Origin: Sedimentibacter sp. MB31-C6
GTDB taxonomy: Bacteria > Bacillota > Clostridia > Tissierellales > Sedimentibacteraceae
Reading direction: 5' to 3'
Length of the DNA: 64,000 nt
Assembly (NCBI RefSeq): GCF_035934735.1
Contig: NZ_CP142396.1
Span: forward strand, 1,364,001-1,428,000
Shown here: one piece after another, positions 1-64,000 of the stretch
Numbering within the stretch: position 1 is the first letter of the stretch
Layout: each line of letters opens with the position of its first letter
Position numbers and translations under genes: made by a program
Notes under the pieces: model-generated
The model's database searches: none
The model's input: only the letters and a program-made list of their open reading frames with translations
What the model was told of the DNA's origin: nothing

Positions 1-152
1 CCAACTACTAACAAAATAGCCCCAATAATAAACAAGTTAAAAAGACTTGATGGCATTGGAGCTATTGTAAAATGTAAAACTATAACAATAGCTGTAATTG
101 GAAATACTGATAATATCGATTCCCGTATTTTTTCTAAAAGCTTTCTATTCAA
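1..152 (-). CDS. DUF1538 family membrane protein (5' part only)
   Basis: The gene runs off the left edge; only its first 50 codons are here. A TTG start at 152 follows a GGAGGA ribosome site at 157-162. The product begins MNRKLLEKIRES and continues with a hydrophobic stretch containing LHFTIAPMPSSLFNLFIIGA, which fits the first membrane segments of DUF1538 proteins, a family linked to cation/potassium efflux in some bacteria. It has its own promoter just upstream and follows the his operon in the same direction. The family call rests on a short fragment. Confidence 0.6.
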   Translation of the reverse strand, partial: MNRKLLEKIRESILSVFPITAIVIVLHFTIAPMPSSLFNLFIIGAILLVV

Positions 153-209
153 TTAATCCTCCTTTATTAAATATTATTTCAATATTGTAAAAATTATAAA
201 TTTATCTTA

Positions 210-238
210 ATTATATAGTTAATAAAATCCCTAGTCAA
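210..238 (-). promoter_or_regulatory. Sigma-A promoter for the DUF1538 gene
   Basis: On the minus strand, TTGACT (233-238) is followed after exactly 17 bp by TATAAT (210-215), about 60 bp upstream of the TTG start at 152. No convincing terminator for the his operon lies between hisIE and this promoter, so some read-through is possible. Confidence 0.75.
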
Positions 239-264
239 GGCGATAAAGAAATATAAATTTTATC

Positions 265-888
265 TTATTTATGCCTTTTTGTTAATTCTTCCTTTAAATC
301 GTCAATAGTTACACCTTTATCCACCATTAAAACTAATGAATGGTAAATTAAGTCACATAGCTCATAAATAACTTCATCTTTTCCTTCGTTTTTTGCTCCT
401 ATTATAACTTCACTAGTTTCCTCTCCAACTTTTTTAAGTATTTTATCTAAACCTTTATTAAATAAATAATTTGTATAAGATCCTTCTTTTGGATTATTTT
501 TTCTATTTATTATTTGACTATAAACTTTATTTAATACTGCTTGGTCTATAACCTCTTCTTCAAAAACTTTATTAAAAAAACATGAATATGCTCCTGTATG
601 ACAAGCATTACCTATCTGTTCTACCTTTATTAATATTGCATCTGCGTCACAATCATAATATAATCCCTTTAATATTTGTATATGTCCTGAAGTTTCTCCC
701 TTTCTCCATAAACTTTGTCTGCTACGAGAATAATAACATACTCTTTTTTCATTTAAGGTAATTTCTAATGATTCTTTATTCATGTAAGCAACCATTAAAA
801 CTTCATTTGTAACATAGTCCTGAGTAACTGCTACAACAAGACCTTTTTCGTCAAATTTTATTTCTTCTAATAATTTTTCTATATCCAT
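265..888 (-). CDS. hisIE: Bifunctional phosphoribosyl-AMP cyclohydrolase / phosphoribosyl-ATP pyrophosphatase
   Basis: Catalyses steps 2 and 3 of histidine synthesis: PR-ATP to PR-AMP, then ring opening. The N-terminal half (about residues 1-110) is the HisI domain with DCDADA and the metal-site segment [11 protein letters not shown]. The C-terminal half (about 125-207) is the HisE pyrophosphatase, with [17 protein letters not shown] and a second acidic helix (YELCDLIYH). The 207-residue length is normal for the fused form. It is the last gene of the his operon, separated from hisF by about 190 bp that carries palindromic repeats, so its expression may be partly uncoupled from the rest. Confidence 0.95.
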
Positions 889-936
889 TTTAACAACCTT
901 CTTTTCTTATATTCATTCTATTATTACCTATTTTTT

Positions 937-950
937 ACTGCGTCCCCTAC
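937..950. repeat. Right-end fragment of the palindromic repeat family
   Basis: The string CTGCGTCCCCTAC matches the right terminus of the complete element at 1031-1084. It lies in the same hisF-hisIE gap and looks like a remnant of a second copy. Confidence 0.5.
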
Positions 951-1030
951 GACTATTGTTGAATTTCACATTAGGTGTTATTTTATATTTCCAATGTACA
1001 TACCCTCTACATGAAAATCTACGTTCGCAA

Positions 1031-1084
1031 TGTAGGGTTTGCATTGTATGCAAACCGCGTGACGCATGCAATGCGTCCCCTACA
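1031..1084. repeat. Complete palindromic intergenic element overlapping the hisF stop codon
   Basis: A 54-bp unit with terminal inverted repeats TGTAGGG and CCCTACA encloses two perfect hairpins: GGTTTGCAT/ATGCAAACC and GACGCAT/ATGCGTC. Folded, it makes a three-way junction. It overlaps the hisF 3' end, so the hisF stop TAG (1080-1082) and the preceding ATG codon come from the element. Relatives lie at 4846-4914, 44249-44301 and 47017-47155. Confidence 0.8.
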
Positions 1085-1838
1085 TGCGTATTTCGATACC
1101 ATTGTCTTTTAAATATTTTTTTAAATCTTTAATATTAATTTCTCCAAAATGAAATACTGAAGCTGCTAAAATACCATCTACATTTGCATAATCAACTGCA
1201 TCTAAAAAATGCTCTATTTTACCCGCCCCTCCTGATGCTATTACAGGTACGCTTACAGCATCAGTTATACTTTTCAATAAATCTAAATCATATCCATTTT
1301 TCATCCCATCTTCATCGATGCTATTTACAACTATTTCTCCAGCTCCAAGATTTACACCTTCTATAGCCCATTGAATAGCATCTAATTCAGTTTTTATTCT
1401 TCCACCATTAATATATACACTCCATGAGTTAGAGTTGTTTTTTTTAGCATCTATGGACAATACAACACATTGATTGCCAAATCGTTCGGAAGCATCTTTT
1501 ATTAATTTTGGATTCTTTACTGCTGATGAATTAACTGATACTTTATCGGCACCACTTCTCAATATATATTTAAAATCATCTATAGTTGATACGCCTCCAC
1601 CAACAGAAAAAGGTATATTTATCTCATATGCAACACGTTTTACAAACTCAAGAGATGTTTTTCTTTCTTCATTAGATGCTGTTATATCATAAAAAACTAA
1701 TTCATCAGCACCAGATTCACTATAAAACTTACCTAATCTAGCTGGGTCATCAACATCCTGTATATCTTTAAATTTTTTTCCCTTTACAACCCGTCCGTTT
1801 CTAACATCCAAGCATGGTATAATTCTTGTTGTAATCAT
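1080..1838 (-). CDS. hisF: Imidazole glycerol phosphate synthase, cyclase subunit
   Basis: TIM-barrel lyase/cyclase that uses ammonia from HisH to turn PRFAR into imidazole glycerol phosphate and AICAR. The catalytic Asp pair is in [13 protein letters not shown] (Asp11) and VLSIDAK; the phosphate-binding GGG and SGGAG loops are present. Its 252 residues are the usual length. It starts 3 bp after the hisA stop, so the two are translationally linked. The last codon and stop are supplied by the palindromic repeat at 1031-1084, so the original C-terminus may have been altered by a residue or two. Confidence 0.97.
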
Positions 1839-1840
1839 AC

Positions 1841-2560
1841 TTACTCCTTATAGGAAGCATCTAATGCTTCTTTAAAATTTAATTTATTATCATATAAAGC
1901 TTTACCAATTATAGCTCCATATAAATTCATACTGCTTAATTTTTCAATATCTTTTATAGTGGTTACTCCTCCTGAAGCTATAATATTTATGGTTGTTTGT
2001 TTTATCAATTTTTCATATACTTTGAAATTAGGTCCAGAAAGCATACCATCTTTTGATATATCTGTATATACCAATGTCTTGATGCCTATATTTTCTAAAA
2101 AATTGCATATTTCTATTGAATCTACATTGCCTACTGTTTGCCATCCTCTTGTTGCTACTTTTCCATTATAAGCATCTATAGAAACAGCTATTTTTTCATT
2201 ATATTTTATAACAAGTTCTTTCAACAAATCTTGATTTTCAACAGCCATCGTACCTACTATAACTCGCTTAATACCTAAGTTTATCAAACTTTTAATTCTG
2301 TCTTCACTTCTGATACCACCACCGGTCTGCATAGGAATATTAATTGAATTTGCTATTTTTTCGATTGACTTTCTATTTTGAAAACCTTCATCTTTGGCAC
2401 CATCAAGGTCTACAATATGAAGATACTCTGCACCTATTGACTCCCATTTTTTTGCCATCTCAACAGGGTCATTCGAATATACATTTACTGTTTCAAATTT
2501 ACCTTGAGACAATCTAACACATTTATTATCTTTTATATCTATTGCTGGAAATAATATCAT
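1841..2560 (-). CDS. hisA: ProFAR isomerase
   Basis: Isomerises ProFAR to PRFAR, the fourth step of histidine synthesis. It is a (beta-alpha)8 barrel of 239 residues. Catalytic Asp8 is in [13 protein letters not shown] and the second acid is in [12 protein letters not shown]; the GGGIR and ASGGV phosphate loops are both present. It sits between hisH and hisF with gaps of 12 and 2 bp, the usual H-A-F order. Confidence 0.97.
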
Positions 2561-2572
2561 AACTAACCCTTC

Positions 2573-3175
2573 CTATTTAATAATTTCTTTATATGCTTTT
2601 AAAATATTCAAACCTGTTTCTCCACTTTTTTCTGGATGAAACTGAATACCATAAACATTTTCGTTTCGTACAATTGCAGGAACCCTTTTTTCATATTCTG
2701 AATATGCAAGTAATTCTGTGTTATTTGACACTGCATAATAAGAATGAACAAAATACACATATTCATTTTCATTTATATATTTTAATATAGGGTCATTTTT
2801 TTTGAACTTCAAGTTATTCCATCCCATATGAGGTATCTTCTGCTGAACATCTAAATATTCAATATTCCCTTTTATTAATCCTAATCCGTTATATTCTCCA
2901 TATTCATATCCTTTTTCATATAATAATTGCATTCCAAGACATATTCCTATTAAATATTTACCCTTTAAAACTTCTTCCTTAATTACTTCACTTAATCCTG
3001 AATCATTCAACAAGTTAATAGCATCTCTAAAAGCCCCTACTCCAGGAAGTATTAATGACTTAGCTTTTCTTATATCTTTTATATCACTACTTATTTTTAC
3101 ATCTAAATTTAATTTTTGGAATGCTCTTTCTACTGAAGCCAAATTACCCATTCCATAATCAATTATTACATGCAT
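2573..3175 (-). CDS. hisH: Imidazole glycerol phosphate synthase, glutaminase subunit
   Basis: Class I glutamine amidotransferase that feeds ammonia to HisF. The catalytic triad is visible: Cys in GICLGMQLL and His-Glu in GIQFHPEKSG; the oxyanion region LPGVGAF is present. Its 200 residues are typical. The ATG directly follows the hisB stop, with a GGGAG ribosome site inside the hisB 3' end, so translation is coupled to hisB. Confidence 0.97.
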   Translation of the reverse strand: MHVIIDYGMGNLASVERAFQKLNLDVKISSDIKDIRKAKSLILPGVGAFRDAINLLNDSGLSEVIKEEVLKGKYLIGICLGMQLLYEKGYEYGEYNGLGLIKGNIEYLDVQQKIPHMGWNNLKFKKNDPILKYINENEYVYFVHSYYAVSNNTELLAYSEYEKRVPAIVRNENVYGIQFHPEKSGETGLNILKAYKEIIK

Positions 3176-3754
3176 TTATAAAACTCCCTTCGTTGATTGC
3201 AAGTTGTCAGATGTTATATTACTAGATGATTTTATTGCTCTACCAAAACCTTTAAATATAGATTCTATTTTATGATGGTCATTTTCACCATATAATATTT
3301 CAATATGTAATGTAGATAATGAATTATTAACAAAACCTTTAAAAAACTCCTTAAAATCTTCTGTTGCAATTTCACCAAGTTTATTATTGTTAAAATCTAC
3401 ATTGTAAACAAGGTAAGGTCTACCACTAAAATCTATTAATACTCTAGCTAACGCTTCATCCATAGGCAACAATATTGAGCCATATCTTTCAATTCCTTTT
3501 TTATCTCCTAAAGCCTCCTTAAATACCTGCCCTAATGTAATTCCTATATCTTCTGATGTATGATGTGAATCTACATATAAATCGCCTTTGCATTTAACTT
3601 TTAAATCAAATCCTCCATGAAAACTAAATAAAGTTAACATATGATTCAAAATTCCTATTCCTGTATCTATATCAGATTTACCTGTACCATCTATATTCAA
3701 TTCTATACTAATATCTGTTTCAAATGTTTTACGATTTACTTTAGCTTTTCTCAT
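3176..3754 (-). CDS. hisB: Imidazoleglycerol-phosphate dehydratase
   Basis: Mn-dependent dehydratase that makes imidazole acetol phosphate. The metal-binding motifs DSHHTSEDIGI and GENDHHKIES are both intact. At 192 residues it is the monofunctional form: there is no histidinol-phosphatase domain as in enteric HisB, and no hisK/hisJ/hisN gene is in this operon, so that step must be encoded elsewhere. It precedes hisH with no gap. Confidence 0.97.
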   Translation of the reverse strand: MRKAKVNRKTFETDISIELNIDGTGKSDIDTGIGILNHMLTLFSFHGGFDLKVKCKGDLYVDSHHTSEDIGITLGQVFKEALGDKKGIERYGSILLPMDEALARVLIDFSGRPYLVYNVDFNNNKLGEIATEDFKEFFKGFVNNSLSTLHIEILYGENDHHKIESIFKGFGRAIKSSSNITSDNLQSTKGVL

Positions 3755-3775
3755 AAGTTATTCCTTTCGAGATAT

Positions 3776-4813
3776 TTAATTTGTTTCTTGCATAATTTTA
3801 TATATTTCTTTTAAAAGAATTTCATTTTCTTCTTTTGTTCCAACTGTTATTCTATAAAATACTTTTTCATTAAAAACAAATTTTCTAATTAATACTCCAC
3901 AATCCACTAGTTTTTCATATAAGTTATCCACAGTTTGTTCAATGAATATAAAATTAGATCCTGTAGGAAAAATAGTAAATCCTAACTTTTTAAGATTGTT
4001 GCATAATTCATATCTTAGTTTTTTAACTTCTTGAATATGCTCATTAACTTTGTCTATATTATCTAGTGCTTTATTAGCTGCATATTGTGACAATACATTA
4101 ATATTATAAGGAATTTTAACTTTCCATATATATTCTACCAAGTTTTCATTAGCTATCATTGCACCTACTCGTAATCCTGCTAAACCAAAGGCTTTTGAAA
4201 GAGTACGCATAACTATTAAATTTTCATATTTTTTTATTAAGTCAATAACAGTAATTTCAGAAAAGTCTGCATATGCTTCATCTAAAATAATTATTGAATT
4301 TTTAACGTTATTTAATAACTTTACTATTTCTTTTTTCGGAGTAACATATCCAGTTGGATTATTTGGATTGCAAAGTATAACAATTTTAGGTTTTATTTTG
4401 TTAGCTGTATTAATAAGTTTGTCTATATTTTGAGTAAAATCATATTCAGCTTTAATTCCAACATAATCAGCCCCACACAAATCACAATATGTTTGGTACA
4501 TACTAAATGATGGTACAAAACTCATTACCTTATCATTCTTTTCACAGTAAGCATTAATAACCATATTGATTAATTCACTTGAGCCATTACCCACAAGTAT
4601 ATTTTCCGCTTTACATCCATAATATATAGACATTTTTTCCCTTAAAATTTTTGAATCGCTATCTGGATAAAAATTTGGTTTGAAATCATCAAATATTAAT
4701 TTATCTTCTAATAAATAATTATTTCCTTCATTTGCATCAAGCTTTACTTTATAAGGTAGGTCATTTACATAATATGCTTGTAATTTTTGTACACTTGGTT
4801 TTAGTTTTATCAT
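3776..4813 (-). CDS. hisC: Histidinol-phosphate aminotransferase
   Basis: PLP-dependent aminotransferase (fold type I) that converts imidazole acetol phosphate to histidinol phosphate. The PLP lysine is in RTLSKAFGLAGLRVG and the cofactor-binding segment is NPNNPTGY. I start it at the ATG at 4811-4813, eight bases after an AAAGGG site, giving 345 residues. A longer in-frame reading from 4861 begins inside the repeat at 4846-4914 and has no ribosome site, so I reject it. It lies between hisD and hisB; the hisD-hisC gap holds the repeat. Confidence 0.95.
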   Translation of the reverse strand: MIKLKPSVQKLQAYYVNDLPYKVKLDANEGNNYLLEDKLIFDDFKPNFYPDSDSKILREKMSIYYGCKAENILVGNGSSELINMVINAYCEKNDKVMSFVPSFSMYQTYCDLCGADYVGIKAEYDFTQNIDKLINTANKIKPKIVILCNPNNPTGYVTPKKEIVKLLNNVKNSIIILDEAYADFSEITVIDLIKKYENLIVMRTLSKAFGLAGLRVGAMIANENLVEYIWKVKIPYNINVLSQYAANKALDNIDKVNEHIQEVKKLRYELCNNLKKLGFTIFPTGSNFIFIEQTVDNLYEKLVDCGVLIRKFVFNEKVFYRITVGTKEENEILLKEIYKIMQETN

Positions 4814-4845
4814 GGTTGTTTCCCTTTCTGTTGAGATGTTAATTC

Positions 4846-4914
4846 GGGTCGCGGTACGCATACAATGCGTCCCCTCGGTTACTTTTCGGGTCGCGATACG
4901 CTGCGTCCCCTACG
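4846..4914. repeat. Degenerate tandem half-copies of the palindromic repeat, hisD-hisC gap
   Basis: Two units, each starting CGGGTCGCG(G/A)TACGC and ending GCGTCCCCT, lie at about 4845-4875 and 4887-4913. They match the right half of the family element. The second copy ends two bases from the hisD stop codon. Their GC content is far above the surrounding DNA. Confidence 0.7.
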
Positions 4915-4915
4915 T

Positions 4916-6196
4916 TTACGTTCTTATTTTTATGGCGTTTGCATGAGCTGTTAATCCTTCATTTTCTGCAAATCTAATTATATCTTCTTTGTACTCCTGT
5001 AAAGAATCTTTACTGTAATAAATTAGAGATGTTTTTTTAATAAAATCATCTACACTTAAAGCTGATGAAAATTTAGATGTTGAACTTGTTGGTAAAGTAT
5101 GATTAGGTCCAGCAAAATAATCACCTACTGGCTCTGGACTATATTCTCCTAAAAATATTGCTCCTGCATTCTTTATATTTTTATAAATATAAAAACAATT
5201 TACTGTAAGCAACTCTAAGTGTTCAGGTGCTATTTCATTTGCTAAATCAATACATTCTTTTATACTATCAGCTAAAATTATTGCTCCATTATTTTGTAAT
5301 GACTTTTTAATTATTTCACTACGTTCTAATATATTAACTTGATTTTTAAGTTCATTTTTAACTTTTTTAATTAATGAAATTGAGTCTGTTATTAGTATAG
5401 ATGCTGCCATCTCATCATGCTCTGCCTGAGAAATCATATCAGCAGCTATATAAGCAGGATTAGCCATCTCATCAGCAATTATAAGAATTTCACTTGGACC
5501 AGCTATCATATCTATACCTACAAAACCAGATACCCTTCTTTTTGCAGCAGCTACAAATATATTACCAGGACCTGTGATTTTATTTACTTTAGGAATAGAT
5601 TCTGTTCCATAAGCTAATGCTGCTATTCCTTGAGCCCCACCAACCTTAAAAATTCTATCTACACCTGCTATAGAAGCAGCTACAAGTATTGAATCTTTTA
5701 TTTTTCCGTTTTCTTGAGGAGGAGTAATCATAATAATTTCTTTTACTCCGGCTATTTTTGCTGGAATTGCATTCATTAATACAGTAGATGGATAGGAAGC
5801 CTTACCTCCTGGTACATAAATACCTGCCTTTTCAATAGGATTTATTATTTGACCTAGAATTAAATCTTTTCCCTCTGGTTTGTATTTATATCCTTTTCTC
5901 ATTTGTTTTTTATGATAATCTTCTATATTATCTTTTGATTTAATTAATGTATCTAATAAATCTTTATTAATTGTATTATAAGCCTCCTCTATTTCTTCTA
6001 TAGAAACCTCTAAATTATCCAATGACACTTTATCAAACTCATTAGTATACCTTTTTATAGCAGAATCTTTATTTTTCCTTACATCTTCTAAAATATTATC
6101 AACAATATCATATACGTCATTAAAATCCTGCGAATTCCTACTTTGAAGCTCATTTAAATAGTTTAGCTTGTCTTTTTCCTTAATTATTCTAATCAT
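4916..6196 (-). CDS. hisD: Histidinol dehydrogenase
   Basis: Zn-dependent NAD enzyme that oxidises histidinol to histidine in two steps. Signature segments are [27 protein letters not shown] and QAEHDE, with catalytic EHLE further on (APEHLEL). I choose the ATG at 6194-6196, nine bases after AGGAGG (6206-6211); an earlier in-frame ATG at 6205 touches that ribosome site with no spacing. This gives 426 residues and an 8-bp overlap with hisG, indicating coupling. Confidence 0.96.
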
Positions 6197-6821
6197 TTTT
6201 TTCATCCTCCTTTCTAATTAACTCAATTACTTCTTTTATTTCATTTCTCTTAAATTTATAACTAATTTTATTTGATATCATCATTCCACTTATCTCATAC
6301 ATATCTTCAAAAACTTCTAAACCATTAGCTTTTAAAGTATTGCCAGTTTCAACTATATCTACTATTACATCAGATAGTCCAAGAATTGGAGCAAGCTCTA
6401 TAGAGCCATTTAATTTAATAATTTTTATCTTCTGTCCTTTGCTTTTAAAGTACCTTTTAGCTGTTTCAGGAAATTTAGTAGCTACTTTTAAAATTGTATC
6501 ATCAGTTAATATTTTTTTTCCTTTAATTCCTGCAACAGACAACTTACATTTACCTATATTCATTTTATAAAGCTCATATATATCTGATTCCTTTTCCATA
6601 ACCATGTCTTTACCAGCAATTCCTAAATCAGCAATACCATTTTCAACATAGGTTATTACGTCTGAGTTTTTCAAAAGCATGAACTTAATATTTCTTTCGT
6701 TATCTTTAAAAATTAATTTTCTTGATTTTTCATCTATCGCATTACCAATACCAGTACTTTTTAACATTTTAATCGTTTGTGTTCCTAGCCTTCCCTTAGG
6801 AATTGCTACTGTTAAGCTCAT
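6189..6821 (-). CDS. hisG: ATP phosphoribosyltransferase catalytic subunit, short form
   Basis: First committed step: ATP plus PRPP to PR-ATP. At 210 residues this is the short HisG, which lacks the C-terminal regulatory domain and needs HisZ. Features include the N-terminal AIPKGRLG, DLGIAGKDMV and the PRPP loop DIVETGNTLKANGL. It begins one base into the hisZ stop and overlaps hisD, so the first three genes are tightly coupled. Feedback control by histidine should act through the HisG-HisZ complex, from family knowledge. Confidence 0.97.
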   Translation of the reverse strand: MSLTVAIPKGRLGTQTIKMLKSTGIGNAIDEKSRKLIFKDNERNIKFMLLKNSDVITYVENGIADLGIAGKDMVMEKESDIYELYKMNIGKCKLSVAGIKGKKILTDDTILKVATKFPETAKRYFKSKGQKIKIIKLNGSIELAPILGLSDVIVDIVETGNTLKANGLEVFEDMYEISGMMISNKISYKFKRNEIKEVIELIRKEDEKND

Positions 6822-7762
6822 TAATTAACCTCCTTATAAAGAACTTTTATTAATTCATCTAGTTCAACTGAAAATCCTATTCCAGGAATTTTATAACCAT
6901 ATTGTTCTGTAAAGGAATCATAACGACCACCTTTTATAATTTCTGTATTAGAACCTTTTATATATCCTCTGAAAATAATACCGTCATAGTAGCTTAGTTC
7001 TGAAACCATGGAAAGGTCATATGTAATATTTTTTGTAGTTATACTTTTATCTATGTTGTACAACTCATTAATTCCATCCTTCATTAAATCATTCATATAT
7101 AAACCATTAAGTTGCTCATTTATTTCATCAAAGTGTCCTTCTAAATCAAATATATTTACAAGAGTACTCATAGCCTCTTTATATGGTAATTTGGACAAAT
7201 ATTCCTTTAATCCTTGTTTATTTTTAGAATGCAATAAATTCAAAACATTATAATAATCTTCATTTATAAAAGAACATCCTTGCATTAATCCCTTTAAAAA
7301 TTTACTGTTGCCTATTTCAAATAAATAATCATTACTATAATTTTTCATAATTTTTATTGCAGTACCTAATACATATTCATCAGTATTTTTATTTTTTTCT
7401 CCAATTAATTCAACTCCTATTTCTCTATTTTCCTTTATCCCAATTCCATTATACTTATATGTTTTTCCATAGTAAAAAATCTTTAGTTTAGTCCCTATAT
7501 CCCATCTAGGAATATATTTATTAATTATATTTGTAGTAATATCAGGAGATAATATAAGTATTTCACCCGTATTATCAAGCAACTTTACAGTAGCTTTTTT
7601 ATCTATTCTTGAATTTATATTTGTAAATTCATCATATTCTTCAAAGATAAAAGGCTCGACATTCATATATTCTTCTTTATAAAGAAAATCTTCTATTTCT
7701 CTTCTTAAAATGTACATTTTTTGATAAAAATTAATTTCATCTTTAATATTTAAAAAATTCAT
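6821..7762 (-). CDS. hisZ: ATP phosphoribosyltransferase regulatory subunit
   Basis: Class II histidyl-tRNA-synthetase-like protein that activates short HisG and senses histidine. The C-terminal IIKGGRYDSFTEQYG and GIGFSVELDEL match the synthetase-like motif 3 region. I use the ATG at 7760-7762, eight bases after GGAGGAG; a TTG at 7777 overlaps that ribosome site and is unlikely. The product is 313 residues. It is the first structural gene of the operon, immediately behind the leader terminator at 7785-7812. Confidence 0.93.
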   Translation of the reverse strand: MNFLNIKDEINFYQKMYILRREIEDFLYKEEYMNVEPFIFEEYDEFTNINSRIDKKATVKLLDNTGEILILSPDITTNIINKYIPRWDIGTKLKIFYYGKTYKYNGIGIKENREIGVELIGEKNKNTDEYVLGTAIKIMKNYSNDYLFEIGNSKFLKGLMQGCSFINEDYYNVLNLLHSKNKQGLKEYLSKLPYKEAMSTLVNIFDLEGHFDEINEQLNGLYMNDLMKDGINELYNIDKSITTKNITYDLSMVSELSYYDGIIFRGYIKGSNTEIIKGGRYDSFTEQYGYKIPGIGFSVELDELIKVLYKEVN

Positions 7763-7784
7763 ATATTTCTCCTCCAAAAAATTT

Positions 7785-7812
7785 AAAAAACCATCTGACT
7801 TGTGTCAGATGG
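7785..7812 (-). terminator. his operon attenuator terminator
   Basis: On the minus strand, CCATCTGAC-ACAA-GTCAGATGG (7791-7812) forms a perfect 9-bp hairpin with a 4-base loop, followed by six T (7785-7790). It stands between the his leader peptide and hisZ, 23 bp before the hisZ ATG. That is the place and shape of an attenuator, not of an end-of-operon terminator. Confidence 0.9.
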
Positions 7813-7833
7813 CAATAATTACTAAATATTCAC

Positions 7834-7882
7834 CACAGATACAAGTCTTTAAAATTAACGACTAATAGAGCTTGTATCTGTG
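7834..7882 (-). promoter_or_regulatory. his leader regulatory stem
   Basis: CACAGATACAAG (7871-7882, read on the minus strand) and CTTGTATCTGTG (7834-7845) pair perfectly over 12 bp around a 25-base loop. The 3' arm and its neighbouring bases (GACTTGT) are also complementary to ACAAGTC within the terminator hairpin, so two exclusive folds exist. Which fold a stalled ribosome favours I could not settle by eye. Confidence 0.75.
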
Positions 7883-7902
7883 AGCTAAATTTTAATTTAA
7901 GA

Positions 7903-7962
7903 TCACTTACAAACCCTATATCTATGATGATGATGCAATTGTACTAATATTAATTTTTCCAT
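7903..7962 (-). CDS. hisL: His operon leader peptide (MEKLILVQLHHHHRYRVCK)
   Basis: A 19-codon reading frame starts with ATG at 7960-7962, five bases after a GAGGTG ribosome site (7968-7973), and ends with TGA at 7903-7905. Codons 10-13 are four consecutive His codons, all CAT. It lies 20 bases downstream of a perfect promoter and upstream of a paired stem and a terminator, then hisZ. This is the layout of ribosome-stalling attenuation as in enteric his operons. The peptide sequence itself is presumably without other function. Confidence 0.92.
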   Translation of the reverse strand: MEKLILVQLHHHHRYRVCK

Positions 7963-7986
7963 TTTCGCACCTCGTGAATTTATTAG

Positions 7987-8015
7987 ATTATACTCCTAAG
8001 TATTTTAGAAGTCAA
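7987..8015 (-). promoter_or_regulatory. his operon promoter
   Basis: On the minus strand TTGACT (8010-8015), 17-bp spacer, TATAAT (7987-7992). Expected start of transcription is near 7980, giving a leader of about 220 bases that carries hisL, the 12-bp stem and the terminator. Confidence 0.88.
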
Positions 8016-8053
8016 TAATAAATTTACATTATTTATTATATTTTATACTTTGA

Positions 8054-8965
8054 TTATCTAGTTACTTTAACAAGGTATTTTTTTACCATCTTTATAGGAT
8101 GATAAGATTGCTTGGATTTCCTTAAACCTTTATTACCTGTGTCTTCTTGTCTATTGACAAATTTTGTATCTGAGAAACTATCTTCTAAGAATTTTCTATT
8201 TAAAAATGAATAAATACCCTTATATTTTATTTCTCCTCTTTCTGCATGGATTACAGCTAAATTATCATTAACTTTTTCTCCAACAGCAAAACCAGCTAAT
8301 TCATTATCAACATAAACTGCAATTGATTTAAGTTCCAAATTTAAAAGCTCTCTAAATATATCTTTAATAGCATCTATCTCCATAAGCATTTCTTTGTCAA
8401 ATGTTACTGCAACTTCTTCATGCCAATTATGCAATAAAGTTAAACAATCATCTATTACATTAGCATCATTAATTTTTTTTAATTCAAAATCATACTTTTT
8501 AACAAAAGAATTATAATGATTTTTCTTACCATGATATCTTTTACCCCTAAGGTCAATTAAATCTTGAGTTTTATATACATATTCAAAATCATCTATATCT
8601 TCAATTGCTTCTATTTTAAAATTAGTATATTTTTTTAACTCATCTACAAAAACTTCATCCACATCTCCAAATAAATATTTTCTATTAAAGTTTTCATTTC
8701 TTTTTATTAACAAATCTACTATCTTATCTAAATTTTCTTTATTGTATCCAAAAGGCTGAGCATAAAAAGTTCCTTTACCTTCTTCATTTTTCTCTATTAA
8801 AAGGGTATTTTCAATTGTAGCGTATTTTACATTATTTAGCTTTCTCCACATATATAGTGAAGAAAATAAATATTCATAAGATTCTAGTGTATCTTTATCT
8901 ATATAACTTTCGATTATATCTTTATCCTCAAGACATAAAGATTTAAAACCTAAAATATAAATCAT
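8054..8965 (-). CDS. DUF2156 domain protein (GNAT-fold, lysyl-phosphatidylglycerol-synthase C-domain type)
   Basis: A soluble 303-residue protein with the DUF2156 pattern: RGKRYHGKKNHYNSFVKKY in the middle, a beta-rich segment with AVYVDNELAGFAVGEK, and NRQEDTGNKGLRKSKQSYHP near the end. Related domains transfer aminoacyl groups from tRNA to lipids, but this stand-alone form has no membrane part and its substrate is unknown to me. The ATG at 8963-8965 directly abuts a GGAG site with no spacing, so the true start may lie a few codons inside. It is read toward the his operon but ends before the his promoter. Confidence 0.7.
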   Translation of the reverse strand: MIYILGFKSLCLEDKDIIESYIDKDTLESYEYLFSSLYMWRKLNNVKYATIENTLLIEKNEEGKGTFYAQPFGYNKENLDKIVDLLIKRNENFNRKYLFGDVDEVFVDELKKYTNFKIEAIEDIDDFEYVYKTQDLIDLRGKRYHGKKNHYNSFVKKYDFELKKINDANVIDDCLTLLHNWHEEVAVTFDKEMLMEIDAIKDIFRELLNLELKSIAVYVDNELAGFAVGEKVNDNLAVIHAERGEIKYKGIYSFLNRKFLEDSFSDTKFVNRQEDTGNKGLRKSKQSYHPIKMVKKYLVKVTR

Positions 8966-9098
8966 CTCCTTAATTTATTTTGATATTATAATTATATAAC
9001 TTACCCACTAATTACAATTATAAACAATACAACATAACATTGTAATATTATATAATAGATAATAAAATTTTTCAATTAGATTTATTTTATAAAGTTAC

Positions 9099-9127
9099 TT
9101 GACAAAATGAAGTCATGATGTTATATT
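9099..9127 (+). promoter_or_regulatory. Promoter of the ccdA redox cluster
   Basis: TTGACA (9099-9104), 17-bp spacer, TATATT (9122-9127), placed 24 bp before the ccdA start. Confidence 0.7.
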
Positions 9128-9151
9128 TAAAAAAAGATATGGAGGTACCTT

Positions 9152-9883
9152 TTGTTAGGAAGTATGACTTTAACTGAAAATGTAAGCTTTTTGCTTGTTC
9201 TTTTAGAAGGTTTTTTATCATTTTTTTCACCATGTGTATTACCGCTTATACCAGTTTATATAAGTTATTTAGCAGGTAATGGAAAAAGTGTTGATGCAAA
9301 TGGAACTATAGTATATGAAAGAAAAAAAGTTTTAATAAATACATTATTCTTTGTTCTAGGAATTTCAAGTACTTTTTTCATACTTGGTTTTTCATTTTCT
9401 GCTTTAGGTGTTTTTTTTAATCAAAATAAAGTTTTATTTAGCCGAATTGGTGGCATAATAATTATAATTATGGGACTCTTACAATTAGATATCATAAAAT
9501 TAAATCTCTTAAAAAGAGAAAAAAGATTTAATTTAGACTTAAATAGAAAAAAAATGAATCCTATTGTTGCTTATATAATGGGATTTACCTTTAGTTTTGC
9601 TTGGACACCTTGTGTTGGACCTGCATTATCTTCTATATTAATTTTAGCATCTAATGCTAGCAGCTCCTTTACAGGAAATATGCTTGTTTTAATTTATACC
9701 CTAGGATTTGTTATTCCTTTTGTTATCCTTGGAATGTTTACAACTCAGGCATTAAATTTCTTTAAAGAAAAGCGAAATTTAATGAAATATACTATAAAAA
9801 TAGGCGGTATTATTTTAATAATTATAGGTATTATGACTTTTACCGGATTGTTAAATAATATAAGTAAATTTTTAGCTTTTTAA
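9152..9883 (+). CDS. ccdA: Cytochrome c biogenesis / thiol-disulfide transmembrane protein CcdA
   Basis: A six-helix membrane protein of the DsbD-beta/CcdA family that carries electrons from cytoplasmic thioredoxin to extracytoplasmic thiol proteins. Two conserved Cys-Pro regions are visible: FFSPCVLPLIPVYISY near residue 30 and FAWTPCVGPALS near 155, the redox pair of the family. The start is TTG at 9152, five bases after GGAGGT; the next ATG would be too far away. Thioredoxin and its reductase are encoded just downstream on the same strand, which fits the role. The cluster runs against the replication fork. Confidence 0.92.
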   Translation: MLGSMTLTENVSFLLVLLEGFLSFFSPCVLPLIPVYISYLAGNGKSVDANGTIVYERKKVLINTLFFVLGISSTFFILGFSFSALGVFFNQNKVLFSRIGGIIIIIMGLLQLDIIKLNLLKREKRFNLDLNRKKMNPIVAYIMGFTFSFAWTPCVGPALSSILILASNASSSFTGNMLVLIYTLGFVIPFVILGMFTTQALNFFKEKRNLMKYTIKIGGIILIIIGIMTFTGLLNNISKFLAF

Positions 9884-9948
9884 CTTTTAATGAATAAGAA
9901 AATGTAATTTAAAAATTAAGATGAAAATATTAAAGTTAGGAGCAATTA

Positions 9949-10386
9949 ATGAAAATGCAATATAATTTACCATGCAACATAGCTCAAACATTAAATATAA
10001 TTGGAGATAAATGGTCTTTATTAATACTCCATCAAATACTAGTAGGACGAGAAACTTATAAAGAAATACACGATGAATTAACAGGTATACCTACTAATTT
10101 ATTATCAGAACGATTAAAATCACTAGAAATTGATGGTCTTATAAAAAGAGAACTTTATCAATCACATCCACCTAGAAATAAATATACCTTAACTAAAAAG
10201 GGATACGATTTAGAAGATGTATTTAATAGTATTATATTATGGGGTGAAAAACATTTAGATACATGTTATAAAAAATTAGTTCATAAAAATTGTAACCACA
10301 GCATTGAACATAGATATTACTGTTCAAATTGCAACAAAGTAGTGAAAATAGAGGATATATCAGTGCTAGATCCTAATGAACAGTAA
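9949..10386 (+). CDS. HxlR-family winged-helix transcriptional regulator
   Basis: A 145-residue protein with the HxlR winged helix: GDKWSLLILHQILVG, then the recognition region TNLLSERLKSLEIDGLIKRE and the wing NKYTLTKKGYDL. A Cys at position 9 (LPCNIAQTL) is the typical redox-reactive position in this family. A C-terminal extension carries CNHS...YYCSNCNKVV, a possible zinc knuckle not usual in short HxlR proteins. Flanked by ccdA and the thioredoxin genes, it probably controls them in response to thiol or electrophile stress; this is inference. Confidence 0.88.
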   Translation: MKMQYNLPCNIAQTLNIIGDKWSLLILHQILVGRETYKEIHDELTGIPTNLLSERLKSLEIDGLIKRELYQSHPPRNKYTLTKKGYDLEDVFNSIILWGEKHLDTCYKKLVHKNCNHSIEHRYYCSNCNKVVKIEDISVLDPNEQ

Positions 10387-10417
10387 TTTAGTAAATTTAA
10401 AGAGGAAAAGTTGGGAG

Positions 10418-10473
10418 AAAGGAGAATAATCCAACCACCTCATAAAAGAGGATAATTGGATTATACGTGAAAT
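10418..10473 (+). promoter_or_regulatory. Hairpin between ribosome-binding site and trxB start
   Basis: AAAGGAG (10418-10424) is followed one base later by a hairpin: ATAATCCAA (10426-10434) pairs with TTGGATTAT (10456-10464), and an inner CCTC pairs with GAGG. Nine bases after it is the ATG at 10474. No other ribosome site is near that ATG. If the hairpin folds, the effective spacing drops from about 49 to about 10 bases. It could also be an operator palindrome. Confidence 0.6.
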
Positions 10474-11316
10474 ATGATAGATATAGCAATTATCGGTGGA
10501 GGACCAGCAGGTTTATCTGCAGCTGTAAATGCATTAGCTAGAGGTAAAAACCCTCGAATTTTCTCAAATAAGGAGAATTACTTATCTAAGTCTGAACGTA
10601 TAGATAATCATTTAGGATTTTATAATATAAGTGGAAAGGATTTAATGAAAAAATTTATAGACCACACTAAATCTATGAATATTGAAGTAGAAAAAAATAA
10701 GGTTGTAAATATACTACCTTTTGATGAAAGTTTTATGGTTAATGTTAATGGAGAAATAGTAGAAGCTAAAAAGGTTATATTAGCAATGGGTATATCTAAA
10801 GTAAAGGAAGTACCTGGTGAAGCTCGTCTTTTAGGTAGTGGTGTAAGTTATTGTGCAACTTGTGATGGTATGCTATACAGAAACAAAATTGCAGTAGTTT
10901 GGGATCAATCTCATGATGCTGTAGAAGAAGCTAACTTTTTACAAAGTATCGGAGTAAATGTAATTTTTATTTCAAAAAAACCTAAATCCCAAGAGTTAAA
11001 TTCTGATATACAATTTATTTCTGGCACAATAGATGAAATAATTGGAGAAATTAAAGTAGAAGGAATTGTTGTAGATAATAATACTATTAATGCAGATGCA
11101 GTTTTTATTTTAAGAGAAGTAGTTGCGCCAACTGCACTAATAGATGGTTTATCAATAGAGAATGGTTTTATTTGTGTTGATAAAAACATGGAAACTAATA
11201 TTAAAGGTGTTTATGCAGCAGGAGATATAACTGGAAAACCACTTCAAATATCAAAAGCTGTTAGTGAAGGTTTAATAGCTGCTCAACATGCAGCTCAAGA
11301 AATAGATAAAGCATAA
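10474..11316 (+). CDS. trxB: Thioredoxin-reductase-like flavoprotein lacking NADPH-binding motifs
   Basis: A 280-residue flavoprotein with an N-terminal FAD motif (GGGPAGLSAA), the redox pair CATCDG (Cys127/Cys130) and a C-terminal FAD motif (GVYAAGDITG). The second Rossmann motif that binds NADPH is missing: where GxGxxA is expected the sequence reads VVWDQSHDAVEEA, and the HRRxxxR arginines are replaced by FISKKPKSQ. That is the pattern of clostridial ferredoxin-dependent flavin thioredoxin reductases. It lies 11 bp before trxA, so thioredoxin is the likely substrate and ferredoxin the likely donor. Confidence 0.85.
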   Translation: MIDIAIIGGGPAGLSAAVNALARGKNPRIFSNKENYLSKSERIDNHLGFYNISGKDLMKKFIDHTKSMNIEVEKNKVVNILPFDESFMVNVNGEIVEAKKVILAMGISKVKEVPGEARLLGSGVSYCATCDGMLYRNKIAVVWDQSHDAVEEANFLQSIGVNVIFISKKPKSQELNSDIQFISGTIDEIIGEIKVEGIVVDNNTINADAVFILREVVAPTALIDGLSIENGFICVDKNMETNIKGVYAAGDITGKPLQISKAVSEGLIAAQHAAQEIDKA

Positions 11317-11327
11317 GGAGAAAAGAA

Positions 11328-11663
11328 ATGACAGAAAAAATAACATATGTAAATAATACACAACAATTTGATGAATTAATAGGAAGTGGAAAATTAGTCT
11401 TAGTTGACTTTTGGGCTACTTGGTGTGCACCTTGCAAAATGATTGCTCCAGTAATTGAAAAATTAGCAGATCAATATGAAGGAAAAATATCTGTTGCAAA
11501 AGTTGATATTGATGAACAACAAGAACTTGCAATAAGATATGGGATTCAAAGTATTCCTACAGTTATATTATTCAAAGATGGAAAAATTGCAGAAAAAGAA
11601 ATAGGTGTTAAACCACTTAATTCATTTACAAAATTAATAGATAATCATACCGCTACAGCATAA
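11328..11663 (+). CDS. trxA: Thioredoxin
   Basis: A cytoplasmic 111-residue thioredoxin with active site FWATWCAPCKMIAP and the cis-Pro loop SIPTVILFKDG. It shares an operon with the reductase upstream (11 bp gap, AAGGAG site) and ends at a strong terminator. With ccdA and the flavoprotein it makes a short electron chain: donor, reductase, thioredoxin, CcdA. Confidence 0.97.
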   Translation: MTEKITYVNNTQQFDELIGSGKLVLVDFWATWCAPCKMIAPVIEKLADQYEGKISVAKVDIDEQQELAIRYGIQSIPTVILFKDGKIAEKEIGVKPLNSFTKLIDNHTATA

Positions 11664-11668
11664 ATAAT

Positions 11669-11698
11669 AAAAGCAGTAGTAACATAACTACTGCTTTT
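11669..11698. terminator. Bidirectional terminator, trxA / GNAT gene
   Basis: AAAAGCAGTAGT (11669-11680) pairs with ACTACTGCTTTT (11687-11698) over 12 bp with a 6-base loop. The A- and T-rich edges let it work for both convergent transcripts. Confidence 0.9.
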
Positions 11699-12224
11699 AT
11701 TTCCACTCATTTTTAAGTAGACCATATAAATATAAATCATATCTTTTATTATCTCGTAAAACAAATTCTCTAAAAATACCTTCTTTCTTAAACCCTGTTT
11801 TTTCATATAAGGAAATTGCATTTATATTAAATTCTAACACATTTAATTGTATTCTATGAAGTTTTATAACTTTAAATCCATATGTCAATAATAAATTTAA
11901 AGATTCTTTTCCATAACCCTTTCCTCTTATGTTTTTGTTACCAATACCTATAAATAAAGTAGCTACTTTATTTTCTTTTTCTATATCATCATATCCTGCA
12001 ATACCAATAATTTCATTGCTTTTAATAAGTTTCATAGCAAAAACTTCAGATTCTTCACTTTTTTCATAATCATTAAATATTTTATCAACTTCTCTTTTAG
12101 ATTGACTAATGGGTGGAATATAATCATAATATTTTAAAAATTCTGTATCTGAAAACCATTTATATATGTATTTCATATCTTCTTTTTCAATTTTAGATAA
12201 ATATATATTTTCACCTTTAAGCAT
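11697..12224 (-). CDS. GNAT-family N-acetyltransferase (RimJ/RimL type)
   Basis: A 175-residue acetyltransferase with the acetyl-CoA loop RGKGYGKESL and the C-terminal NINAISLYEKTGFKKEG, which resembles the RimJ/RimL/SpeG branch that acetylates protein N-termini or small amines. The substrate cannot be read from the sequence. The stop codon lies inside the shared terminator. It is a single gene with no obvious partner. Confidence 0.88.
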   Translation of the reverse strand: MLKGENIYLSKIEKEDMKYIYKWFSDTEFLKYYDYIPPISQSKREVDKIFNDYEKSEESEVFAMKLIKSNEIIGIAGYDDIEKENKVATLFIGIGNKNIRGKGYGKESLNLLLTYGFKVIKLHRIQLNVLEFNINAISLYEKTGFKKEGIFREFVLRDNKRYDLYLYGLLKNEWK

Positions 12225-12275
12225 AAAAAACTCCTATACATATACTATATTTGTTTCATGGATACAAAAAATTAT

Positions 12276-12956
12276 TTAAGCAAAAATAATAACAAATATT
12301 ATAGTCAATAAACCTGTTACTCCTATTGCCAAACTACTAGCAGCACCTATGTCTTCTCCCATTTCCATTGCTTTAGTTGTACCAAAAGCATGTGCTGAAG
12401 AGCCTAGACCTATACCTTTAGCTATATTGCTTTTTATTTTACCATACTTATAAATAAATGGAGATATAATTGCACCTATTTGTCCTGTTATAACTACGGC
12501 AATTATAGTTATTGCCTCATTTCCACCAAGAAGTTTTGTTGACTCGACAGCCATTGGTGTAGTAATTGATTTTGATAATAATGATAACATAATAGCACTA
12601 TCTAAATTTAGAACTTTACAAAGTATTATAACAGATACAAAGGCAGCAATAATTCCAGCAACTATTCCTCCAACAATAGGTATAAAATTTTTTAATAATT
12701 CATTTCTATTTTTATATAAAGGTATTGCCAAAACAACAACTATTGGACCCATAATATATGTTATTATCCTTCCCCCCTTATTATATGTTGAATATGGAAT
12801 ATCAAATAATATCAATAATAAAATAACAGATATTGTTGTTATTATAACTGGATTTAAAAGTGTATGTTTATATTTAATATATATTTTATTACTCATAATA
12901 AATAAAAACAAAGTTAAAATAATATAAAATAATGAAATTAACATTTCCTTTATCAT
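12276..12956 (-). CDS. lrgB: LrgB/CidB-family membrane protein
   Basis: A 226-residue protein with about seven membrane segments and the family signature SITTPMAVESTKLLGG and GLGSSAHAFGTTKAMEMGE. LrgB works with LrgA in control of murein hydrolase export, cell lysis or small-molecule efflux, from family knowledge; the exact transported molecule here is unknown. It starts 5 bp after lrgA, in the same operon. Confidence 0.92.
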   Translation of the reverse strand: MIKEMLISLFYIILTLFLFIMSNKIYIKYKHTLLNPVIITTISVILLLILFDIPYSTYNKGGRIITYIMGPIVVVLAIPLYKNRNELLKNFIPIVGGIVAGIIAAFVSVIILCKVLNLDSAIMLSLLSKSITTPMAVESTKLLGGNEAITIIAVVITGQIGAIISPFIYKYGKIKSNIAKGIGLGSSAHAFGTTKAMEMGEDIGAASSLAIGVTGLLTIIFVIIFA

Positions 12957-12961
12957 TAAAT

Positions 12962-13333
12962 TTAATCCTTTCTAAATGATGCTAAATAGTCTGTTGTTTT
13001 TCCTGCTACAAACATTACACATCCACATGAAATTACTAAAACTATCATAAATTTTATTATATCACCTGCTATAAGTTCATATGACTCAATTAATCCAACT
13101 GCCATTGGAACAAAGAAAAATGCCATATATTTAATTAAAAAACTGCCCGTTTCTTCAATTACTGATAGCTTTAAAATATTTAATGATAATAATAACAATA
13201 ATACAATCATTCCAATTAAATTGCCTGGTATGACAATATAAGGTGAAATAATTCTACTAATAAAATTTCCAGTTTCATATATTATGTATATAATTAATAT
13301 TTGAATTACTATTTTAATAAGCTTTTTAAACAT
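12962..13333 (-). CDS. lrgA: LrgA/CidA-family holin-like protein
   Basis: A small membrane protein (123 residues) with four hydrophobic helices and the family motif IVIPGNLIGMIVLLLLL plus FFVPMAVGLIE. I start at the ATG at 13331-13333, seven bases after GGAGG; an upstream ATG (13360) lacks a ribosome site. Holin-like proteins of this family are antagonised or helped by LrgB, its neighbour. No LytS/LytR sensor genes are nearby. Confidence 0.92.
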   Translation of the reverse strand: MFKKLIKIVIQILIIYIIYETGNFISRIISPYIVIPGNLIGMIVLLLLLSLNILKLSVIEETGSFLIKYMAFFFVPMAVGLIESYELIAGDIIKFMIVLVISCGCVMFVAGKTTDYLASFRKD

Positions 13334-13358
13334 TTTACATCCTCCACATTGTTTAAAC

Positions 13359-13387
13359 ATTATAGCTCAACAACAATATTATTTCAA
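13359..13387 (-). promoter_or_regulatory. lrgAB promoter
   Basis: Minus strand TTGAAA (13382-13387), 17-bp spacer, TATAAT (13359-13364), some 25 bp before the lrgA start. Confidence 0.75.
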
Positions 13388-13466
13388 TATAAAACATTTA
13401 AAAAACTATTATTTAATTTTTCCCCACAGTTGGCTTTCATTATAAAATAGTTATTCACAATTATAT

Positions 13467-13835
13467 CTATCGTGTTGGTACTATCTCAATCCAATATCCA
13501 TCTGGATCTGTTATAAAATATATTCCCATAGATTCATTTACAAATTCAATGCATTTCATTTGTTCATGTTTTTTAAATGCTTCATCATAATTATCAACTT
13601 TCATTGCAAGATGAAATTCTTCTTCCCCTAAATCATAAGGTTTAGCTCTATCCTTCATCCATGTAAGTTCTAATAAAAAATCAGTTGTATTATCACCTAA
13701 ATAAACTAACTTAAAACTTCCATCTTCAGCTTCTTTTCTTCTTACTTCGATTAAGCCTAAAGCTTCTTTATAAAAATCCATGCTTTTTTGTAAATCTAAT
13801 ATGTTAAAATTAAAATGATTATATGTAAATTTCAT
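13467..13835 (-). CDS. gloA: Glyoxalase I (lactoylglutathione-lyase-like, VOC fold)
   Basis: A 122-residue vicinal-oxygen-chelate protein with two beta-alpha-beta-beta-beta modules. The four metal ligands expected for glyoxalase I can be matched: His in YNHFNFNIL, Glu in FLLELTW, His in EEFHLAMKV and Glu in YWIEIVP. It probably isomerises hemithioacetals of methylglyoxal, as clostridial homologues do. It is a single gene with its own ribosome site (GGAGGGA). Confidence 0.82.
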   Translation of the reverse strand: MKFTYNHFNFNILDLQKSMDFYKEALGLIEVRRKEAEDGSFKLVYLGDNTTDFLLELTWMKDRAKPYDLGEEEFHLAMKVDNYDEAFKKHEQMKCIEFVNESMGIYFITDPDGYWIEIVPTR

Positions 13836-13881
13836 GTTAATCCCTCCTATTTTTTCTTATTTTTAATCAAGTATTGAAATA

Positions 13882-13913
13882 TGGAGAATCTTTTTTAAAG
13901 TAAAGATTCTCCA
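13882..13913 (-). terminator. Inverted repeat upstream of the UPF0182 stop region
   Basis: TGGAGAATCTTT (13882-13893) and AAAGATTCTCCA (13902-13913) pair over 12 bp. It sits just past the 3' end of the UPF0182 gene and before gloA on the same strand. The run after it on the minus strand is only weakly T-rich (ATATTTC), so termination is likely but not certain. Confidence 0.6.
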
Positions 13914-13960
13914 CTAAATTCAGAATGACATATTTTCTTAATATCCTTACTTTATATCAT

Positions 13961-16792
13961 TTATTCTTCTTCGACTTGTTTTTCTTCTATTATATCATTT
14001 TCTTCATTTTCCTGATTTTGTTGAACTCCATTAATAACTATATTTAATTGATTTAATATATCTTCTAATTCTTCAAGTTTTTCTCCGTAGGTAGCCCAAT
14101 CACCTTTTCTTGATGCTTCATTAGATTCTATGAAGACATTATTTGCTTTTTGTATTAAATCATTTACATCAACATTAACATTATAATCTTCATTTTCTGT
14201 AGGCTCTTTTTCTTCAGTTGCTGTTCCAAAAATTCTTGCTATGGCTGCATCAAGAGTAGATTCCATTACTATTTTATCTCCAAAAGAAACTACAACCATT
14301 TTCATTTCAGGGAAATTACTTTCAGTATCTGATTTTAAATAAATTGGTTCTACATACATTAATGAATTTTCAATTGGTACAACTAAGGTATTTCCTCTCA
14401 ATACAGAAGACCCTACTTGGCTCCACAATGTTAACTGGGATGATATGGCAGTATCTTGATCAATTTTTGTTTCTATCATATTAGGTCCTGGTATTGTTTT
14501 TGTTTTTGGAAATTCATAAAGTATTAATTCTCCATAATTTTCGCCATCATTTCTAGCTGCTAAAAGAGCAATCATATTATCCTTATTTTGAGGTGTATAT
14601 TGAGTAGTTAATAGAAATTCCACATTATCTTCTTCAGGTAATTTAAACATAACATAGCTAGAATCAACTGGTCCTTCGCCTAAATCCATATATTTTTCAT
14701 TTGCTAATTCCCAATAATCTTCTCTTCCAAAAAAAACTGTTGGATTTTCTATATGGTATAATCTATACATTTCAGATTGTATATCAAAGTATGTTTGAGA
14801 ATATCTTATATGACTCCTAATACCTGATGGCATTTCGCTTATTGGTTTAAATAAATCAGTAAATATTTTAGAGTATACATTAATAATAGGATCTTTATCA
14901 TCTGTAATATAAAAATCAGTCGTTCCGTTATAAGCATCTATAACTACTTTAACAGAATTTCTAATATAATTAACTTCTTTTCCTTCTACAAAATTAGTTG
15001 TTGGTTGTGAATAAGGATATTTATCACTTGCAGTAAAGCCTTCTATAATCCAATATAACTTACCATCATCTTGATTTACTATTATATATGCATCAGGATC
15101 ATAATAAAGAAATGGAGCAATTTTTTGAACTCTTTCTATTATATTTCTATTTATCATAATTTTACTATTACCATCAATATTATTAGAAATTAGCATTTTA
15201 TAACTTCCTTCTCTAATACTGAATAAAAACCTATTTAAAAAAGACAAATTAATACCTGCTTCTCCTTCATAAAATGTTTCAACATTATCTGATCCTGAAG
15301 GATAATCAAATTCTTTTTCGTCTGTATTAACAACTACATATTCATTTGTACTTTCACCAAAATATATTTCTGGTTTAGTAATATTAAAATCAGTATTAGT
15401 TGTAGGAGGTAAATTCCTCACTATCATCTCAGGTTGACCTTGAGAATTTACTCTGTTAACCGGTGATAAAGTTATACCATATCCATGAGTATATTTTAAA
15501 TATTGATTTACCCATGTTTTAGCTTGCTCATTTAGTCTATTTTGATCAAGTTCCCTAGCAGATAAAAATACTTGTTTATAATCTCCATCAATTATATATC
15601 TATCTACATCAACATCATTAAATCTATAGTAAGGCCTTATTCCTTGTAATTGATTATATACCTGTATCAATGGTTCTCTATCATTTATTCTTATATTTTC
15701 TATAACCTCTCTATTATTTTCAATATCTTTTATAGTTAAATTATCATTTGATGGAAACTCATTTACAATTACATTATCCAAACTATAAGCTTTTTGAGTA
15801 TTTTTTATACTATATTCCATATATTTTGTTTCTTTTGATAATTGATCAGGTTCAACAATAAATTTTTCAACAATCCCACTTAATCCAGTTCCTAATATTG
15901 ATACTACTATTAAAGCTGCAGGAACTATTAACGCAAATTTTAAGTTTCTTTTTCTTGAACCTATAAAAAATGTAACTGCTGCTATAAAACAACCAACCAT
16001 TAACACTCTATATACATTTAAGGTTATGTTTATATCTGTATAACCTGCACCAAAAACTCTGCCTAGTTGAGAGTATAATAAATCATAAGACATTAAGAAA
16101 AATCTAATTCCTATAAATATAAAAGTTAAAGAACCAATTATAGATATTTGATTTATTATTTTTGATATAAACTTTTTATTTAAAACAGAACTAAAATCAA
16201 TTTGTTGTTGTAATCCTGAAATATTTTCAAATTGATGAGATACTTTTTTAAAACTATCTTTAATTGATAGATATCCATAAAATAAAACAGTTACAATAAT
16301 AAGTAAGAATAGTATGTTTATTATAAAACCAACAAGTGTTTTAATAAGGGGTAATTTAAATATGTAAAAACTAATATCATTATTAAATATAGAATCAACT
16401 GAATTGAAAATTTCTAGATTAATGTATTGTAAAATTTCAAACCATAAAGTTGAGACTATATTTATTGTCATAACAAAACTTATTGCAATAGTTACAATTT
16501 TAATCCAAAAATTTGTTTTTTTCTTAGTATCAATATCGATTACTTCTATATCTTCATAATATTTCTTTTTTAATTTGTTTATATACATATATAGCAAAAG
16601 TGATAAAAATACAAATAGAGGTATTCCAATAGTAAATTGAGCTTTCAATTTAGTAAAAAATGTTTCTGTATACCCTACCTCCTTAAACCACAAATAATCT
16701 GTTGAAAATTTAAGTATACCCCCAAAGGAATTAATAACTATAAATAATATAATTATCATACCTATAACAAAAAATCTACTTCTATTTTTCAT
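13961..16792 (-). CDS. UPF0182 family large membrane protein
   Basis: A 943-residue protein: about seven transmembrane helices in the first 320 residues, then a long extracytoplasmic region with the family blocks EFPSNDNLTIKD, GYGITLSPVN and PGPNMIETKIDQD, and a very acidic tail. The function of UPF0182 proteins is not known; they occur in actinobacteria, cyanobacteria and clostridia. It follows sigB at a distance of 65 bp, so it may be co-transcribed with or controlled by that sigma factor; this is inference. Confidence 0.9.
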   Translation of the reverse strand: MKNRSRFFVIGMIIILFIVINSFGGILKFSTDYLWFKEVGYTETFFTKLKAQFTIGIPLFVFLSLLLYMYINKLKKKYYEDIEVIDIDTKKKTNFWIKIVTIAISFVMTINIVSTLWFEILQYINLEIFNSVDSIFNNDISFYIFKLPLIKTLVGFIINILFLLIIVTVLFYGYLSIKDSFKKVSHQFENISGLQQQIDFSSVLNKKFISKIINQISIIGSLTFIFIGIRFFLMSYDLLYSQLGRVFGAGYTDINITLNVYRVLMVGCFIAAVTFFIGSRKRNLKFALIVPAALIVVSILGTGLSGIVEKFIVEPDQLSKETKYMEYSIKNTQKAYSLDNVIVNEFPSNDNLTIKDIENNREVIENIRINDREPLIQVYNQLQGIRPYYRFNDVDVDRYIIDGDYKQVFLSARELDQNRLNEQAKTWVNQYLKYTHGYGITLSPVNRVNSQGQPEMIVRNLPPTTNTDFNITKPEIYFGESTNEYVVVNTDEKEFDYPSGSDNVETFYEGEAGINLSFLNRFLFSIREGSYKMLISNNIDGNSKIMINRNIIERVQKIAPFLYYDPDAYIIVNQDDGKLYWIIEGFTASDKYPYSQPTTNFVEGKEVNYIRNSVKVVIDAYNGTTDFYITDDKDPIINVYSKIFTDLFKPISEMPSGIRSHIRYSQTYFDIQSEMYRLYHIENPTVFFGREDYWELANEKYMDLGEGPVDSSYVMFKLPEEDNVEFLLTTQYTPQNKDNMIALLAARNDGENYGELILYEFPKTKTIPGPNMIETKIDQDTAISSQLTLWSQVGSSVLRGNTLVVPIENSLMYVEPIYLKSDTESNFPEMKMVVVSFGDKIVMESTLDAAIARIFGTATEEKEPTENEDYNVNVDVNDLIQKANNVFIESNEASRKGDWATYGEKLEELEDILNQLNIVINGVQQNQENEENDIIEEKQVEEE

Positions 16793-16857
16793 AATACCTC
16801 CTTTATTTAATTATCAGAAGTAATTACATTAGCAATCACTTTACTTTACTCGTTATG

Positions 16858-17610
16858 TTATTTATTAAATTCTATTCTTAATTTTTCCAAAGTTTTCTTT
16901 TCTATTCTAGAAACTGTCATTTGAGAAATGTTTAATTCCTTTGCTATATCACTTTGTGTTTTATTAGAATAATACCTTTTTAAAATAATGTTCCTTTCCA
17001 GTTCGTTCAACTTTTTTAATGATTTATTTATAAAATCTTCGTTTTCTATTTTTAAATATTCTTTATCTTCTTCTCCCACTAAATCTAACAATGAAATTTG
17101 ACTTTCTTCATTTTTTAAATCAAACTTTATGTCCAAAGATTGAGAATTAAACATTTTTCCTGCTTCAAAAGCTTCTAATACTTCTTCTTCTGAACATTTC
17201 ACATAATCTGATATTTCTTTTACAGAAGGAGTTCTATGAAGTTCATTGCTAAGTATATTGTAACATTCATTTACTTTCTTAGATATTTCCTGTATTTTTC
17301 TAGGTACTTTTATAGACCAACCTTTATCTCTGAAATATTTTTTTATTTCACCTAGTATAGTAGGAGTTGCAAAGCTAGTAAATTCAAACCCTCTAGAAAT
17401 GTCGAATCTTTCGATAGCATAAATTAAACCCATACAAGCTATTTGATAAATATCTTCATATTCTATTCCTCTATTAGAATATTTTTTTGATATGATTTCT
17501 GCCATATATTTATATTTTTCAAAAATTTGATTTCTTACATCAATATTTTTTGTTTTTTCATATTGAATAAATAAATCTTGATTTTTTATATTTTTTGAGT
17601 TTTGCCCCAT
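16858..17610 (-). CDS. sigB: SigB/SigF-family RNA polymerase sigma factor
   Basis: A 250-residue sigma-70 family factor without region 1. Region 2 is visible in YEDIYQIACMGLIYAIERFD and FEFTSFATPTILGEIKKYFRD; region 3 in SIKVPRKIQE; the region 4 helix-turn-helix in KTQSDIAKELNISQMTVSRIEK. Position behind rsbW and rsbV and near gyrA argues for the general-stress sigma B rather than sporulation sigma F. The start is chosen at 17608-17610, nine bases after GGTGGT; an ATG at 17634, one base past the rsbW stop, lacks a ribosome site. Confidence 0.85.
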   Translation of the reverse strand: MGQNSKNIKNQDLFIQYEKTKNIDVRNQIFEKYKYMAEIISKKYSNRGIEYEDIYQIACMGLIYAIERFDISRGFEFTSFATPTILGEIKKYFRDKGWSIKVPRKIQEISKKVNECYNILSNELHRTPSVKEISDYVKCSEEEVLEAFEAGKMFNSQSLDIKFDLKNEESQISLLDLVGEEDKEYLKIENEDFINKSLKKLNELERNIILKRYYSNKTQSDIAKELNISQMTVSRIEKKTLEKLRIEFNK

Positions 17611-17635
17611 TATCTTCATACCACCAACATCCATA

Positions 17636-18004
17636 CTAGTTCATATATTTTTCAAAACTAATTTTATTGTAGTCTAAATCTAATTCATATTTATCCGATA
17701 AGCTTTCAATTATTAGAATACACATTTCATCTTTAATCTCATTTTTTTTATTTACTTTTCCCTTATTTAAATCAGTCACTTTTACTTTAAATTTGTCATT
17801 ATCAATAATATATTCTACTTCAAAAGGTTTTTCATTCTCTTTTATATTATTTATAAAAAATATGCAAATTTCTGATACAATAACTTTAATATCTTCTATA
17901 TCATCTACATTAAAACTATTAATATTAGATAATGCTGAAGATGTTAATCTTATTGTACTTATGTATTCTGACTTTTTTGGAATTGTTAATTTTACTTTAT
18001 CCAT
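17636..18004 (-). CDS. rsbW: RsbW/SpoIIAB-like anti-sigma factor with degenerate ATP site
   Basis: A 122-residue member of the RsbW family by its N-terminal KLTIPKKSEYISTIRLTSSAL and DIEDIKVIVSE, and by its place between rsbV and sigB. The ATPase motifs are eroded. The N-box Asn is lost (SEICIFFIN instead of SEACTNA), the G1 box reads VTDLNKG, and the glycine-rich G2 loop is absent (DEMCILIIESL). It may bind SigB but probably cannot phosphorylate RsbV. The ATG at 18002-18004 follows AAGGGTGAG; an upstream GTG at 18013 overlaps rsbV by 4 bp. Confidence 0.8.
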   Translation of the reverse strand: MDKVKLTIPKKSEYISTIRLTSSALSNINSFNVDDIEDIKVIVSEICIFFINNIKENEKPFEVEYIIDNDKFKVKVTDLNKGKVNKKNEIKDEMCILIIESLSDKYELDLDYNKISFEKYMN

Positions 18005-18009
18005 TATTC

Positions 18010-18324
18010 TCACCCTTGAATATTAAATACTTTATTTAGACCTGTTATATCAAATAATTTATAAATATTTGGTTTTAAATTTATTATACTAACTTCTAAG
18101 CTTTTTTCTTGCGCTTTTTTGTATATACTCATTAAAATACCTAAACCTGTACTGTCAATATAATCTAATTCATTTCCATTAATTATAATATTAGAATCTT
18201 TAGTTTCTATTAAATCAAAAATAACTTTTTTAAATTCTGGAGAAGTATATATATCTACTTCTCCAACAGGTATTATCTCTAAACTATTTTCTTTATTTTT
18301 CCCATATTTTATATTCAAAGACAT
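18010..18324 (-). CDS. rsbV: STAS-domain anti-anti-sigma factor
   Basis: A 104-residue single STAS domain. The phospho-acceptor loop is intact (YIDSTGLGILM, Ser near 58). In the standard partner switch, unphosphorylated RsbV binds RsbW and frees SigB. It is the first gene of the three-gene operon, starting 20 bp after gyrA, which suggests read-through from the gyrase operon as well as any promoter of its own. Confidence 0.9.
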   Translation of the reverse strand: MSLNIKYGKNKENSLEIIPVGEVDIYTSPEFKKVIFDLIETKDSNIIINGNELDYIDSTGLGILMSIYKKAQEKSLEVSIINLKPNIYKLFDITGLNKVFNIQG

Positions 18325-18344
18325 TTGAAACCTCCATATTAATA

Positions 18345-20798
18345 TTATTCTTCTATTTCCACATCTTCTTCTGGTATAATTTTGGCTACAGAAGCAACTT
18401 TGTCACCATTATTAAGTCTCATTGCTATTACTCCTTGAGTATCTCTTCCCATTATTGATACTCCAGATGTATGCATTCTAATTATTGAACCATTCGAACT
18501 TAATATCATAATATCATCTTCTTTATTTACTATTAAACAATCAACTATTTTTCCAGTTTTTTTGTTTATAGAATGAGATTTCATTCCCTTTCCGCCTCTA
18601 TTTTGACAGCGATATTCACTTGGATTAGTCATTTTAGCATAACCGTTTCTAGTAATTGTCATAATAAATTTATCATTTTCTTCTTGAGAAAGAATACCCA
18701 TAGATACTATTTCATCATCATTAGTCGTAGTAATAGCTTTTACTCCCATTGAATTTCTACCAGTTTCTCTTACATCTCTTTCACTAAATCTTATTCCTTT
18801 ACCATTTTTAGTTGTAATAAAAATATCCATTGTTCCATCAGTTTTATTTACGCTTATTAATTCATCATCTTCAGCAATTTTTATTGCAATAAGACCTGTT
18901 TTTCTTGAAGTATCAAATTCAGTGAGTTTTGTTTTTTTAATAATACCTTTTTTAGTAGCAAAGACCAAATATTCATTATCATTATAGTCTCTGATAGGAA
19001 TTAAAGCTCTAATTTTTTCATCTGTATCTATGTTTATAAGATTAATAGCTGCAGTACCTTTTGCTTGACGCCTTGCTTCTGGTACTTCATAAGCTTTTAT
19101 TCTATACATTTTACCTTTATTTGTTAAAAATAATAAGTAATCATGTGTAGATGTAATAAATAAATTTTTAACGAAGTCTTCATCTCTAGTTGTTAATGCT
19201 GTTATACCTTTTCCACCTCTTCTTTGAACCTTATATGTATCTTCTGGCAATCTCTTTATATATCCAAAATTAGTTAAAGTTATAGCAACATTTTCTTCTT
19301 CTATTAAATCTTCTACGTTAATTTCACCTTCATCTGCAATGATTTCTGTTCTTCTTTCATCATAATACTTATTTTTAATATCTGTTATTTCTTCTTTTAT
19401 AATTTGATCAACTAAGTATTGGTTAGCTAAAATTTCTTTAAACTTATTAATCATTTGAATTAACTCTTCATATTCTGTATCTAACTTTTCTCTTTCAAGG
19501 CCTTGTAATCGTCTTAGCCTCATATCTATAATAGCTCTAGCTTGAAGCTCAGATAAATTGAATCTTTCCATTAATTTTATTTCTGCATCATCATATGAAG
19601 CTCTTATTATTTTAATAATTTCATCTATATTGTCAATTGCTATTCTTAAACCTTCGACAATGTGAGCTCTTGCTTCTGCCTTATTTAAATCATACTTTGT
19701 TCTTCTTACTATTATTTCTCTTTGATGAAGTACATAATAATGAATCATATCTTTTAAATTTAAAACTTTAGGTTCACCATTAACTAAGGCAATCATAATA
19801 ATACTAAAATTATCTTGAAGCTGGGTATGTTTGTACAAATTATTGAGAATAACATTAGGATTGTAATCTCTTTTTATTTCAATTACAATACGCATACCCG
19901 TCCTATCACTTTCATCTCTTAAATCAGAAATTCCTTCAATTCTTTTATCTTTTACTAAATCTGCCATCTTTTCTATTAATCTGGCTTTATTAACTTGATA
20001 AGGTATTTCAGATACTATTATCCTGCTTTTATTATTTTTCATTTCTTCTATTTCGACACGAGATTTAACTTTTACTAAACCTCTTCCAGTCATATAAGCA
20101 TTTCTAATATTATCTTTTCCTACAATTATTGAACCTGTTGGAAAATCAGGTCCTTTTATATATCGCATTAATCCTGGAATATCAATATCTGGATCATCTA
20201 TGTATGCAATTATACCATTTATTACTTCCCCCAAATTATGTGGAGGAATGGAACTTGACATACCTACAGCTATACCAGATGACCCATTTACTAATAAATT
20301 AGGAAATCTCGCTGGTAAAACAACAGGCTCTTTTAATGTTTCGTCAAAGTTAGCTTTAAAATCAACTGTATCTTTATTAAAATCCTTAAGTAATTCTAAT
20401 GCCATTTTAGACATACGTGCTTCTGTATAACGCATTGCTGCTGCACCATCGCCATCAATTGATCCAAAATTTCCATGACCATCTACTAAAGGATAACGCA
20501 TTGAAAAACTTTGAGCCAATCTTACCATAGCATCATATACTGCTGTATCACCATGTGGATGATACTTACCAAGTACATCACCGACAATACGTGCACTTTT
20601 CTTATGTGGTTTATCTGGTGTAAGTCCTAATTCATTAGCCGAATAAAGTATTCTTCTATGAACAGGTTTTAAACCATCTCTAACATCAGGCAATGCTCTA
20701 CTTACTATAACAGTCATAGCATAATCAAGATAAGATTTTCTCATTTCTTCTGTAATATTTGTCTGTAAAATCTTATCATTATTTTCAATTTCACTCAT
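18345..20798 (-). CDS. gyrA: DNA gyrase subunit A
   Basis: An 817-residue type II topoisomerase breakage-reunion subunit. Catalytic Tyr124 is in [11 protein letters not shown]. The quinolone-determining region reads [14 protein letters not shown], with Thr85 and Asp89 at the positions of E. coli Ser83 and Asp87; this looks wild type for the group. The C-terminal beta-pinwheel carries the gyrase box QRRGGKG near residue 532, which marks gyrase rather than topoisomerase IV. Follows gyrB by 29 bp. Confidence 0.98.
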
Positions 20799-20828
20799 TT
20801 ATAACCTCCACAATAACAGCAATCTATA

Positions 20829-22739
<1,911 letters not shown>

Positions 22740-22754
22740 TTATTTATAACTCCT

Positions 22755-23876
22755 CTAATTAGTAATGTTTCCTATTTTACCTTCACTTATGTAAAAATTT
22801 TTTTTATTACTATATTTTGTTAAATTATATAAATCATTGTCATCAGTTGTTGTTATAACTGTTTGTATATTCTTTATATAATTTAATAAATATCCTTTTC
22901 TTTTACTATCTAGCTCAGATAAAACATCGTCTAATAGCAAAATAGGATATTCACCTATTTCATTTTTGATTATCTCTATTTCTGCTAATTTAACTGCAAG
23001 TATTGCAGAACGTTGTTGTCCTTGAGAACCAAAATACTTACATTCCTTACCATTAATTTTTATACTTAAGTCATCTTTATTAGGTCCATATAAGGTTGTA
23101 CATTTTTGTAATTCCTGTTGAAAATTTGAACTTATTTTTTTCCTAAATAAATCTTTAATATCAGATTTATCCATATCATTTACATTTCCTATATTACATA
23201 TATAATTAATATCTAGTTTTTCTTTATTACCTGAAATATCTGAATAAATATCTATAGTAAATTTTTTTAAGTTATTTATATACTCATTTCTATAATAAAT
23301 TATTTCCGTACCAATATTTATTAAATAATCATTCCAAATATTAATAATATCCTTATTATCTGGTTTTGTACAGTAATTTTTTAAAATTATATTTCTTTCT
23401 GTAATTATTTTCTTATATTTAGCTAGTAAATATTTATATTTTGGTTTAATTTGAGATATATCTATATTTATAAACTTTCTTCTTTCAACAGGACTACCTT
23501 TAATTATCTTCATATCATCGGGAGTAAATATAACATTATTCAAAATACCTATCATTTCAGAAGTTTTATCTAATTTTACTTTATTTATAAAAACTTGTTT
23601 TCTTTTATTTTTTTCTAAAATTAACTCAATATTAATTTTATAATTATTTTTAATTAAAGATAATTCAACTAAACTTTTGTTTTCTTCAAAATTAATTAAT
23701 TCACTTTCTTTATTAAGTCTAAATGTTCTTCCTATTGAGCAAAGATATATTGATTCAAGGAGGTTAGTTTTTCCTTGACCATTATCTCCAATAAAAATAT
23801 TTAAAACTGAATCTAAATCAATATTTACTTCCTTAAGATTTCTATAATCCCTTAATTTTAAGCTATTTACTATCAT
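22755..23876 (-). CDS. recF: DNA replication and repair protein RecF
   Basis: A 373-residue SMC-like ATPase that loads RecA at gaps through RecFOR. Walker A is IFIGDNGQGKTNLLESIYL, the signature motif is YFGSQGQQRSAILAVKLAE and Walker B is ILLLDDVLSELD. Its ATG overlaps the yaaA stop (TAATG), so the two are translationally coupled. Confidence 0.97.
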   Translation of the reverse strand: MIVNSLKLRDYRNLKEVNIDLDSVLNIFIGDNGQGKTNLLESIYLCSIGRTFRLNKESELINFEENKSLVELSLIKNNYKINIELILEKNKRKQVFINKVKLDKTSEMIGILNNVIFTPDDMKIIKGSPVERRKFINIDISQIKPKYKYLLAKYKKIITERNIILKNYCTKPDNKDIINIWNDYLINIGTEIIYYRNEYINNLKKFTIDIYSDISGNKEKLDINYICNIGNVNDMDKSDIKDLFRKKISSNFQQELQKCTTLYGPNKDDLSIKINGKECKYFGSQGQQRSAILAVKLAEIEIIKNEIGEYPILLLDDVLSELDSKRKGYLLNYIKNIQTVITTTDDNDLYNLTKYSNKKNFYISEGKIGNITN

Positions 23877-24091
23877 TATTCCTCTTTTGAAATGATATAT
23901 TTTAAATTGTTAAATTCAACAATATCTCCTTCGTGCAATTTTTTTCCTCTTTGAAGTATGACTTCATCGTTGACTTTAACTAGTCCGTCCAAAATAACAA
24001 TTTTTGCCATACCCCCTCCTTCTATAACATTAATATATTTTAAAAATTGATCCAGTTTTATAAAATCAGTGTTTATTTTTATTTTTTCCAT
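23876..24091 (-). CDS. yaaA: S4-domain RNA-binding protein YaaA
   Basis: A 71-residue protein that is a single S4 domain: IKLDQFLKYINVIEGGGMAK...VKVNDEV, then RGKKLHEGDIVEF. Small S4 proteins are always found between dnaN and recF in Firmicutes; a role in ribosome maturation has been proposed for the B. subtilis protein. It sits 102 bp after dnaN and overlaps recF by one base. Confidence 0.93.
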   Translation of the reverse strand: MEKIKINTDFIKLDQFLKYINVIEGGGMAKIVILDGLVKVNDEVILQRGKKLHEGDIVEFNNLKYIISKEE

Positions 24092-24193
24092 ATTATACCT
24101 CTAATTTATTAATAATTCTATTTAATTTTTATAATATTGGATATTTTTTACCGTAATAATTTATATTTATTATATTTTATATAATAATAAAAA

Positions 24194-25294
24194 TTAACTT
24201 ATTCTTACTGGTAGAACCATATAAATATAACTATCACTATTTTCTTCTTTTAGAAAACAAGGATTATTTTTTCCAACTATACTTAATGTTAATTTTTCAT
24301 TTTCAATAACTTTTAAAACATCAAGCATATATTTAGAATTAAATCCAATTTTCAAATTTTCTCCTTCTTTTTCAATAGAAATATTTTCTTCAACATTTCC
24401 ATATTCAGAAGCAGAATTAATTTGCATATTATTATCTTTTATGTCAAGTATTATTAAATTATTTTTATCATCTCTAGCTAATAGAGATGCTCTTTCTATA
24501 CTATTTTTAAAATCAGTATTATTAATTTTCAATAATGAGACATAATTATCTTTTAAAATTCCTTCATAATCAATAAATTTACCTTCAAGTAAATTAGAAA
24601 TTATAGTTGTATTATCAAAATTAAAAGATATATGACTATCTGATATTGTAATTTTTGTAATTCCCTTATTTTCTTCTATTATTCTTAATATTTCTAATAG
24701 TGTTTTAGAAGGAACTACTACTGATACTTCCCCATCATATTCAATAGGCTCTCTTTTTACTGCCATTCTATACCCATCAAGAGCAGCAAAAGTACATATG
24801 TTATTTTTGATTTCTATTAAACATCCAGTAAATATTGGTCTAATATTTTCTTGGGCAGCTGCAAAATAAGTAAGTTTTATCATATTTTTCAATAATTCAG
24901 TTTTTATATTTATAGTATTACCTTCATTGTTAAATGTATTATCAGGATATTCAGTTGCTGAATTACCAAGAATAGTTATTTCAGAATTTAAACATTTTAT
25001 TTCTATGTTATTTTTTTCAGTTGAGTCAATATAAACAGTAGAATTAGATGGTAATTTTCTAACAAAATCTCCTATTAATCTTGCATGTACAACTATAGAA
25101 CCTTCTTCTAATACTTCACATGGAGAATAAGTTTTAATTCCTAATTCTAAATCAGTTGCAGTTAAAATTAATTGATTGTTTTTAGCTTCTATTAATATAC
25201 CAGATAAAATTGGAAGTGCAGTTCTTGAAGAAACAGCTTTTTGTACTATATTTATTGATTTATAAAAATCATTTTGGTTTATTTTGATTTTCAT
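24194..25294 (-). CDS. dnaN: DNA polymerase III beta clamp
   Basis: The 366-residue sliding clamp made of three repeated domains. Family segments include SRTALPILSGILIEA near residue 22, the middle-domain AALDGYRMAVKR and the C-terminal MVLPVRIS, which forms part of the partner-binding pocket. Lies 246 bp downstream of dnaA, with a second set of DnaA-box-like sites in the gap. Confidence 0.98.
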   Translation of the reverse strand: MKIKINQNDFYKSINIVQKAVSSRTALPILSGILIEAKNNQLILTATDLELGIKTYSPCEVLEEGSIVVHARLIGDFVRKLPSNSTVYIDSTEKNNIEIKCLNSEITILGNSATEYPDNTFNNEGNTINIKTELLKNMIKLTYFAAAQENIRPIFTGCLIEIKNNICTFAALDGYRMAVKREPIEYDGEVSVVVPSKTLLEILRIIEENKGITKITISDSHISFNFDNTTIISNLLEGKFIDYEGILKDNYVSLLKINNTDFKNSIERASLLARDDKNNLIILDIKDNNMQINSASEYGNVEENISIEKEGENLKIGFNSKYMLDVLKVIENEKLTLSIVGKNNPCFLKEENSDSYIYMVLPVRIS

Positions 25295-25540
25295 TTTTCT
25301 CTCCTTATAAAATAAAATGTGGACAAGTGATAAAAATTTTTTTAGTAGTAATATATAAAATAATTATTAGTAATATTAGTAGGCACTGTTAATTTGTTGA
25401 AAACTATAAATCATATTGATATTTAGATATCTGTTTACAAATATGATTGTTAATTAATTTATTTTTTATTAGTTAACAAAAAATAAAAATAAGTTTTTGT
25501 TAACAACTATTCACTTTTTGTCAACAGCTTTAAATAATAA
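25295..25540. other. dnaA-dnaN intergenic half of the replication origin
   Basis: This very AT-rich 246-bp gap holds DnaA-box-like sites: TGTGGACAA (25318-25326), TTGTTAACA (about 25497-25505) and TTGTCAACA (25518-25526). In B. subtilis the unwinding element lies in the same gap, so this is the likely melting site of a bipartite origin. The boxes each differ from TTATCCACA by one or more bases. Confidence 0.6.
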
Positions 25541-26875
25541 CTAATTGTTCAGCATGGATATTATATCATCTATATTTTTCTTAACTTCTTGATTACTTTC
25601 AATATCACTTTCAATCTTGTTATATGCATGAAGAACCGTTGAATGATCTCTACCTCCAAATTCTTCTCCTAATTTAGGAAGAGAATAATCTGTTAGTTTT
25701 CTAGAAACAAACATTGCCACTTGTCTTGGAAATGCTATGTTTTTAGTTTTCTTTTTTGATATTAAGTCTTCTACTGAAATATTATAATAATTAGAAACTA
25801 CTTCTTTAATATCAATAATAGAAATTTTCTTGTTATTAGAAATTAGATGTTTTAGTGCTTCTTGAGCAAGTTCCAGAGTAACTTCCTTTTTATTTGTCAA
25901 AGATGCATATGCATAAATTCTTATAAGGGCTCCTTCAAGTTTTCTGATATTTGATTGAATATTTTGAGCTATATATAATATTACTTCGTCAGGAACATCA
26001 TAATTTTCAGCTTCAGCTTTTTTTCTAAGTATTGCTGTTCTTGTTTCATAATCAGGAGGTTGTATGTCAGCTATTAATCCCCATTCAAAACGTGATCTTA
26101 ACCTATCTTCAAGAGTAGGAATTTCACTAGGTGGATTATCACTTGATACAATTATTTGTTTATTTGCTTCATGAAGTGCATTAAAGGTATGAAAAAATTC
26201 TTCTTGAGTACTTTCTTTACCAGCAATAAATTGTATATCATCTACTAATAATACATCAGCTTTTCTATAGGTATTTCTGAATTCTTCATTTTTTCCATCT
26301 TTAATAGAGTTAATTAAATCATTAGTAAATTTTTCTGAAGTAACATATAAAACTGAAGAATTAGGATTATTATCAAGTATATAGTGACCTATTGCATGCA
26401 TTAAGTGAGTTTTTCCAAGTCCTACCCCTCCATATAAAAATAATGGATTATACGCTGACGAAGGTGCCTCTGCTACTGCTAAAGAGGCAGCATGAGCAAA
26501 TCTGTTACTATTTCCTATAATAAAATTGTCAAATCTGTATTTAGGATTTAATTTTCTGTTATTGTTTGTGTCAGAATCATCTTCAGAAGTGCTTTCTTTT
26601 TTTGAATGTTTAGAATCATTATCGATATTTTCACCTGGAACTGTAAGAATTAATTCAGTTTCCTTTTTTAATACATAATTAAATGCATTTTTTAAAAAAT
26701 TATAATGTCTTTTTTGTATAGTATTCCTTAAAAAGTCATCTGCAGTTTCTAAATATATAGTATTATTCTTATAAGCAACTATTTTAAGGGGTTTAAACCA
26801 AGTATTAAAACTTACTTGATTTGTGTCCTCTTTAACTATTTCAAGGACCTCATTCCAAAGTTCTTCAAAATTCAT
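25541..26875 (-). CDS. dnaA: Chromosomal replication initiator DnaA
   Basis: A 444-residue initiator. Domain I is residues 1-80, followed by an acidic linker (near 105-125). The AAA+ domain has Walker [17 protein letters not shown], Walker [15 protein letters not shown] and sensor [14 protein letters not shown]. The C-terminal DNA-binding domain carries the signature [23 protein letters not shown] site precedes the ATG. DnaA boxes upstream probably give autoregulation. Confidence 0.99.
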
Positions 26876-26880
26876 TTTAT

Positions 26881-27186
26881 CCTCCCCGTTGTTGATAAAG
26901 AAATTAAAAGATTGTTGATAATTTAATTTTTTTATATTTAAATGTATAGTATAAACAATTGTTGATAGTAATTATTAACAATTGTAACAATTTATTTTGC
27001 AACATTTAATAAAGCCTTTCAATAAGTTGTCCATAAATTAAACACATTAAGAAACTTATCCACAGGCCTATATAATCTTATCATTTTTTATCCACAATTT
27101 CAATTTAATTTTATTTTTTTTAAAAAATAATTGCAAAATGATTTAAAATGTAGTATATTACAATAGCTAAAATCTTTTTTGTATGC
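26881..27186. other. Replication origin oriC, upstream part (DnaA box cluster)
   Basis: The 403-bp gap between the divergent dnaA and rpmH genes contains two perfect DnaA boxes TTATCCACA (27056-27064 and 27088-27096), two one-mismatch boxes in the other orientation TGTTGATAA (26890-26898, 26913-26921), and weaker ones at 26960-26968 and 27028-27036. Gene direction switches from minus to plus here, as expected at the start of bidirectional replication. Confidence 0.9.
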
Positions 27187-27215
27187 TTGACATGCAATAT
27201 CAAAAATATTATAAT
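27187..27215 (+). promoter_or_regulatory. rpmH promoter
   Basis: TTGACA (27187-27192), 17-bp spacer, TATAAT (27210-27215). A perfect consensus promoter about 65 bp before the rpmH GTG, right at the edge of the DnaA box cluster. Confidence 0.88.
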
Positions 27216-27278
27216 TTATAAATATGAAAATTTTAGATATTTATATAGATATCTGCTGCGTAAGGAGGTGTTTTTACA

Positions 27279-27413
27279 GTGAAAAGAACTTATCAACCAA
27301 AAAGAAGACAAAGAAGCAGAGAACATGGATTTATTAAAAGAATGAGTACAAAATCTGGAAGAAATGTTTTAAAAAGAAGAAGGACAAAAGGTAGAAAAAA
27401 ATTGTCAGCATAA
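27279..27413 (+). CDS. rpmH: 50S ribosomal protein L34
   Basis: A 44-residue, highly basic protein beginning [18 protein letters not shown] and ending GRKKLSA, the full L34 sequence. GTG start at 27279 with AAGGAGGTG eight bases upstream. First gene of the right-hand replichore and of the rpmH-rnpA-yidD-yidC-jag run. Confidence 0.97.
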
Positions 27414-27462
27414 GGCCGCATTAGTGGCCTTTTATTCCAATAAAGAATACTAAGGTATTAAT

Positions 27463-27804
27463 ATGATAATAATAAAGAAAAATATAGAATATAAGTCTGT
27501 TTATAATTGTAAAAATTCTGTTTCAGATTATAATCTAGTTTTATTTCTTAAAAATAATAAATTAGGATATAATAGGTTTGGTTTTACAACTGCGAAAAAA
27601 ATAAAAAAAGCAGTTGCCAGAAATATTATTAGAAGAAGGTTAAAAGAAATAGTAAGACTTAATGAGTATAAGTTAAAAGAGGGTTATGATATAATATTAA
27701 TGGCAAGAGTAAATGCTACTGAATCTGATTATAAAAAATTAGAAAAATCTTTTAATAAATTAATAAAGAAAAAGAATTTATTTAAGGGTGAGTTAAATAA
27801 GTAA
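27463..27804 (+). CDS. rnpA: Ribonuclease P protein component
   Basis: A 113-residue basic protein that assists RNase P RNA in tRNA 5' maturation. The family RNR motif is seen as [16 protein letters not shown] near residue 45, and the N-terminal region has the usual short beta strands. It follows rpmH by 49 bp; its last 8 bp overlap yidD. Confidence 0.95.
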
Positions 27805-28006
27805 AATATTAATTAATATAATAAAGTTATATCAGAAATTTTCTTCTAGTACAGGCATTAGACACTGTAGGTTTTATCCTACTTGTTCACAATATTTTAT
27901 AGAAGCACTACAAAAATATGGTTTTTTTAAAGGCTCATATCTGGGAATACGTCGAATATTAAGATGTCATCCTTTTAATCCTGGTGGGTATGATCCTTTG
28001 AAATAA
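27797..28006 (+). CDS. yidD: Membrane protein insertion efficiency factor YidD, non-canonical start
   Basis: Frame 27797-28006 encodes the full YidD pattern: [57 protein letters not shown]. It joins rnpA and yidC as usual. There is no ATG, GTG or TTG between the upstream in-frame stop and the conserved core. The best start is ATA at 27797, six bases after AAGGGTG, which gives S-K-I-L-I-N-I-I as expected for the family N-terminus. An ATT at 27812 is the alternative. Length 69 residues. Confidence 0.85.
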
Positions 28007-28020
28007 TACGGAGGATAATA

Positions 28021-28800
28021 ATGTTAGATTTCATTGCTGTACCTATTGGTATGCTTGTAAAATTGTTATATAATATGGTATTGGTAGTAGATACTGAAAT
28101 ATTGTCTGCATATGCAATATCAATAATCTTATCTACAATTATTTTTAAATTGGTTTTAATGCCTCTAACTTTAAAGCAGACAAAATCAATGAAAAAGATG
28201 CAGGAGTTAAATCCACAAATTAAAGAATTACAAGAAAAATACGGAAAAGATCCACAAACATTACAAAGAAAACAAATGGAATTATATAAGGAAGCTAATT
28301 ATAGTCCCTTTACTGGATGTTTACCAATGTTATTACAGTTTCCAATATTAATTGCTTTTTTCTATGTTTTGAGAGAACCTGTTAAATTTATTTTTCAAGA
28401 TCAAGCTTATTTTGATACAATAAATAAAACATTTTTGTGGATTAGTGATTTAGGCTTTACTGAAAATTATGTATTTTCAGATGGAATTGTAAATGGTTTA
28501 TCAATGGGAGGAATTGAATTACCTTTTATCGGTGCTGCAGTTCCTATTTTAGCAGTGATTTCAGGTTTTACAACTTATTTAACTACAAAGATGACATCTG
28601 CTGGGCAACCTACAGTAAATGAACAACAGCAATCTACTCAGAAGACTATGAATATGATGATGCCAATTATGATATTTATATTTTCAATACAATTTCCGTC
28701 TGGATTAGCTTTATACTGGGTAGTTTCAAATATATTCCAAGCTGTTCAGCAATATGTAATAATGAATTCGTCCAAACGTCCAAAGGAGGAATTAAAATAG
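28021..28800 (+). CDS. yidC: Membrane protein insertase YidC/Oxa1
   Basis: A 259-residue, short Gram-positive YidC with five membrane segments. Landmarks are the cytoplasmic loop MPLTLKQTKSMKKMQELNPQIKELQEKYGKD, the Arg of the hydrophilic groove (YVLREPVKF) and the last helix FPSGLALYWVVSNIFQ. No clear lipobox is visible. It ends one base before jag, in the usual rnpA-yidD-yidC-jag order. Confidence 0.95.
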   Translation: MLDFIAVPIGMLVKLLYNMVLVVDTEILSAYAISIILSTIIFKLVLMPLTLKQTKSMKKMQELNPQIKELQEKYGKDPQTLQRKQMELYKEANYSPFTGCLPMLLQFPILIAFFYVLREPVKFIFQDQAYFDTINKTFLWISDLGFTENYVFSDGIVNGLSMGGIELPFIGAAVPILAVISGFTTYLTTKMTSAGQPTVNEQQQSTQKTMNMMMPIMIFIFSIQFPSGLALYWVVSNIFQAVQQYVIMNSSKRPKEELK

Positions 28801-29424
28801 ATGAAAAGTGTAACAATTGAAAGATCTACTGTTGATGAAGCTGTAAATGCAGCTATAGCTGAGCTTGAATCTGAAATTGATGAAGTCGATATTGAAGTAA
28901 TTAATGAAGCTTCAAAGGGGTTTTTCGGTTTTGGAAGTAAGGGTGCTAAGGTTAAAGTTACAGTTGTTAATGGACCAAAAGAGAAAGTTAGGAAATTCTT
29001 TGATTTTTTACTCGAAAAAATGGACATAAAGGCAGATTATGAAATTGAATTATCAAATAATACTTTGAAAGTTAATATTACTAATATTGATGATGATGAT
29101 AAAGGTATTGTTATAGGAAAAAGAGGTAAAAATCTAGATGAAATTCAATTCATAATGAATTTAATTGTAAACAAAGGAAAGCAAAATTACATTAGAGTAA
29201 TATTTAATGTAGAAGATTACAGAGAAAAAAGAGAAGAGACGCTAAAACGTCTGGCAAAAAAAATGGCTGAAAAATGCAGATACTATAATCATAAGGTAAG
29301 GTTAGAGCCAATGAATCCATATGAAAGAAGGATAATTCACTCAGCTTTACAGGAAGAAAGAGATATTATTACTTATTCAGAAGGTGTAGAACCATATAGA
29401 AAAGTAGTAATTGATTTAAAGTAA
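28801..29424 (+). CDS. jag: RNA-binding protein Jag/KhpB (EloR)
   Basis: A 207-residue protein with an N-terminal Jag-N domain, with ASKGFFGFGSKGAKV, a type II KH domain with GIVIGKRGKNLDEIQFI near residue 105, and a C-terminal R3H domain with MNPYERRIIHSALQ. It binds RNA with KhpA and affects cell elongation in other Firmicutes. It starts immediately after yidC and ends before a clear terminator. Confidence 0.95.
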   Translation: MKSVTIERSTVDEAVNAAIAELESEIDEVDIEVINEASKGFFGFGSKGAKVKVTVVNGPKEKVRKFFDFLLEKMDIKADYEIELSNNTLKVNITNIDDDDKGIVIGKRGKNLDEIQFIMNLIVNKGKQNYIRVIFNVEDYREKREETLKRLAKKMAEKCRYYNHKVRLEPMNPYERRIIHSALQEERDIITYSEGVEPYRKVVIDLK

Positions 29425-29440
29425 GTAAATAAAAGATTAA

Positions 29441-29470
29441 TATAACCCGGTCAACCGGGTTATATTTTAT
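29441..29470 (+). terminator. Terminator after jag
   Basis: TATAACCCGG (29441-29450), loop TCAA, CCGGGTTATA (29455-29464), then TTTTAT. A 10-bp GC-rich stem. Confidence 0.88.
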
Positions 29471-29556
29471 GATAAATAGTTATGTACATTTAAATAATTT
29501 TAATGTAAAATGTATATATTGATAGTATATATTGTTTAGAAAGAAACGGTGATAAC

Positions 29557-30936
29557 ATGAATAGCGATACAATAGCAGCTATTGCAACATTTCCTGGTAA
29601 TGCAGGAATTAATATAGTTAGAATTAGTGGTGATAATGCATTAAATATTGCAGAAAAAATTTTTATAAAAAAAAATGAAAAAGCGGAAAATAACATAAAA
29701 TTTAAGCCAAGATTTCTACATTATGGATATATTGTGGATAAAGATTATAAAATTATAGATGAAGTGTTAATATCATATATGAAATCACCAAACACATATA
29801 CAAGAGAAGATATAATAGAAATTAATTGTCACGGCGGTATGATTTCAGCAAAAAAAATTCTAGAATCAATATTGGAACATGATTGCAGATTAGCTGAAAG
29901 AGGAGAATTTACTAAAAGAGCTTTTCTTAATGGTAGAATAGATTTAACTCAAGCTGAAGCTGTAATTGATATTATAAATTCAAAAACAGATTCAAGTCAT
30001 GAAATTTCTGTTAATCATTTGGAAGGTAGATTGTCAAAACAAATAAATATTATAATAGATGAAATAATGGATTTATTGGCGAATATTGAAGTTAATATAG
30101 ATTTTCCAGAGTATGATGAAGATGAAATAACTATCCATAAAATTAAAATTTTAAGTGAAAATGTTGTTGAAAAGTTGGATAATTTAATTAAAACATCAGA
30201 GACAGGAAAAATATATAAAGAAGGAATAAGAACTGTAATTTTAGGGAAACCCAACGTTGGAAAATCTTCTTTAATGAATTTTTTATTAAATGAAAATAGA
30301 GCAATTGTTACTGAAATACCTGGTACAACCAGAGATACAATTGAAGAATATGTAAATATTAAGGGTATACCTTTACGTATAATTGATACAGCAGGTATAA
30401 GGGATACTGAGGACACTGTTGAAAAAATTGGAGTTGAGAAAGCACTTAATAAGGTTAATGAAGCTGATTTAGTAATTATGATTTTTGATTCTTCTAGAGA
30501 GCTTGAAGTTGAAGATGAAAAAATATTAGAATATATAATAGGAAAAAGAGTTATATATATAAAAAATAAAGTAGATTTGCAAGATAAATTAGATATATCT
30601 AAGTATTTAGATATCAATAAGAATATTATTGATGTATCAGTTTTAAGAAATCAAGGATTGGAAGAAATTATTAATAGAATAAATGAATTATTTTTTGAAG
30701 GTTCAATAAATTTAAGTAACGATTTAATAATTAATAACTTAAGACATAAAAATTTATTAATAAAAGCTAAGAAAAGTTTAGAAGACGTACTAAAGTCAAT
30801 TGATAGTAATATGACTATTGATTTTATTGAAATTGATTTAAAAGAAGCAATGGAAAGCTTAGGACTAATAGTTGGTAAGTCTGTAAGTGATGATTTAGTA
30901 GAGAAAATATTTAATGAATTTTGCATAGGTAAGTAA
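29557..30936 (+). CDS. mnmE: tRNA modification GTPase MnmE (TrmE)
   Basis: A 459-residue GTPase that, with MnmG, modifies U34 of some tRNAs (cmnm5U). The N-terminal tetrahydrofolate-binding domain has TIAAIATFPG and CHGG. The G domain sits inside a helical domain, with GKPNVGKSSLMN, the G2/G3 region GTTRDT/DTAGIRD and KNKVD. The C-terminal catalytic Cys motif FCIGK is complete. It precedes mnmG by 16 bp. Confidence 0.98.
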   Translation: MNSDTIAAIATFPGNAGINIVRISGDNALNIAEKIFIKKNEKAENNIKFKPRFLHYGYIVDKDYKIIDEVLISYMKSPNTYTREDIIEINCHGGMISAKKILESILEHDCRLAERGEFTKRAFLNGRIDLTQAEAVIDIINSKTDSSHEISVNHLEGRLSKQINIIIDEIMDLLANIEVNIDFPEYDEDEITIHKIKILSENVVEKLDNLIKTSETGKIYKEGIRTVILGKPNVGKSSLMNFLLNENRAIVTEIPGTTRDTIEEYVNIKGIPLRIIDTAGIRDTEDTVEKIGVEKALNKVNEADLVIMIFDSSRELEVEDEKILEYIIGKRVIYIKNKVDLQDKLDISKYLDINKNIIDVSVLRNQGLEEIINRINELFFEGSINLSNDLIINNLRHKNLLIKAKKSLEDVLKSIDSNMTIDFIEIDLKEAMESLGLIVGKSVSDDLVEKIFNEFCIGK

Positions 30937-30952
30937 TTAGAAAGGATAAAAT

Positions 30953-32875
30953 ATGGAAGTTACAGTAAGAGAATTTCTTGCAGAAGAGTTTGACATAGTT
31001 GTTGTAGGTGCAGGTCATGCAGGCTGTGAAGCTGCTTTGGCGGCGTCAAGACTTGGCATGAAAACCCTTATGCTTACAATGACTTTAGATTCAATAGCAA
31101 TGATGCCATGTAATCCTAATATAGGTGGAACTGCTAAGGGACATTTAGTAAGAGAAATTGATGCCCTTGGGGGAGAAATGGCTTTAAATATAGATAAAAC
31201 TATGATACAATGTAAGATGTTAAACATATCGAAAGGTCCTGCAGTACATTCTTTAAGGGCACAAGCAGATAAAAATAAGTATCATACTGAAATGAAAAAA
31301 GTAATTGAAAATCAAGAAAGATTATCCCTTAAACAAGAAGAAGCGACAAAGGTAACTGTTAATTCAGATGGAAGCTTTAATATAAGTACTAAATTTGGTG
31401 CAATATATAAGGCAAAAGCTGTTATAATTACTTCAGGGACTTATCTTAAGGGAAGAGTATATATAGGTGAATTAAATTATTCTTCTGGTCCTAATGGATT
31501 ATCACCTGCAAATGAATTATCTGACTCACTTGTGGATTTGGGAATAAGTTTACGTAAATTTAAAACTGGTACACCAGCCAGAGTTCATTCAGATTCAATA
31601 AATTATGATAAGGTTGAAATTCAGACAGGGGATAATGAAATAATTCCATTTTCATTTATGACCGATGAAATTAATATAAATCAAGTACCATGCTATATTT
31701 CATATACAACACAAAAAACTCACGAAATAATTCGAGAAAATTTAGATAGATCTCCACTATATGAAGGAGTAATTAAAAGTATAGGACCAAGATATTGTCC
31801 TTCAATAGAAGATAAAGTTGTTAAATTTTCAGATAAAGAAAGACATCAACTTTTTATAGAGCCTGAAGGCTTGGATACTAAAGAGATGTATATTCAAGGT
31901 ATGTCTTCATCTCTACCTTATGAAGTACAAATTGAAATGTATAGAACAATGATTGGTTTGGAAAATTCTGAAATTATGCGTCCGGCATATGCTATAGAAT
32001 ATGATTGTATAGATCCTACACAGTTAAAAAGAAGCCTTGAAATGAGAAATATTAATAACTTATTTTTTGCTGGGCAAGTAAATGGTAGTTCTGGATATGA
32101 AGAAGCTGCAGCTCAAGGATTAATTGCTGGTATAAACGCAGTGATGAGTTTGAAGGGCAGAGAACCATTAGTATTAGACAGGTCTGAGGCATATATTGGA
32201 GTTTTGATAGATGATTTGGTTACAAAAGGAACAAATGAACCATATCGTATGATGACTTCAAGAGCGGAATACAGATTGATTTTAAGACAAGATAATGCCG
32301 ATGATAGATTAACTGATAAAGGTTATAAAATAGGGCTTGTAACTGAAGAAAGATATAGTAGGTTTAGGAACAAAAAACAAAAAATAAATGAAGAATTAGA
32401 TAGAATAAAGAATGTTAAGATTACTCCTAAATCAGAGGTAAATGAATATTTAGAAAGTATAAAAAGTGTTCCTTTAAAAATGCCAGCAAGTTTGTATGAG
32501 TTACTAAGAAGACCTGAAATTAATTATGAAAATACAATTAATTTAGATAAAGATAGACCAGAAATGAAGAAAGAAATAAAAGATTATGTTGAAACTGTAA
32601 TTAAATATGAAGGATATATAGGTAAACAAATTAGACAAATTGAACAATTTAAGAAACTTGAAAATAAAATAATTCATGAAAATATAGATTATAAAAATAT
32701 TAGTGGTCTTAGGTTAGAAGCAAGTCAAAAACTTGATAAAATAAGACCTGAATCAATTGGCCAAGCTTCTAGAATATCAGGTGTATCACCATCAGATATT
32801 AATGTTTTACTAATTTATCTTGAGCAAAGAAGAAGAAAAAAACAAAGCTTAAGAAAAGAAGGTGAGTCTTATTAA
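30953..32875 (+). CDS. mnmG: tRNA uridine-5-carboxymethylaminomethyl enzyme MnmG (GidA)
   Basis: A 640-residue FAD protein, partner of MnmE. The FAD-binding motif is [20 protein letters not shown], with [26 protein letters not shown] nearby and the GidA signature [11 protein letters not shown]. The C-terminal helical domain ends [15 protein letters not shown]. It overlaps rsmG by 14 bp. Confidence 0.98.
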
Positions 32876-33581
32876 GATATTAGAAGAAGGTTTTAAAGAG
32901 CTTGATTTAATATATAATAGAGATATTGAGGAAAAATTTATAAAATACAAGGATTTATTAAAAGAATGGAATCAAAAAATTAATATTACTGCTATAGATA
33001 ATGATAAAGATATTTATGTTAAGCATTTTATAGATAGCATTCTTTTATTAGATGAAAATAGTTCAATTGAAGAGAAAAATCTTATTGATGTTGGTACAGG
33101 AGGAGGTTTTCCAGGACTTCCTCTAAAGATTGTAAATAATAATTTCCATATAACCCTGTTAGACAGTTTAAGGAAAAGAATTGATTTTTTGTTAATTGTT
33201 GTTCAAAATCTCAATTTACAAGGTGTAGATTTAATTCATGGTAGAGCCGAAGATTTTGGCAGGGATAAAAAATATAGAGAAAACTTTGACATATGTGTAT
33301 CTCGGGCAGTTGCTCCTTTAAATGTATTAAGTGAATATTGTTTACCTTTTGTAAAAATTGGGGGCTATTTTGCTTCTTATAAAAGTGAGAATATTTCCCA
33401 GGAAATAATTGATTCAAGTAGTGCAATAAGAAAATTAGGTGGTATAATAAAAGAAACTCGAGAAATAAAATTGCCAGGGACCGATATAATTAGAAAAATA
33501 GTTATCATAGAAAAAATTGAAAACACTCATAAGAATTATCCAAGAAAAGCAGGGAAGCCTAGTAAAGATCCGTTAATATAA
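32862..33581 (+). CDS. rsmG: 16S rRNA (guanine527-N7)-methyltransferase RsmG
   Basis: A 239-residue SAM-dependent methyltransferase (GidB). The SAM motif is [17 protein letters not shown] and the region [17 protein letters not shown] follows. The GTG start at 32862 lies inside the mnmG 3' end. A Noc-binding-like site is embedded in its coding sequence at 33393. noc begins 13 bp downstream. Confidence 0.95.
33393..33406. promoter_or_regulatory. Candidate Noc-binding site (NBS)
   Basis: ATTTCCCAGGAAAT differs at one central base from the published B. subtilis Noc consensus ATTTCCCGGGAAAT. It lies inside rsmG, about 190 bp before noc. An identical 14-mer occurs at 52430-52443. Confidence 0.6.
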
Positions 33582-33594
33582 GGGGGAGAGTTTT

Positions 33595-34389
33595 TTGATA
33601 AAAAATATTGTTAATATTGATATTAACAAAATAATTCCTAATAAAAATCAACCTAGGAAAATATTTGATAATAAAGCACTAGAAGAATTAAGCCAGTCAA
33701 TTAAAAATTATGGAATTATACAACCTATTACAGTAAGAAAAATATATGACGATATTTACGAAATAATAGCAGGAGAAAGACGTTTGAAAGCTGCTAAATT
33801 ATTAGAGATGGAAATAATTCCTGCTGTAGTTATTGAAGTAAAAGAAGAAGAATCTGCTGCAATGGCTTTGATTGAAAACTTACAGAGAGAAGATTTGGAT
33901 TTTATAGAAGAAGCAATGGCTTATCAAAGGTTGATTGAAGATTTTGAAATTAATCAAACCCAATTGGCTGAAAAACTTGGCAAATCTCAATCTACTATTG
34001 CAAATAAAATGAGAATATTAAAGCTTCCAGTAAGTGTTAAACAAAAAATTAGAGAAGGCGGATTAAGTGAACGTCATGCCAGAGCACTTTTAAAGGTTGA
34101 AGATGAAGAGTTATTACTAAATATAGTTGATAAAGTTATTAAGAAAGATTTAAATGTCAGTGCTACAGAAAAACTTGTAAAGTCACTTATTGAAGATGTA
34201 AATTATAAAAGAATGAAGGACAAGCGTTATGTCAGAAATTTTATAAATTATAAAATATATATAAATACAATTAAGAATGCTTATAATGAAATTATAAAAA
34301 CAGGTGTAGAAGCAAAATTCGAACAAAAAGAATCAGAAGAATATATAGAACTAAAAGTGAGAATACCGAAAAAATCATATAAGGGATGA
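33595..34389 (+). CDS. noc: Nucleoid occlusion protein Noc (ParB paralogue)
   Basis: A 264-residue ParB/Noc CTPase. The CTP-binding N-domain has NQPRKIF, IIQPITVR and AGERRLKAA, then ALIENLQREDLD. The helix-turn-helix is NQTQLAEKLGKSQSTIANKMRIL. Compared with the ParB at 35168 it has the Noc-type recognition helix (QSTIANK against RVYVTNI) and lies between rsmG and parA, as in B. subtilis. TTG start at 33595 after AGGGGGAG. Confidence 0.88.
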   Translation: MIKNIVNIDINKIIPNKNQPRKIFDNKALEELSQSIKNYGIIQPITVRKIYDDIYEIIAGERRLKAAKLLEMEIIPAVVIEVKEEESAAMALIENLQREDLDFIEEAMAYQRLIEDFEINQTQLAEKLGKSQSTIANKMRILKLPVSVKQKIREGGLSERHARALLKVEDEELLLNIVDKVIKKDLNVSATEKLVKSLIEDVNYKRMKDKRYVRNFINYKIYINTIKNAYNEIIKTGVEAKFEQKESEEYIELKVRIPKKSYKG

Positions 34390-34394
34390 TAATT

Positions 34395-35156
34395 ATGTCT
34401 AAGATAATAAGCATATTCAATCAAAAAGGTGGAGTAGGTAAAACAACAACAAATGTAAATTTATGTGCAGCTCTAGCTTTAAAAGGTAAAAGAATATTGA
34501 GCATTGATGTTGATCCTCAAGGTAATTCTACTAGTGGATTTGGTATTGAAAAAAATGAACTTGAGTATTCAATTTATGATGTCTTAATAGAGAATTACGA
34601 TATAAATAAAGTTATCTGTAAGACAGAAATAGAAAATTTAGATTTAATTCCATCAAATATTCAACTTGCGGGTGCGGAGATAGAGTTAACGAAAACCAAG
34701 TTCAGAGAAAAGACGTTAAGAGAAAAAATTAATTTAATAGACAATAAATATGATTATATTATAATTGATTGTCCGCCATCGTTAGGCTTATTATCTTTAA
34801 ATGCACTTACTGCTTCAAAAACAGTTTTAATTCCTATTCAATGCGAATACTATTCTTTAGAAGGAGTAAGCCAGCTTATAGATACTGTAGGAATAGTAAA
34901 AAGAAGTTTAAATCCTAAGCTTGAGATAGAAGGTGTTTTACTCAATATGTTTGATGGAAGAACAAACTTGTCTATTCAAGTAGTCGAAGAAGTAAAAAGA
35001 TATTTCAAAGATAAGGTTTATAGAACGGTAATTCCTAGAAGTGTTCGTCTTGCAGAAGCACCAAGTTTTGGTCAACCTATTATGCTTTATGATAACAAGT
35101 CAAAAGGAAGTGAAGCATATTTAAAGCTTTCTGATGAAATAATCAAGAATAATTAA
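34395..35156 (+). CDS. parA: Chromosome-partitioning ATPase ParA/Soj
   Basis: A 253-residue ParA. The deviant Walker A is NQKGGVGKTTTNVNL, Walker B is DYIIIDCPPSLGLLS, and DVDPQGNSTSG is present. It forms ATP-dependent dimers on DNA, is stimulated by ParB and also regulates DnaA in other Firmicutes. I start at the ATG at 34395, nine bases after AAGGG; the ATG at 34386 touches that site. Confidence 0.96.
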   Translation: MSKIISIFNQKGGVGKTTTNVNLCAALALKGKRILSIDVDPQGNSTSGFGIEKNELEYSIYDVLIENYDINKVICKTEIENLDLIPSNIQLAGAEIELTKTKFREKTLREKINLIDNKYDYIIIDCPPSLGLLSLNALTASKTVLIPIQCEYYSLEGVSQLIDTVGIVKRSLNPKLEIEGVLLNMFDGRTNLSIQVVEEVKRYFKDKVYRTVIPRSVRLAEAPSFGQPIMLYDNKSKGSEAYLKLSDEIIKNN

Positions 35157-35167
35157 GGAGGTAGAAT

Positions 35168-36016
35168 ATGGCTATTAAAAGAAAAGCCTTGGGCAAGGGT
35201 TTATCAGCATTAATACCAGAAGATTTAGAAAAGCAAGATAATCAAAGGATTGAAGATATAGATACTAGTTTAATACGTCCTAACCCAAATCAACCTCGTA
35301 AGGTATTTGAGAATGAAAAATTAGAAGAGCTTACAGATTCCATAAAAAAGTATGGGGTAATACAACCTATAATTGTTAGAAAAGATGGTAATTTATATAC
35401 TATAATAGCTGGGGAAAGAAGATGGAGAGCCTGTAAGAATGCTAATATCAGTAGTATTCCATGTATTGTCAGAGATATAGAAAATAAAAATGCTTCTGAA
35501 ATAGCATTGATAGAGAATATACAAAGGGAAGATTTAAACCCTATAGATGAAGCTAATGCTTATGAATATATAATTGAGCGTTATGGGATAACTCAGGAAG
35601 AGGTTTCAAGCATAGTAGGTAAGTCTAGAGTGTATGTTACTAATATTGCTAGATTAATTAAACTTGATAAATATGTACAAAATAAAATTATTACAAATCA
35701 AATTTCAGCTGGTCATGGAAGAGCTATTTTAAGCTTGGATTCAGAAAGACAAATAGAATTAACTAATAGAATAATAAAAGAGAATTTAAGTGTTAGAGAT
35801 GTTGAAAAACTTGTTAGAGATTCAAAAAAAGTAAAGAAAAAAAAGAAAATAGTAGAAAAAGATAAATATTTATGTTATATAGAAGAAATGTTAACTGAAA
35901 GGTTTTCTACAAGAGTTAATGTAAAAAACAAAAAAAGTAAGGGAAAGATAGAAATTGAATATACAAATAATGAAGATTTAAATAGAATTTTAGACTTATT
36001 AAATATTGAAGAATGA
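35168..36016 (+). CDS. parB: Chromosome-partitioning protein ParB/Spo0J
   Basis: A 282-residue ParB. An N-terminal RKALGKGLSALIPED motif for ParA contact is followed by the CTPase domain (NQPRKVFE, GVIQPIIVR, AGERRWRACK, ENIQREDLNPI) and the helix-turn-helix TQEEVSSIVGKSRVYVTNIARL. A lysine-rich linker precedes the dimer domain. A candidate parS is at 44706. It ends at a terminator whose stem begins at the stop codon. Confidence 0.96.
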   Translation: MAIKRKALGKGLSALIPEDLEKQDNQRIEDIDTSLIRPNPNQPRKVFENEKLEELTDSIKKYGVIQPIIVRKDGNLYTIIAGERRWRACKNANISSIPCIVRDIENKNASEIALIENIQREDLNPIDEANAYEYIIERYGITQEEVSSIVGKSRVYVTNIARLIKLDKYVQNKIITNQISAGHGRAILSLDSERQIELTNRIIKENLSVRDVEKLVRDSKKVKKKKKIVEKDKYLCYIEEMLTERFSTRVNVKNKKSKGKIEIEYTNNEDLNRILDLLNIEE

Positions 36017-36046
36017 ATCATTGTTAGTTTTAGCAATGATTTTTTT
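36016..36046 (+). terminator. Terminator after parB
   Basis: AATCATTG (36016-36023) pairs with CAATGATT (36034-36041) around a 10-base loop and is followed by TTTTT. Confidence 0.85.
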
Positions 36047-36081
36047 ATTATATAGGAAAGTTCTCTTTTCCTATATAATAA
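36045..36081. repeat. Perfect 15-bp inverted repeat
   Basis: TTATTATATAGGAAA (36045-36059) and TTTCCTATATAATAA (36067-36081) are exact reverse complements around GTTCTCT. No T-run follows in either direction, so it is not an ordinary terminator. It abuts the GC-rich segment at 36084. Confidence 0.75.
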
Positions 36082-36083
36082 AA

Positions 36084-36159
36084 GACGAGGAAGGACGGAA
36101 CGTTCTTGCCGTTAAGGGGTCATAGGTCACCCTAGCGGCGTTTCGAAGCAACACTTTTT
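36084..36159 (+). ncRNA. Candidate structured RNA, GC-rich, family unknown
   Basis: A segment far richer in G+C than its surroundings and with no open frame. GCCGTTA-AGGG (36108-36118) pairs with CCCTAGCGGC (36130-36139), apart from one bulge and one G-U pair. GGAACG upstream can pair with CGTTTC downstream. A short T-run follows at 36155-36159. It lacks a tRNA cloverleaf and matches no riboswitch that I recognise. It lies upstream of the hnd promoter, so it is not the hydrogenase leader. Confidence 0.35.
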
Positions 36160-36165
36160 AATTAA

Positions 36166-36315
36166 ATATATACTATTATTAAATATTTATGTTAAATATA
36201 GAATTAAGTAGAAAAGGTTTACTTATAAATTAAAGTAAATAATAAAATTAAAAATATTAATATTAGTAACAATAATAATAATATACTAACTATAAATAGT
36301 ATTATTTCTTTATAA
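36166..36315. other. AT-rich spacer before the hnd promoter
   Basis: About 150 bp of nearly pure A/T with short direct runs such as AATAATAATAATA. I see no reading frame, hairpin or binding site that I can support. Confidence 0.5.
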
Positions 36316-36344
36316 TTGACATATAATTAACAAGGAAGTATAAT
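36316..36344 (+). promoter_or_regulatory. Hydrogenase operon promoter
   Basis: TTGACA (36316-36321), 17-bp spacer, TATAAT (36339-36344): a perfect housekeeping promoter 45 bp before hndA. Confidence 0.88.
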
Positions 36345-36389
36345 TAAATATAATTTTATGTCTTATTATATAATAGGGAGGTTATTGAA

Positions 36390-36878
36390 GTGCAAAAACA
36401 ACTAAACGTAATAGCTAGGGAAAAGGATTTTTTAGCTTTAAAGGAGTATATTAAAGCGACTAAAGATAATCAAGGTGTTTTAATGCAAACGTTACACAAA
36501 GCACAACAAATCTTTGGATATCTACCTATTGAAGTTCAAAAATTCATATCCTATGAATTGGATATACCCTTAGCAGAAGTTTATGGAGTGGCAACTTTTT
36601 ACACACAATTTTCTATAGACCCAAAAGGCAAACATAAAATTGGCGTTTGTTTAGGAACAGCTTGTTATGTAAAAGGTTCTCAATTAGTATTGGACAAGTT
36701 ATCAAAGGAATTAAATATTAAGGTTGGAGGAACAACAGAAGATAATTTATTTACTCTTGAGGCTACTAGGTGCTTAGGTTGTTGTGGATTAGCCCCTGTA
36801 ATGATGATTGATGATGAAGTATATGGAAAGTTAGACCCTAAGAAGATACCTGAAATTTTATCAAAATATATGGAATAG
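36390..36878 (+). CDS. hndA: NAD(P)-linked [FeFe]-hydrogenase subunit A (NuoE-like)
   Basis: A 162-residue NuoE-type thioredoxin-fold [2Fe-2S] protein. The four cluster cysteines are in VCLGTACYVKG and ATRCLGCCGLAP. It passes electrons within a Hnd/HydABC complex that couples NAD(P)H and ferredoxin to hydrogen. GTG start seven bases after GGGAGGT. First gene of a four-gene operon, with a consensus promoter. Confidence 0.93.
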   Translation: MQKQLNVIAREKDFLALKEYIKATKDNQGVLMQTLHKAQQIFGYLPIEVQKFISYELDIPLAEVYGVATFYTQFSIDPKGKHKIGVCLGTACYVKGSQLVLDKLSKELNIKVGGTTEDNLFTLEATRCLGCCGLAPVMMIDDEVYGKLDPKKIPEILSKYME

Positions 36879-36887
36879 AGGTGTTAT

Positions 36888-37253
36888 ATGAAATCATTAG
36901 AGGAATTAAGAAAATTAAGAGAAGATTCAATAAAAAATATTGAAATGCGTAATACAGATAAGGATATAAGGATAGTAGTTGGTATGGCTACTTGCGGGAT
37001 ATCAGCTGGTGCAAGGCCAGTATTAAGTACGCTTGTAGAAGAAGTTGCAAAAAGAAATTTAAACAATGTGCAAGTAGTTCAGACTGGATGTATAGGAATG
37101 TGCACATATGAACCTATTGTAGAAATTTATACTCCAAATAATGAAAAGGTTACATATATTCACGTAGATAGTGAAAAAGCTAAGAGAATTGTTTTAGAGC
37201 ACATTGTTAATGGTAACGTAATTAATGAATATACAATAGGATCAGTAAAGTAA
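36888..37253 (+). CDS. hndB: [2Fe-2S] thioredoxin-like ferredoxin, hydrogenase subunit B
   Basis: A 121-residue protein, mostly a thioredoxin-like [2Fe-2S] domain with MATCGISAGARPVLSTL and QTGCIGMCTYEPIV. It corresponds to HndB of the four-subunit NADP-reducing hydrogenase described in Desulfovibrio fructosovorans. It lies 9 bp after hndA. The symbol is given by gene order and domain type. Confidence 0.85.
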   Translation: MKSLEELRKLREDSIKNIEMRNTDKDIRIVVGMATCGISAGARPVLSTLVEEVAKRNLNNVQVVQTGCIGMCTYEPIVEIYTPNNEKVTYIHVDSEKAKRIVLEHIVNGNVINEYTIGSVK

Positions 37254-37283
37254 TGAGAGGAATGAAGTTATGGAGGTAGAATT

Positions 37284-39074
37284 ATGAAGATTTTCAGGTC
37301 TCATGTTTTAGTATGTGGAGGGACTGGATGTACTTCTTCTAAATCTGATTTAATTAAGAAAAGATTTGAAGAAAAAATAAAAGAAGTAAATCTGGACGAT
37401 GAAATTCAAGTTATTGCTACAGGATGTTTTGGTTTATGTGAAGTAGGACCAGTCGTTATTATATATCCAGAAGGATCATTTTATGCAAGAATGACTGTTG
37501 ATAGAGTTGATGAAATAGTAGAAGAACATTTGCTTAAAGGTAGAATAGTAAAGAAATACTTATTTGAAGAAAGTACTAAAGATGACATAATAAAATCTCT
37601 TGGTGATGTCGATTTTTATAAAAAACAAAAAAGGGTAGCTTTAAGAAACTGTGGTGTAATTAATCCTGAAAATATTAATGAATATATTGCCAGAGATGGT
37701 TATATGGCTTTAGGAAAAGTTTTAACTGAAATGTCTTCAGAGGAAGTAATTAAATTAATAAAGGATTCAGGTTTAAAAGGAAGAGGAGGAGCTGGTTTCT
37801 CTACAGGAATGAAGTGGAGTTTTGCAGCACCTAATGAATCGGATCAGAAGTATGTAATTTGTAATGCAGATGAAGGAGATCCAGGTGCTTTTATGGATAG
37901 AAGTGTACTTGAAGGAGATCCTCACTCCGTTTTAGAAGCTATGGCTATTGCAGGTTATGCAATAGGTGCAACTAAGGGATTTATATATGTAAGAGCTGAG
38001 TATCCTATAGCAGTGCATAGATTAGAAATTGCAATTAAACAAGCTAGGGAGTTAGGGTTATTAGGTAGTAAATTATTTGAAACGGATTTTGATTTTGATG
38101 TTGAAATAAGACTTGGTGCAGGAGCATTTGTTTGTGGAGAGGAAACTGCATTAATGCAATCTATAGAAGGAAAGAGAGGCATGTCTCGTAACAAACCACC
38201 ATTTCCTGCTAATAAAGGACTTTGGGGTAAGCCTACTATTATTAATAATGTTGAAACTTTAGCTAATGTACCACAAATAATTATTAAAGGGCCAGAATGG
38301 TTTAAAAGTTTTGGTACTGCAAAATCACCGGGAACTAAGGTATTTGCACTAGGTGGTAAAATTAATAATACGGGGTTAGTTGAAGTTCCAATGGGGACGA
38401 CTTTAAGAGAAGTAATTTATGATATTGGCGGAGGCTGTCCTAATGGTAAAGAGTTTAAAGCAGTACAAACTGGAGGACCATCAGGTGGGTGTTTAACAAA
38501 AGATCATTTAGATACTCAAATTGACTATGAGAATTTAGTAGCCTTAGGTTCAATGATGGGTTCAGGTGGAATGATAGTAATGGATGAAGATAATTGTATG
38601 GTTGATATTGCAAGATTCTTTTTAGACTTTACTGTTGATGAATCATGTGGTAAATGTACGCCTTGTAGAGAAGGTACAAAGAGAATGCTAGAAATTTTAG
38701 ATAAAATTACTGAAGGCAAAGGTACAATGGAGGATTTAGACAAACTTGAGAAATTGGCAATTAATATAAAAGAAACTTCTCTTTGTGGGCTTGGCCAAAC
38801 AGCACCAAATCCAGTATTATCAACATTAAAATACTTTAGAGATGAATATGAAGCACATGTAATTGATAAAAGATGTCCAGCAGGTGTATGTCAGTCTCTA
38901 TTAAGATATATTATAACTATGAACTGTAAAGGATGTACAAAGTGTGCAAGAGTATGTCCTGTAGGTGCAATTGAAGGTAAAGTAAAGGAAGTTCATATAA
39001 TTAATCAGGATAAATGTATAAAATGTGGTGCTTGTATGGATGCTTGTAGTTTCCATGCTATTATTAAAAAGTAG
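37284..39074 (+). CDS. hndC: NuoF-like flavoprotein subunit of [FeFe]-hydrogenase
   Basis: A 596-residue protein: N-terminal thioredoxin-like [2Fe-2S] domain (VCGGTGCTSSKSD...ATGCFGLC), FMN/NADH-binding NuoF core (GLKGRGGAGFSTGMKWSF; GAGAFVCGEETALMQSIEGKRG), SLBB region, a [4Fe-4S] domain (DESCGKCTPCREGTKR) and two C-terminal ferredoxin-type clusters (NCKGCTKCARVCPVGA; KCIKCGACMDACSF). FMN is where bifurcation between NAD(P)H and ferredoxin is thought to occur in HydABC enzymes. All cluster cysteines are present. Confidence 0.94.
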   Translation: MKIFRSHVLVCGGTGCTSSKSDLIKKRFEEKIKEVNLDDEIQVIATGCFGLCEVGPVVIIYPEGSFYARMTVDRVDEIVEEHLLKGRIVKKYLFEESTKDDIIKSLGDVDFYKKQKRVALRNCGVINPENINEYIARDGYMALGKVLTEMSSEEVIKLIKDSGLKGRGGAGFSTGMKWSFAAPNESDQKYVICNADEGDPGAFMDRSVLEGDPHSVLEAMAIAGYAIGATKGFIYVRAEYPIAVHRLEIAIKQARELGLLGSKLFETDFDFDVEIRLGAGAFVCGEETALMQSIEGKRGMSRNKPPFPANKGLWGKPTIINNVETLANVPQIIIKGPEWFKSFGTAKSPGTKVFALGGKINNTGLVEVPMGTTLREVIYDIGGGCPNGKEFKAVQTGGPSGGCLTKDHLDTQIDYENLVALGSMMGSGGMIVMDEDNCMVDIARFFLDFTVDESCGKCTPCREGTKRMLEILDKITEGKGTMEDLDKLEKLAINIKETSLCGLGQTAPNPVLSTLKYFRDEYEAHVIDKRCPAGVCQSLLRYIITMNCKGCTKCARVCPVGAIEGKVKEVHIINQDKCIKCGACMDACSFHAIIKK

Positions 39075-39083
39075 GAGAGGTAG

Positions 39084-40904
39084 GTGTTAAATTTGGAAAG
39101 AGTTAATTTAACTATTAATGGTTTAAAAATAAATGTACCGAAAGAATATACAGTATTGTTAGCAGCAAGAGAAGCCGGAATAGATATACCTACACTTTGC
39201 TATTTAAAAGATATAAATGAAGTAGCAGCTTGTAGAGTTTGTGTTGTTGAAGTTGATATAAATGGTGTTCCAATGAGAAATTTACCTGCTTCATGTGTAC
39301 TGCAGGTTCAAGAAGGTATGAACGTAAGAACAAATACAGCAAGAGTAAGAAACGCAATTAAAATGAACGTAGAGTTAATTTTGGCAAACCATAATAGAGA
39401 ATGTTTAACATGTTTAAGAAATGGTACTTGCGAATTACAAAAACTCTGTAATGAACTTGGTATAGAAGAAATCGAATATCAAGGAGAAAAAAGAGAAGCA
39501 AAAATAGATAAGTTATCTCATTCTATAGTAAGAGATACTACTAAATGTATATTATGCGGAAGATGTGTTAGTACATGTAAAAATGTTCAGGAAATAGGTA
39601 TTTTAGATTTTACAAAGAGAGGATTTAATACAGAGGTAGCACCTGCTTTCGATTATAGTATGAAAGATGTACCTTGTGTTTATTGTGGTCAGTGTATAAA
39701 TGCATGTCCTGTTGCTGCACTTAGGGAAAGAACATATATAGATGACGTTTGGGATGTAATTGATGATCCAAAGAAATATGTTGTTGTACAAACAGCTCCA
39801 GCTGTTAGAGCATCACTAGGAGAAGAATTTGGGTATCCTGTTGGGACAGATATTACAGGAAAAATGGTTGCTGCATTAAAAAGGCTTGGATTTGATAAAG
39901 TGTTTGATACAAACTTCTCAGCTGATTTAACAATAATGGAAGAAGGAACGGAGCTTTTAAACAGAGTAAAAAATGGTGGAAAGTTACCTATGATTACTTC
40001 TTGTTCCCCAGGATGGATTAGATTCTGTGAAATAAATTATCCTGAATTTTTAGAAAATCTTTCTACATGCAAGTCTCCGCAGCAGATGTTTGGTGCAATA
40101 TTAAAGACATACTATGCAGAAAAAGCTGGCATTGATCCTAAGGATATAGTTTGTGTATCAGTTATGCCTTGTACTTCTAAGAAAACAGAAGCTAACAGAC
40201 CTGAAATGGAGGTAGATGGCATAAGGGATGTTGATATATCATTAACTACTAGAGAACTTGGTGATATGATAAAACAAGGAAGAATTGATTTTACAAAATT
40301 GCCTGATGAGCATCCTGACAATATTTTAGGTGAGTATTCTGGCGCAGGGGCAATATTCGGAGCTACTGGTGGAGTTATGGAAGCTGCTCTTAGAACAGTT
40401 GCAGATATTTTAACAGGTAAGGATTTAAAAGAAATTGATTATCAAGTTGTAAGAGGTTTAGACGGTGTAAAAGAAGCTTCGGTTATTTTACCTATAGATG
40501 GAAAGGAAACAGAGGTGAAGGTTGCTGTAGCTCATGGAACATCAAATGCAGCTAAAGTTTTAGAAGCAGTAAAATCTGGCGAAAAAGAATATCACTTTAT
40601 TGAGATTATGGCTTGTCCAGGAGGCTGTGTACATGGAGGAGGTCAATCTCATGTATCAGCTAAATCAAGATTAGATATTAATCCAAAAATGAGCAGAGCA
40701 AATGCTCTTTATGAGCTTGATAAATCACTACCTCTTAGAAAATCTCATAAAAATCCTGAAGTTGTGAAACTTTATGAAGAATATTTGAAAGAACCAAATA
40801 GTCACTTATCACATAAACTTCTTCATACTCAATATAAAAAAATTGAAGTATATCAAGTTGATCAACAAGAGGAATTAGATAGATTATTTGAGAAACTTAA
40901 ATAG
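39084..40904 (+). CDS. hndD: [FeFe]-hydrogenase catalytic subunit
   Basis: A 606-residue H-cluster protein. In order: plant-type [2Fe-2S] domain (CYLKD...CRVCVVEV), His-Cys [4Fe-4S] site (HNRECLTCLRNGTCELQ), two [4Fe-4S] clusters (CILCGRCVSTC; CVYCGQCINAC), H-cluster domain with MPCTSKKTE, FGATGGVMEAALR and MACPGGCVHGGGQ, and the C-terminal small-subunit-like tail. The first H-cluster motif reads TSCSPGW (residues 305-311) instead of the textbook TSCCPxW. No maturation genes (hydE/F/G) are in the window. Ends at a strong terminator. Confidence 0.95.
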   Translation: MLNLERVNLTINGLKINVPKEYTVLLAAREAGIDIPTLCYLKDINEVAACRVCVVEVDINGVPMRNLPASCVLQVQEGMNVRTNTARVRNAIKMNVELILANHNRECLTCLRNGTCELQKLCNELGIEEIEYQGEKREAKIDKLSHSIVRDTTKCILCGRCVSTCKNVQEIGILDFTKRGFNTEVAPAFDYSMKDVPCVYCGQCINACPVAALRERTYIDDVWDVIDDPKKYVVVQTAPAVRASLGEEFGYPVGTDITGKMVAALKRLGFDKVFDTNFSADLTIMEEGTELLNRVKNGGKLPMITSCSPGWIRFCEINYPEFLENLSTCKSPQQMFGAILKTYYAEKAGIDPKDIVCVSVMPCTSKKTEANRPEMEVDGIRDVDISLTTRELGDMIKQGRIDFTKLPDEHPDNILGEYSGAGAIFGATGGVMEAALRTVADILTGKDLKEIDYQVVRGLDGVKEASVILPIDGKETEVKVAVAHGTSNAAKVLEAVKSGEKEYHFIEIMACPGGCVHGGGQSHVSAKSRLDINPKMSRANALYELDKSLPLRKSHKNPEVVKLYEEYLKEPNSHLSHKLLHTQYKKIEVYQVDQQEELDRLFEKLK

Positions 40905-40906
40905 AA

Positions 40907-40936
40907 AAATACCGGCTAATGCCGGTATTTTTTTTA
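40907..40936. terminator. Terminator after hndD
   Basis: AAATACCGGC (40907-40916), loop TAAT, GCCGGTATTT (40921-40930), then six more T. The minus-strand HAD gene ends at 40937, so it may serve both. Confidence 0.92.
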
Positions 40937-41596
40937 TTAATTATTAATAATTATATCTTTAAGTTCCTTTACAGAAGAGGCGATATAATCTGCTCCTTCC
41001 TGTTTTAAAAGAGATTTCGATCTATAACCCCATAAAACTCCAATTGATTTAATATTGGCGTTTCTAGCCGTACTAATGTCTATTTCCGTATCACCAATAT
41101 AAACACAATCACTTTTTTTCAGCTTTATCATATCAATTATATCTAATAAAGTATCTGGATTAGGTTTTGCTTTATAACCATCTCTAAGACCATATGTTAC
41201 CTTTACTTTGTTCTTAAAAATATTATCTACTAAAGTTTTTGTAAAGTCATCTGGTTTATTAGATAATATAGCTGTAACAATATTATTTTTTTCCAATTCT
41301 TCTAAAAGTTCAATAATTTCGTTAAAAGGCTTTGTATTATCAAGCATATGTTCTTTATAATAAGTATTAAAATAATTTAAAAATTGATTAATAATTTCTT
41401 CTTTATTTATGCTGAAGTATTTTTCAACTATACTTTTTACCATATAATATCTTCCATTACCAAGAAGTAATTTGTAGTTTTGTGAATCAACATATGGTAA
41501 GTTAAATTTTGATAATGCAAAATTGCAAGCATTTTCAAGGTCCTTTACAGAGTCCAGTAAAGTACCATCTAAATCAAATATAGCAGCCTTAAACAT
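40937..41596 (-). CDS. HAD-family phosphatase (phosphoglycolate phosphatase-like)
   Basis: A 219-residue HAD hydrolase, Gph/PpaX-like. Motif I is FDLDGTLLDSV, motif II ILSNKP, motif III Lys near KAKPNP and motif IV YIGDTEIDISTARNA. A helical cap lies between motifs I and II. Substrate is uncertain; 2-phosphoglycolate or pyrophosphate hydrolysis are usual for this branch. It is head-on to replication and stands alone. Confidence 0.85.
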   Translation of the reverse strand: MFKAAIFDLDGTLLDSVKDLENACNFALSKFNLPYVDSQNYKLLLGNGRYYMVKSIVEKYFSINKEEIINQFLNYFNTYYKEHMLDNTKPFNEIIELLEELEKNNIVTAILSNKPDDFTKTLVDNIFKNKVKVTYGLRDGYKAKPNPDTLLDIIDMIKLKKSDCVYIGDTEIDISTARNANIKSIGVLWGYRSKSLLKQEGADYIASSVKELKDIIINN

Positions 41597-41709
41597 GTAT
41601 GCCTCCTATTTTTTTAATAATAATATACTACCATAAATTTCATAGAAATGGTATAATATATTTAAAAATTGTTAGTTCATTCAATAAAATTTGAATAAAG
41701 GTGAATAAG

Positions 41710-42990
41710 ATGTTACTTATAAAAAATGGTAGAGTTATTGATCCAAAATCAAAAAGAGATGAATTTTTAGATTTATTGATAGATGGAAATATAATTAAGA
41801 AGTTAGAAAAGAAAATAGATTATTGTAGTAGCAATTGTAATGTTATCGATGCCAAAGGAAAAATTGTATCCCCAGGCTTTATTGATGTACATGTCCATTT
41901 TAGGGACCCTGGTTTTACATATAAAGAGGACATTCAGACAGGTTCTATGGCTGCAGCAAGAGGGGGGTATACAACTGTTATTTGTATGGCAAATACAAAT
42001 CCAATAGTTGATAATATAGACACTTTGAAGTATATTATAAAAGAATGTGAAAAATCTCCAATCAATGTTTATCAGACTGCTTCTATAACAGAGAAATTAA
42101 AAGGAAAAAATATTGTTGATATGGAGTTGTTAAAACATAATGGTGCAATAGGATTTACTGATGACGGTGTTCCAATATTGGATAGTAAGATAGCTATTAA
42201 ATCAATGGAAATAGCGAAAGAATTGAATTTACCTTTGAGTTTTCATGAAGAAGATCCAAATTTAATTGGTCTTGCAGGAATAAACGATGGGTCTATTTCT
42301 AAAAAAATGGGTATTAATGGTGCATCTAATTTAGCTGAAGATGTTATGGTCGCTAGAGACTGTGTACTAGCCCTTGAAACTAAAGCAAAAGTTAATATTC
42401 AACATATAAGTTCTGGTAATTCAGTTGATATTATTAGGAATGCAAAGGCTAAAGGAGCAAATATAACTGCTGAGGTTTCTCCACACCATTTTTCATTAAC
42501 AGAAGATGCAGTGTTATTATATGGGACAAATGCAAAAATGAACCCTCCATTGAGAACTGAGTATGATAGAATGAAATTAATTGAGGGTATAAAAGATGAT
42601 ACCATTGATATAATTGCAACAGATCATGCACCTCATTCCGAAGAAGAGAAAAAAAGAGAATTTGCAAAGGCTCCAAGCGGGATAATTGGACTTGAAACAT
42701 CGTTAGCTCTTGGAATAACAAATTTAGTCAATAAAAATCATATTAGTTTATCAAAACTTATTGAGAAAATTACAATAAATCCCGCTTTGCTGTATAATCT
42801 TGATTTAGGATATATAGATGTAGGATCTAAAGCTGATATTGTAATTTTTGATCCAATAGAAAAATGGGTAGTTAAGAAATTTTATTCTAAGTCATCAAAT
42901 ACTCCGTTTATTGGTCAAGAATTGTTTGGTAAAGTAAAATTCACCATATGCAATGGTAAAATAATATATCAAGATGATTCTTCATCTTAA
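41710..42990 (+). CDS. pyrC: Dihydroorotase
   Basis: A 426-residue type I dihydroorotase that closes carbamoyl-aspartate to dihydroorotate. Metal ligands are in DVHVHFRDPGF, and the catalytic Asp motif is ATDHAPHSEEEK; the carboxylated lysine is replaced by Asp (TDDGV), as in other class I enzymes. I use the ATG at 41710 after AAAGGTG; a GTG at 41701 overlaps that site. It is separate from the main pyr cluster 5.7 kb away, and I see no PyrR site before it. Confidence 0.95.
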   Translation: MLLIKNGRVIDPKSKRDEFLDLLIDGNIIKKLEKKIDYCSSNCNVIDAKGKIVSPGFIDVHVHFRDPGFTYKEDIQTGSMAAARGGYTTVICMANTNPIVDNIDTLKYIIKECEKSPINVYQTASITEKLKGKNIVDMELLKHNGAIGFTDDGVPILDSKIAIKSMEIAKELNLPLSFHEEDPNLIGLAGINDGSISKKMGINGASNLAEDVMVARDCVLALETKAKVNIQHISSGNSVDIIRNAKAKGANITAEVSPHHFSLTEDAVLLYGTNAKMNPPLRTEYDRMKLIEGIKDDTIDIIATDHAPHSEEEKKREFAKAPSGIIGLETSLALGITNLVNKNHISLSKLIEKITINPALLYNLDLGYIDVGSKADIVIFDPIEKWVVKKFYSKSSNTPFIGQELFGKVKFTICNGKIIYQDDSSS

Positions 42991-43085
42991 TCTCTTTATA
43001 TAAGATAGAAGTAGTTAATAAAAATAAAATAAACAAAGAGTAGGTAGAACATATAATATAATATAAATTAAAAGTAGGTGATTTA

Positions 43086-44225
43086 ATGATTTATTTAGAT
43101 AATGCTGCTACAACTTTTACAAAGCCAAAATCAGTATATCAAAATGTGATGAAAGCTATGAAAAGCTATGGAGCTAATCCTGGAAGAGGAAGCCACGGAA
43201 TGGCTATAGAAGGAGCAAAGGTAATTTATGAAACTAGGGAACTATTAGCTAAGCTTTTCAAATTAGATGATCCTATGAAAGTTATATTTACCTTTAATGC
43301 AACAGATGGTCTTAATTTAGCAATTAAAGGAATATTGAAATCAGGTGATCATGTTATAGCTACAGAAATGGATCATAATTCTGTTTTAAGGCCAATAAAG
43401 GAACTTGAATTAAAGGGAGTAGAAAACACTATAGTGACATGCTCTGAAGATGGAAGTATTAGGGTAGAAGATATTGTAAAAGCAATTAAAAGTAATACAA
43501 AATTAATTGTAACCACACATGTTTCAAATTTAACGGGAACAATTTTTCCAATTGAAGCAATTGGAAAAATATGTAAATCAAAAAATATAACATATTTGGT
43601 TGATGCTGCTCAAAGTGCAGGAGTACTTGATATTGATGTAAACAAACAAAATATAGACATATTATCAGTACCGGGTCATAAAGGATTACTAGGACCACAG
43701 GGTACGGGTGCCCTGTTAATAAATAGTGAAATAGAAATAGATTATTATAAGGTAGGTGGAACTGGAAGTGAGTCAAGTAATTTAAGACAGCCAAATTTTT
43801 ATCCTGATAAATTTGAAGCAGGTACACCGAACTTGCCAGGAGTAGCTGGGTTAAATGCAGGAGTTAAGTATATTCTAGACAGAGGCACAGATTCGATTTT
43901 AAACCACGAAAAAAGTCTTTTAGACCTATTCATCACAGAAGTAGAAAAGAACCCTAAAATCAAAATATATGGCCCGAAAAGAATAGAACATCGATGTGGC
44001 GTTGTTCCGATTAACATTTTAGATATAGATTCTTCAGAAGTTGCATATTTATTAGATACAGAATATAATATAGCTGTTAGACCAGGACTTCATTGTGCAC
44101 CATTGGCGCATAAGGCAATAGGAACTGAAAAAATAGGAGCTGTAAGATTTAGTGTTGGTCCTTTTAATAAAAACAATGACATTAAGCTTGCTATAAAAGC
44201 ATTAAACGAAATATCAATGCAATAA
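43086..44225 (+). CDS. Cysteine desulfurase family aminotransferase (selenium-associated type)
   Basis: A 379-residue class V PLP enzyme. The N-terminus is IYLDNAATTFTKP, the PLP lysine is in VPGHKGLLGPQG, and the active-site Cys loop is RPGLHCAPLAHKAIG. It resembles the EF2568-type subfamily that often accompanies YedF and selenium-dependent molybdenum hydroxylases. YedF is encoded 2 kb downstream here, which supports sulfur or selenium mobilisation. The exact acceptor is unknown. Confidence 0.85.
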   Translation: MIYLDNAATTFTKPKSVYQNVMKAMKSYGANPGRGSHGMAIEGAKVIYETRELLAKLFKLDDPMKVIFTFNATDGLNLAIKGILKSGDHVIATEMDHNSVLRPIKELELKGVENTIVTCSEDGSIRVEDIVKAIKSNTKLIVTTHVSNLTGTIFPIEAIGKICKSKNITYLVDAAQSAGVLDIDVNKQNIDILSVPGHKGLLGPQGTGALLINSEIEIDYYKVGGTGSESSNLRQPNFYPDKFEAGTPNLPGVAGLNAGVKYILDRGTDSILNHEKSLLDLFITEVEKNPKIKIYGPKRIEHRCGVVPINILDIDSSEVAYLLDTEYNIAVRPGLHCAPLAHKAIGTEKIGAVRFSVGPFNKNNDIKLAIKALNEISMQ

Positions 44226-44248
44226 ATATTAAATAGGGCGATTCATAT

Positions 44249-44301
44249 TGTAGGGTATGCATTGTATGCATGCCACGGGACGCATAAATGTGTCCCCTAC
44301 A
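44249..44301. repeat. Complete palindromic intergenic element
   Basis: Fifty-three bases from TGTAGGG to CCCTACA with two internal hairpins, GGTATGCAT/ATGCATGCC and GGGACGCAT/ATGTGTCCC, each with a G-U wobble. Same architecture as 1031-1084. It lies 23 bp after the desulfurase stop. Confidence 0.8.
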
Positions 44302-44331
44302 GTTTAGGTTCCCATTATAATAAGGAGAAAT

Positions 44332-45399
44332 ATGAAGCGATTAATATTATTTTTTATTGTTATAATTATTGTTGTCAGTATTTTCATTTTAACAAAAGGA
44401 GGAGATTTTATTATAGATCTCCAAGAAAATAAAAAATATAAAATCGAAGATATTGAGAATGTAAATATTAATTCCTTAGAAGACATTAGATTTTTTGATA
44501 AAGGCATTTTAACTTTTAATAATCAAAAAATTATTTACTATGATTTTAATGGTAAAATATTATGGGAGAATAAAAACAATGTTTTTACTAATGAAGTTTA
44601 TGTAACTGATAAATATATTTTTAGAAGATTAGATAATAGTATTGAAATAATTAATGGAAATAATGTAACTTTAGGCATTATTGAGTTCACAGGAGAAATT
44701 GTTAGTGTTTCACGTGAAAACGATAAAACTTTTGTTGTTTCTAGAATAAAAGATGGCCAAAATTCACTTTACGTTTTAGATGAAAATAATGAAGTAGTAG
44801 TTAAAGATAAACATTTCAATAACGCTATAACAGGGGTATCGTTAAGTGATAAATCAGAAGGATATGCCCTAACTACATTAGATTTTAATAATGATACACC
44901 TATCAATACAATATTATTTAATTTGCTAGATGATGTAGAATTGTGGAATTTTGAAATTAAGAATGAGGTTATTTTAGAAATATCAATAGTAAATAATAAT
45001 GTTATATTATTAGGTTCAGAAAATATATACTACTACAACAATAATGGAAAGCTAATGTGGAAAAATAGTGTATATAATAAAATAGTTTCGTTTGAAATAG
45101 ACAAAATTGAAAAAAGAATATATATATTATATGAACAAGATGAAAAACTAGAGATGATTTCTTATAATTTTGAAGGAAAGGTAATGGAATTGTATAGCAT
45201 ATCAGAAAATGTATATAATATCAAATTATTTGATTCTAAAATATTTGGTTATGATAATCATAAAGTATACTTGTTTCATGATAGTAAAACAGATAAATTA
45301 TATGAGAATATGGACGGAAACATTATAAATTTAAAAGTAGATAATAATTATATATATATTATTTTAAATGACGAGATAATAAAAGGGAAAATCAAGTAG
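44332..45399 (+). CDS. DUF5711-like membrane-anchored beta-propeller protein
   Basis: A 355-residue protein with one N-terminal membrane segment (residues 3-21) and no lipobox, then an extracytoplasmic region of repeated beta blades: YYDFNGKILWEN, YYYNNNGKLMWKN, ISYNFEGKVMELYS, as in PQQ-like propellers. I know no experimentally defined function. Its neighbours are CvpA and YedF. A parS-like site lies in its coding sequence (44706). Confidence 0.7.
   Translation: MKRLILFFIVIIIVVSIFILTKGGDFIIDLQENKKYKIEDIENVNINSLEDIRFFDKGILTFNNQKIIYYDFNGKILWENKNNVFTNEVYVTDKYIFRRLDNSIEIINGNNVTLGIIEFTGEIVSVSRENDKTFVVSRIKDGQNSLYVLDENNEVVVKDKHFNNAITGVSLSDKSEGYALTTLDFNNDTPINTILFNLLDDVELWNFEIKNEVILEISIVNNNVILLGSENIYYYNNNGKLMWKNSVYNKIVSFEIDKIEKRIYILYEQDEKLEMISYNFEGKVMELYSISENVYNIKLFDSKIFGYDNHKVYLFHDSKTDKLYENMDGNIINLKVDNNYIYIILNDEIIKGKIK
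44706..44721. promoter_or_regulatory. Candidate parS site (ParB binding)
   Basis: TGTTTCACGTGAAAAC matches 14 of 16 positions of the conserved bacterial parS TGTTTCACGTGAAACA; the palindromic core TTTCACGTGAAA is perfect. It is 18 kb to the right of the origin, within the DUF5711-like gene, where parS sites are commonly coding. Confidence 0.75.
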
Positions 45400-45457
45400 T
45401 AAGGAAATTATCAAAACTTAATAAGAAATTAATACTAAAGAAAAAGAGGAGGAATGT

Positions 45458-46150
45458 ATGAATTTTATCGATATTATAATAATTATTTTTGTAGGTTGTT
45501 CTTGTTTTCAAGGATATAGAAGAGGTTTTATTAAAACACTTTTTGATACAATAGGATTAATTGTAGCTTTTTTTCTTAGTAAAGAGTTTTACTATTTAGT
45601 AGAAGAATTTCTTTTGACTAGTACTAAACTTTACGATAAAGTACATAATTTTTTTGATGCGAAATCTGAAAAATTTTACGATATTTTTAATAACGGATCT
45701 AATAATATAGTACAAGCCTTCGAAGATATCTTAAAGCTTCCTGTTGAAATGCAAAATTTGCTAAGTAATATTTTCAATTCGGGGAATACTGGAAATGTAG
45801 ATTCATATTCAGTATTTGTAGATAGTATAAGCACCATTTTGGTTAGGACAATAAGTTTTTTGATTACTTTTTTAATTATTTATATAATACTTGTAATCTT
45901 ATCGAATATTATTAATACTATATTCAAACTTCCAGTTCTAAATTTAACAAACAGGGTTTTTGGAGGTATTACGGGAGTATTAAAAAGTATAGTAGTATTA
46001 TATTTAATTTTTGCACTTTCATCACCACTGATTGGCTTTATGCAAGATAGTAACCTTGCACAAAGTATAATAAAGTCTGAATCAAGTAAAATATTTTATG
46101 ATAATAATATAATATTGAATTATTTATCTTACAAGGGTTTTTATCAATAA
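45458..46150 (+). CDS. CvpA family membrane protein
   Basis: A 230-residue protein with about four membrane segments. The CvpA start pattern is present: FIDIIIIIFVGCSCFQGYRRGFIKTLFDTIGLIVAFFLSK (split by a short polar turn). A polar loop (residues 60-120) may be extracytoplasmic. CvpA proteins are linked to envelope integrity or colicin V production; the molecular role is unclear. GGAGGA site before the ATG. Confidence 0.8.
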   Translation: MNFIDIIIIIFVGCSCFQGYRRGFIKTLFDTIGLIVAFFLSKEFYYLVEEFLLTSTKLYDKVHNFFDAKSEKFYDIFNNGSNNIVQAFEDILKLPVEMQNLLSNIFNSGNTGNVDSYSVFVDSISTILVRTISFLITFLIIYIILVILSNIINTIFKLPVLNLTNRVFGGITGVLKSIVVLYLIFALSSPLIGFMQDSNLAQSIIKSESSKIFYDNNIILNYLSYKGFYQ

Positions 46151-46195
46151 ATAGTACAAAGAGTCAGTATTAATATAATTATATAGGAGGAATTT

Positions 46196-46783
46196 ATGAA
46201 GACAATAGATGCGAGAGGAAAATCATGTCCACTACCAGTAATATTAACTAAGAAAGAAATAGATGCAGGTGAAAACAATATTATTACAATTGTAGATAAT
46301 GAAACTGCAAAGTTAAATGTTGGGAAATTGGCATCAAAATTTGCATATAACACAAAATTAGAAGAGAAAAACGATGGAATATATATTGAACTGTTCAAAG
46401 AAACAAATGTCGATAAGGATATAGAAATAGTTGATAATTCAACGAAAATAAACAGTTGTATTGTGTTAGGCTCAGATAAATTAGGAAAAGGCTCTGAGGA
46501 ACTTGGAAATATTCTTATGAAAAGTTTCATTTATACAATAACAGAAACAAAACCATACCCTAATTTTATGGTATTTTTGAACAGTGGAGTAAAATTAACA
46601 ACAAAAGGTTCTGAAGTAATTGAAGATTTAAAAAAGCTCGTAGAAGAAGGAGTTAAAATTGTTTCATGTGGAACATGTTTGGATTTCTTTGAAATTAAAG
46701 GCAATTTAGAGGTTGGTGAAATTTCCAATATGTATGATATAGTAGAAATGATAAATAATTCTGACAACACAATAACAGTATAA
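46196..46783 (+). CDS. yedF: Sulfurtransferase-like selenium metabolism protein YedF
   Basis: A 195-residue fusion. An N-terminal TusA/SirA domain has DARGKSCPLPVILTKKEI, with the CPxP active Cys intact. A C-terminal DsrE-like domain has KPYPNFMVFLNSGVKL and a Cys pair region VSCGTCLDFF. This combination is the YedF family, which co-occurs with selenium donor genes. No selD is in the window. It forms a run with CvpA (46 bp gap) and DUF951 (13 bp gap). Confidence 0.9.
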   Translation: MKTIDARGKSCPLPVILTKKEIDAGENNIITIVDNETAKLNVGKLASKFAYNTKLEEKNDGIYIELFKETNVDKDIEIVDNSTKINSCIVLGSDKLGKGSEELGNILMKSFIYTITETKPYPNFMVFLNSGVKLTTKGSEVIEDLKKLVEEGVKIVSCGTCLDFFEIKGNLEVGEISNMYDIVEMINNSDNTITV

Positions 46784-46795
46784 AGGAGGGGTATT

Positions 46796-47002
46796 ATGCC
46801 TATGAAATTAAATGTAGGGGATATTGTCAAACTTAAGAAAAAACATCCTTGTGGTGGATATGAATGGGAAATTTTAAGAATAGGAGCCGATTTTAGGATA
46901 AAGTGTAATACATGTGAAAGGCAAGTGTGGCTTCCACGAAAGGAAGTTGAGAGAAGAATTACAAAAATAGTTAGTTCTATAGAAACTGAAGAAGAAAAAT
47001 AA
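46796..47002 (+). CDS. DUF951 family small protein
   Basis: A 68-residue protein with the family pattern GDIVKLKKKHPCGGYEWEIL and IKCNTCERQVWLPRKEVE. Three cysteines (HPCGG, CNTC) suggest a zinc site. Function unknown; it resembles small translation-associated folds. AGGAGG site precedes the ATG. Confidence 0.9.
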   Translation: MPMKLNVGDIVKLKKKHPCGGYEWEILRIGADFRIKCNTCERQVWLPRKEVERRITKIVSSIETEEEK

Positions 47003-47016
47003 TTGTACGGTAAGCT

Positions 47017-47155
47017 TGTATGCATACCAAGGTGGACAAGACATATTGTCTAATCGTGTTGTTTTGGTCGTCGCGAGATGCATACAATGCGTCCCCTACA
47101 GTGTTATATTTGAATGACTATATATTATTGTAGGGTATGCATTATATGCATACCG
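47017..47155. repeat. Broken copies of the palindromic repeat before the pyr leader
   Basis: Three pieces: TTGTATGCATACC (47017-47029, end of a left hairpin), GTCGCGAGATGCATACAATGC...CCCTACA (about 47070-47100, right half) and TGTAGGGTATGCAT...ATGCATACC (47129-47154, complete left hairpin). They begin 15 bp after the DUF951 stop. The order suggests remnants of two elements. Confidence 0.65.
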
Positions 47156-47208
47156 AATGAGAAGATTATATTAAAATAAATATTTAATCAATAAAAAAGA
47201 AATAAGTA

Positions 47209-47237
47209 TTGACATGTATAATAAAATATACTATCAT
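47209..47237 (+). promoter_or_regulatory. pyrB operon promoter
   Basis: TTGACA (47209-47214), 17-bp spacer, TATCAT (47232-47237). The transcript would have a leader of about 135 bases before pyrB. Confidence 0.75.
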
Positions 47238-47252
47238 AGTTTAGAAAGAATA

Positions 47253-47283
47253 CCTTTAAACTTGCACAGAGAGGCACGGAAGG
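47253..47283 (+). promoter_or_regulatory. PyrR-binding-loop-like element 1
   Basis: CCTT...GCACAGAGAGGCAC...AAGG. The core CAGAGAGGC matches the loop of PyrR anti-antiterminators, flanked by short complementary arms. It lies upstream of the leader terminator, the normal position for PyrR attenuation. Confidence 0.6.
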
Positions 47284-47307
47284 ATTAATAACTGATAAAT
47301 TGTTTTT

Positions 47308-47338
47308 TCTTCTTTGTCATGCAATGAAGATTTTTTTT
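47308..47338 (+). terminator. pyr leader terminator
   Basis: TCTTC-T-TTG (47308-47316), loop TCATG, CAA-T-GAAGA (47322-47330), followed by eight T. It sits between the promoter and pyrB, so it must be an attenuator. Confidence 0.8.
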
Positions 47339-47350
47339 ATACTTTAAAAT

Positions 47351-47364
47351 AGTCCAGAGAGGCT
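47351..47364 (+). promoter_or_regulatory. PyrR-binding loop 2 next to the pyrB ribosome site
   Basis: AGTCCAGAGAGGCT is an exact fit to the PyrR RNA consensus ARUCCNGNGAGGYU. It lies downstream of the terminator and directly before the AAAAAGGAGG site of pyrB, so it could block translation rather than transcription. Confidence 0.8.
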
Positions 47365-47378
47365 AAAAAGGAGGAACT

Positions 47379-48305
47379 ATGTTAAAAGGAAGAAGTTTAA
47401 TAGAACCAAAGGATTTATCAGTAGAAGAATTAGATGAAGTACTTGATTTGGCAGATGAGATTATCACCAATCCAATTGCATTTGCAGATGCTTGTAAAGG
47501 AAAAGTTTTAGCAACATTATTTTACGAGCCAAGTACAAGAACAAGATTAAGTTTCGAATCTGCAATGTTAAGACTCGGAGGTAGTATAATGGGTTTTTCA
47601 TCAGCAAATTCAAGTTCTGCTGCAAAAGGAGAAAGTGTTGCGGATACTATTAGAACAATAGCTTGTTACGCAGATATAGCAGCAATGAGGCATCCAAAAG
47701 AAGGAGCTCCAATGATAGCAGCAATGAGTACTGATATGCCAGTTATAAATGCAGGAGATGGAGGGCATCAACATCCAACACAAACTTTAACAGATTTATT
47801 AACAATAAGATCATTAAAAGGAAGATTAGATAATTTTTTGATTGGGCTTTGTGGTGATTTAAAGTTTGGGCGCACGGTTCATTCTCTTATTAAAGCATTA
47901 TCAAGATATAATAATATAAAATTTATTTTGATTTCTCCAGAAGAATTGAAAATTCCAGAATATATTAGAGAAGAAATTTTAGTTAAGAATAATATTGAGT
48001 TTGAGGAAGTAGAAAGATTAGAATATGTAATAGAAAAACTTGATGTACTTTATATGACTAGAGTGCAAAAAGAAAGATTTTTCAATGAAGCTGATTATAT
48101 AAGATTAAAAGATAGTTATATATTAAATATGGAAAAATTAGAAAAAGCTAAAAAAGATATGACTATTCTTCACCCTTTGCCAAGAGTAAATGAAATTTCT
48201 GTAGAAGTTGATAATGATCCAAGAGCATGTTATTTTAAGCAAGCTAAGTATGGAATGTTCGTTAGAATGGCATTAATAATGAAATTATTGGGGGTGGAAA
48301 TATAA
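47379..48305 (+). CDS. pyrB: Aspartate carbamoyltransferase catalytic subunit
   Basis: A 308-residue catalytic chain. The carbamoyl phosphate motif is [16 protein letters not shown] and the second signature is [23 protein letters not shown] is near the C-terminus. It forms the regulated dodecamer with PyrI, whose gene overlaps its stop by one base. First gene of the pyr run, behind a PyrR-type leader. Confidence 0.98.
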
Positions 48306-48730
48306 TGTTAAAAATAGATAGCGTAGAAAAAGGGTTAGTTATTGACCATATTCAAGCAGGCAAAGCAATGGAAATTTATAAGTATTTAAATTTAGATAAG
48401 ATGGATTGCAGTGTTGCTATAATAAAAAATGCTAAAAGTAAAAAATTAAGAAAAAAAGATATAATAAAAGTTGAAAATAATATAAGTATGGACTTAACAG
48501 TATTAGGATTTATAGACCCAAACATAACTATTAATGTTATAGATAATGGGGAAATAATTGATAAGATTAATTTAGAGCTTCCTTCAGAAATAACAAATGT
48601 AGTAAAGTGCAAGAATCCTAGATGTATTACATCTATTGAACAAGAAGTAAGCCATAAATTTAAGTTGACAGACAAGGAAAACAAAATTTATCGTTGTATA
48701 TATTGCGACACAGCCTATGAAGAAAACTAA
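48305..48730 (+). CDS. pyrI: Aspartate carbamoyltransferase regulatory subunit
   Basis: A 141-residue regulatory chain with an N-terminal nucleotide-binding domain ([19 protein letters not shown]) and a C-terminal zinc domain with CKNPRCI...CIYCDTAY, all four Cys present. It confers CTP/ATP control on PyrB, as in enteric bacteria. The GTG/ATG region overlaps the pyrB stop. Confidence 0.97.
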
Positions 48731-48740
48731 TTATAATTAC

Positions 48741-48762
48741 AGCTGATGATTATTCATCAGCT
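48741..48762 (+). terminator. Hairpin between pyrI and pyrF
   Basis: AGCTGATGA (48741-48749), TTAT, TCATCAGCT (48754-48762). The following bases ATATCTTTAATT are only weakly T-rich, so it may pause or trim the transcript rather than stop it fully. Confidence 0.5.
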
Positions 48763-48812
48763 ATATCTTTAATTAACAAATTTATTTATAAAATCTTAAA
48801 GGAGGATGAAAG

Positions 48813-49676
48813 TTGATAGTTGATAAACTTTTTAGTCAAGTAGCAACAAAAGGACACGTATGTTTAGGGTTAGATACAGATTATAATTACATCCCAAGAG
48901 AGTTTTCTGATAAATATGTGTCTGTTGGAGATGCTATTTATAATTTTAATAAAGAGATAATTGATGCAACTCATGATATAGTAGCATGTTATAAAGTTCA
49001 AATAGCTTATTATGAATCTTATGGTTTAGAAGGACTTAAAGCGTATTCAAATATTTTGAAATATATTAAGAAAAAAAATTCTCTCTCAATAGCTGATATA
49101 AAAAGAGGGGATATATCTAAAACAGCTGAAATGTATGCAAAAGGACATTATACAGGAGATTTTGAAGCAGATTTTGTTACATTAAATCCATATATGGGTA
49201 TAAATGATAGCATTGAACCCTTTCTAAAGTTTATTCAAAATAATGAAAAGGGAATATTTGCACTCGTAAGAACTTCAAATAAAGGAGCTAAGGATTTTCA
49301 GTATATAAAAAATGAAGACAATACTCCTTTATATGAGACAGTAGGAGAAAAAATAGAAAATCTCGCACAAAATTATATGGGAAATTGCGGTTTTAGCTCG
49401 ATTGGTGCAGTTGTTGGATGTACAAACAACGAAGAGGGAGTAATTCTGCGAAATAAAATTAAATCAGTATTTTTGTTAATACCAGGCTATGGAGCGCAGG
49501 GCGGGAAAGCTGAGGATATTGCAACATATCTTATTAATGGAAATGGAGCTGTAGTTAATTCTTCTAGAGGAATATTACTAGCTTACAAAAAAGAAAATGA
49601 TGGAGAAAAAAAGTTTGCTTATTATTCAAGAAAAGAAGCAATTAGAATGAGAGAGGATATAAGATCTCACATATAA
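48813..49676 (+). CDS. pyrF: Orotidine 5'-phosphate decarboxylase (PyrF type 2)
   Basis: A 287-residue enzyme of the longer PyrF branch that makes UMP. The catalytic Lys-Asp array is SIADIKRGDISKTA, and the phosphate loop is PGYGAQGG. TTG start seven bases after AAAGGAGG. Precedes pyrK by 48 bp. Confidence 0.96.
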   Translation: MIVDKLFSQVATKGHVCLGLDTDYNYIPREFSDKYVSVGDAIYNFNKEIIDATHDIVACYKVQIAYYESYGLEGLKAYSNILKYIKKKNSLSIADIKRGDISKTAEMYAKGHYTGDFEADFVTLNPYMGINDSIEPFLKFIQNNEKGIFALVRTSNKGAKDFQYIKNEDNTPLYETVGEKIENLAQNYMGNCGFSSIGAVVGCTNNEEGVILRNKIKSVFLLIPGYGAQGGKAEDIATYLINGNGAVVNSSRGILLAYKKENDGEKKFAYYSRKEAIRMREDIRSHI

Positions 49677-49724
49677 TTAAATACCATTAAACGGAAGTTT
49701 TTTCTTTTAATCTGGGAGGAAAGT

Positions 49725-50447
49725 ATGAAGGTTCAAAAAGGTATTATAATAGAAAATAAATGTATTTCAGATAATATATATAAGTTAAGCGTAGAATATC
49801 AGGGAAAAATAATTCCTGGACAATTTTTCATGCTTAAAACATTAGATAATTCATTTTTATTACCAAGGCCTATAAGTGTTAATGATGTTAATGAAAAGTC
49901 AATTAATTTTTTGTATCGAATAGAAGGAATAGGGACAACAAAAATTAGCACTCTGAAAAAAAATGATAAACTGCAGTTATTTGGGCCATTAGGAAATGGA
50001 TTTGAAGAAGATAAATTAAATGGACAAATTGCAGTAATAGGTGGAGGTATTGGAATAGCTCCACTATTGTATCTAACTAAAATTTTAGGAAAAAAGGCAG
50101 ACGTTTACTTAGGATATAAAGAAAAGGTATATATAGATGATGAATTTAAAAAGTACGCAAATAGTACAACAATTGTAACTGAAGATGGTAGTATAGGTGA
50201 AAAAGGATTTGTAACTGACTATGTTGATTTTTGCAAATATGATACTGTAGTAACTTGTGGTCCAGAAATTATGATGAATAAAATCGTAGATAAGTGTAAA
50301 GAAAATAAAGTTAAATGTTATGTATCATTGGAAAGAAGAATGGCTTGTGGTATGGGAGTATGTCTAGGTTGTACAGTAGAAACTATATATGGAAATAAAA
50401 AAGCATGTAAAGATGGACCTGTTTTTTCTAGTGAAGAAATAATATAA
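49725..50447 (+). CDS. pyrK: Dihydroorotate dehydrogenase electron transfer subunit
   Basis: A 240-residue FAD and [2Fe-2S] protein that lets PyrD use NAD. The FAD motif is LPRPISVND, the NAD-binding motif is GGGIGIAPLLYL, and the C-terminal cluster motif MACGMGVCLGCTV carries the four Cys. It stands just before pyrD (21 bp). Confidence 0.96.
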   Translation: MKVQKGIIIENKCISDNIYKLSVEYQGKIIPGQFFMLKTLDNSFLLPRPISVNDVNEKSINFLYRIEGIGTTKISTLKKNDKLQLFGPLGNGFEEDKLNGQIAVIGGGIGIAPLLYLTKILGKKADVYLGYKEKVYIDDEFKKYANSTTIVTEDGSIGEKGFVTDYVDFCKYDTVVTCGPEIMMNKIVDKCKENKVKCYVSLERRMACGMGVCLGCTVETIYGNKKACKDGPVFSSEEII

Positions 50448-50468
50448 AGGTAGGAACGGAGAATGACA

Positions 50469-51371
50469 ATGGCTAACTTAAAGACTAAAGTAATGGGTAT
50501 AGAATTTAAGAATCCAATATTAGCAGCTTCAGGGACCTTTGGATTTGGAGAGGAATACTCTCAAATTTATGATATATCAATTTTAGGTGGCATTTGTAGC
50601 AAGGGTCTCACATTGAATCCTAAACAAGGAAATAAGGGAACAAGGTTATGGGAAACACCTATGGGTCTTATTAATAGTATTGGTCTTCAGAATCCAGGTG
50701 TAGATATATTTATAAAAGAAGAGCTGCCAAAAATGAAGTCTTTTAATACAATTATTATTGCAAACCTTGGTGGAAATACAGAAGAAGAGTATCTAGAAGG
50801 TATATCAAAGTTAAATAATACAGACGTTGACTTAATTGAGTTAAATATTTCTTGTCCAAATGTAAAAAGTGGTGGTATGGCCTTTGGAGTAAAAAGTGAT
50901 ATTGCACATAAAATAGTATCAAAAGTCAAAAAGAATTGCAACAAACCACTAATGGTAAAGTTATCACCAAATGCTGAAAATATATCAGAAATGGCAATAG
51001 CTTGTGAAGCAGCAGGAGCAGATTCCATATCTTTGATAAACACAGTAAAAGCAATGGCTATAGATATAAAAAAAAGAAAACCAGTCTTTGATAATATATA
51101 TGCAGGATTATCAGGTCCTTGTGTAAAACCAATTGCTCTTCGCATGGTTCATGAAGTAGTAAAATCTGTTAATATACCAGTGTGTGGCTTAGGAGGAATT
51201 ATGAGTTCAAGGGATGTTATAGAATTCATAATGGTAGGAGCAACACTTGTACAAATAGGTACATCAAATTTTATTAAACCAGATATCGCTGTTGATATAA
51301 TAGATGGAGTATCTGAGTTCATGGATATAGAAGGAATTAATAGTTTAGATGAAATAAGAGGGATAATATAA
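50469..51371 (+). CDS. pyrD: Dihydroorotate dehydrogenase B, catalytic subunit
   Basis: A 300-residue class 1B FMN enzyme. The substrate loop is [11 protein letters not shown] with the catalytic Cys, and the FMN phosphate region reads [12 protein letters not shown] start at the ATG at 50469, seven bases after GGAG; an ATG at 50463 is too close. It works as a heterotetramer with PyrK. Confidence 0.95.
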
Positions 51372-51475
51372 AAGTTGGTAATTAAGAAATAATGTAATGT
51401 AGAATTTTAGTTTAAAGCTATTTGTATTATTAGTAAAATAGATCAACAAAATAATTAAAATTTCAGGAGGTTATA

Positions 51476-52039
51476 ATGAGTACTGATGTAGTTAAAATAT
51501 TAAAAGAATGCAATGCACTGTTAGAAGGACATTTTTTATTATCTTCTGGTAAACATAGTGATAGATATTGTCAATGTGCTAAATTATTACAATATCCAGA
51601 CAAATCTGAAGAGGTAATTTCACTTGTTGCAGATAAAGTTAAGGAACTGGGTATAGACGTAATTGTTGGTCCTGCAATGGGTGGTATAACAGCAGCATAT
51701 GAATTAGGTAGACAATTAAATATAAGAGCAATATTTACAGAAAGAGAAAATAATGTTATGACATTAAGACGAGGTTTTGAAATAAATCAAGGTGAAAAAA
51801 TTTTAATTATGGAAGATGTAGTTACTACTGGAAAATCATCTATGGAAACTGCTAAAATATTAGAAGAGTACGGTGGAAAGGTAGTAGGTATAGGTTGTAT
51901 TGTAGATAGGAAAGTAAGTAAAATAGAATTACCTTTATACAGTGCAGTAGAGATAAAATTTGAAACATATGAACCAAATAATTGTCCATTATGTGGAAAT
52001 GGTTCAGTACCAGTAAAACCAGGTAGTCGTAAGTTTTAA
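51476..52039 (+). CDS. pyrE: Orotate phosphoribosyltransferase
   Basis: A 187-residue type I phosphoribosyltransferase that joins orotate to PRPP. The PRPP loop is [14 protein letters not shown], and the N-terminal [14 protein letters not shown] is typical of the PyrE subclass with a C-terminal Cys motif (NNCPLCGNG). It lies 104 bp after pyrD with an AGGAGG site. Confidence 0.96.
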
Positions 52040-52051
52040 TATGCTAATATA

Positions 52052-52082
52052 AGCAGTGGATAGCAATAGCTCAACCACTGCT
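52052..52082. terminator. Hairpin between convergent pyrE and the small-protein gene
   Basis: AGCAGTGG (52052-52059) and CCACTGCT (52075-52082) pair over 8 bp around a 15-base loop. T-runs are weak on both sides. Confidence 0.5.
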
Positions 52083-52104
52083 CGTTATTACTTACTAATT
52101 GCTG

Positions 52105-52356
52105 CTATAGGAAGAAAAATGGCCAGAATAACCACCATAATGAGTTGTCACATCTACCATATCTGTCGCAATATGGGTATCGGTAATATCTCATTCTATC
52201 ATAGTCATATCTTCTATCATCAAAATCCCTATCATATCTGTAATCATATCTATCGTCGTATCTTCTAAATCTATTGCTGTACACATCAAACTCATTGTTA
52301 TCCCGATTATAATAGTCATTTACATGATTTTGATTATTATTTCTATTATATTCCAT
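52105..52356 (-). CDS. Tyr/Asp/Arg-rich low-complexity small protein
   Basis: An 83-residue protein I do not recognise. Residues 10-65 are nearly all Tyr, Asp, Arg and Asn (YDDRYDYRYDRDFDDRR and the like). The end is aromatic and hydrophobic, CDNSLWWLFWPFFFL. It has an excellent start: AAAGGAG, seven bases, ATG, so it is probably made. It might be a membrane- or spore-surface-associated protein; that is only a guess. It lies between convergent pyrE and divergent sfsA. Confidence 0.7.
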   Translation of the reverse strand: MEYNRNNNQNHVNDYYNRDNNEFDVYSNRFRRYDDRYDYRYDRDFDDRRYDYDRMRYYRYPYCDRYGRCDNSLWWLFWPFFFL

Positions 52357-52429
52357 ATATAAACTCCTTTATAAAAATTTTATATATTATAATATATGAT
52401 ATAATATATATCATGTTACTATATATGGA

Positions 52430-52443
52430 ATTTCCCAGGAAAT
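52430..52443. promoter_or_regulatory. Candidate Noc-binding site (NBS), second copy
   Basis: ATTTCCCAGGAAAT, identical to 33393-33406 and one base from the Noc consensus. Lies in the intergenic region 22 bp before the sfsA ATG. Confidence 0.6.
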
Positions 52444-52464
52444 AAAAATACTAGAGGTAAAAAA

Positions 52465-53157
52465 ATGAAATACTCCAAAGTTGAAGAAGGCATATTTATA
52501 AAAAGAATAAACAGATTTATAGCAGATATTTATGTAAATGGAATAATTGAAAAAGTTCATGTAAAAAACACAGGAAGATGTAAAGAATTATTTATCGAAG
52601 GAAGAAAGGTATACTTGCAAAAGTCAGATAAATTAGAAAGAAAAACAAAGTATTCTCTTATTAGTATTTATAAAGGGGATAAATTAATTAATATTGATTC
52701 TCAAGTTCCAAATTACGTTGTATATGAAAGTATACTATCAAATGAATTGCCAGAGTTTATAGATTTAGCAGAAGTTAAAAGAGAGAAAGTATATAAAAAT
52801 TCAAGATTTGATATTTATTATAAAAGAAAAAGTGGTAAAGAAGGATTTATAGAAATTAAAGGCGTTACGTTAGAATCAGAAGGAAAAACTTTGTTTCCTG
52901 ATGCACCAACAGAAAGAGGTAGAAAACATGTTTATGAAATGATAGATGCAGTAGATAATGGATATGAAGGAACAATATTTTTTTTGGTACAATTGGAAGA
53001 TGCAAAAGAATTTGAACCAAATGATAATACTGATAAAAAATTTGCAGATGCATTAAGAAAAGCAGAAAAATGTGGAGTAAAGATAATTGTATATACATCC
53101 TATGTAACTAAAAATACTATAAAAATTAAAAACAGAATAAATTATAAAATAAGCTAA
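52465..53157 (+). CDS. sfsA: SfsA family nuclease-like protein
   Basis: A 230-residue SfsA protein. N-terminal OB-like part with KRINRFIADIYVNG and HVKNTGRCKELF; C-terminal nuclease-like part with SRFDIYYK, EIKGVTL and FPDAPTERGRKH. SfsA was named for sugar fermentation stimulation in E. coli and binds or cuts nucleic acid; the role in this organism is unclear. Confidence 0.93.
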   Translation: MKYSKVEEGIFIKRINRFIADIYVNGIIEKVHVKNTGRCKELFIEGRKVYLQKSDKLERKTKYSLISIYKGDKLINIDSQVPNYVVYESILSNELPEFIDLAEVKREKVYKNSRFDIYYKRKSGKEGFIEIKGVTLESEGKTLFPDAPTERGRKHVYEMIDAVDNGYEGTIFFLVQLEDAKEFEPNDNTDKKFADALRKAEKCGVKIIVYTSYVTKNTIKIKNRINYKIS

Positions 53158-53170
53158 ATCTGATTAAAAT

Positions 53171-53202
53171 CAACCACCGAATATTGCGATACTCGGTGGT
53201 TG
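53171..53202. terminator. Bidirectional terminator sfsA / helD
   Basis: CAACCACCGA (53171-53180) and TCGGTGGTTG (53193-53202) form a 10-bp stem with a 12-base loop between the convergent genes. Confidence 0.82.
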
Positions 53203-53206
53203 TATA

Positions 53207-55441
53207 TTATTTTAATAGTTGTGATATTTCACCTGTATAGTATAGTGATAGTCTATGTAAGGCTCTAGTACAAGCGATATACAGCAACTTTTTATCATAT
53301 TTTGTCTTATACCTTTCGTTATCAGTACCAAATACAATAACAGCATCAAATTCCAATCCTTTTGCTAAGTATACTGGGAGTATGGATATTCCAGTAATAC
53401 TCTCATCACTTATATAATCTATAAGTTTTATATCAACTACATTTTTTAATCTAAAGTATAATTCAGAGGATTCCTTTCTACTCTTGCATATGATTGCTAT
53501 TGATTCAAACCCTTGATTTTTATATTTTTTTATTTCTTCTAATATTTTTTCTTCCATAGTATTTCTATTAGTACTACTAATAATTTTTGGTTTTTCTTCA
53601 TGTCTTTTAAAGTATTCTACATCGGTTTCTTTATCTAATAATTTACTACAGAATTTATTTATTTCATATGAACTACGATAACTCTTAGTTAAGAATATTT
53701 TATTACTTTTTTGTTTATTAAAGATATTTATTATTTCATCATAAATATCTAAATTAGATTCCTTTTCAGCTGATTGATTTATATCGCCTACAATTGTAAA
53801 CCTAGCTTCCCTGAACATATGTTTCAATAAATAATAATGAATAGGATAATAATCCTGAGCTTCATCAACTATTACTTGTTTTATGTTGCTAAATAAACTA
53901 CATCCTTCGGCCATAATCTTTAGATACATTAATCCAATACCATCAGAGTAATGAATATTAAAAGGATCAGAAATACTTTCGTTTGTGTAATCAATAATTC
54001 TATCTATATCTTTAGGTAGGGATAAGCCTTTTGATAATTTGTAAAATAATTCCTTATTTTTGAACAATTCCTTATATAATTCATAACAATTAAATTCAGA
54101 AAATTTATGAATCTTTTCTTTAAGAGCTGTAGTTTCTTTTGCCAATAATACTCTAGAAAAAGATTTTACTTCAAATTCATGTCTATTAGAATTATCAACT
54201 ACTTTTTCAATTTTTTTCAAACGATTTTTTTTCATATCATAAACTTTATCCATAACCCTATTTTCTAAAATTTTTAGCTTTTTAGATGTAGGCATATTTA
54301 ACTTTCCGCTTAATAGCAAAGACTTTAATAGATTACGATTCTCAATAAGTTTTCCATTATAATAAACATCTTCAAAAGGAATTAAATTATGTTCGAAATA
54401 GTAAATAAATCTTTGTATGATTTTCAAAAATGTTTCAGAACCTTTGAAATCGTCATAAAGACGTAAAAAATCTCTTTCATCTTCGGTTTTAGAACAAATA
54501 ATACTTTCAAGTTGTTCACTTTTGCTTTTTATAGACAATTTATTATTATAAATTTTTGAAAAAATATTTTCAAAAGTAAGTTCCTCAATACTTTCTTCTC
54601 CAAGTTCAGGTAAAACATTAGAAATGTATTTTGAAAATATTGAATTTGGCGAAATCACTATTATATTATTTGACCTTAATTTCAAATTTAAACCTTGATA
54701 TAATAAAAATGCAATTCTATGAAGAGCTACCGAAGTTTTCCCACTTCCTGCAACTCCTTGTACTGTTAGAATATCATTATTCAAATCGCGAATAATGCAA
54801 TCTTGTTGTTTTTGTATGGTTTCAACAATAGTTTTCATTTTAGAAGTCATATTTTGAGAAAGAGCTTCTTTAAGCATTTCATCAATGATATTAATATTGC
54901 TGTCAAAAAAATAATCCATATTACCATTAGTTATTTTAAATTGTCTCTTAAGTGATAAATTACCTTTGATCAAACCAGCAGGGGCCATATATTCTACTGG
55001 TCCGGGTTCATTTCTATAATAAATACTAGAAATCGGTGCGCGCCAATCATATATCTTAATATCATGTGTTTCTTCATCCATTAAATTGAAAGTACCTATA
55101 TATATTTTTTCTGTATCATCATAGCCCTCTTCAGTAAAGTTAATTTTAGCAAAATAAGGAGTATCTAACATTTTCTCATACTTAGATATACGCTTGGCTA
55201 ATTCAGTATAGCTAAAGGTTTGTGATTGTAATGCACTTAAATATTGATTTAAATCAGAGAGTTTATCAAAATCTGATGAAGAATGAGTTGTGTTTTCCCA
55301 CATCTCTCTTCTTGCAGCAATTAAATCAATCTTTTTACCATCAAGTTCTTCTGTTTCTAACTCCAATTTATAATTTAATAAATTAATTATTTCATTAAGA
55401 TAGTCGATTTCTTCATTATAAATATTTTCATATTGACTCAT
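53207..55441 (-). CDS. helD: HelD-like superfamily 1 helicase / RNA polymerase recycling factor
   Basis: A 744-residue UvrD-like ATPase. A coiled N-terminal arm (1-100) is followed by Walker A GVAGSGKTSVALHR, Walker B VIVDEAQDYYP, motif IV region LTKSYRSSYEI and a C-terminal VYLAKGLEFDAVIVFG and ACTRALHRL. HelD proteins release stalled RNA polymerase from DNA in Gram-positive bacteria. It is head-on to replication, and the IS lies upstream of its start. Confidence 0.88.
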   Translation of the reverse strand: MSQYENIYNEEIDYLNEIINLLNYKLELETEELDGKKIDLIAARREMWENTTHSSSDFDKLSDLNQYLSALQSQTFSYTELAKRISKYEKMLDTPYFAKINFTEEGYDDTEKIYIGTFNLMDEETHDIKIYDWRAPISSIYYRNEPGPVEYMAPAGLIKGNLSLKRQFKITNGNMDYFFDSNINIIDEMLKEALSQNMTSKMKTIVETIQKQQDCIIRDLNNDILTVQGVAGSGKTSVALHRIAFLLYQGLNLKLRSNNIIVISPNSIFSKYISNVLPELGEESIEELTFENIFSKIYNNKLSIKSKSEQLESIICSKTEDERDFLRLYDDFKGSETFLKIIQRFIYYFEHNLIPFEDVYYNGKLIENRNLLKSLLLSGKLNMPTSKKLKILENRVMDKVYDMKKNRLKKIEKVVDNSNRHEFEVKSFSRVLLAKETTALKEKIHKFSEFNCYELYKELFKNKELFYKLSKGLSLPKDIDRIIDYTNESISDPFNIHYSDGIGLMYLKIMAEGCSLFSNIKQVIVDEAQDYYPIHYYLLKHMFREARFTIVGDINQSAEKESNLDIYDEIINIFNKQKSNKIFLTKSYRSSYEINKFCSKLLDKETDVEYFKRHEEKPKIISSTNRNTMEEKILEEIKKYKNQGFESIAIICKSRKESSELYFRLKNVVDIKLIDYISDESITGISILPVYLAKGLEFDAVIVFGTDNERYKTKYDKKLLYIACTRALHRLSLYYTGEISQLLK

Positions 55442-55551
55442 TTTATAACCCCTTTTAATTAGCTTATGCTTGTATCGATGTTAATATTAAAATATAAAAT
55501 TTTAATATTTTATTATATCATATATATAAGATGATGAAAAGACTAAATAAA

Positions 55552-57050
55552 ATTTAAGTTTCCCCATTTTCAATTTTTAAAAACTTATGAAGCCACTAAT
55601 TTAAAGTAGTTGAAGATATCAAATTGTTGTGATTTAATGTTTTTAGGTATAAAGCTTTGAATTCCAACTTTAGTTTTAACTAAAATACTTTCTATAGCAT
55701 AGCCAATGGCATAGTAAATAAACTTAGGAATGTCATAAATTCTCTTTGAACATTCCTTAAGTTCTTTAAAAAATATACTATCAGCTTTTTCAGATGTCAT
55801 TATACCAATGTACCCAACAGTAATAGTTGCAAATAGATTAAAATTACGTATAGATTTTAAAGACCAAACTCTAATATCTTCAAAATCAAACTGCTGTTTT
55901 TTGAACTTAAAATATTCTTCAATACGCCATCTCGTTAAATACACTTTAGTTACTATAAGCGATATCTTTTTCTTTTCAGATGATTTTAAATTTGTAAGTA
56001 ACATCATAGGAATCTGTCCAAAACCGTAAACTACTATTAAGGTTAATTCTTGTTTTGGAAATTCGCATAAACTAACAGGGATATAACTAATTTTACAGTC
56101 AATATTTTTTTTATTTTTTCCCTTGAATTTTAAACAATAATTACCTTTATACTTACTAACTACATCAAGAACATTTTGAGTTTTATCATTATAGATAACA
56201 TTACGATTCATTTTTATACGTATTACAAAACGTTCTTTATTCTTAATAAAATATCTAAAATATTCATTTGCATCAAAGCCTCTATCTAATGTCCTTATGC
56301 ATTTGTTTCCAAAATTTTCGCTAAGTGACTTTAAACATTTAATATTTTCATGAGTTTCACTGATAAATCCCTTTTCTTCTGCTGAAAATACTTTTTCATA
56401 AACGGGAAGAGGCATTTTTCTATTAGAAGTTAATACAGCAGCTTCGATTGTTTGGTACCCCTTTACTATTTTACCGGTACTACCGTCACGTACGTCAGCT
56501 AAAGCTTCTAACTTTTTACTGCATGGTTTTGCTATGTCTGAATTATCAACGACAATTACAGAATAATCATCTTTAATATTTTGTTTAACTATATCAACAT
56601 AATTTTCCATAACCTGATCACCATCATCAAAATCATGAAGATTTCTTGACAAACGTTCAATAGTTTTTTTAAGAGTTATAGATTCTTTTAAAGAACGTGC
56701 AATTTCACTTAAATGAGTTTTATTTCCTTCGAGTAAACCGTAAATCATCTGTGTTAAGAACTTTATTTTAGGACGTTTTAAACCAGTAGAAATTTTATTT
56801 GAAAAATTTGAAATATCCCGTTTTAATTCATAAGCTAATCTGTTATAATTAATCATGCAAGAATGCTCCTTTGTTTAGTTTTTGGTTGCACATTAATTAT
56901 AACATATAGGTGAGCATTTTTGCATTTTTTATTGTAAAATCAACAAATCTGTGTTTAACATTTTATTTTTTTTCTTAAATTGTGGATAACTAATATTATT
57001 TTCATTCTTTTATTTTAATCATGGTCTTGAAAAAATGGGGAAACTTAAAT
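55552..57050 (-). mobile_element. Complete IS4-family insertion sequence, 1499 bp
   Basis: Ends are perfect 19-bp inverted repeats ATTTAAGTTTCCCCATTTT (left from 55552, right to 57050). The direct repeat AAATAAA flanks both sides (55545-55551 and 57051-57057), marking a target duplication. One intact transposase gene fills it. The 3' side of the element also carries a perfect DnaA box (TGTGGATAA, 56981-56989). The insertion separates helD from the cupin regulator and breaks no visible gene. Confidence 0.92.
55585..56856 (-). CDS. IS4-family transposase (DDE)
   Basis: A 423-residue DDE transposase. First Asp in VIVVDNSDIAKP, second in TLDRGFDANEY, and the IS4 Y-x2-R-x3-E-x6-K signature is YLTRWRIEEYFKFKKQ. 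No frameshift or stop interrupts it, so it is probably active. The stop lies about 30 bp from the left inverted repeat. Confidence 0.93.
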   Translation of the reverse strand: MINYNRLAYELKRDISNFSNKISTGLKRPKIKFLTQMIYGLLEGNKTHLSEIARSLKESITLKKTIERLSRNLHDFDDGDQVMENYVDIVKQNIKDDYSVIVVDNSDIAKPCSKKLEALADVRDGSTGKIVKGYQTIEAAVLTSNRKMPLPVYEKVFSAEEKGFISETHENIKCLKSLSENFGNKCIRTLDRGFDANEYFRYFIKNKERFVIRIKMNRNVIYNDKTQNVLDVVSKYKGNYCLKFKGKNKKNIDCKISYIPVSLCEFPKQELTLIVVYGFGQIPMMLLTNLKSSEKKKISLIVTKVYLTRWRIEEYFKFKKQQFDFEDIRVWSLKSIRNFNLFATITVGYIGIMTSEKADSIFFKELKECSKRIYDIPKFIYYAIGYAIESILVKTKVGIQSFIPKNIKSQQFDIFNYFKLVAS

Positions 57051-57090
57051 AAATAAAAGTGTAAAATAACTAATTTGTGAAAATATTATC

Positions 57091-57120
57091 GTGACAATTA
57101 ATATGTTTATGATGTATAAT
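57091..57120 (+). promoter_or_regulatory. Promoter of the cupin regulator gene
   Basis: GTGACA (57091-57096), 18-bp spacer, TATAAT (57115-57120), just to the right of the IS. Confidence 0.6.
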
Positions 57121-57156
57121 TGTAAGTAGTATTAATATTATTAAGAGGGTATAAAA

Positions 57157-57714
57157 TTGATTGGTGAAAAAATAAGAACTATTAGAAAAAGAAAAAATTT
57201 GACTATCGTAGAGGTATCTGAAAAAATTAATGTTACTCCAGGTTATATATCACAAATTGAAAGAGATCTTATTTCGCCTTCTCTGGCAGTTTTAAGAAGA
57301 TTATCAGATGCTTTGGATGTTTCATTATCTGATTTATTTAATGATGAAACACAAGATGATGTAGTTACAATTTTAGAAAAAGGACGAACTAAAGTTAAGT
57401 TTGGTAATATTAATGTTGAATTAGAATTTATAACACCTATCTTAAAAAATAAAAGTAAATCTGCAAATTTAGAAGCATTTTTATTTAAATTACCATCAAA
57501 AACCTGGCTTAGTGAACAAAAAATATTACATGAGGCAAAAGAATGTATTTATGTTTTAAAGGGAAAAATAGAATGTCATATATGTGATAAAATTTACACA
57601 ATATCAAAAGGAGACAGTATTTGTGTTTCTGAAAATAATGAGCATTTGATTTTTAACTGTGATAATGACGAAACTGAAGCGTTGTGTATAATCTCACCTG
57701 CAATACATTTATAA
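57157..57714 (+). CDS. XRE-cupin transcriptional regulator
   Basis: A 185-residue regulator. N-terminal helix-turn-helix of the XRE type: NLTIVEVSEKINVTPGYISQIER, then SLAVLRRLSDALDVSLSDLF. C-terminal cupin (about 90-180) with HEAKECIYVLKGKIECHI and KGDSICVSENNEHLIFNC. Such proteins bind a small ligand in the cupin and often control amino-acid or polyamine uptake. No partner gene is obvious. TTG start after AGAGGG. Confidence 0.87.
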   Translation: MIGEKIRTIRKRKNLTIVEVSEKINVTPGYISQIERDLISPSLAVLRRLSDALDVSLSDLFNDETQDDVVTILEKGRTKVKFGNINVELEFITPILKNKSKSANLEAFLFKLPSKTWLSEQKILHEAKECIYVLKGKIECHICDKIYTISKGDSICVSENNEHLIFNCDNDETEALCIISPAIHL

Positions 57715-57720
57715 TATTCC

Positions 57721-57749
57721 TTGACAAGGTAATTATACTATAATATATT
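57721..57749 (+). promoter_or_regulatory. Promoter-like sequence before the serS leader hairpin
   Basis: TTGACA (57721-57726), 17-bp spacer, TATATT (57744-57749), immediately after the cupin gene. Confidence 0.55.
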
Positions 57750-57771
57750 AATTATAGTGACATCGTGTGTA

Positions 57772-57805
57772 ACTCTCGTCTCTAATATTAGAGACGAGAG
57801 TTTTT
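57772..57805 (+). terminator. Terminator between cupin gene and serS
   Basis: A perfect 15-bp inverted repeat, ACTCTCGTCTCTAAT (57772-57786) and ATTAGAGACGAGAGT (57787-57801), then TTTTA. It could end the cupin transcript or, because a promoter lies just before it, attenuate serS. Confidence 0.88.
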
Positions 57806-57859
57806 ATGATAAAATTTATGCAAATGAGATTATGATATCATAAGATTATGGAGGGGAAT

Positions 57860-59128
57860 ATGTTAGATATTAAAAGAATTAGAAATAATTCACGAGAAGT
57901 AGAAAATTTATTAAAAAGAAGAAATCCAGATTTAAGCCTTGATAAAATTTTAAAATTAGACAAAGAAAGAAGAAAAAAGCTTGTTGAAACAGAAAATATG
58001 AAGGCTGAGCAAAACAAAGTATCTAAACAAATACCAATGATGAAAAAGGAAGGAAAGGATGTTACATTAATACTTCAAAATATGAAAGAGCTTGCTGGAA
58101 AAGTAAAAGCTAAAGATAATGAGTTAAAAGAAATCGATGATAAAATAGAACAAGAACTATTAACTATTCCAAACATACCAAATCCAGATATAATACTTGG
58201 TTTATCAGATGAAAATAATAAGGAAGTTAGAAAATGGGGAGAGCCTACAAAATTTAATTTTGAACCAAAAACTCATTGGGATTTGGGAGTTGATTTAAAT
58301 ATTTTAGATTTTGAAAGAGCAACGAAAATTACTGGAACTCGTTTTTCTATGTTTAAAGGAGTTGGAGCAAGATTTGAAAGAGCGATAATAGCATATATGT
58401 TAGATAAACATACATTAGATCATGGATTTACGGAAATAGCACCGCCTCTTATAGTTAATAGGGAAAGCATGATTGGTACAGGTCAATTGCCAAAGTTTGA
58501 GGAAGATATGTTCAAGTTAAATCAAAAAGATTATTATCTAATACCAACTGCTGAGGTACCTGTCACTAATATATATAGAAATGAAGTTTTAGATGAAGAA
58601 AGTTTACCAGTTTATATGACTGCTTATACTCCTTGCTTTAGAGCAGAAGCAGGTTCTGCTGGAAGAGATACTAGGGGATTAATTAGAAATCATCAATTTG
58701 ATAAAGTAGAAATGGTTATGTATTCTACTCCAGAGGAATCTTATAAAAAACTTGAAGTATTGACTGGATTTGCAGAAGAAATATTAAAGGGTTTAGGTCT
58801 TCCTTATCGTGTGGTAGAGTTATGTACTGGTGATATTGGGTTTAGTTCTGCTAAAACATATGATTTAGAAGTATGGATGCCTAGTTACAACAGATATGTT
58901 GAAATTTCTTCATGTTCTAATTTTGAGGATTTTCAGGCAAGAAGAGCTAACATAAAATTTAGACCTAAAAATAAAGGAAAGTTAGAATTTATTCATACAT
59001 TAAACGGTTCAGGATTAGCGGTTGGAAGAACTTTTGCTGCAATATTAGAAAATTATCAGCAAGAAGATGGAACTATAATAATACCAGAAGCGTTAAGACC
59101 ATATATGAGAGGAATAGAAAAAATTTAA
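57860..59128 (+). CDS. serS: Seryl-tRNA synthetase
   Basis: A 422-residue class II synthetase. N-terminal coiled-coil arm (about 30-100), motif 1 region [10 protein letters not shown], motif 2 [27 protein letters not shown] and motif 3 [16 protein letters not shown]. The ATG at 57860 follows GGAGGGG; an upstream in-frame ATG at 57848 contains that site. No T-box specifier or AGGGTGG antiterminator was found in the leader. Confidence 0.97.
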
Positions 59129-59140
59129 AGCATATAAAAA

Positions 59141-59184
59141 GCAATTAATTGGTTAAAGTTATAATAATTCAACCAATTAATTGC
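59141..59184. terminator. Bidirectional terminator serS / sigma-54 regulator
   Basis: GCAATTAATTGGTT (59141-59154) pairs with AACCAATTAATTGC (59171-59184), 14 bp, around a 16-base loop. On the minus strand it is followed by TTTTT (59140-59136). Confidence 0.85.
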
Positions 59185-59195
59185 CATTTTGTTAA

Positions 59196-61283
59196 CTAAA
59201 TACGGTTATTAAGTTCTTTTAAAACTTTTATTCCTCGATTATTAATTTTACTTCCACCTCTTCCACGTGTCATTTTTATTAAACCTAAATTGCTTAAGTC
59301 TATTAAAATATTTCGTACTTCTTGTTGAGTGAGAAAAATACCATTAGTTTCGGCCATTTCAGCTATTGATAAACGTCCTAAGTTAATTTTATTTATAAAA
59401 CCATCATATAATTTATTTAATACAAAATGATATTCTTCAATGCCATTACCTGCAAGTTGTTCTAGCAGTTCAACATCAAGTTTTATATTTTTATCAATAC
59501 TGTTATTAGAAATTATTTTAGGATTATTATAAAAACTAGGTGGCAAATCATCATAAAAAATTTCATCTTTATTTAAATAAGTAAAATATTCAACATAATT
59601 ACGAAGTTCTCTTATATTACCGTTCCAATTATGGGACATGAAAGCATCTATTATTTGCGTAGAAAGAGTAAAATGCCCATTTATTTTATTTTTAAAGTAT
59701 TCAAATAAAAGTATGATATCATTTCCTCGCTCACTTAAAGGAGGTAGTTGTATTGGCAATGTATTTAAACGATAATATAAATCAGTTCTAAAGCTTCCTT
59801 TTGCAACTAAATTCTCCAAACTTTCATTCGAGGTAGCAATTATTCGTACATCTATACTAATTATTTTATTACCACCAACTCTCATAATTTCTCTTTCTTG
59901 AATTACACGTAGTAATTTTACTTGCAGAGATGGGCTCATTGCTTCAACTTCATCTAGAAAAATTGTTCCTTTATGTGCAAATTCAAATAGTCCTAGCTTA
60001 CCTCCCTTACGAGCTCCAGTAAAAGATCCTTCTTCATATCCAAATAACTCACTTTCTAGAAGATTATCTGGCATTGCAGCACAATTTATGGCTATAAAAG
60101 GATAATTTCGTCGTTTAGATTCATTATGAATTGCATGTGCAAAGAGTTCTTTACCTGTACCACTTTCTCCTGTTATTAATACAGAGGAATTAGTTTTTGC
60201 CATTTTTCTAGCAATGGCGCAAGCCTTTTTAATTGGTTCACTTTCTCCAATTATATCTTCAAATACATACTTTGCTTTATGTCCTTTATTAAGTAATTGT
60301 ATACGCAAGTTATGTTGTTTTGACTCTTCTTCAGTAAATTTTTGTATAGTTGCAAAAGCTCCAATATATTCATTACTTCGTATAACTGGAGTTACAGATA
60401 TATTTATATCAACATCATTAACTTTTATCAAATTGTTTTCTATTTTTTTTCTTGTTTTTTTACATTTTTCAAAGGGCAAAAATGGAAATGCTTTTTTAGC
60501 AGAATGATCAATAACATTTTCTCTTAAGGTATTAGTTATTTCAAGTGCCTTAGAATTACATGCAAATATAATATCACTTTCATTTACTCCAATAATTCCA
60601 TCATCTATTATATCCATAAGTATTTCAAATTGGCTTTCCATACGAAGAGATTTTCCAAAGAGCATATCGAAGCTATAATTGTTTGCAGCTATTGAACGAA
60701 AGTATTCTTTGAAATTTTGCCTTTCAAGTAAATATTCAAAGTTTAAACGCAAGGCGATTTCTACTACTGTTGCTGAATCAATTACTCTGTGACCTAAATC
60801 AATTACAGTCTTTATATCATCAGGTGCATATTGACTTTCACCTACTGTAACTGCAATGTCAAAGCCACTTACAGGCTTCGCTCCTGGATAATACGGTGTA
60901 AATTCAATATGATTTATTCCTAATTGATTAAGTCTAGCTATTGATTCACGAACCATTATTTCACTGAGATTTACAAATAAAGCTTTACTTCCCTTTGGAA
61001 GTTTCATCAAAGTTTCTAAGTTTTCTTTTGTATAAGTAACTTCAATTTCTACTTTAGGAATGTCAAAGGGTATATTGATTTTGAGGTCAGCAATACTATT
61101 AAATGCATCAGTAGTTATAATAAAAATATCTGAATTTTCAATATTTTTGATAGAACCATCTAATAAACTATAAGACGATGTAACTACAAATTCGCCAAAA
61201 AGGTCTTTAATTTGATTTTCATAAAATTTAGAAGCACTATAAGTTAAAGTTACGATAGAAATTCTTTTTTTAATAACATTCAC
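59196..61283 (-). CDS. Sigma-54-dependent enhancer-binding regulator
   Basis: A 695-residue activator. Residues 1-200 form an uncharacterised two-lobed sensor, loosely like PrpR-N. A PAS-like domain (about 215-320) follows. The AAA+ domain (335-570) has Walker A GESGTGKELFAHA, the sigma-54 contact loop as GSFTGARKGGKLG (Ser for Ala in GAFTGA), Walker B TIFLDEVEAM and NWNGNIRELRN. The C-terminus is a winged helix (about 610-695), not a Fis helix-turn-helix. GTG start overlaps AAAGGG. It is divergent from a sigma-54 promoter. Confidence 0.9.
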   Translation of the reverse strand: MNVIKKRISIVTLTYSASKFYENQIKDLFGEFVVTSSYSLLDGSIKNIENSDIFIITTDAFNSIADLKINIPFDIPKVEIEVTYTKENLETLMKLPKGSKALFVNLSEIMVRESIARLNQLGINHIEFTPYYPGAKPVSGFDIAVTVGESQYAPDDIKTVIDLGHRVIDSATVVEIALRLNFEYLLERQNFKEYFRSIAANNYSFDMLFGKSLRMESQFEILMDIIDDGIIGVNESDIIFACNSKALEITNTLRENVIDHSAKKAFPFLPFEKCKKTRKKIENNLIKVNDVDINISVTPVIRSNEYIGAFATIQKFTEEESKQHNLRIQLLNKGHKAKYVFEDIIGESEPIKKACAIARKMAKTNSSVLITGESGTGKELFAHAIHNESKRRNYPFIAINCAAMPDNLLESELFGYEEGSFTGARKGGKLGLFEFAHKGTIFLDEVEAMSPSLQVKLLRVIQEREIMRVGGNKIISIDVRIIATSNESLENLVAKGSFRTDLYYRLNTLPIQLPPLSERGNDIILLFEYFKNKINGHFTLSTQIIDAFMSHNWNGNIRELRNYVEYFTYLNKDEIFYDDLPPSFYNNPKIISNNSIDKNIKLDVELLEQLAGNGIEEYHFVLNKLYDGFINKINLGRLSIAEMAETNGIFLTQQEVRNILIDLSNLGLIKMTRGRGGSKINNRGIKVLKELNNRI

Positions 61284-61342
61284 CCTTTCAAGTTTATATC
61301 ATTATGTTAAGTCATTTTTAAAACAATGTCAATAAACTATAA

Positions 61343-61354
61343 TTTTCTAGAAAA
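61343..61354. promoter_or_regulatory. Palindrome in the lysA upstream region
   Basis: TTTTCTAGAAAA, a perfect 12-bp palindrome, 19 bp before the sigma-54 element. TCTAGA occurs again near 61449. It could be the activator's binding site, though such sites are usually farther upstream. Confidence 0.4.
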
Positions 61355-61373
61355 ATCTTATTGTTATTATTTT

Positions 61374-61388
61374 TGGCATAATAATTGC
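61374..61388 (+). promoter_or_regulatory. Sigma-54 (-24/-12) promoter for lysA-dapF-symporter
   Basis: TGGCATAATAATTGC matches the sigma-54 consensus TGGCAC-N5-TTGCa: GG at 61375-61376 and GC at 61387-61388 are separated by exactly 10 bases. It is about 84 bp before the lysA ATG and lies beside a divergent sigma-54 activator gene. Confidence 0.87.
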
Positions 61389-61471
61389 TTGTTATATTAA
61401 CATAGATTAAAAAGAATAAGTTGAAAATGTCATCAAAATTTTAGTAATCTAGAAATTATTTGGAGGGTAAT

Positions 61472-62755
61472 ATGACGAAAGAAGTAAAAGACGGAATATT
61501 GTATTTTGATGGGTGTAACTCAGTAGAATTAGTTGAAAAATATGGAACACCTTTATATGTTATGAGTGAAACTGCAATTGTAGAAAAATGCAAAGAAATA
61601 CAAAATACATTTTTACAAAAATATGAAAGAACAAGAGCTGCATATGCTTCAAAAGCTTTTTTGACACTTGCAATGTGTAAAATAATTGAGAGAGAAGGCC
61701 TTTGTATAGATGTAGTTTCGGGAGGAGAGTTATATACTGCTATTAAAGCTAACTTTCCGCCAGAGAGAATTGAATTTAATGGAAATAATAAAACTCTTGA
61801 AGAATTAGAACTTGCAATTGATTATAATATAGGAAGAATAATTATTGATGGTTTAGATGAATTAAGTTTAATAGAAAACATTTGTAAAGAAAAAAATAAA
61901 AAGATAAATGTCCTTTATAGAATAACTCCAGGGGTAAAAAGTGATTCTCATGATTACATAATCACTGGTAAAAAGGATTCAAAGTTTGGAATACCTTTAG
62001 ATGATGAAATTATATATGCATCTATAGAAAAGGCTGTTAAGTCAGACTATGTAAAGTTTATGGGATTTCATTTCCATGTAGGCTCACAACTTCATGACAA
62101 TGCATCTCATTTAAAAGCTTTGGACACTTCTTTAAAACTTATAAAGGAAACAAAGGATAGATATGGTTATGTTACACCAGAAATAAATATTGGAGGAGGA
62201 TTTGGAATAAAATATACAGATTCTGATGAACCGAAATCCTATTCATATTTTTTAGATCCTATGATGGATAAAATAGAAAGCTTTTCAAAAGAAATAAACA
62301 TTCAAAGGCCAGAAGTAGTAATAGAACCTGGTAGAAGTATAATAGGAGAAGCAGGTATTACATTATATACAGTTGGTACAATAAAAAATATACCTGGTAT
62401 AAGGAAATATGTTTCTGTAGATGGAGGAATGACAGATAATATCAGACCAGCATTATATCAAGCAAAATATGAAGGTTTAGCGGCAAACAAAGCTGATAAA
62501 TCTAAAACAGAAGTAGTTACTATATGCGGAAAATGCTGCGAATCAGGAGATATATTAATAAAAGATGCTAAAGTTGCTCAACTAGAGAGGGGAGATATTT
62601 TTGCAGTATTCTCTACTGGTGCATATGGATACACAATGGCAAGTAACTATAATAAAAATCCTATCCCAGCTGTAGTTTTAACAAAGGAAGGAAAACATCA
62701 ACTTATAGTAAAAAGACAAAGTTATGATGATATGATACAAAATGAGTTGTTTTAG
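61472..62755 (+). CDS. lysA: Diaminopimelate decarboxylase
   Basis: A 427-residue PLP enzyme (alanine-racemase fold) that turns meso-diaminopimelate into lysine. PLP lysine in AYASKAFLTLAMC, HVGSQLH, GGGFGIKY, EPGRSIIGEAG, and the active Cys motif CGKCCESGD with GAYGYTMASNYN. ATG at 61472 follows GGAGGG. It is the first gene behind a sigma-54 promoter, unusual for biosynthesis. A related substrate (other D/L-amino acids) cannot be excluded. Confidence 0.92.
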   Translation: MTKEVKDGILYFDGCNSVELVEKYGTPLYVMSETAIVEKCKEIQNTFLQKYERTRAAYASKAFLTLAMCKIIEREGLCIDVVSGGELYTAIKANFPPERIEFNGNNKTLEELELAIDYNIGRIIIDGLDELSLIENICKEKNKKINVLYRITPGVKSDSHDYIITGKKDSKFGIPLDDEIIYASIEKAVKSDYVKFMGFHFHVGSQLHDNASHLKALDTSLKLIKETKDRYGYVTPEINIGGGFGIKYTDSDEPKSYSYFLDPMMDKIESFSKEINIQRPEVVIEPGRSIIGEAGITLYTVGTIKNIPGIRKYVSVDGGMTDNIRPALYQAKYEGLAANKADKSKTEVVTICGKCCESGDILIKDAKVAQLERGDIFAVFSTGAYGYTMASNYNKNPIPAVVLTKEGKHQLIVKRQSYDDMIQNELF

Positions 62756-62815
62756 ATTTGTTTTAAACGAATATTCTTCGTTTATAATAAATAATATTAT
62801 TAAGGAGGTGAAAAT

Positions 62816-63658
62816 GTGGAATTTACAAAAATTCAAGGAGCAGGTAATGACTTTATAATTATCAACAATATGAAACAACAATTACCTATAGAAAAGTTGC
62901 CATTAATTGCAAAAAAAATATGCACTAGAAAAGTATCGATAGGAGCAGATGGGTTTATGGCAATAGATTTTCCTGAAGGTCAAGATGCAGATTTTAAAAT
63001 GCGTTTTTATAATTCTGATGGAAGTCTTGGAGAAATGTGTGGTAATGGAGCAAGATGCATTGCCAGATACGCTTATTTAAATAAGATAGCAGGTAAAAAA
63101 ATGACATTTGAGACACCTGCTGGAATAGTGGTAGCTGAAATAGAAGATGGAAGGCTTGTAAGGGTAAAACTCAACAAACCAGAAGTAGTTAAAGTTAATT
63201 CTGATGTTGAAATTGATGGAGTAAGATATGATTGCGCTTATATCGAACTAGGAAATCCAGGTATACCTCATGCTGTTGTAAAATATCCAGGGTTGAAGGA
63301 TATAGAAGTAAGTAAAATATTAGATTTGGGAAGAAAAATAAGATATTATAAAGATTTCCCTAAAGGAGCAAATGTAAACTTTTTCGAGATGGTAGACGAT
63401 GCTACAGCAATTGTTAAAACTTATGAAAGAGGTGTTGAGGATTTTACATTGGCTTGTGGTACAGGATCAGGATCAACAGCTGCGGCACTTTTGTTAAAAG
63501 GTTATGTAAATACTAATAAAATAAAAATTGTTGTTCCAGGAGGAGAGTTATTTATAGAAATGAAAATTAATAACAACTCAATAGATGAACTCTTTCTAAT
63601 TGGTGATACTAATATTATTGCAATAGGACAAGTAATAGATGAAGATTTGGTTATGTAA
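62816..63658 (+). CDS. dapF: Diaminopimelate epimerase
   Basis: A 280-residue cofactor-free epimerase that interconverts LL- and meso-diaminopimelate. Both catalytic cysteines are present: EMCGNGARCIARYA and LACGTGSGSTAAALL. The N-terminus FTKIQGAGNDFIIIN is typical. GTG start after AAGGAGGTG. Lies 60 bp after lysA, with no promoter or terminator between. Confidence 0.96.
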   Translation: MEFTKIQGAGNDFIIINNMKQQLPIEKLPLIAKKICTRKVSIGADGFMAIDFPEGQDADFKMRFYNSDGSLGEMCGNGARCIARYAYLNKIAGKKMTFETPAGIVVAEIEDGRLVRVKLNKPEVVKVNSDVEIDGVRYDCAYIELGNPGIPHAVVKYPGLKDIEVSKILDLGRKIRYYKDFPKGANVNFFEMVDDATAIVKTYERGVEDFTLACGTGSGSTAAALLLKGYVNTNKIKIVVPGGELFIEMKINNNSIDELFLIGDTNIIAIGQVIDEDLVM

Positions 63659-63751
63659 TATTTTATGATTATATGTATATGTCATTATTATATCCATTCA
63701 GGTATTAAGCTAACAACAATTATTAAATAATTTTCGAAAGGAAGTATTATA

Positions 63752-64000
63752 ATGAACACATCAAAAAAAACGATATGGGAAAACTACCGGTTTCCTATTA
63801 TATTAATTGTATCAATTGTATTAGGTAGTATTATAGGTCTTGTTTTTAAGGAAAAGGCAATAGTACTTAAACCTTTCGGTGATATTTTTCTTAATTTAAT
63901 GTTTACAGCAGTAACTCCACTTGTATTTGTTACTATAGCTGGAGCAGTTGGTAATATGGTAAATATGAAAAGATTAGGAAAAATTTTAGGGAACTTATTT
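63752..64000 (+). CDS. Na+/H+-dicarboxylate (DAACS family) symporter, 5' part
   Basis: Only the first 83 codons are in the window. Start ATG at 63752 after AAAGGAAG. The product begins MNTSKKTIWENYRFPI, then hydrophobic helices with LGSIIGLVF and the family phrase GDIFLNLMFTAVTPLVFVTIAGAVGNM. Members carry glutamate, aspartate, dicarboxylates or cystine. Placement behind lysA and dapF suggests an amino acid or diaminopimelate-like substrate; inference. Confidence 0.85.
   Translation, partial: MNTSKKTIWENYRFPIILIVSIVLGSIIGLVFKEKAIVLKPFGDIFLNLMFTAVTPLVFVTIAGAVGNMVNMKRLGKILGNLF

Follow-up and report, generated by a model that had tools for sequence, protein, structure and literature searches.

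A predicted His-codon leader attenuator ahead of the Sedimentibacter his operon and a probable family of codon-swapped relatives that includes the Rfam trpB motif

By what device is the histidine operon of Sedimentibacter sp. MB31-C6 controlled? In the 64,000-nucleotide stretch of DNA analyzed here (the window; all features described below lie on its minus strand), nine ORFs whose translations read as hisZ-G-D-C-B-H-A-F-IE occupy positions 265-7762: the first, hisZ (6821-7762), has TIGR00443 as its best family (175 bits, below the curated cut-off), and the genes after it were named by eye from their translations. The original prediction placed a ribosome-stalling histidine attenuator at 8015-7785, just ahead of hisZ, and remarked that T-boxes are the usual means of controlling His genes in Firmicutes. 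That remark stands only in part: T-box control of such genes does exist, but repression by HisR is reported to be the commoner device in Firmicutes (PMC9413887). HisR itself (TrpR family, PF01371) was considered as the regulator and rejected, as the genome has no match above the cut-off and a weak match below it is a sigma-factor-like protein.

The promoter comprises a -35 box TTGACT (8010-8015) and a -10 box TATAAT (7987-7992) with a 17-nt spacer between them. It had been called perfect, but the -35 box has one mismatch to TTGACA; a TTGACA-17-TATAAT-like promoter is kept in the Sedimentibacter leaders. Transcription would start near 7980. A Shine-Dalgarno sequence, GAGGTG (7968-7973), also present in relatives, precedes a leader peptide ORF of 19 codons, MEKLILVQLHHHHRYRVCK (7903-7962; ATG at 7962, TGA at 7905-7903), which has homologous leaders in relatives and carries four consecutive regulatory His codons, all CAT (7924-7935). 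Four segments can then be delineated: a, running from the third His codon to the Arg codons (7916-7929); b, GGGTTTGTAA, at the 3' end of the leader ORF (7907-7916); c, CACAGATACAAGCTC (7868-7882); and d, GACTTGTATCTGTGGTG (7831-7847). Segments c and d contain a perfect 12-bp hairpin, in which CACAGATACAAG (7882-7871) pairs with CTTGTATCTGTG (7845-7834). An intrinsic terminator (7785-7813) follows, its hairpin GCCATCTGAC-ACAA-GTCAGATGGT at 7813-7790 and its U-run extending to 7785, 22 nt before the hisZ ATG at 7762. The leader frame with its own ribosome site and four His codons, the mismatch-free stem and the terminator just ahead of hisZ were thus all found where the original prediction had placed them. 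The alternative pairing that it noted, GACTTGT (7847-7841) with ACAAGTC (7803-7797), is likewise present as complementarity, and is part of the pairing of d with the terminator tip: the tip, GACACAAGTC (7797-7806), spans the end of the 5' arm, the loop and the start of the 3' arm, and with d (7847-7838) it would constitute the antiterminator, nine of whose ten pairs can form in the window. Hence d can be claimed by a, by c or by the terminator tip, c can pair with b or d, and a pairs with d when the ribosome is absent, giving five possible pairings: a:d, b:c, c:d, d with the terminator tip (d:T5), and the terminator itself (T5:T3).

This anatomy suggests how the switch might operate. In the enteric his attenuator, a stalled ribosome leads to pairings B:C and D:E, and a ribosome at the stop codon leads to C:D and the terminator (E:F). 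Here, with an assumed ribosome footprint, a shortage of histidyl-tRNA would halt the ribosome at the first His codons, where it would mask a but not b; free b would take c, leaving d unpaired to capture the apical part and loop of the emerging terminator, and the polymerase would continue into hisZ. With sufficient histidine, the ribosome would arrive at the UGA and mask b, the 12-bp c:d helix would form, and the terminator tip, free of its competitor, would allow transcription to end. If the leader were not translated at all, a:d together with b:c would also sequester d and give basal termination, the least certain of these steps. The original prediction could not see how stalling would act, with the first stem lying past the leader stop codon: the location of segment b inside the ORF and the d:tip pairing supply the answer, although the stalling itself, its timing and the read-through are what we infer. 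The further suggestion of a mechanism unlike the enteric one is not upheld. Topology and logic parallel those of the enteric his attenuator (RF00514) and the sequences differ: here the tip and loop of the terminator are what the antiterminator captures, three partners compete for d, and b forms part of the leader ORF. The RF00514 model finds no match at its gathering score, nor any at the locus up to E = 10; among other Rfam families, Ref84, STnc410 and mir-287 match the locus weakly, at chance level, and were dismissed.

The element is present as a single copy in the genome, and its leader RNA folds with z = -5.9 relative to shuffled sequences; because of this and of its recurrence ahead of hisZ in relatives and across the order, it is not a product of chance. 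Retrieval by hisZ homology yielded the leader upstream of hisZ in 14 loci, labelled as Sedimentibacter or as Tissierellia, Firmicutes or Clostridiales metagenome bins. A covariance model built from these hisZ leaders has matches in 37 of the 249 genomes scanned in the order, representing 14 of 92 genera; a broader model extends this to 46 genomes of the order, where its weakest matches are spurious, and also has matches in other families of the class. Among the His-type relatives the His run (HHH or HHHH) is invariant, while the remaining peptide drifts and even changes frame, so that the His run is the conserved portion of the leader peptide. Its loss in relatives, which would have refuted the original prediction, is thus not seen. 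The peptide tail, ...RYRVCK, is kept chiefly at the RNA level: in one relative (L008) a 1-nt deletion moves it into another frame, and segment b is elsewhere read as SL-stop or VCN-stop, or is placed beyond the stop codon. A predicted short ORF with a Shine-Dalgarno sequence and its own promoter thus stands ahead of the operon in the window and in relatives, and the pathway-matched codon run is kept in the latter, as expected of an attenuator. In some Sedimentibacter relatives (L003, L004, L006, L008), repeat units of the form CCCTAACCCCATTTTT..CGACCG..AGAAAAATGGTTGGTAGGTCAAACGCAACGA, in up to about three copies, lie between the attenuator and hisZ; the window has none.

It is the same conserved, translated-looking His-codon ORF that speaks against a divergent T-box sensing uncharged tRNA-His directly, since it stands in the place that such a T-box would occupy. 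T-boxes control His genes in other Firmicutes (PMC9413887), and this genome has 23 matches to the T-box model (RF00230), but all of these lie outside the window, and none appears at the locus even at E values up to 10; the lack of a T-box noted in the original prediction is borne out, and we regard direct sensing of this kind as barely conceivable.

If the proposed pairings are functional alternatives, their partners should change together. Across the 14 close relatives the terminator has five pairs with compensatory changes and is paired in 100% of cells; the d:tip helix has one compensatory pair, A-U to G-C, in four of the 14 sequences; and the 14 pairs of a:d are paired in 97% of cells. The other helix pairs are mostly invariant because d has to fit three partners. 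A swap test designed to avoid reliance on the alignment of pairs was applied to 52 elements at less than 80% identity, drawn from 168, comparing the duplex energy of each element's own segments with that of segments exchanged from elements of less than 70% identity; the borders of the segments were taken from the covariance-model alignment, in which c:d and the terminator are represented but b:c, d:tip and a:d are not. An element's own pair was better in 52/52 cases for T5:T3, 51/52 for c:d, 52/52 for b:c, 51/52 for d:T5 and 49/52 for a:d (P about 1e-10 for each helix), and six control segment pairings had no effect. At the level of sequence, all five helices thus coevolve, and pair counts and swap tests alike point to mutually exclusive terminator and antiterminator structures. 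These results also bear on the proposal that translation of the leader governs hisZ through reinitiation or coupling, with the terminator incidental. The leader ORF is indeed located upstream of hisZ, but the terminator covaries, its tip coevolves with d, and the gap separating the leader stop from hisZ measures about 140 nt here, rising above 200 nt in several relatives that have repeats inserted there; together these points render the proposal extremely unlikely. Ribosome-mediated transcription attenuation, which would tie expression of the his operon to the supply of charged tRNA-His, fits the conserved His codons and competing helices far better than any other reading, and we hold it with high confidence.

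Folding of the RNA with ribosome masks, again using an assumed footprint, is consistent with this reading. When the nascent window RNA is extended to 3 nt into the terminator 3' arm, the expected number of d:T pairs is 14.2, 13.3, 7.8 and 0.1 with the ribosome stalled at His1, His2, His3 and His4, respectively, 0.0 with the ribosome at the stop codon and 13.8 without a ribosome; in the model, a stall at the fourth His codon would accordingly not antiterminate. The terminator takes over after 6 nt of its 3' arm have been synthesized. Without a ribosome, a:d holds d up to the loop, but once 3-4 nt of the 3' arm are made the equilibrium favours d:T; basal termination would accordingly rest on a:d forming first. 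In 50 representatives folded in the nascent state, d:T pairing was greater on stalling than at the stop codon in 31 and lower in 6 (P = 7e-7). With full-length RNA at equilibrium, the terminator wins in every ribosome state of the elements tested, with essentially no switching, and the switch must therefore be kinetic. Applied to the E. coli his leader, the same calculation likewise predicts termination at equilibrium whatever the ribosome state and fails to tell the stop from the stall; as this proven attenuator is not cleanly reproduced, we treat masked folding as supportive but weak, and not as decisive.

Some of the class-wide matches precede genes other than those of histidine metabolism, and their leaders contain runs of Tyr, Phe or Leu codons. 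An RNA model that spans b to the terminator, and is largely codon-blind in that it mostly excludes the codon region, gathered about 180 relatives, whose leaders carry runs of His, Phe/Tyr, Trp or Leu codons; when it was run on two families with a per-genome cut-off of E <= 0.001, it hit 45 genomes out of 71 in one and 54 out of 146 in the other. Antisense matches, which arise from the near-palindromic hairpins, were discarded, as were matches representing spurious terminators or lying antisense or inside genes (L051, L080, L089, L091, L098-L101, L119), and the weak matches L081-L084 were left out of the leader reading. The leader ORF was picked in 140 loci by start codon, Shine-Dalgarno sequence and position only, while downstream genes were grouped by BLAST and named by NCBIfam: ATG is the start codon in every one of the 136 leaders whose downstream gene was classified, and a Shine-Dalgarno sequence of 4 nt or more precedes 133 of them. 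The codon run agrees with the class of the downstream gene in 96 of 98 unique leaders, compared with a mean of 50.8 and a maximum of 67 in 20,000 permutations; as the expected transporter classes were assigned after the leaders were seen, the permutation shows a tight association of codon and gene, and the match to substrate is independent only for hisZ, hisS and an aromatic operon of Ilyobacter.

His runs occur ahead of hisZ, hisS and a basic-amino-acid-type ABC binding protein; Phe/Tyr runs precede one group of sodium-dependent symporters, BrnQ-like carriers and TrpX-type ABC transporters; and Leu runs precede a second sodium-symporter group. The Phe/Tyr-linked symporter group presumably resembles Tyt1. 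The histidyl-tRNA synthetase gene hisS is preceded by the same His leader in several families (L047, L050, L085, L097, L176, L252, L255). Tyr/Phe leaders are found at BrnQ-like carriers that are annotated as branched-chain transporters by TIGR00796 (L144, L145, L147-L152, L159, L169, L177, L192, L197, L198, L205, L210, L216, L218-L220, L235), and TrpX-type transporters have mostly Phe/Tyr rather than Trp codons in their leaders. Whatever their annotation, the BrnQ-like and TrpX-type transporters preceded by Phe/Tyr leaders probably carry aromatic amino acids; the codon run might thus also serve to predict transporter substrates.

Members extend beyond the Clostridia. The TrpX-type operons of Enterococcus gallinarum and Streptococcus suis have leaders ending in IAYFSYFR and HTYFYGYFR, respectively; in Ilyobacter, a leader ending in NWYFYYYFRN stands before DAHP-synthase-like and prephenate-dehydrogenase-like genes (named by eye), and in Cetobacterium one ending in VLFWWWP stands before a sodium symporter. 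Two existing Rfam families are encountered here. The Phe/Tyr leader attenuator of the E. gallinarum TrpX-type ABC operon (L270:2699-2887) coincides with RF02863, 'Enterococcus sRNA 2410', and this 'sRNA' may simply be the terminated leader. A Fusobacterium vincentii element with the Trp-codon leader MKQILTTTMRYWQNWHR, from a chromosome-sized record in a plasmid collection, belongs to RF04312, the trpB motif (68.5 bits, above the gathering score).

The published trpB motif has, like the window element, a P1 hairpin (c-d), a spacer and a terminator, with the antiterminator in the right shoulder of P1; it differs in being described without a leader peptide or segment b. Its authors proposed a riboswitch, calling the motif a strong candidate, while leaving a protein-binding motif or a classic attenuator possible (PMC11109978). 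The window element too could be read as a metabolite-binding riboswitch, with the c-d hairpin as aptamer and the terminator as expression platform: RF04312 aligns to it over the full length (E = 5e-4), albeit at 38.3 bits, short of the gathering score of 59, so that it is not a member by score. The relatives, however, have at a fixed place a Shine-Dalgarno-preceded ORF whose codon runs fit the downstream gene, one RNA serves four amino-acid classes, and the competing helices account for the conserved bases; these features make a riboswitch very unlikely. The scan of Clostridia with RF04312 yielded nothing above threshold (the best relative reaches 52.1 bits), and the sub-threshold matches mostly have codon-run leaders. 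A codon-swapped attenuator probably explains the trpB motif, which is listed as an unsolved riboswitch candidate. We consider it likely, more broadly, that a single a-b-c-d-terminator switch, retargeted by exchange of the codon run in its leader, serves His, Tyr/Phe, Trp and Leu in members of the Clostridia, Lactobacillales and Fusobacteriota, with RF04312 and RF02863 as members that are neither riboswitch nor free-standing sRNA; our confidence goes no higher because the F. vincentii element is the one above-threshold RF04312 member that was read.

His-type members have precedents. A hisZ leader attenuator was predicted in Clostridioides difficile and relatives (a 2010 study cited in PMC4833913; PMC9413887, 2022), and as outlined in the relevant passages it likewise places a His-codon leader ahead of hisZ, together with an attenuator hairpin, a terminator and a proposed antiterminator; model matches in one clostridial family (f75) have the same architecture. 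Those passages treat other lineages, without Sedimentibacter, and do not join the element to Tyr/Phe/Trp/Leu leaders or RF04312. The His leader peptides of Bacillus hisZ/hisS* (PMC2965389) exemplify leader-peptide attenuation in Gram-positives, and ilvB-II, a uORF attenuator (PMC10272879), is an earlier case in which an RNA motif turned out to be a leader peptide; compared by description only, both are alike in kind. A search of the main texts of open-access papers found no publication that links these leaders to one another across amino acids or to RF04312. What was already known is thus the prediction of His-type members in C. difficile and Bacillus, and the codon-swapped family and the RF04312 link appear in none of the texts searched. 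A group of orphan RNAs that counts more than 900 published representatives and has been proposed as a riboswitch candidate would thereby gain a testable mechanism, and one RNA chassis re-targeted by codon choice would be the leader-peptide counterpart, in the same phylum, of anticodon reading by T-boxes.

Three loci merit separate mention. The F. vincentii RF04312 element (L276:1429-1613) is followed by no same-strand ORF of more than 60 aa in about 1,500 nt after its terminator, and is apparently an orphan attenuator. At one locus with a Phe-type leader, the Rfam pan motif (RF01749; L073:508-599) is also present and is unrelated to the leader. Finally, upstream of a TrpX-type gene of Ilyobacter lie an ORF, MMAKFTWWWQNKIDQYNKSQVNQVLSKSA, and a pair of hairpins not recognized by the model (L267:1610-1894), which possibly represent an unrelated Trp attenuator.
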